Positions 1 to 17,610 of a stretch of DNA of 17,610 nucleotides are shown here, piece after piece. Positions within the stretch are counted from its first letter, which is position 1, and each line of letters opens with the position of its first letter. A program made the translations under genes and the position numbers. Source of the stretch: Aquisalimonas sp. (GTDB lineage: Bacteria; Pseudomonadota; Gammaproteobacteria; Nitrococcales; Aquisalimonadaceae); contig SLMR01000063.1 of assembly GCA_007133445.1 (NCBI GenBank), positions 1 to 17,610 of the forward strand, in the 5' to 3' direction. The notes below the pieces were generated by a model that was not told the DNA's origin, ran no database searches, and saw only the letters and a program-made list of their open reading frames with translations.

Positions 1-2048
1 ACGCCGGCCAGGTCCGCGGCAAGATCGGCGAGAGCCTGCGGCAGCATCTGGACGACCTGCCGCTGTCCCGGGAGCTGGCCACCATCCGCTGTGATGTGGC
101 CATGGACCGCAAACCGGCGGACCTGCAGCGGGGCGAGCCGGACATGGCGGCCCTGCGTGACCTGTATCGCCGCCTCGAGTTCTCCGCGTGGCTTTCGCAG
201 CTGGGTGAGGATCCCGGGGAGGCCGGGGAAGCAGGTCTCGGCGGTGATTACGCCATGGTGGTGGAGCAGGAGGAGTTCGATGCCTGGCTCGCGCGGCTGC
301 GGGATGCCGAGCTGTTCGCCTTCGACCTGGAGACCGATAGCCTGGATTACATGGTGGCCCGGATTGTCGGTCTCTGCTTTGCCGTCGAGCCCGGCGAGGC
401 CATCTACATTCCGGTGGCGCATGATGGCCCCGGGGCTGTTGATCAGCTGGACCGCGATGCCGTGCTGGCGGCGCTGAAACCGCTGCTGGAGGACCCGGAG
501 CGGCCCAAGGTGGGTCAGAACCTGAAGTACGACATGAGCGTACTGGCCCGCTACGGCATCCACATGCAGGGCATTCGCCACGACACCATGCTGCAGTCCT
601 ACGTGCTGGACAGCACCGCCACCCGTCACGACATGGACTCCCTGGCGCTGAAGTACCTGGGCCGCGGCACCATCAAGTTCGAGGACGTGGCGGGCAAGGG
701 CGCACGGCAGATCACCTTCAACCAGGTGGATCTGGAGCAGGCCACGGCGTATGCCTGCGAGGATGCTGACGTCACGCTGCAACTGCACCGGGAGCTGTGG
801 CCGCGCCTGGAGCGAATTCCCTCCCTGGCCGGTGTCTACCAGGACATCGAAATGCCGCTGCTGCCGGTGCTCTCGCGCATGGAGCGCCACGGCGTGCGCA
901 TCGACCGGGAGCTGTTGCAGACCCAGAGCCGAGAACTCGCCGAGAAGATGCAGGCCGTCGAGGCGCGGGCCCACGAAGTGGCCGGTGGTCCCTTCAACCT
1001 GGGCTCGCCCAAGCAGATCCAGGAGATCCTGTTCGAGCGCCAGGGGTTGCCGGTGGTGCAGAAGACCCCCAAGGGCCAGCCTTCCACGGCGGAATCCGTA
1101 CTCCAGGAGCTGGCCGCGGACTACGAGCTGCCCAGCCTGATCCTGGAGCACCGGGGCTTGTCCAAGCTCAAGTCCACCTACACCGACAAGCTGCCCCAGA
1201 TGTGCAATGCCGACACCGGTCGTGTGCACACCTCGTATCATCAGGCCGTGACCGCCACCGGGCGGCTGTCATCCAGCGACCCGAATCTGCAGAACATTCC
1301 CGTGCGCACCGCGGAGGGCCGGCGCATCCGCCAGGCCTTCGTGGCCACACCGGGGTACCGCCTGCTGGCCGCCGACTACTCCCAGGTGGAGCTGCGCATC
1401 ATGGCGCATCTATCCGGGGACGATGGTCTCCGCCGGGCCTTCGAGCAGCGTCAGGATATCCACCGGGCCACGGCGGCGGAGGTCTTCGGTGCCAGCCCGG
1501 AGCAGGTCACCGACGAGCAGCGGCGCGCGGCCAAGGCCATCAATTTCGGCCTGATCTACGGCATGTCCGCCTGGGGCCTGGCGCGGCAGATCGGCGTGGA
1601 GCGGGGCGAGGCGCAGCAGTACGTGGACCTCTACTTCGACCGTTTCCAGGGCGTGAAGGCGTACATGGATCGCACTCGCAACCAGGCCCACGAGCAGGGG
1701 TTCGTGGAGACGGTGTTCGGGCGGCGGCTCTATCTGCCGGAGATCAACGCCAGCAACCAGCAGCGCCGCCAGTACGCCGAGCGCACCGCCATTAACGCGC
1801 CCATGCAGGGCACGGCGGCGGATATCATCAAGCGCGCCATGCTCCGCGTGGACGACTGGCTGCAGGCCGACGAGCCGGACGTGCTCATGGTGATGCAGGT
1901 CCACGACGAGCTGGTGTTCGAGGTGCCGGAGAACGACGTGGACGCCGTGGGTGAGCGCATCCGGGAGCTTATGGTCGGCGCCGCCAGCCTGGACGTGCCG
2001 CTGGAGGTGGATGTGGGCGTCGGCGCCAACTGGGACGAGGCGCACTGA
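1..2048 (+). CDS. polA: DNA polymerase I, 5'-truncated by window edge
   Basis: Family A DNA polymerase for Okazaki-fragment processing and repair synthesis. The frame is open from base 3, before the first ATG at 96, and the upstream codons read GKIGESLRQHLDDLPLSREL, typical of the end of the 5'-3' exonuclease domain, so the gene starts outside the window. The 3'-5' proofreading site looks intact: Exo I DLE (Asp at 324-326, Glu at 330-332), Exo II NLKYD (519-533) and Exo III YACED (Tyr 750-752, Asp 762-764). The polymerase domain has motif A DYSQVELR (Asp at 1374), motif B KAINFGLIYG (Lys at 1533, Tyr at 1557) and motif C HDE (1902-1910). All three activities are therefore expected, though most of the 5' nuclease is not visible. 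It converges on engB, and the gap holds a structured RNA candidate. No own-strand terminator with a U-tract was found after the stop. Confidence 0.98.
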   Translation, partial: AGQVRGKIGESLRQHLDDLPLSRELATIRCDVAMDRKPADLQRGEPDMAALRDLYRRLEFSAWLSQLGEDPGEAGEAGLGGDYAMVVEQEEFDAWLARLRDAELFAFDLETDSLDYMVARIVGLCFAVEPGEAIYIPVAHDGPGAVDQLDRDAVLAALKPLLEDPERPKVGQNLKYDMSVLARYGIHMQGIRHDTMLQSYVLDSTATRHDMDSLALKYLGRGTIKFEDVAGKGARQITFNQVDLEQATAYACEDADVTLQLHRELWPRLERIPSLAGVYQDIEMPLLPVLSRMERHGVRIDRELLQTQSRELAEKMQAVEARAHEVAGGPFNLGSPKQIQEILFERQGLPVVQKTPKGQPSTAESVLQELAADYELPSLILEHRGLSKLKSTYTDKLPQMCNADTGRVHTSYHQAVTATGRLSSSDPNLQNIPVRTAEGRRIRQAFVATPGYRLLAADYSQVELRIMAHLSGDDGLRRAFEQRQDIHRATAAEVFGASPEQVTDEQRRAAKAINFGLIYGMSAWGLARQIGVERGEAQQYVDLYFDRFQGVKAYMDRTRNQAHEQGFVETVFGRRLYLPEINASNQQRRQYAERTAINAPMQGTAADIIKRAMLRVDDWLQADEPDVLMVMQVHDELVFEVPENDVDAVGERIRELMVGAASLDVPLEVDVGVGANWDEAH

Positions 2049-2064
2049 CAGCCGCTGGAAGCGG

Positions 2065-2107
2065 ACAAAGAAAAGGCCCCGGCTCTCGGGGGGGAAAGAC
2101 CGGGGCC
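2065..2107 (-). terminator. Rho-independent terminator for engB / candidate sRNA
   Basis: On the minus strand an 8-bp all-GC stem (ggccccgg with ccggggcc, 2107-2100 and 2082-2075) is followed at once by TTTTCTTTG (2074-2066). It would end either a separate small RNA or engB read-through. On the plus strand there is no U-tract, so it is a poor polA terminator. Confidence 0.75.
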
Positions 2108-2200
2108 AACGTGACGACCCAGGGGAAGGGTCGTCGAAAGCCCGCTCAACATACAGGGGGGAGAGCGGGCAGCGCCGGGCACTGGCGCACCAAATAAGAC
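2065..2200 (-). ncRNA. Candidate small RNA with C-rich hairpin loops (polA-engB gap)
   Basis: Four perfect-stem hairpins fill the gap. In minus-strand order they are: 2188-2172 (5-bp stem), 2170-2140 (8-bp stem, loop containing UCCCCCCU), 2135-2113 (8-bp stem, loop UUCCCCU) and 2107-2075 (8-bp GC stem, loop with seven C) followed by UUUUCUUUG. The U-tract gives the orientation. A weak promoter lies upstream at 2235-2206 and would start an RNA near 2200, about 135 nt long. Known context, from memory: the polA-engB gap carries spf in E. coli and ErsA in Pseudomonas, and Xanthomonas sX13, beside polA, has stem-loops with C-rich loops. Inference: a trans-acting RNA whose C-rich loops pair with G-rich ribosome binding sites. 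It could instead be the structured 3' UTR of engB, or an RNA processed from it. E. coli spf runs in the polA direction, opposite to this. Confidence 0.55.
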
Positions 2201-2205
2201 CGCTC

Positions 2206-2235
2206 TGTACAGCAAAAGTTCCGCGGTGGGATCAA
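2206..2235 (-). promoter_or_regulatory. Possible weak promoter of the candidate sRNA
   Basis: On the minus strand, TTGATC (2235-2230) is followed after 18 bases by TGTACA (2211-2206), preceded by TGC in the extended -10 position. The -10 match to TATAAT is poor. An alternative is AACTTT - 17 bases - TTATTT (2220-2192). It lies just past the engB stop codon, where a stand-alone sRNA promoter would be expected. Confidence 0.3.
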
Positions 2236-2250
2236 CGCCCTGGCACTGCT

Positions 2251-2862
2251 TCAGGCGGCATCACCATCCAGGCCGAACCAGGTGTCCAGCACGCTGCGGG
2301 CCTCGTCGACGCCCGTGCCGCGCAGGGCCGAGAACAGCTGGGCCGTGGCCGCCGGGAACTCCGCGGTCAGGGTGCTCTGCACCTGCTGGAGCGTGTTGCC
2401 GGCAGCGCCACGCTTGAGCTTGTCGGCCTTGTTCAGGAGGACGTGCACGGGCAGGTCGGCGTGTTCACACCAGGCCAGCATCTGCCGGTCAAACTCCTTG
2501 AGCGGGTGGCGGACATCCATGATCAGGATCAGCCCCCGCAGTGCCGCGCGACTGTCCAGGTAGGCGGGTAGCACCTGATCCCAGTGTGCCTTGATGTCCG
2601 CCGGCACCTTGGCATACCCGTATCCGGGCAGGTCCACCAGCGCCCGTTCATCGTCCAGTGGGAAGATGTTGATCAACTGGGTGCGGCCCGGCGTCTTGCT
2701 GATCCGGGCCAGCTGCTTCTGCCCGGTGATGGCGTTCAGTGCGCTGGACTTGCCGGCGTTGGAGCGACCGGCAAACGCCACCTCGACACCGGTGTCCGGA
2801 GGCAGCTGGTCAAGCGTGTGCGCGCTCTTGAGGAACCGGGCCTGCCGGTAGTGGTCAGTCAT
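2251..2862 (-). CDS. engB: Ribosome biogenesis GTP-binding protein EngB/YsxC
   Basis: Small TRAFAC-class GTPase that helps assemble the large ribosomal subunit. The 203-aa product is close to the E. coli length (about 210). All G motifs are visible: G1 GRSNAGKSS (residues 32-40), the SKTPGRTQ switch I region (55-62), G3 DLPG (77-80), G4 NKAD (143-146) and G5 SAL (177-179). The start was set at the ATG at 2862 because homology begins there ([10 protein letters not shown]) and gives the normal length. The frame stays open upstream to 3270, but that extension would cross the promoter and start of the divergent cytochrome gene. No strong Shine-Dalgarno is seen; a GGA lies about 12 bases upstream. 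A TATCAT at 2906-2901 is a possible -10 without a good -35. Adjacency to polA is a conserved gammaproteobacterial arrangement. Confidence 0.95.
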
Positions 2863-2893
2863 TTCAAGCGTCGTGTCCTGTGCCTGCTGGATG

Positions 2894-2937
2894 GGGCGCC
2901 ATGATACATGGGTCGAAGGGCCCCGGGGGCGGCGCCC
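2894..2937. repeat. 7-bp inverted repeat in engB/c4 divergent region
   Basis: gggcgcc (2894-2900) and ggcgccc (2931-2937) are perfect reverse complements about 30 bases apart, ending 3 bases before the -35 of the cytochrome c4 promoter. The spacer also holds a GGGCCCC-type palindrome. It could be an operator for the divergent pair or chance in GC-rich DNA. Confidence 0.25.
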
Positions 2938-2940
2938 AAA

Positions 2941-2969
2941 TTGACCGCAATCGGGCCGACTGGTATAAA
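2941..2969 (+). promoter_or_regulatory. Strong sigma70-type promoter of cytochrome c4 gene
   Basis: TTGACC (2941-2946), a 17-base spacer and TATAAA (2964-2969), with TGG just upstream as an extended -10. This is the best promoter match in the window. Transcription would start near 2976, leaving a 5' untranslated leader of about 120 bases before the ATG at 3098. It probably serves the cytochrome gene and perhaps the redox run behind it. Confidence 0.7.
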
Positions 2970-3097
2970 TCAGGTCGCTCACAGGGCCGCGTGATTTCCC
3001 GATCCCGGGTGCTTCCCGCCTGTGCCGGGTGACAACAAACTGAGTGTCAGAATTGCACAGCGCCCGACGTCTCTCTTCGCCAGGAGTACAGGAATTC

Positions 3098-3721
3098 ATG
3101 AACAACTGGATCAAGGTGATTCTTGCCGGGTCAGCGCTGGTGGCGGCGCCCCTGCTGCAGGCCGGCGACATCTCCCGCGGGGAGGATCTCTCCGGTGACT
3201 GCGCTGCCTGCCACGGCGCCGACGGCAACAGCGACAACCCCGAGTGGCCGAACATTGCCGGCCAGGGCAAGCGCTACCTGTTCGAACAGCTGATGGCCTA
3301 CAAGACCGGTGACCGGGACAATGCGGTCATGCGCAGCCAGGTGGAAGGCCTGGAGGAGCAGGATCTGCGTGACCTGGCCGCCTACTATGCGTCCCTGGAG
3401 CCCGGTGTCGCCGGCGGTGTTGATCCCGATCTCAAGGACAAGGGCGAGGCGATTTACCGCGGTGGCATTCCCGACAGCGGCGTGGCCGCCTGCATGGCCT
3501 GCCACGGCCCTGCGGGTGAGGGCATGCCGGGCGCGGGTTATCCGCGCGTGGGCGGCCAGCACGCCCAGTACACCGCCGAGCAGTTGAGGAAGTACCGCGA
3601 TGGCACGCGCAGCACGGACCGCAATCGCATGATGCGTGACGTGGCCGAGCGCATGTCCGATGACGAGATCGAGGCGGTCTCGTCCTACCTCTCGGGCCTG
3701 CACCGCCGCGAGCGCGATTAA
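3098..3721 (+). CDS. Diheme cytochrome c4
   Basis: Periplasmic or membrane-associated diheme electron carrier of the c4 family, which in other bacteria passes electrons to terminal oxidases. The product is 207 aa. A signal peptide runs from [18 protein letters not shown] to QAG at about residue 24. Two homologous heme domains follow: CAACH (Cys35, Cys38, His39) and CMACH (Cys132, Cys135, His136). Candidate axial methionines lie in AVMRSQ of the first domain and NRMMRD of the second. The ATG at 3098 was chosen over the in-frame 3044 start because the signal peptide begins here and AGGA elements precede it. The gene sits directly before the System II heme-attachment genes resB-ccsA, and c4 is a plausible client of them. 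In Pseudomonas a c4 gene also lies between engB and dsbA (recalled). Confidence 0.93.
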
Positions 3722-3740
3722 GCGCACAATGAAGAGCCCC

Positions 3741-3821
3741 GCGGGCGCCCCTTGCCCGCAAGGGAACCGTTTCACCCGCCGTCCCCGGACGGCACGCACT
3801 AGGGGCTGCGCCAGCGGCCCC
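3741..3821 (+). promoter_or_regulatory. Three tandem stem-loops between c4 and resB
   Basis: The 116-base gap holds gcgggc/gcccgc (3741-3746 with 3754-3759), gccgtcc/ggacggc (3778-3784 with 3787-3793) and ggggctg/cagc-g-gcccc (3802-3808 with 3812-3821, one bulged G). The last ends 16 bases before the resB ATG. None is followed by a U-tract, so they are not classical terminators. They may stabilise the c4 message end, attenuate read-through or limit resB translation. Confidence 0.4.
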
Positions 3822-3837
3822 GGGTAACCCCTGACGT

Positions 3838-5880
3838 ATGGCGAGAGCCGCGGCATCCACGCACAGCGAGCGGCGCCCGCGCAAGAGCACGGCGTCCATT
3901 CTGCTGACGTTCCTCGGATCCATGAACCTGGCCATCACGTTGCTGGTGGCGCTGGCCATTGCGTCCGTGATCGGGACCGTCCTGCAGCAGAACGAGCCAT
4001 ACACCGACTACCTGCTCAAGTTCGGCCCTTTCTGGTTCGAGGTCTACGAGTTCCTCGGCCTTTACGATGTCTACCGCGCGCCCTGGTTCCTGGGCATGCT
4101 GGCGTTCCTGGTTGTCTCCACCTCGGTGTGCCTGTTCCGGCATACGCCGTATGTCTGGAAGGAGATGACGCGTTTCCGGGAGCACCAGCAGGAGCGCTCG
4201 CTGCGGGCGCTCGGCCACAAGCGCGAATGGCAGGTGGAGGTCGAACCGGCGACGGTGGCGGCAACAGCTCAGGCCGTTCTTGGCCGGCATGGCTTCCGGG
4301 CCCGGCGCAAGGACAAGGACGGCGGCGTGATGGTGGCCGCCATGAGTGGCCGCAGCAACCGCGTCGGCTACATCTTCACGCACCTGGCCATCGTGGTGAT
4401 CTGCATCGGCGGCCTCATCGACGGCAACCTGTGGGTGCAGTGGCAGTACTGGACCGGCCAGCTCCAGGTTGAGACCCGGGACATCCCGGTCTCGCAGATC
4501 GATGACAGCAGCAAGATCCCGCCGCGGCGTACTGCTTTCCGCGGCAACGTGACCATCCCCGAGGGTGGGCGTGCCGGCGTGGTGTTCCTGCGCCTGGGCG
4601 AAGGCTACGTTGTGCAGGAACTCCCCTTCCGGCTGGACGTGAAGGACTTCCGCATCGAGCACTACGACACGGGCGAACCCAAGTCCTTCGAGAGCGACGT
4701 GGTGCTCCACGCTCCGGATCTGGATGAGCCCATCGAGCAGACCATTCGGGTCAACGAGCCGCTGGTCCACGATGGTCACGCCATCTACCAGGCGAACTTC
4801 GGCGATGGTGGTTCCCGGCTCGGGCTCCGCGCCTGGTCCCTGAACGGCGACGAGCCGGTGGAGCTGGAGACCCACGTCAACGAGGAGACCACGCTCCCGG
4901 GTGATGACGGCCGGCGCCTGGAAGTCACCGATTTCGAAGTCTTCAACATCCACCCGGTGCCCGAGGCCACCAGCCGGCGGGAGGTGCGCAACGTCGGTCC
5001 CAGCTTCACCTACCGCCTGCGGCGGGCCACGGGTGAGGCCCTGGAGTACGAGAACTACATGCTGCCGGTGGACATCGACGGGGACTCCTACTTCCTTAGC
5101 GGGGTGCGCCGTTCGCCCTCCGAGGAGTTCCGGTATCTGCATATCCCCGCCGACCCGTCGGGCAGGGTCGAGCGGTTCATGACCCTGGTGAAGTACATGC
5201 GCGACAGCGATGCCGTGGCCGAGGCATCCGATCGGGCCATGCAGGACATCGGTGTCGCCGAGGAGCGGGTGCGTCGGCAGGTCGCCAGCGAGGCTCATGA
5301 GATGATCCAGACACTGCTCGAATCCGGTTTCGAGGCGGTGATGGCCGAACAGCAGCAGCGTGCTGAGGCCCGCGGTGGCGATGCCCCCGAGCGCTTGATG
5401 GACTTCTACCGAATGGTCATTGAGCGTACCCTGTGGGAGGTATACGCCGATGTCCTGCGCAGCGAGGACATCGATCCGGCGGAACCCGGGGATGAAGATC
5501 TGGTCTTCTACAGTGATGCGATCGCGGCCATGACGGCGCTGGCTGAGTACGACGCGCCCTTTTTCCTGGAGCTGACGGACTTCGACCACCGCCAGGCCAC
5601 CGGTCTGCAGATCGCCCGGGCGCCGGGGCAGAACATTGTCTACTTCGGATCGTTGCTGCTGACAGTGGGGATCTTCCTGCTGTTCTACGTCGCCCACCGG
5701 CGCGTCTGGGTCTGGGTGCGGCCGGCGGCAGGCGGTTCCGAGGTGCTGATGGCCGGTTCCAGCCAGCGCGATCCCATGGGCTTTGCCAAGGCCTTCGGCA
5801 AGCTCGAAGGGGAGCTGGACCAACGATTCAAGGGTGGCCGGGGTGGCACACCCGACGCCGCGAGCGGAGAGAACCAATGA
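3838..5880 (+). CDS. resB: Cytochrome c biogenesis protein ResB/Ccs1 (System II)
   Basis: Membrane subunit of the System II cytochrome c synthase, which works with CcsA to move heme and attach it to apocytochrome CXXCH motifs in the periplasm. The 680-aa product has the family layout: a short cytoplasmic N-terminus, a first membrane segment near residues 27-47 (SMNLAITLLVALAIASVIG), a second at about 83-102, a third at 176-196 (GYIFTHLAIVVICIGG), a periplasmic domain of about 400 residues and a last segment at about 599-620 (NIVYFGSLLLTVGIF). Histidines occur in the third segment (FTH) and at the end of the last (YVAH). The ATG at 3838 has no recognisable Shine-Dalgarno and follows a stable hairpin; the next in-frame ATG (3922) would cut into the first membrane segment. 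The stop overlaps the ccsA start (ATGA), so coupled translation is likely. Confidence 0.93.
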   Translation: MARAAASTHSERRPRKSTASILLTFLGSMNLAITLLVALAIASVIGTVLQQNEPYTDYLLKFGPFWFEVYEFLGLYDVYRAPWFLGMLAFLVVSTSVCLFRHTPYVWKEMTRFREHQQERSLRALGHKREWQVEVEPATVAATAQAVLGRHGFRARRKDKDGGVMVAAMSGRSNRVGYIFTHLAIVVICIGGLIDGNLWVQWQYWTGQLQVETRDIPVSQIDDSSKIPPRRTAFRGNVTIPEGGRAGVVFLRLGEGYVVQELPFRLDVKDFRIEHYDTGEPKSFESDVVLHAPDLDEPIEQTIRVNEPLVHDGHAIYQANFGDGGSRLGLRAWSLNGDEPVELETHVNEETTLPGDDGRRLEVTDFEVFNIHPVPEATSRREVRNVGPSFTYRLRRATGEALEYENYMLPVDIDGDSYFLSGVRRSPSEEFRYLHIPADPSGRVERFMTLVKYMRDSDAVAEASDRAMQDIGVAEERVRRQVASEAHEMIQTLLESGFEAVMAEQQQRAEARGGDAPERLMDFYRMVIERTLWEVYADVLRSEDIDPAEPGDEDLVFYSDAIAAMTALAEYDAPFFLELTDFDHRQATGLQIARAPGQNIVYFGSLLLTVGIFLLFYVAHRRVWVWVRPAAGGSEVLMAGSSQRDPMGFAKAFGKLEGELDQRFKGGRGGTPDAASGENQ

Positions 5881-7040
5881 GTACCCAGCAGATTCTTGGC
5901 GAGGACACCTACGAGCACCGTGGTTTCTTCGCCCGCCTGTCGCTGTTCGACTGGGCGTGGGCCCTGGCGCTGCTGGCGGGCTCGGTGTATGCCAGCATTC
6001 ACTTCGGCGAGTGGATGAACATCTACGAGCACGTGATTCTCTACATCACGTGGGCGTCGGTGGTGGGTGTGGGCTGGCTGTGGCCGCAGGCGCGCGCCTT
6101 CACCATTGCGGTGGCGGTGGTGACGCTGTTTGCCGTGATGCGTTACCCGGATCTCGCCGCCGCCGAGACGGATTTCTTCCTGAACTACCTGCTCTCCAGC
6201 CAGGCGGCCATCATGTGGATGTGCGCCTTGTTCCTGGTGGCGCCGGTGGCCTACTTCGCCGGCGTGCTCACGCGCTCGGAGTTCCCCCAGAAGCTGGGCA
6301 CGGCGTTCACCTGGCTGGCCAGCGGTGCCGGTCTGGTCGGGCTGCTGGTGCGCTGGTGGGAGTCGTACCTGATTTCCCCGGAGGTCGGTCGCATTCCGGT
6401 GACCAACCTCTACGAGGTGTTCGTGCTGTTCGCGTTCACCACCGGGCTGATCTATCTCTACTACGAATACCGCTATCAGACGCGTGCGCTGGGCGGCTTT
6501 GTCGGGCTGATCATTGCCGCCTCCATCGGCTTCCTGCTCTGGTACCACTTCGTCCAGGGCGCCTACGAGATCGACCCGCTGATTCCGGCGCTGCAGAGCT
6601 GGTGGATGAAGATCCACGTGCCGACGAACTTCGTTGCCTACGGCGCCTTCGCCATTGCTGCGATGATTGGCGTGGCCTATGTGATCCAGGCCCGCAACCC
6701 GGAGGCGTGGGCGCGGCGGGGGCTGCCGTCGGCGGAGGTCATGGATGACCTGATGTACAAGAACATCGCCCTGGGCTTTGCGTTCTTCACCATCGCCACC
6801 ATCCTCGGTGCCCTGTGGGCGGCGGAGGCCTGGGGCGGCTACTGGAGCTGGGATCCGAAGGAGACCTGGTCGCTGATCACCTGGCTGACCTACGCGGGCT
6901 GGCTGCACCTGCGCTTCACCAAGGGCTGGCGCGGGACGCCCATGGCCTGGTGGGCGATCATCGGTCTGTTCGTGGTGACCTTCACGTTCCTGGGCGTGAA
7001 CATCTTCCTCAGCGGACTGCACTCCTACGGGGAGCTCTGA
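5877..7040 (+). CDS. ccsA: Cytochrome c synthase subunit CcsA/ResC (System II)
   Basis: Polytopic membrane protein of the heme-handling family; with ResB it forms the System II cytochrome c synthase. The 387-aa product has about eight hydrophobic segments. It carries the tryptophan-rich WWD signature WGGYWSWDPKE (residues 319-329), which binds heme on the periplasmic side. Candidate heme-ligand histidines are His52 (IYEH), His247 (KIHVPTNF) and His382 (GLHSYG, near the C-terminus). The ATG overlaps the resB TGA (ATGA). Both subunits are full length and unfused, unlike the CcsBA fusions of some epsilonproteobacteria. dsbA follows after 75 bases with no terminator, so one transcript may cover resB-ccsA-dsbA. 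Confidence 0.95.
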   Translation: MSTQQILGEDTYEHRGFFARLSLFDWAWALALLAGSVYASIHFGEWMNIYEHVILYITWASVVGVGWLWPQARAFTIAVAVVTLFAVMRYPDLAAAETDFFLNYLLSSQAAIMWMCALFLVAPVAYFAGVLTRSEFPQKLGTAFTWLASGAGLVGLLVRWWESYLISPEVGRIPVTNLYEVFVLFAFTTGLIYLYYEYRYQTRALGGFVGLIIAASIGFLLWYHFVQGAYEIDPLIPALQSWWMKIHVPTNFVAYGAFAIAAMIGVAYVIQARNPEAWARRGLPSAEVMDDLMYKNIALGFAFFTIATILGALWAAEAWGGYWSWDPKETWSLITWLTYAGWLHLRFTKGWRGTPMAWWAIIGLFVVTFTFLGVNIFLSGLHSYGEL

Positions 7041-7115
7041 AGCCGAAGGAACCGGCGATGATCGGCATGGTCTGAGCTGGAGACGACCATGCGTGACGGG
7101 ACAAGAGGGCATGCA

Positions 7116-7745
7116 ATGAAAACAAGGGTACGTTTGCTGGCCATTCTGCTGCTGGCGCCCATGATGGGCCTGGCTCAGGCATTCGAGCCCGGGCAGGACT
7201 ACACCGTGCTTGACGAGCCAGTGTCCACCAGCGCGGATGGCGGCAAGGTCGAGGTGCGCGAGTTCTTCTCCTACGCCTGCCCGCACTGCCACACCTTCCG
7301 GCCGCGCATCGAGTCGCTGATGGAGCGCATCGACGATAAGGCCGAACTGGTTCATAACCCGGTGGTCTTCAACCAGAGCTGGGAGCCGCTGGCCCGGGCA
7401 TACTACGTTACCCGCTCCATGGGCGTAGTGGATGACACCCATGCCGCCATCTTCAATGCCCTGCACGAGGAGAACCGCCAGCCCGGAAGCGCCGAGGCCC
7501 TTGCCGATATCGTGGCAGAGCAGGGCGGCGACAAGGACGAATTCCTGGACGGCTGGAACTCCTTCAGTGTCGACTCGGACATGCGCCGGGGCGAGCGGGC
7601 CGCCAGTGCCCACGGCGTGCGCTCCACGCCGACAGTGGGCGTGGCCGGCAAGTACGTCGTGGATGTGCGCGCCGCTGGCGGCCAGGAACGGATGCTGGAT
7701 ATCATCGAGTATCTGGTGGAGAAGGAATACAACGACGGGCAGTGA
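7116..7745 (+). CDS. dsbA: Thiol:disulfide interchange protein DsbA
   Basis: Periplasmic oxidoreductase that puts disulfide bonds into exported proteins and is re-oxidised by DsbB. The product is 209 aa against 208 in E. coli. It has a signal peptide (MKTRVRLLAILLLAPMMG, cut after AQA at about residue 22), a thioredoxin fold with the CPHC active site (Cys55-Cys58, in FFSYACPHCHTF) and a cis-proline loop STPTV (Pro172). The start at 7116 is preferred because it opens directly on the signal peptide and has AGAGGG six bases upstream. An in-frame ATG at 7089 also has GGAG upstream and would add nine residues, so it is not excluded. It lies behind the cytochrome assembly genes and overlaps the next gene by four bases. 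Confidence 0.96.
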   Translation: MKTRVRLLAILLLAPMMGLAQAFEPGQDYTVLDEPVSTSADGGKVEVREFFSYACPHCHTFRPRIESLMERIDDKAELVHNPVVFNQSWEPLARAYYVTRSMGVVDDTHAAIFNALHEENRQPGSAEALADIVAEQGGDKDEFLDGWNSFSVDSDMRRGERAASAHGVRSTPTVGVAGKYVVDVRAAGGQERMLDIIEYLVEKEYNDGQ

Positions 7746-8566
7746 GTAAGCAGACGAGCGCACTGGAACTACAGACGGAAACGGAACCGGAACTGGCGGG
7801 GCATTCGCCCGACCGGTTGCGGCTGCTCACGTACAATATCCAGACCGGCATCCAGAGTAGTCACTACGGGCACTACTTTACCCGCAGCTGGCAGCACCTC
7901 TTTCCCCATGCCGATCGGCCGCGCACCCTGGAACGGGTCGCGCGGCTGACCCGCCCCTACGATTTCGTCGGCCTGCAGGAAGTGGACGGCGGCAGCCTGC
8001 GCAGTGGTTTCGTCAACCAGACCGAGTTTCTCAGCCGCCTGGGTGGATTCCCGTACTGGCATGACCAGACCAACCGCCGCATCGGCAAGCTGGCCCGCCA
8101 CAGCAACGGCCTGCTGAGCCGCTACCGGCCGCTGGAGATCCGTGAACACGCGTTGCCGGGCATGATTCCGGGCCGCGGCGCCCTGCACATGACCTTCGGT
8201 GGCCCCGGCGAGTCGCTGCACGTGATCCTGCTGCATCTCGCCCTGGGCGCGCGCACCCGCATGCGCCAGCTGGACTATGTGGCGGATATGGTTGCGCCAC
8301 TGAAGCACGTGGTGGTCATGGGTGATCTCAACTGCCCGGCAGAGAGCCGGGAGATTCGCGCGCTGCTGGACCGCACTGATCTCAGCGAGCCCACTCTGCT
8401 GCTGCCCACCTACCCGAGCTGGCAGCCCATGCACCCACTGGACCACATCCTGGTGTCATCGTCCCTGACGGTGGAGCGCGCTGAGGTGCTGGACTATCCG
8501 GTTTCGGATCACCTGCCCGTGTCCATGGACGTGCGCCTCCCGGAATCGGTTGTCCTCGTGCCCTGA
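7742..8566 (+). CDS. Endonuclease/exonuclease/phosphatase (EEP) family protein
   Basis: Metal-dependent phosphoesterase of the DNase I/exonuclease III fold; the natural substrate is not known from sequence. The 274-aa product has the expected motifs in order: TYNIQTG (Asn32), LQEVD (Glu80, metal ligand), LLHLAL (His165), GDLN (Asp195, Asn197) and a C-terminal SDH (His257), so the active site looks complete. There is no clear signal peptide; the first 25 residues are polar and Glu/Thr-rich. It starts with GTG inside the dsbA stop (GTGA overlap), suggesting coupled translation. An EEP gene after dsbA is, from memory, the same order as in Pseudomonas. It ends 21 bases from the convergent GGDEF/EAL gene. 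Confidence 0.88.
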   Translation: MSKQTSALELQTETEPELAGHSPDRLRLLTYNIQTGIQSSHYGHYFTRSWQHLFPHADRPRTLERVARLTRPYDFVGLQEVDGGSLRSGFVNQTEFLSRLGGFPYWHDQTNRRIGKLARHSNGLLSRYRPLEIREHALPGMIPGRGALHMTFGGPGESLHVILLHLALGARTRMRQLDYVADMVAPLKHVVVMGDLNCPAESREIRALLDRTDLSEPTLLLPTYPSWQPMHPLDHILVSSSLTVERAEVLDYPVSDHLPVSMDVRLPESVVLVP

Positions 8567-8587
8567 GGCGGATGTTGAACGCGCGGG

Positions 8588-10825
8588 TCAGGCCGGTTTC
8601 CGGTGCTGGCGGCGTCGCAGCATCCGGCGCAGGAAGGTGGTGGGGGCGGCGGCGCGACCGTGGATGTAGCCCTGGATCATGTCGCAGCCCTGTTCCCGCA
8701 GGAACAGCAACTGATCACGGTTCTCCACGCCTTCGGCTACCACCTGCAGGCCCAACTGATGGGCCATGGCGATGATGGCGGTGACAATGGCGCGGTCGTC
8801 CGGGTCGGCGAAGATGTCCTGAATGAAGGAGCGGTCGATCTTCAGCTTCGAAACCGGCAGATGCTTGATCTGGCCCAGCGACGAATAGCCGGTCCCGAAA
8901 TCGTCCACGGCAATGCCAATCCCGAGTTCACGCAGGCGGTGGAGCAGCGCAAGCCCGGGTTCATGGTGGTGCATCAGGGCGCTCTCGGTAATCTCCAGTT
9001 CCAGCGCATCTGCGGGCAGACCGTGTTGGTGCAGCTCACGCTCGAGTACGTAGGGGAACTGGTCGTCCAGCAGCTGCGGTCCGGCGACGTTGATGGCCAG
9101 CCGCGCAATCCATAACCCCTGGGTGCGCCAGCGTGACAGATCCGCGCATGCGCGCTGTACCAGCCATTCGCCCATGGGCAGGATCAAGCCGGTCTCTTCG
9201 GCGAGATCGATGAAACGGTCCGGGGCGACCTGGCCCAATTCCTCGTCGTACCAGCGGATCAGGGCCTCGGCGCCAAGCAGCTCGCCGGTTCGGGCGCACA
9301 TCTGGGGCTGATAGTGGAGGTCGAAGGCCTGGCTTTCGACCGCCTCACGCAGCCGGCGTTCGACATGATTGCGCCGCGCCGCGCGGTGCTGCATCTCCGA
9401 GTCGAACACGACAAGAGAGCCGCGGCCCTGGTGCTTGGCCTGGTTCAGGGCGATCTCGGTGAAGCGGATCATCTCGTCCACCTCGCTGGTATGCCGCGGA
9501 TGCTCCGCCATGCCCATGCACGAGGAGATCCGCAGCTCATGTCCGTCCACCAGGACCGGGGCCGCCAGCCCCTTGCGCAACGCGGTGAGCCGTGCGGTGG
9601 TCATTCTCGGATCGTCGTCCAGGGGCACCGTCAGCATGAACGCGTCCCCGCCCCAGCGCGCCAGGATCTCTCCGCTGCCGGCGAACTTCTCCAGGCGGTT
9701 GCTCAGGGTGCGCAGCAGCAGATCGCCAACGTCGTGGCCCATGACGTCATTGAGAATACTGGCGTCATCCAGGTCGATGAGTACCAGCCCGAACGGCCGC
9801 CGGCGCAAGCGCAGCAGCCTGTGCAGCCGGCTGCGCAACAGCACCCGGTTCGGCAGGCCCGTGAGCTGGTCGTAGTACGCTAGCCGGAAAATCCGCTCCT
9901 CCGACTGCTTGCGCTGCAGTGCTGCCGCGACCAGATCGCCCAGTCGGCGTGCCAGGTAGACCGCCTCGTGCGACCACTCCCCCTTGTCGGTGACCGTCTC
10001 GAAGGTCATCAGGCCACGCAGTTCCCCTGAGTAGACCAACGGTACCGCCAGCAGGGAGTGCACCCCACGCTCTGAATACAGGGCGCGATCGCGCGCCGCT
10101 TGCTCGGGAAAGTCCGCGGGCCCCCTGACCTGCAGCGTCTCGCCACGGCGCATGCCAGCGAGAACCCATGGCAGAGCCCGCGCCGGCAGGCGCCGATGGG
10201 CCGCCTGTGCGCCGGCTATACCGCGCCAGCGCCAGCTATGACTGTTGCGCAGCTGGCGGTGATCGTCGCTGACCTGGTAGATCTGGGCCAGGTCGACTCC
10301 GCTGTCCCGGGCGGCTTCGCCAAGGACAGTGTCAACAGCGGTATCGATGCCGTCCGGCGCTGCATTGGCCAATGTCTCGGACCAGCGCATCAGCAGATCC
10401 TCGACCCGGTAGCGGTTATTCGACGCCCTGACCGTGCCAGCGGCCGGGATGGTGGCGCACCATGCGATCAGTACCTGTCCGTTGCCGGTGGCGCGGACGC
10501 GCGCCTGCCCCCGCGCGAAGTGATCGTCCTGTCGGATGCGGAAGGTTACATCGTGCGAGCTGCCCCGCTCCGCGCAATCCCGAACCACCTGGAGCAACGC
10601 CTTGCGGTCGGCTTCCGGAACGGTGGTGTTGCGCGTGGGCATGTCTTCCGCGCTCTCGGTTGGCTGTTTGCAGGGCTCGCCGGCGCGGTCAACGATCACC
10701 ACCTGCTCGCGGAGGCCGTCCAACAGCGCCGCCGCTTCCGCCGCGGTGAGGGGGGCCGCCAAGGTATTATCGGTGTCGACAGCCGCCTGGTTACCCGCTC
10801 CCGGCATGCGGGAAGAGTCAGCCAT
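8588..10825 (-). CDS. GAF-GGDEF-EAL c-di-GMP protein with degenerate GGDAF site
   Basis: Putative c-di-GMP phosphodiesterase with sensory N-terminus, 745 aa from the ATG at 10825. Residues about 1-140 are a weakly defined, perhaps PAS-like region; about 150-315 look like a GAF domain (LLAVPLVYSGELRGLMTFE). A GGDEF domain begins at DQLTGLPNR, but its active-site loop reads GGDAF (392-396), with Ala395 in place of the catalytic Glu. The EAL domain looks intact: EAL at 520, ELEITES, DDFGTGYSSL, LKIDRSF and VVAEGVE. Inference: an active phosphodiesterase whose GGDEF domain may only bind GTP. No transmembrane segment is evident, so it is probably cytoplasmic. The start is uncertain: a TTG at 10876 would add 17 residues. 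A GGDEF gene at this place beside dsbA/EEP is also recalled from Pseudomonas. Confidence 0.92.
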   Translation of the reverse strand: MADSSRMPGAGNQAAVDTDNTLAAPLTAAEAAALLDGLREQVVIVDRAGEPCKQPTESAEDMPTRNTTVPEADRKALLQVVRDCAERGSSHDVTFRIRQDDHFARGQARVRATGNGQVLIAWCATIPAAGTVRASNNRYRVEDLLMRWSETLANAAPDGIDTAVDTVLGEAARDSGVDLAQIYQVSDDHRQLRNSHSWRWRGIAGAQAAHRRLPARALPWVLAGMRRGETLQVRGPADFPEQAARDRALYSERGVHSLLAVPLVYSGELRGLMTFETVTDKGEWSHEAVYLARRLGDLVAAALQRKQSEERIFRLAYYDQLTGLPNRVLLRSRLHRLLRLRRRPFGLVLIDLDDASILNDVMGHDVGDLLLRTLSNRLEKFAGSGEILARWGGDAFMLTVPLDDDPRMTTARLTALRKGLAAPVLVDGHELRISSCMGMAEHPRHTSEVDEMIRFTEIALNQAKHQGRGSLVVFDSEMQHRAARRNHVERRLREAVESQAFDLHYQPQMCARTGELLGAEALIRWYDEELGQVAPDRFIDLAEETGLILPMGEWLVQRACADLSRWRTQGLWIARLAINVAGPQLLDDQFPYVLERELHQHGLPADALELEITESALMHHHEPGLALLHRLRELGIGIAVDDFGTGYSSLGQIKHLPVSKLKIDRSFIQDIFADPDDRAIVTAIIAMAHQLGLQVVAEGVENRDQLLFLREQGCDMIQGYIHGRAAAPTTFLRRMLRRRQHRKPA

Positions 10826-11033
10826 AAGATCGCGCGCTCCGTACCCGTTGGTTATTTTTGTGCCGGCCGCTTGCAAAAACCTGGCATTTCGCGTTGTTGC
10901 ACTGGAAACCTATCGTAGTTTCACGTCCGTGTCGAATTTCCCGTGCCCGGCCGATATATCTGGTCTTACCGGTTGATGGCTGTATGCTGACTGGCAGGGG
11001 CAGCCAGGACGGCCACCCACAGCCATTCCGACC

Positions 11034-11043
11034 AGAGGAGGAG
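11034..11043 (+). promoter_or_regulatory. Strong ribosome binding site fixing a GTG start
   Basis: AGAGGAGGAG lies five bases before the GTG at 11049. It is near-perfect complementarity to the 16S 3' end and supports the GTG start of the ATP-grasp gene. Confidence 0.8.
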
Positions 11044-11048
11044 TAGCC

Positions 11049-12347
11049 GTGACCAGGAACATATTTGTCATCGGGCTCGACGACTTCAACCTCAGTGAAC
11101 TCCAGACCGTGCGCAACGCCGCTGACTATACTTTCCATGGTCTGGTGGACTACGACACCATGGTCAATCCGCCCTCCTACCCGATGGAGGCGATCATGGC
11201 CGAGGCCCGCGACACCCTGAACCGCGCACCCTCCGTGGACGCCATCATCGGCCACTGGGATTTCCCCACCACGTCCATGCTGCCGATCCTGCGCCGGGAG
11301 TGGGGGCTGCCGACGCCGAGCCTCGAGAGCGTGCTGTACTGCGAGAGCAAGTACTGGAATCGCCTGGCCGGTCAGGAGGCCGTGCCCGAGTGTACCCCGG
11401 ACTTCCAGGGGCTGGACCCGTACAGCGATGACCCGGTGGGCGACCTGGACATGGAGTACCCGTTCTGGCTCAAGCCCTGTGTGGCGTTCTCGTCCTATCT
11501 GGGCTTTCGTATCGAGAACGAGGAACAATACGTCAAGGCCATGGCCACCATCCGCGAGAAGATCCACGTCTTCGCGGAGCCCTTCGATTACATCCTGCAG
11601 TACTGCGAGAACCGCGCTGCCCTGCCGAGTCGCGGCAGCGGGGCCACCTGTGTCGCCGAGGGGCTGATCAGTGGTCGCCTGTGCACGCTGGAGGGCTACG
11701 TGCACAACGGCGAGGTGGTGGTCTACGCCATTATCGACTCGCTGCGCGCCTCCAACCAGGTGAGCTTCTTCAGCTACCAGTACCCGTCCCAGCTCCCGGG
11801 CGGCGTGCAGAACCGCATGATCGCCAATGCCGAGAAGGTTCTTAGCCACATCAAGATGGACCACACGCCCTTCAACATGGAGTTCTTCTGGGACGAGGCC
11901 ACCGACAAGCTCTGGCTGCTGGAGATCAACCCCCGCATCTCCAAGTCCCACTGCCCGATCTTCCAGATCGCCACGGGCGCTTCCCATCACGAGGTGGCCA
12001 TAGACCTCGCCCTCGGGCGCCGTCCGGACTTCCCCCGCGACGAGGGGCGCTTCCCCATGGCCGGCAAGTTCATGCCGCGTGTGTTCGGCGACACCGTGGT
12101 GACCAGGGTCCCCTCCGTCGACGAGATCGAGGCGCTGCGCAGGCAGCACCCCGAGCTGATCGTGAACGTGGGCGTCGAGGAAGGCATGCGACTGTCGGAG
12201 TTGCGCGCCCAGGACAGCTACAGCTTCGAGATTGCGGACCTGTTCATGGGGGCGGCCAACGAGGAGGAACTGCACGAGAAGTTCCGGCACATCATGGAGG
12301 TCCTGGACTTCCAGTTCGCCGACGTGGTGCCGACGAACTACAGCTGA
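11049..12347 (+). CDS. ATP-grasp domain protein, probable carboxylate-amine ligase
   Basis: ATP-grasp enzymes activate a carboxylate as acyl-phosphate and join it to an amine or thiol; this one's substrates are unknown. The 432-aa product starts with a Rossmann-like domain (NIFVIGLDDFN). Lys142 in FWLKPC is the expected ATP-binding lysine. The following loop, VAFSSYLGF, lacks the usual glycine-rich pattern. The metal-binding acids are canonical: Glu278 (FNMEFF) and Glu292/Asn294 (LLEINPR). The C-terminal 100 residues include a beta-rich stretch that may cap the site. GTG start with a very strong ribosome binding site. It sits between the c-di-GMP gene and a convergent GNAT gene and shares its neighbourhood with a second ATP-grasp gene and two peptidase-type hydrolases, so amino-acid or peptide ligation is a reasonable guess. 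A biotin-carboxylase-like role is less likely because only the ATP-grasp core is present. Confidence 0.8.
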   Translation: MTRNIFVIGLDDFNLSELQTVRNAADYTFHGLVDYDTMVNPPSYPMEAIMAEARDTLNRAPSVDAIIGHWDFPTTSMLPILRREWGLPTPSLESVLYCESKYWNRLAGQEAVPECTPDFQGLDPYSDDPVGDLDMEYPFWLKPCVAFSSYLGFRIENEEQYVKAMATIREKIHVFAEPFDYILQYCENRAALPSRGSGATCVAEGLISGRLCTLEGYVHNGEVVVYAIIDSLRASNQVSFFSYQYPSQLPGGVQNRMIANAEKVLSHIKMDHTPFNMEFFWDEATDKLWLLEINPRISKSHCPIFQIATGASHHEVAIDLALGRRPDFPRDEGRFPMAGKFMPRVFGDTVVTRVPSVDEIEALRRQHPELIVNVGVEEGMRLSELRAQDSYSFEIADLFMGAANEEELHEKFRHIMEVLDFQFADVVPTNYS

Positions 12348-12365
12348 TTCCGTCCCCCGTGGGTG

Positions 12366-12400
12366 GCCACTCTGGCGAGGCTGCACAGCCCCCGAGTGGC
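12366..12400. terminator. Weak hairpin between convergent genes
   Basis: gccactc (12366-12372) pairs with gagtggc (12394-12400) across a 21-base loop in the 89-base gap between the ATP-grasp and GNAT stop codons. There is no U-tract on either strand, so intrinsic termination is doubtful. Confidence 0.2.
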
Positions 12401-12436
12401 TGCCGGGCGTCCGCATCGAACGGTGGATCGCGTGGT

Positions 12437-12991
12437 TCAGCCGCAGCTCCCGTTACCGCCGAACGCCGGGTGGTCGCGATACTCCCGGTTCAGCAGGGAC
12501 ATGACCCGCATGGAGACGAACCGCCCGTTCTTCTTGACGCTCTCCCGCGCCACACCCTCTTCGACGAAACCCAGGCGCTGGTAGAGGCCGTAGGCGCGGC
12601 GGTTCTCGGCGGCGACGTTGAGCCACAGGCGGTGGAAGTCGAGCACATCGAAGCAGTAGCGGGCGGCCAGCACCACCGCGCTGCGGCCGTGACCGCGGCC
12701 CTTGGTGATGACCGCAATGCGCCGCAGCAGCAGGCTTTCGTTAGGGTCGTCGGCGTCTTCCAGCAGCACGAACCCGACCCGTTCGTCGCGGGCCTCGATG
12801 ATGCGGTGAACCGTCCCGGGCCGGTCCAGCGAGGCGGCGTGCTGTTCACGGCTCCAGTGCTCCACGTGCGGTGCGTTGTCCGGATGCGCCTCGACCTCCA
12901 CGACGAAATCGCAGTCTGCGGCGGTGGTGGGGCGGAGTGTCAGCCCGCGGAGGCGCAGGGATGCCTGGAGATCGTGGGGTGCGGTGGTCAT
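12437..12991 (-). CDS. GNAT family N-acetyltransferase, RimJ/RimL-like
   Basis: Transfers an acetyl group from acetyl-CoA to a primary amine. The 184-aa product has the RimJ/RimL-type layout: LRLRGLTLRPTTAADCD at the N-terminus, a central strand (RVGFVLLED), the CoA-pyrophosphate loop KGRGHGRSAV in motif A, then NVAAENRRAYGLYQRLGFVEEG of motif B (Asn and Tyr conserved), with the LGF strand near the end. Relatives acetylate ribosomal protein N-termini, antibiotics, spermidine or free amino acids, and the sequence does not decide between these. It stands alone on the minus strand, convergent with the ATP-grasp gene and divergent from the M20 peptidase, with a palindromic repeat pair in the divergent gap. 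No strong Shine-Dalgarno is seen. Confidence 0.88.
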   Translation of the reverse strand: MTTAPHDLQASLRLRGLTLRPTTAADCDFVVEVEAHPDNAPHVEHWSREQHAASLDRPGTVHRIIEARDERVGFVLLEDADDPNESLLLRRIAVITKGRGHGRSAVVLAARYCFDVLDFHRLWLNVAAENRRAYGLYQRLGFVEEGVARESVKKNGRFVSMRVMSLLNREYRDHPAFGGNGSCG

Positions 12992-13039
12992 GCTGTGGTC
13001 ATTCCCGCCTGCAGAGGGGGTGGAGGGGCGGTGGTTGAA

Positions 13040-13093
13040 GGTGCATCAAGATGCACCCTACGCGTAGATTCATAGGGTGCATCTTGATGCACC
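13040..13093. repeat. Palindromic repeat pair A (tails inward)
   Basis: The 18-bp palindrome ggtgcatcaagatgcacc occurs at 13040-13057, and its complement-strand form, with TT at the centre, at 13076-13093. With the shared CCTA/TAGG tail the two copies form a perfect 21-bp inverted repeat around a 12-base spacer, so it can fold as one long hairpin or two small ones. The same unit recurs at 16659-16745. It lies between the divergent GNAT and M20 genes. It resembles dispersed REP-type palindromes rather than a terminator, because no U-tract follows. Confidence 0.85.
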
Positions 13094-13138
13094 GCATGTC
13101 GACGGTGGGCGGCGCCTGCCCTGACTGTGCCAACTCAC

Positions 13139-13153
13139 CCACCGCGTCGGTGG
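13139..13153. repeat. Small hairpin upstream of M20 gene
   Basis: ccaccg, loop cgt, cggtgg: a perfect 6-bp stem about 80 bases before the peptidase start. The rest of the 13094-13235 gap shows a possible -10 TACTAT near 13192 without a convincing -35. Confidence 0.3.
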
Positions 13154-13235
13154 CCCCAGCCTGCGTTTGCGGTTTTTCCGCTTTACAGGGGTACTATGGG
13201 ACAGCGCCCGATGGCGACCGAGAGGATACCGAACC

Positions 13236-14531
13236 ATGGCACGTCGCACTTCCTATGTGGACATTGAGCGGATCAGGGATCAGTTGGTGTCGCTCATCCG
13301 GATTCCATCGGTGACGGGGGAGGAGGATGCCATCGTCTCCCACATCGCGACCTGGATGCAGCAGTTCGATGCCGAGATCGACTACTGGAACGACGGCATC
13401 GCCTCCCTGCAGCGGGATCAGCGCTACCCGGGCCACGAGGTGGAGCGTGCCTGGACGCCCGTGGTGGTGGGGGTGCTCCGCGGCGAGCAACCGGGGCCTA
13501 CGGTCCTGCTTACGGGCCACGTGGACGTGGTGCCGCCAGGCGACTACTCCCGCTGGCGTGACGAGCCCTTCTCCGGGGTGACCCGGGGCGACCGGGTTTA
13601 CGGCTGCGGCGCTTCGGACATGAAAAGCGGCCTGGTCGCGGCCATGGCCTGTTTCGAGGCCTTCGCCGAGAGCGGCCGCAACTTCCCGGGGCGGATCATC
13701 CTGGCGGCGGTGCCCGCCGAGGAGGACAGCGGTCTGGGGACGCTGGCCGCCATCCGGGGTGGCTGGCAGGCGGACGCCTGCATCATTCCCGAGCCCACCA
13801 CCGGTGCGAGCGGCGTCCCCGAGCTGGTGATCGCCCACGCCGGTGCCATGTCGCTGAAGATCAGGGTACCGGGCAAGTCCGCCCATGCCAGCAAGCGCCT
13901 GCAGGGCGAGAGCGCGCTGGACCACTTTCTCACGATCTACCAGGCCATGCGCGAGGACGAGCGCGCCCTGAACGCGCGCGAGCAGCATCCGCTCATGAGT
14001 GTCCATCCCCTACCCTATGCCACCAACGTGGGCACCATCCACGGGGGGCTCTGGTCCTCCAGTGTGATGGACCAGCTGGAGGCGCAGGTGCGTGTGGGCG
14101 TGGCCCTGGACGAAACCATCGACGAGGCCGAGGCGCGTTTCCGCAATGCGATCATGGAGCACATCAAGGATGACCCGTGGCTGCGCGACAATCCGCCCAG
14201 GATTACCCGGCTCGCGTCCGGCTTCGGCTCGGCGCAGACGCGCGAAGACCATCCTCTTGTCGCGGCCCTTGCCGAATCCGCGGAAGAGGAATTCCGCACC
14301 ACCACCAGCATCGGCGCCGCCCCCTACGGCTGCGACATGTCGGGCTGGGTGCGGCTCGCCGGCGTGCCCACCGTGATCTACGGTCCCGGGGACATCAGCC
14401 TCGCCCACGCGCCCAATGAATCGGTCTCCCTGGAGACCACCTACAAGACGGCGCGCACGCTGATCAAGACCACCGAGCGCCTGCTGGAGATGGACCGGGA
14501 CTCCCTGAGTCTGCTCAAGGACGCCGGTTGA
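13236..14531 (+). CDS. M20 family metallopeptidase (ArgE/DapE/CPG2-like)
   Basis: Two-zinc amidohydrolase of the ArgE/DapE/ACY1/carboxypeptidase G2 family, which cleaves N-acyl amino acids or short peptides at a free carboxylate end. The 431-aa product keeps every catalytic element: GHVDVVPPG (His95 ligand, Asp97), GASDMKSG (Asp128, bridging), AEEDSG (Glu162 catalytic base, Glu163 ligand), PEPTTG (Glu186 ligand) and SLAHAPNE (His391 ligand). The dimerisation/lid domain lies at about 200-310 (KSAHAS). Glu at the fourth ligand position fits ArgE/DapE-type enzymes more than aminotripeptidases. The ATG at 13236 was chosen over 13167 because homology starts at MARRTSYVDIERIRDQLVSL and AGAGGA lies upstream. 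No signal peptide, so cytoplasmic. CocE-type gene follows after 46 bases, so the two are probably co-transcribed. Confidence 0.92.
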   Translation: MARRTSYVDIERIRDQLVSLIRIPSVTGEEDAIVSHIATWMQQFDAEIDYWNDGIASLQRDQRYPGHEVERAWTPVVVGVLRGEQPGPTVLLTGHVDVVPPGDYSRWRDEPFSGVTRGDRVYGCGASDMKSGLVAAMACFEAFAESGRNFPGRIILAAVPAEEDSGLGTLAAIRGGWQADACIIPEPTTGASGVPELVIAHAGAMSLKIRVPGKSAHASKRLQGESALDHFLTIYQAMREDERALNAREQHPLMSVHPLPYATNVGTIHGGLWSSSVMDQLEAQVRVGVALDETIDEAEARFRNAIMEHIKDDPWLRDNPPRITRLASGFGSAQTREDHPLVAALAESAEEEFRTTTSIGAAPYGCDMSGWVRLAGVPTVIYGPGDISLAHAPNESVSLETTYKTARTLIKTTERLLEMDRDSLSLLKDAG

Positions 14532-14564
14532 CCGTGCGGACCCGCATCTTCCCCAGGCCCTGTC

Positions 14565-14571
14565 GAGGAGG
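14565..14571 (+). promoter_or_regulatory. Strong ribosome binding site of the CocE-type gene
   Basis: GAGGAGG six bases before the ATG at 14578. It fixes the start and implies efficient independent translation within the two-gene operon. Confidence 0.8.
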
Positions 14572-14577
14572 CGACGC

Positions 14578-16611
14578 ATGAAGGTTGTGGACTCCTTCGA
14601 CGAAGACGTCCAGGTGATCGAGAACGTCTGGATTCCCATGCGTGACGGCGTGCACCTGGCCGCCCGCGTCTGGATGCCCGCTGATGCGGAGCAGAACCCC
14701 GTGCCGGCGGTGCTGGAGTACATGCCCTACCGCAAGCGCGACTTCACCCGGCTCCGCGACGAACCGTTGCACCACTACTTCGCCGGCCATGGCTACATCG
14801 GCGTGCGCCTGGACGTGCGCGGTACCGGTGACTCCGAGGGCATCCTGCGGGACGAGTACCTGGCCCAGGAACAGGACGACGCCGTGGACGCCATTGACTG
14901 GCTCACCCGCCAGCCCTGGTGCGACGGCAACGTCGGCATGATCGGCCTCTCCTGGGGCGGCTTCAACTCGTTGCAGGTGGCGGCACGCCGGCCGCCGGCG
15001 CTGAAGGCGATCATCACCATGTGCTCCACGGATGACCGCTACGCCGACGACGCCCACTACAAGGGCGGCTGCCTGCTCAACGAGAACCTGGCCTGGGGCT
15101 CGGCCCTGTTCTCGGTGAACGCCTGCCCGCCGGACCCGGAACTCGCCGGCGAGAGCTGGCGTGAGCAGTGGCTGGCGCGGCTCGACAACAACCGGCTGTT
15201 CCCCGCCCTCTGGATGCGCCACCCCACCCGCGACGATTACTGGAAGCACGGTTCCGTGTGCGAGGACTTTGCCGCCATCGATTGCGCGGTCTACGCCGTG
15301 GGCGGTTGGGCGGACGGCTATGTCAACGCCATTCCCCGGCTCATGGAAGGCCTGCAGGTGCCGCGCAAGGCACTGATCGGCCCCTGGCCCCACGCCTTCC
15401 CCCACGCTGCCGAGCCGGGGCCGCAGATCGGGTTCTTTCAGGAGGCGGTGCGCTGGTGGGACTACTGGCTCAAGGGTGTCGACACCGGGATCATGGACGA
15501 GCCGCCCGTGCGCGTGTGGATGGAGGACTGGCTGCCGCCGGCGCCCTACCACCCGGAACGCCCGGGGCGCTGGGTGGCCGAGGACGAGTGGCCCAGCCCG
15601 CGCATCGGTTATCGGCAGTGGGCCCTGAACGTGCTCTCTCTGGGCGAGAAAGCCGATCCGGAGGATGCGGTCCGGGTGCGCTCGCCGCAGACGACCGGCT
15701 TGCGCGGCGGGGACTTCTACGGCTTCGGTGCCCACGGTGACGCGCCGCTGGACCAGCGCGCTGACGACGGCAAGTCGCTGGTGTTCGATTCAGACCCCCT
15801 GCCGGAGCGCCTGGAGATCCTGGGGGCGCCGGTGGTGACCCTCGAGCTGTCCGTGGATCAGCCGGTGGCCCAGGTCACCGTGCGCCTGAACGACGTGGCC
15901 CCGGACGGCAGCTCCAGCCGGGTGAGCTGGGCCAGTCTCAATCTCTGTCATCGCGACGGCCACGAGCAGCCGCAACACCTGGAGCCGGGGCGTCGTTACC
16001 GCGTCCGTGTGCAGCTCAACGATATCGGCTACGGTTTCCGCGCCGGGCACACGCTGCGGGTCGCCGTCTCAACGACCTACTGGCCCATGATCTGGCCGGC
16101 GCCGGAGCCGTTGGAGCTGACCGTCCACACCGGGGTGAGCCGTCTGGACCTGCCCGTGCGCCCGCCGCGGGAAGCGGATACGGCCCTGGCGCCGTTCGCG
16201 CCACCGGAGCGGGGTCCGGTGTCCGAGCACACGCCACTGGAGTGGGTCCAGAACCAGCGCCTGGTGGAAATGGATCTGACCACGGACGAGATGGTCTACA
16301 CCGCTTTCGGCGACGGTGGGGACTTCGGCGGCGCCGCCCTGGCGCGTATCGAGGACATCGATCTCACCATCGGCTACACCATGCACCGCACGTTCCGCAT
16401 CCGCGAGGATGACCCCCTCACGGCCCGCGCCGAGGTGGAGCAGAAGACTGTCTTCCGCCGGGGTGACTGGTCAGTGCGCATCGAGTGCCGTACCGCCGTT
16501 TCCGGGGATCGGAACAACTTCAGGGTGCAGGCCACACTGGAGGCCTACGAGGGCCGTGAGCAGGTGCGCCGGCGCGAGTGGGACGAGATCATCCCGCGGG
16601 GGTATCTTTGA
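14578..16611 (+). CDS. CocE/NonD family hydrolase (peptidase S15-like)
   Basis: Serine hydrolase with alpha/beta-hydrolase fold, related to X-Pro dipeptidyl-peptidase (S15), cocaine esterase and glutaryl-7-ACA acylase. The 677-aa product begins IENVWIPMRDGVHLAARVWM, the usual S15 start. Its triad is visible: nucleophile Ser125 in GLSWGGF, Asp246 in GGWADGYVN and His272 in GPWPHAF. An oxyanion-hole tyrosine is likely in MPYRKRD. A helical insertion follows the nucleophile, and a C-terminal jelly-roll domain starts near residue 410 (LEILGAPVVTLELS). The last 130 residues (from about HTPLEW) extend beyond the usual cocaine-esterase core. No signal peptide, so cytoplasmic. It is expected to hydrolyse amide or ester bonds. 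Pairing with an M20 peptidase suggests sequential peptide breakdown, but esterase activity is equally possible. Confidence 0.92.
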   Translation: MKVVDSFDEDVQVIENVWIPMRDGVHLAARVWMPADAEQNPVPAVLEYMPYRKRDFTRLRDEPLHHYFAGHGYIGVRLDVRGTGDSEGILRDEYLAQEQDDAVDAIDWLTRQPWCDGNVGMIGLSWGGFNSLQVAARRPPALKAIITMCSTDDRYADDAHYKGGCLLNENLAWGSALFSVNACPPDPELAGESWREQWLARLDNNRLFPALWMRHPTRDDYWKHGSVCEDFAAIDCAVYAVGGWADGYVNAIPRLMEGLQVPRKALIGPWPHAFPHAAEPGPQIGFFQEAVRWWDYWLKGVDTGIMDEPPVRVWMEDWLPPAPYHPERPGRWVAEDEWPSPRIGYRQWALNVLSLGEKADPEDAVRVRSPQTTGLRGGDFYGFGAHGDAPLDQRADDGKSLVFDSDPLPERLEILGAPVVTLELSVDQPVAQVTVRLNDVAPDGSSSRVSWASLNLCHRDGHEQPQHLEPGRRYRVRVQLNDIGYGFRAGHTLRVAVSTTYWPMIWPAPEPLELTVHTGVSRLDLPVRPPREADTALAPFAPPERGPVSEHTPLEWVQNQRLVEMDLTTDEMVYTAFGDGGDFGGAALARIEDIDLTIGYTMHRTFRIREDDPLTARAEVEQKTVFRRGDWSVRIECRTAVSGDRNNFRVQATLEAYEGREQVRRREWDEIIPRGYL

Positions 16612-16657
16612 CGGCGAACCGGTGACGCCGGGCGGGGCGCCTGTCCCGCGACGACCT

Positions 16658-16746
16658 GTAGGGTGCATCTTGATGCACCATCGACGGCGCCTGGCAAACC
16701 ACCGTGGCTGGCATGTCGGGAGAAGGTGCATCAAGATGCACCCTAC
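16658..16746. repeat. Palindromic repeat pair B (tails outward)
   Basis: Two more copies of the 18-bp palindrome, at 16662-16679 and 16725-16742, form a perfect 22-bp inverted repeat (arms 16658-16679 and 16725-16746) around a 45-base spacer. The GTAGG/CCTAC tails point outward, opposite to pair A. The right arm overlaps the end of the ligase gene and contains its TAG stop (16745-16743, minus). From gaagg to cctac, 25 bases are identical between the left arm of pair A and the right arm of pair B. The pair lies between the convergent ends of the CocE-type and ligase genes, where it could also form a bidirectional hairpin. Confidence 0.85.
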
Positions 16747-17610
16747 ACGCGGTAGCGCCCCCGGGCGGCTTCGATGATCATGCGGAGCAGGTCGGCGTAG
16801 CTGTATCCCGCCCAGCCGGCCATGATCGCCATCTTGCCGTCGTGGCTCCAGGTGGGGTTGAAGTTGGCATCCAGCAGGCGCGGGACGCCGTCGGCGCCGG
16901 CGCGGAAGTCGATGCGGGCGTAGTCGTGGAACCCCAGCCGCTCGAACAGCCAGATGGCCTCGCTGATCATGGCCGCCTCTGTGGCTGTGTCCAGCTCCGC
17001 CTGCTTGAATCTCAGGGCCTGCCAGTAGGGTGACTCCGGGTCCACCTTGGAGCCGTACGAGAGGATCGGCGGCAGGTCCGGATCCAGAGCGCTGTAGTCG
17101 ATCTCAAGGATGGGGAGCACGGTGATGCCCGTGGCCGGATTCCCCACCAGCCCCAGCGTGTACTCGGGGCCGGTGAGAAAGTCCTGGATCAGCGCCCGGG
17201 CGCCCGCCTCCGGCATTTCCGTGGCCAGCCACCGAAGGTAGGTGTCCGCTTCCGCGGCGTCGTGGACGACCGCATCCGGCGTCACGCCCAGGCTGCCGCA
17301 GCCGCCATTGGGCTTGATCATCGCCGGGTAGAGATCGGGCACCGTGAGCGGGTCCCCGCGCAGGTCCACCACGGTCTCGCCGGGAACGGGAATACCCTGG
17401 CCGGCGGCCAGCAGGCGGACCAGGGCCTTGTCGCTGCAGATTCCCATGCACGCCGGGTCGGATCCGGTATAGGGGATGTCCAGCAGCTCCAGCAGGGCCG
17501 GGATGTTGCGCTCGTTGGTGAGCAGGTTGCGATAGCCGGTGTCGCAGAAGTTGAGGGCCAGGTCCGGCGGATCCGACTGCAGCCGCTGGATCATCTCGCC
17601 ATGGTTGCTG
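16743..17610 (-). CDS. D-Ala-D-Ala ligase-like ATP-grasp enzyme, 5'-truncated by window edge
   Basis: ATP-grasp ligase of the Ddl-like group. At least 289 residues are visible. The frame remains open to the right edge (SNHGE precedes the first internal Met at 17594), so the start lies outside. Features: IPYTGSDPACMGICSDK, typical of the Ddl first-domain boundary; the ATP-binding loop AMIKPNGGCGSLGV (about 17325-17285), glycine-rich as in classical Ddl; GPEYTLGLVGN; and the metal/product site ARIDFR...DANFNPTW (about 16920-16850), with Asn where Ddl has NTxPG. NFNP in place of NTLP argues against true D-Ala-D-Ala synthesis and for another amino acid or peptide ligase. It converges on the CocE-type gene, and its TAG stop lies inside a repeat arm. 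Confidence 0.88.
   Translation of the reverse strand, partial: SNHGEMIQRLQSDPPDLALNFCDTGYRNLLTNERNIPALLELLDIPYTGSDPACMGICSDKALVRLLAAGQGIPVPGETVVDLRGDPLTVPDLYPAMIKPNGGCGSLGVTPDAVVHDAAEADTYLRWLATEMPEAGARALIQDFLTGPEYTLGLVGNPATGITVLPILEIDYSALDPDLPPILSYGSKVDPESPYWQALRFKQAELDTATEAAMISEAIWLFERLGFHDYARIDFRAGADGVPRLLDANFNPTWSHDGKMAIMAGWAGYSYADLLRMIIEAARGRYRV

Follow-up and report, generated by a model that had tools for sequence, protein, structure and literature searches.

A candidate small RNA gene with C-rich hairpin loops and an RpoE-type promoter motif between polA and engB of Aquisalimonas

The window, the whole 17,610-nt stretch of Aquisalimonas sp. contig SLMR01000063.1 analyzed here, starts within polA, as the frame of this gene is open to the first bases. 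The polA ORF ends at 2048 on the plus strand and the engB ORF at 2251 on the minus strand, leaving a gap of 202 bp, the size given in the initial annotation of this DNA. In an EngB tree, the window was placed among the Aquisalimonas-group loci, and its EngB was 84%, 78%, and 78% identical to those of its nearest named relatives, three Aquisalimonas loci. Elsewhere in the window, an inverted repeat at 16647-16757, 3′ of a gene for an S15-type peptidase, has 36-nt arms that are 86% complementary and 39 nt apart. The initial annotation placed a structured small RNA, opposed to polA, at 2065-2200. These coordinates cover the hairpins of the RNA, but the -35 element falls outside and the RpoE-type promoter was missed. 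The features of the gap are as follows:

2049-2250: polA-engB intergenic gap, into which both genes run, based on ORF ends and Pfam names
2195-2222, minus strand: RpoE/AlgU-type promoter motif, with -35 GGAACTT at 2222-2216, a 16-nt spacer, and -10 TCTTA at 2199-2195
2067-2191, minus strand: candidate small RNA, ~125 nt as modelled (R1, 130.4 bits; R3, 99.5 bits; the window copy is among the training sequences of both models)
2172-2188, minus strand: hairpin 1, GCGCC-AGUGCCC-GGCGC, invariant in the five copies of alignment A1
2140-2170, minus strand: hairpin 2, with the C-rich loop UCCCCCCUGUAUGUU at 2162-2148, based on fold and covariation
2113-2135, minus strand: hairpin 3, with the C-rich loop UUCCCCU at 2127-2121, based on fold and covariation
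2067-2107, minus strand: hairpin 4, with the loop CCCCCC at 2093-2088 and the tail UUUUCUUU at 2074-2067, a predicted intrinsic terminator

Folding of the minus strand yielded four hairpins, three of them with C-rich loops, in agreement with the initial annotation. The stems had been described as perfect and the last as followed by a U-tract; the fourth contains a bulged U and a G-U pair, and the U-rich tail after it is interrupted by a C. The minimum free energy of 2066-2216 on the minus strand was -70.5 kcal/mol versus -49.8 (sd 4.05) for dinucleotide shuffles (z = -5.1), none of 200 being as stable. The plus strand was about equally stable (z = -5.1), as expected of inverted repeats, and the energy thus gives no information on the strand. 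The search for terminator-like sites returned one, on the minus strand, which is no excess over chance (0.5, sd 0.8).

The string GGAACTT-N16-TCTTA has the form read by RpoE/AlgU, and transcription is predicted to start near 2194-2189. The -35 element lies 30 nt from the engB stop codon, and the RNA is co-oriented with engB. A sigma-70 consensus scan found no promoter. In the whole window, the looser string GAACT-N15..17-GTC occurred three times versus 0.83 expected. The equal folding of the two strands would also suit a functional plus strand, that is, a G-rich-loop element in the 3′ UTR of polA, such as a sponge for a CsrA-type protein: the plus-strand loops contain GGA-like runs, and GGA is the motif of CsrA. 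Nevertheless, it is the minus strand that carries the U-tract and the promoter motif, and where the RNA is inverted relative to polA, the C-rich, promoter-bearing strand stays the modelled one. We regard a plus-strand element as highly improbable, and the minus strand is considered below.

R1, a covariance model built from the five Aquisalimonas-type copies, found matches in 45 of the 54 order genomes, including three that had supplied training sequences. In each of the 45, polA or engB was present on the fetched stretch of one or more sites. The 65 matches included one duplicate (the upper copy of L119, which is the place of L101), which was removed before counting. The RNA was conserved in the three named Aquisalimonas genomes, where it occupies the same gap (L001-L003), and in one paralogue, A. 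lutea having a further copy elsewhere. This second full copy (L084:1501-1613 and L117:1492-1604, minus strand) is distant from polA; its neighbor is a permease-like gene, and it is preceded by GGAACCT-N17-TCTCA. Weaker, diverged matches were found on the same contig (L125, L133, and L136). The A. lutea gap is longer, at 427 bp, and several GTAGGAGCGGCTTCAGCCGCGA-like repeats lie between engB and the RNA gene at L003:3650-3830. By eye, some Aquisalimonas copies contain a short frame with a GTG or ATG start within the RNA; this reading was dropped because many other copies in the order have no start codon there.

Covariation of the stems in relatives had been named beforehand as a test that could refute the small RNA, and it was present in alignments of both 42 members from the order and 108 members from across the class. 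Among the 42, 30 of 35 pairs had changed on both sides. Specifically, both-side changes occurred at 9/9 pairs of hairpin 2, 8/8 of hairpin 3, and 12/13 of hairpin 4 (helices 4 and 5), while hairpin 1, with 4/5 pairs invariant, was the best-conserved element in the order. Paired cells made up 95.1% versus 73.2% in shuffled alignments, and the covariation score was 0.574, compared with 0.169 after shuffling and no more than 0.134 after sliding of the partners. For the 108 members, the score was 0.742, compared with 0.196 and no more than 0.133, respectively. Fitting of these alignments to a model biases the values toward the structure; even so, the difference from the controls is large. By this comparative evidence, the window RNA is an RNA gene.

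The promoter motif was counted in the order if it ended 4-18 nt upstream of the model start. Using this definition, GAACT-N15..17-GTC was found at 36 of the 49 sites beside polA or engB versus 0.075 expected from shuffles, most of the positive sites having it 6-8 nt before the model start; 13 of the 49 were without the motif as counted. Among the copies inspected by eye, a TGAACTT -35 overlaps the polA stop codon in L108, L122, L123, and L132, so that the gene end and the promoter have bases in common; the scripted counts covered all sequences. Among the 15 sites away from polA and engB, the motif was found at one; these are diverged matches, and the homology of some may be doubtful. The string was picked only after the sequences had been inspected; the stricter string used first, GAACT-N16..18-TC[TA]NA, was found at 18/49 sites (0.010 expected). 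The looser motif preceded rpoE in all 22 leaders examined in the order (0.10 expected), while the first string, in the form used on these leaders, occurred in none of the 22. An RpoE gene was found in 54/54 genomes of the order, in 52 of them above the curated cut-off. Judged from these relatives, the stems, the loops, and the promoter are conserved beyond chance, and the stems also covary.

To survey the class, we used R2, a model from order members only, without sX13, and R3, a model from 108 training rows that include the window and leave out ErsA. Alignment A4 held 41 of 61 sources at E-values up to 1e-7, and alignment A5 held 100 hand-picked sources, ErsA loci excluded. R2 matched 117 of 369 class genomes at E-values, themselves rough, of up to 0.001. 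In 68 loci taken from these 117 genomes, the fetched stretch carried polA or engB in 59 (26/28 and 33/40 in two sets). The window itself combines a full-length R3 match with polA and engB as neighbors, four hairpins, and the minus-strand promoter motif. The motif was also found, within 25 nt of the model start, at 13/28 sites (0.015 expected) and 27/46 sites (0.055 expected) in other orders. In L330:1948-2702 (minus strand), four family copies stand in tandem between polA and engB of one genome, each preceded, by eye, by a promoter-like GGAAC...GGTCTGA stretch; they are candidate sibling stress RNAs. Further neighboring pairs or sets of copies occurred among the R2 matches in the class.

The orientation of the RNA relative to polA varied. 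The initial annotation was right that the window RNA (minus strand) is opposed to polA (plus strand), which in the order was the case at 21 sites, the other 28 being co-oriented. Outside the order, it is the exception: 25 class loci were co-oriented versus one opposed (two unscored) in one set and 31 versus two (seven unscored) in the other, that is, 56 and three of the 59 loci scored. In this scoring, loci with engB but without polA in view were taken to have polA running against engB. On an EngB tree of 69 rows, in which 21 of 66 inner branches were weak, the orientation label required at least four changes. The promoter and the RNA seem to have been inverted as one unit, which speaks against a mere product of the engB 3′ UTR. 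An RNA without its own promoter, either a 3′-end product of the engB mRNA or a terminator array, would be consistent with the terminator, with an RNA that in the window is close to and co-oriented with engB, and with the 13 sites at which the motif as counted is missing. Nonetheless, the RNA runs along polA at 28/49 order sites and 56/59 scored class loci with its structure kept and often with the promoter; in most positives the motif is 6-8 nt before the model start; and the free-standing A. lutea copy, far from engB, has GGAACCT-N-GTCTCA. An engB product is accordingly improbable in our estimate, and we retain an RNA gene with its own promoter.

The initial annotation considered the RNA an unannotated member or analogue of a group containing ErsA and sX13. 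At curated cut-offs, Rfam had no match in the window, nor in 20 given member loci of the order, the G044 site not being among these. Covariance-model matches between sX13 (RF02232) and the window's relatives nevertheless ran in both directions at the polA locus, which bears out the group proposed in the initial annotation. The sX13 model matched 20 of 54 order genomes at E-values up to 0.01, 17 of them at the R1 site. Its gathering score of 50 bits was passed once in the 54 genomes (G044, 50.2 bits); the window reached 25 bits, and in the named Aquisalimonas genomes G001-G003 the model had no match within E 0.01 at the polA site. In the other direction, R2 matched all 20 given sX13 loci (27.2 to 49.1 bits), and the scores formed a gradient running from the order via other orders to sX13. 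Homology to sX13, as judged by covariance models, shows in the order relatives rather than in the window copy alone. Like sX13 of Xanthomonadaceae, the window RNA stands beside polA, has C-rich stem-loops and a terminator, and is of comparable length (~125 nt versus 115 nt), and the matches are full-length both ways. Three stable stems with C-rich apical loops are found in both, the window RNA adding a 5′ hairpin whose loop is not C-rich. The two differ in that sX13 was co-oriented with polA in 29/29 loci and nearly lacked the RpoE-type motif (2/29 loci; 0.105 expected), whereas the window RNA is opposed and has the motif. Shared ancestry with sX13 is well supported.

The anti-hemB model (RF02837, from Burkholderia) comprises only 81 positions and therefore does not match hairpin 1 of the window RNA. 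It matched 156 of 339 class genomes, 18 of them over the cut-off. Of 20 class loci with polA and/or engB as neighbors, six passed the cut-off. One match sits between engB and hemB (L297). The window scored 20.1 bits, against a gathering score of 49.5 bits that was reached by relatives in other orders. The inclusion of anti-hemB in one wider family is fairly supported.

For ErsA (RF01719, Pseudomon-1), the gathering score of 50 bits was exceeded in none of the 54 order genomes, and the window scored 21.5 bits. R3, however, matched 23/23 ErsA-model loci, the best scores ranging from 21.8 to 39.3 bits, and its matches overlapped the expected place of ErsA in 22 of them, L222 being the exception. 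The ErsA part of the initial claim thus holds in a weaker form, through mostly well-placed R3 matches and with no Rfam match of the window over a cut-off. ErsA of Pseudomonas shares with the window RNA the polA-engB gap and a sigma-22 (AlgU)/RpoE-type promoter, which in the window is a sequence motif only; the motif was found in 16/23 ErsA-model loci (0.08 expected). In contrast to the window RNA, ErsA was co-oriented with polA in all 19 loci with polA in view. A published study describes a U-rich unstructured domain II in ErsA (PMC8575079), which is absent from the window RNA. According to published work, ErsA is strictly sigma-22 dependent and represses oprD among others (PMC5819304, PMC7565897, PMC8575079). 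Kinship with ErsA is likely, if weaker than for sX13, and its inclusion in one wider family is moderately supported.

Spot 42 of E. coli (RF00021), also named in the initial annotation, resembles the window RNA in its position in the polA-yihA(engB) gap and differs in being co-oriented with polA. Spot 42 is thus supported by its position only. The Spot 42 model had no match in the window at E-values up to 10 over 1950-2350, and at spf R2 had no match and R3 scored 18.6 bits (E = 0.025). The inclusion of Spot 42 in the family is hardly supported.

In Rfam, sX13, ErsA, and anti-hemB are assigned to no clan, and RNAs with C-rich loops could have arisen independently beside polA, in which case the likeness of the window RNA to these three would not be ancestral. 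C-rich loops of low complexity raise covariance scores, as in the weak window matches of the 6C (RF01066; 29.9 bits, gathering score 47 bits), CcsR1, and Scr3202 models. Below cut-off, the sX13 and anti-hemB models also matched one and three of 14 control genomes, respectively, so that low scores alone are not specific, and the promoter of sX13 differs. Against convergence stand the reciprocal full-length matches at a single locus, the position of 59 of the 68 class loci examined next to polA or engB, and the graded scores from the order to sX13. We consider convergence unlikely. As for common descent in full, we see about an even chance that sX13, anti-hemB, ErsA, and the window RNA descend from one ancestral gammaproteobacterial small RNA that stood beside engB and polA in the RpoE envelope-stress regulon. 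Its gene would have been inverted in place several times and duplicated into tandem siblings in some lineages, and the RpoE-type promoter would have been lost in Xanthomonadaceae; Spot 42 could be the most derived form.

The structure, covariation, promoter motif, conserved locus, and relation to sX13 were obtained by computation. The minus strand probably carries the gene for a small RNA of ~125 nt that acts in trans and has its own RpoE-type promoter; this RNA would be related to sX13 and to the RNA found next to polA or engB across much of Gammaproteobacteria. Its transcription, RpoE dependence, targets, and mode of repression are predictions, and, with the published behavior of sX13 and ErsA taken together, an RpoE-induced repressor of mRNAs with G-rich initiation regions is the best interpretation. 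Envelope stress would switch the RNA on through RpoE (AlgU). By pairing of its C-rich hairpin loops with target mRNAs whose translation-initiation regions are G-rich, it would prevent ribosome binding, and the last hairpin would additionally end transcription. In published work on Xanthomonas, sX13 represses mRNAs with GGGG motifs near their start codons through its C-rich loops, and Hfq is not needed (PMC3771888). An Hfq gene was found in 52 of the 54 order genomes. The two without a match, G027 and G028, also had no R1 match; both are small and may be incomplete. The hfq mRNA was tried as a conserved target; its leaders are G-rich, and the test by eye was not discriminating.

Full-text searches, in a collection without most subscription papers, showed no report of the window RNA or of a joint family, which is no proof of novelty. 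Nor was there anything on the window RNA in the passages seen of papers on ncS35 (PMC5760752), on a sigma factor of Acinetobacter (PMC12153292), and on Alcanivorax small RNAs (PMC9788540). The gap seems to contain a genuine but unannotated gene for a regulatory RNA, with a stress-type promoter; related genes at this position in many other bacteria point to a common origin of several small RNAs that bear separate names. The sX13 paper reported that RNA in Xanthomonadaceae only and posed RNAs at the polA locus of other bacteria as a question (PMC3771888); for a large part of the class, the answer is yes. Should these families prove to be a single one, findings made in Pseudomonas, Xanthomonas, and Burkholderia could be read together. 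An RpoE-controlled RNA with loops directed against ribosome binding sites would then be a testable candidate for an ancient, repressing branch of the envelope-stress response in non-enteric bacteria.
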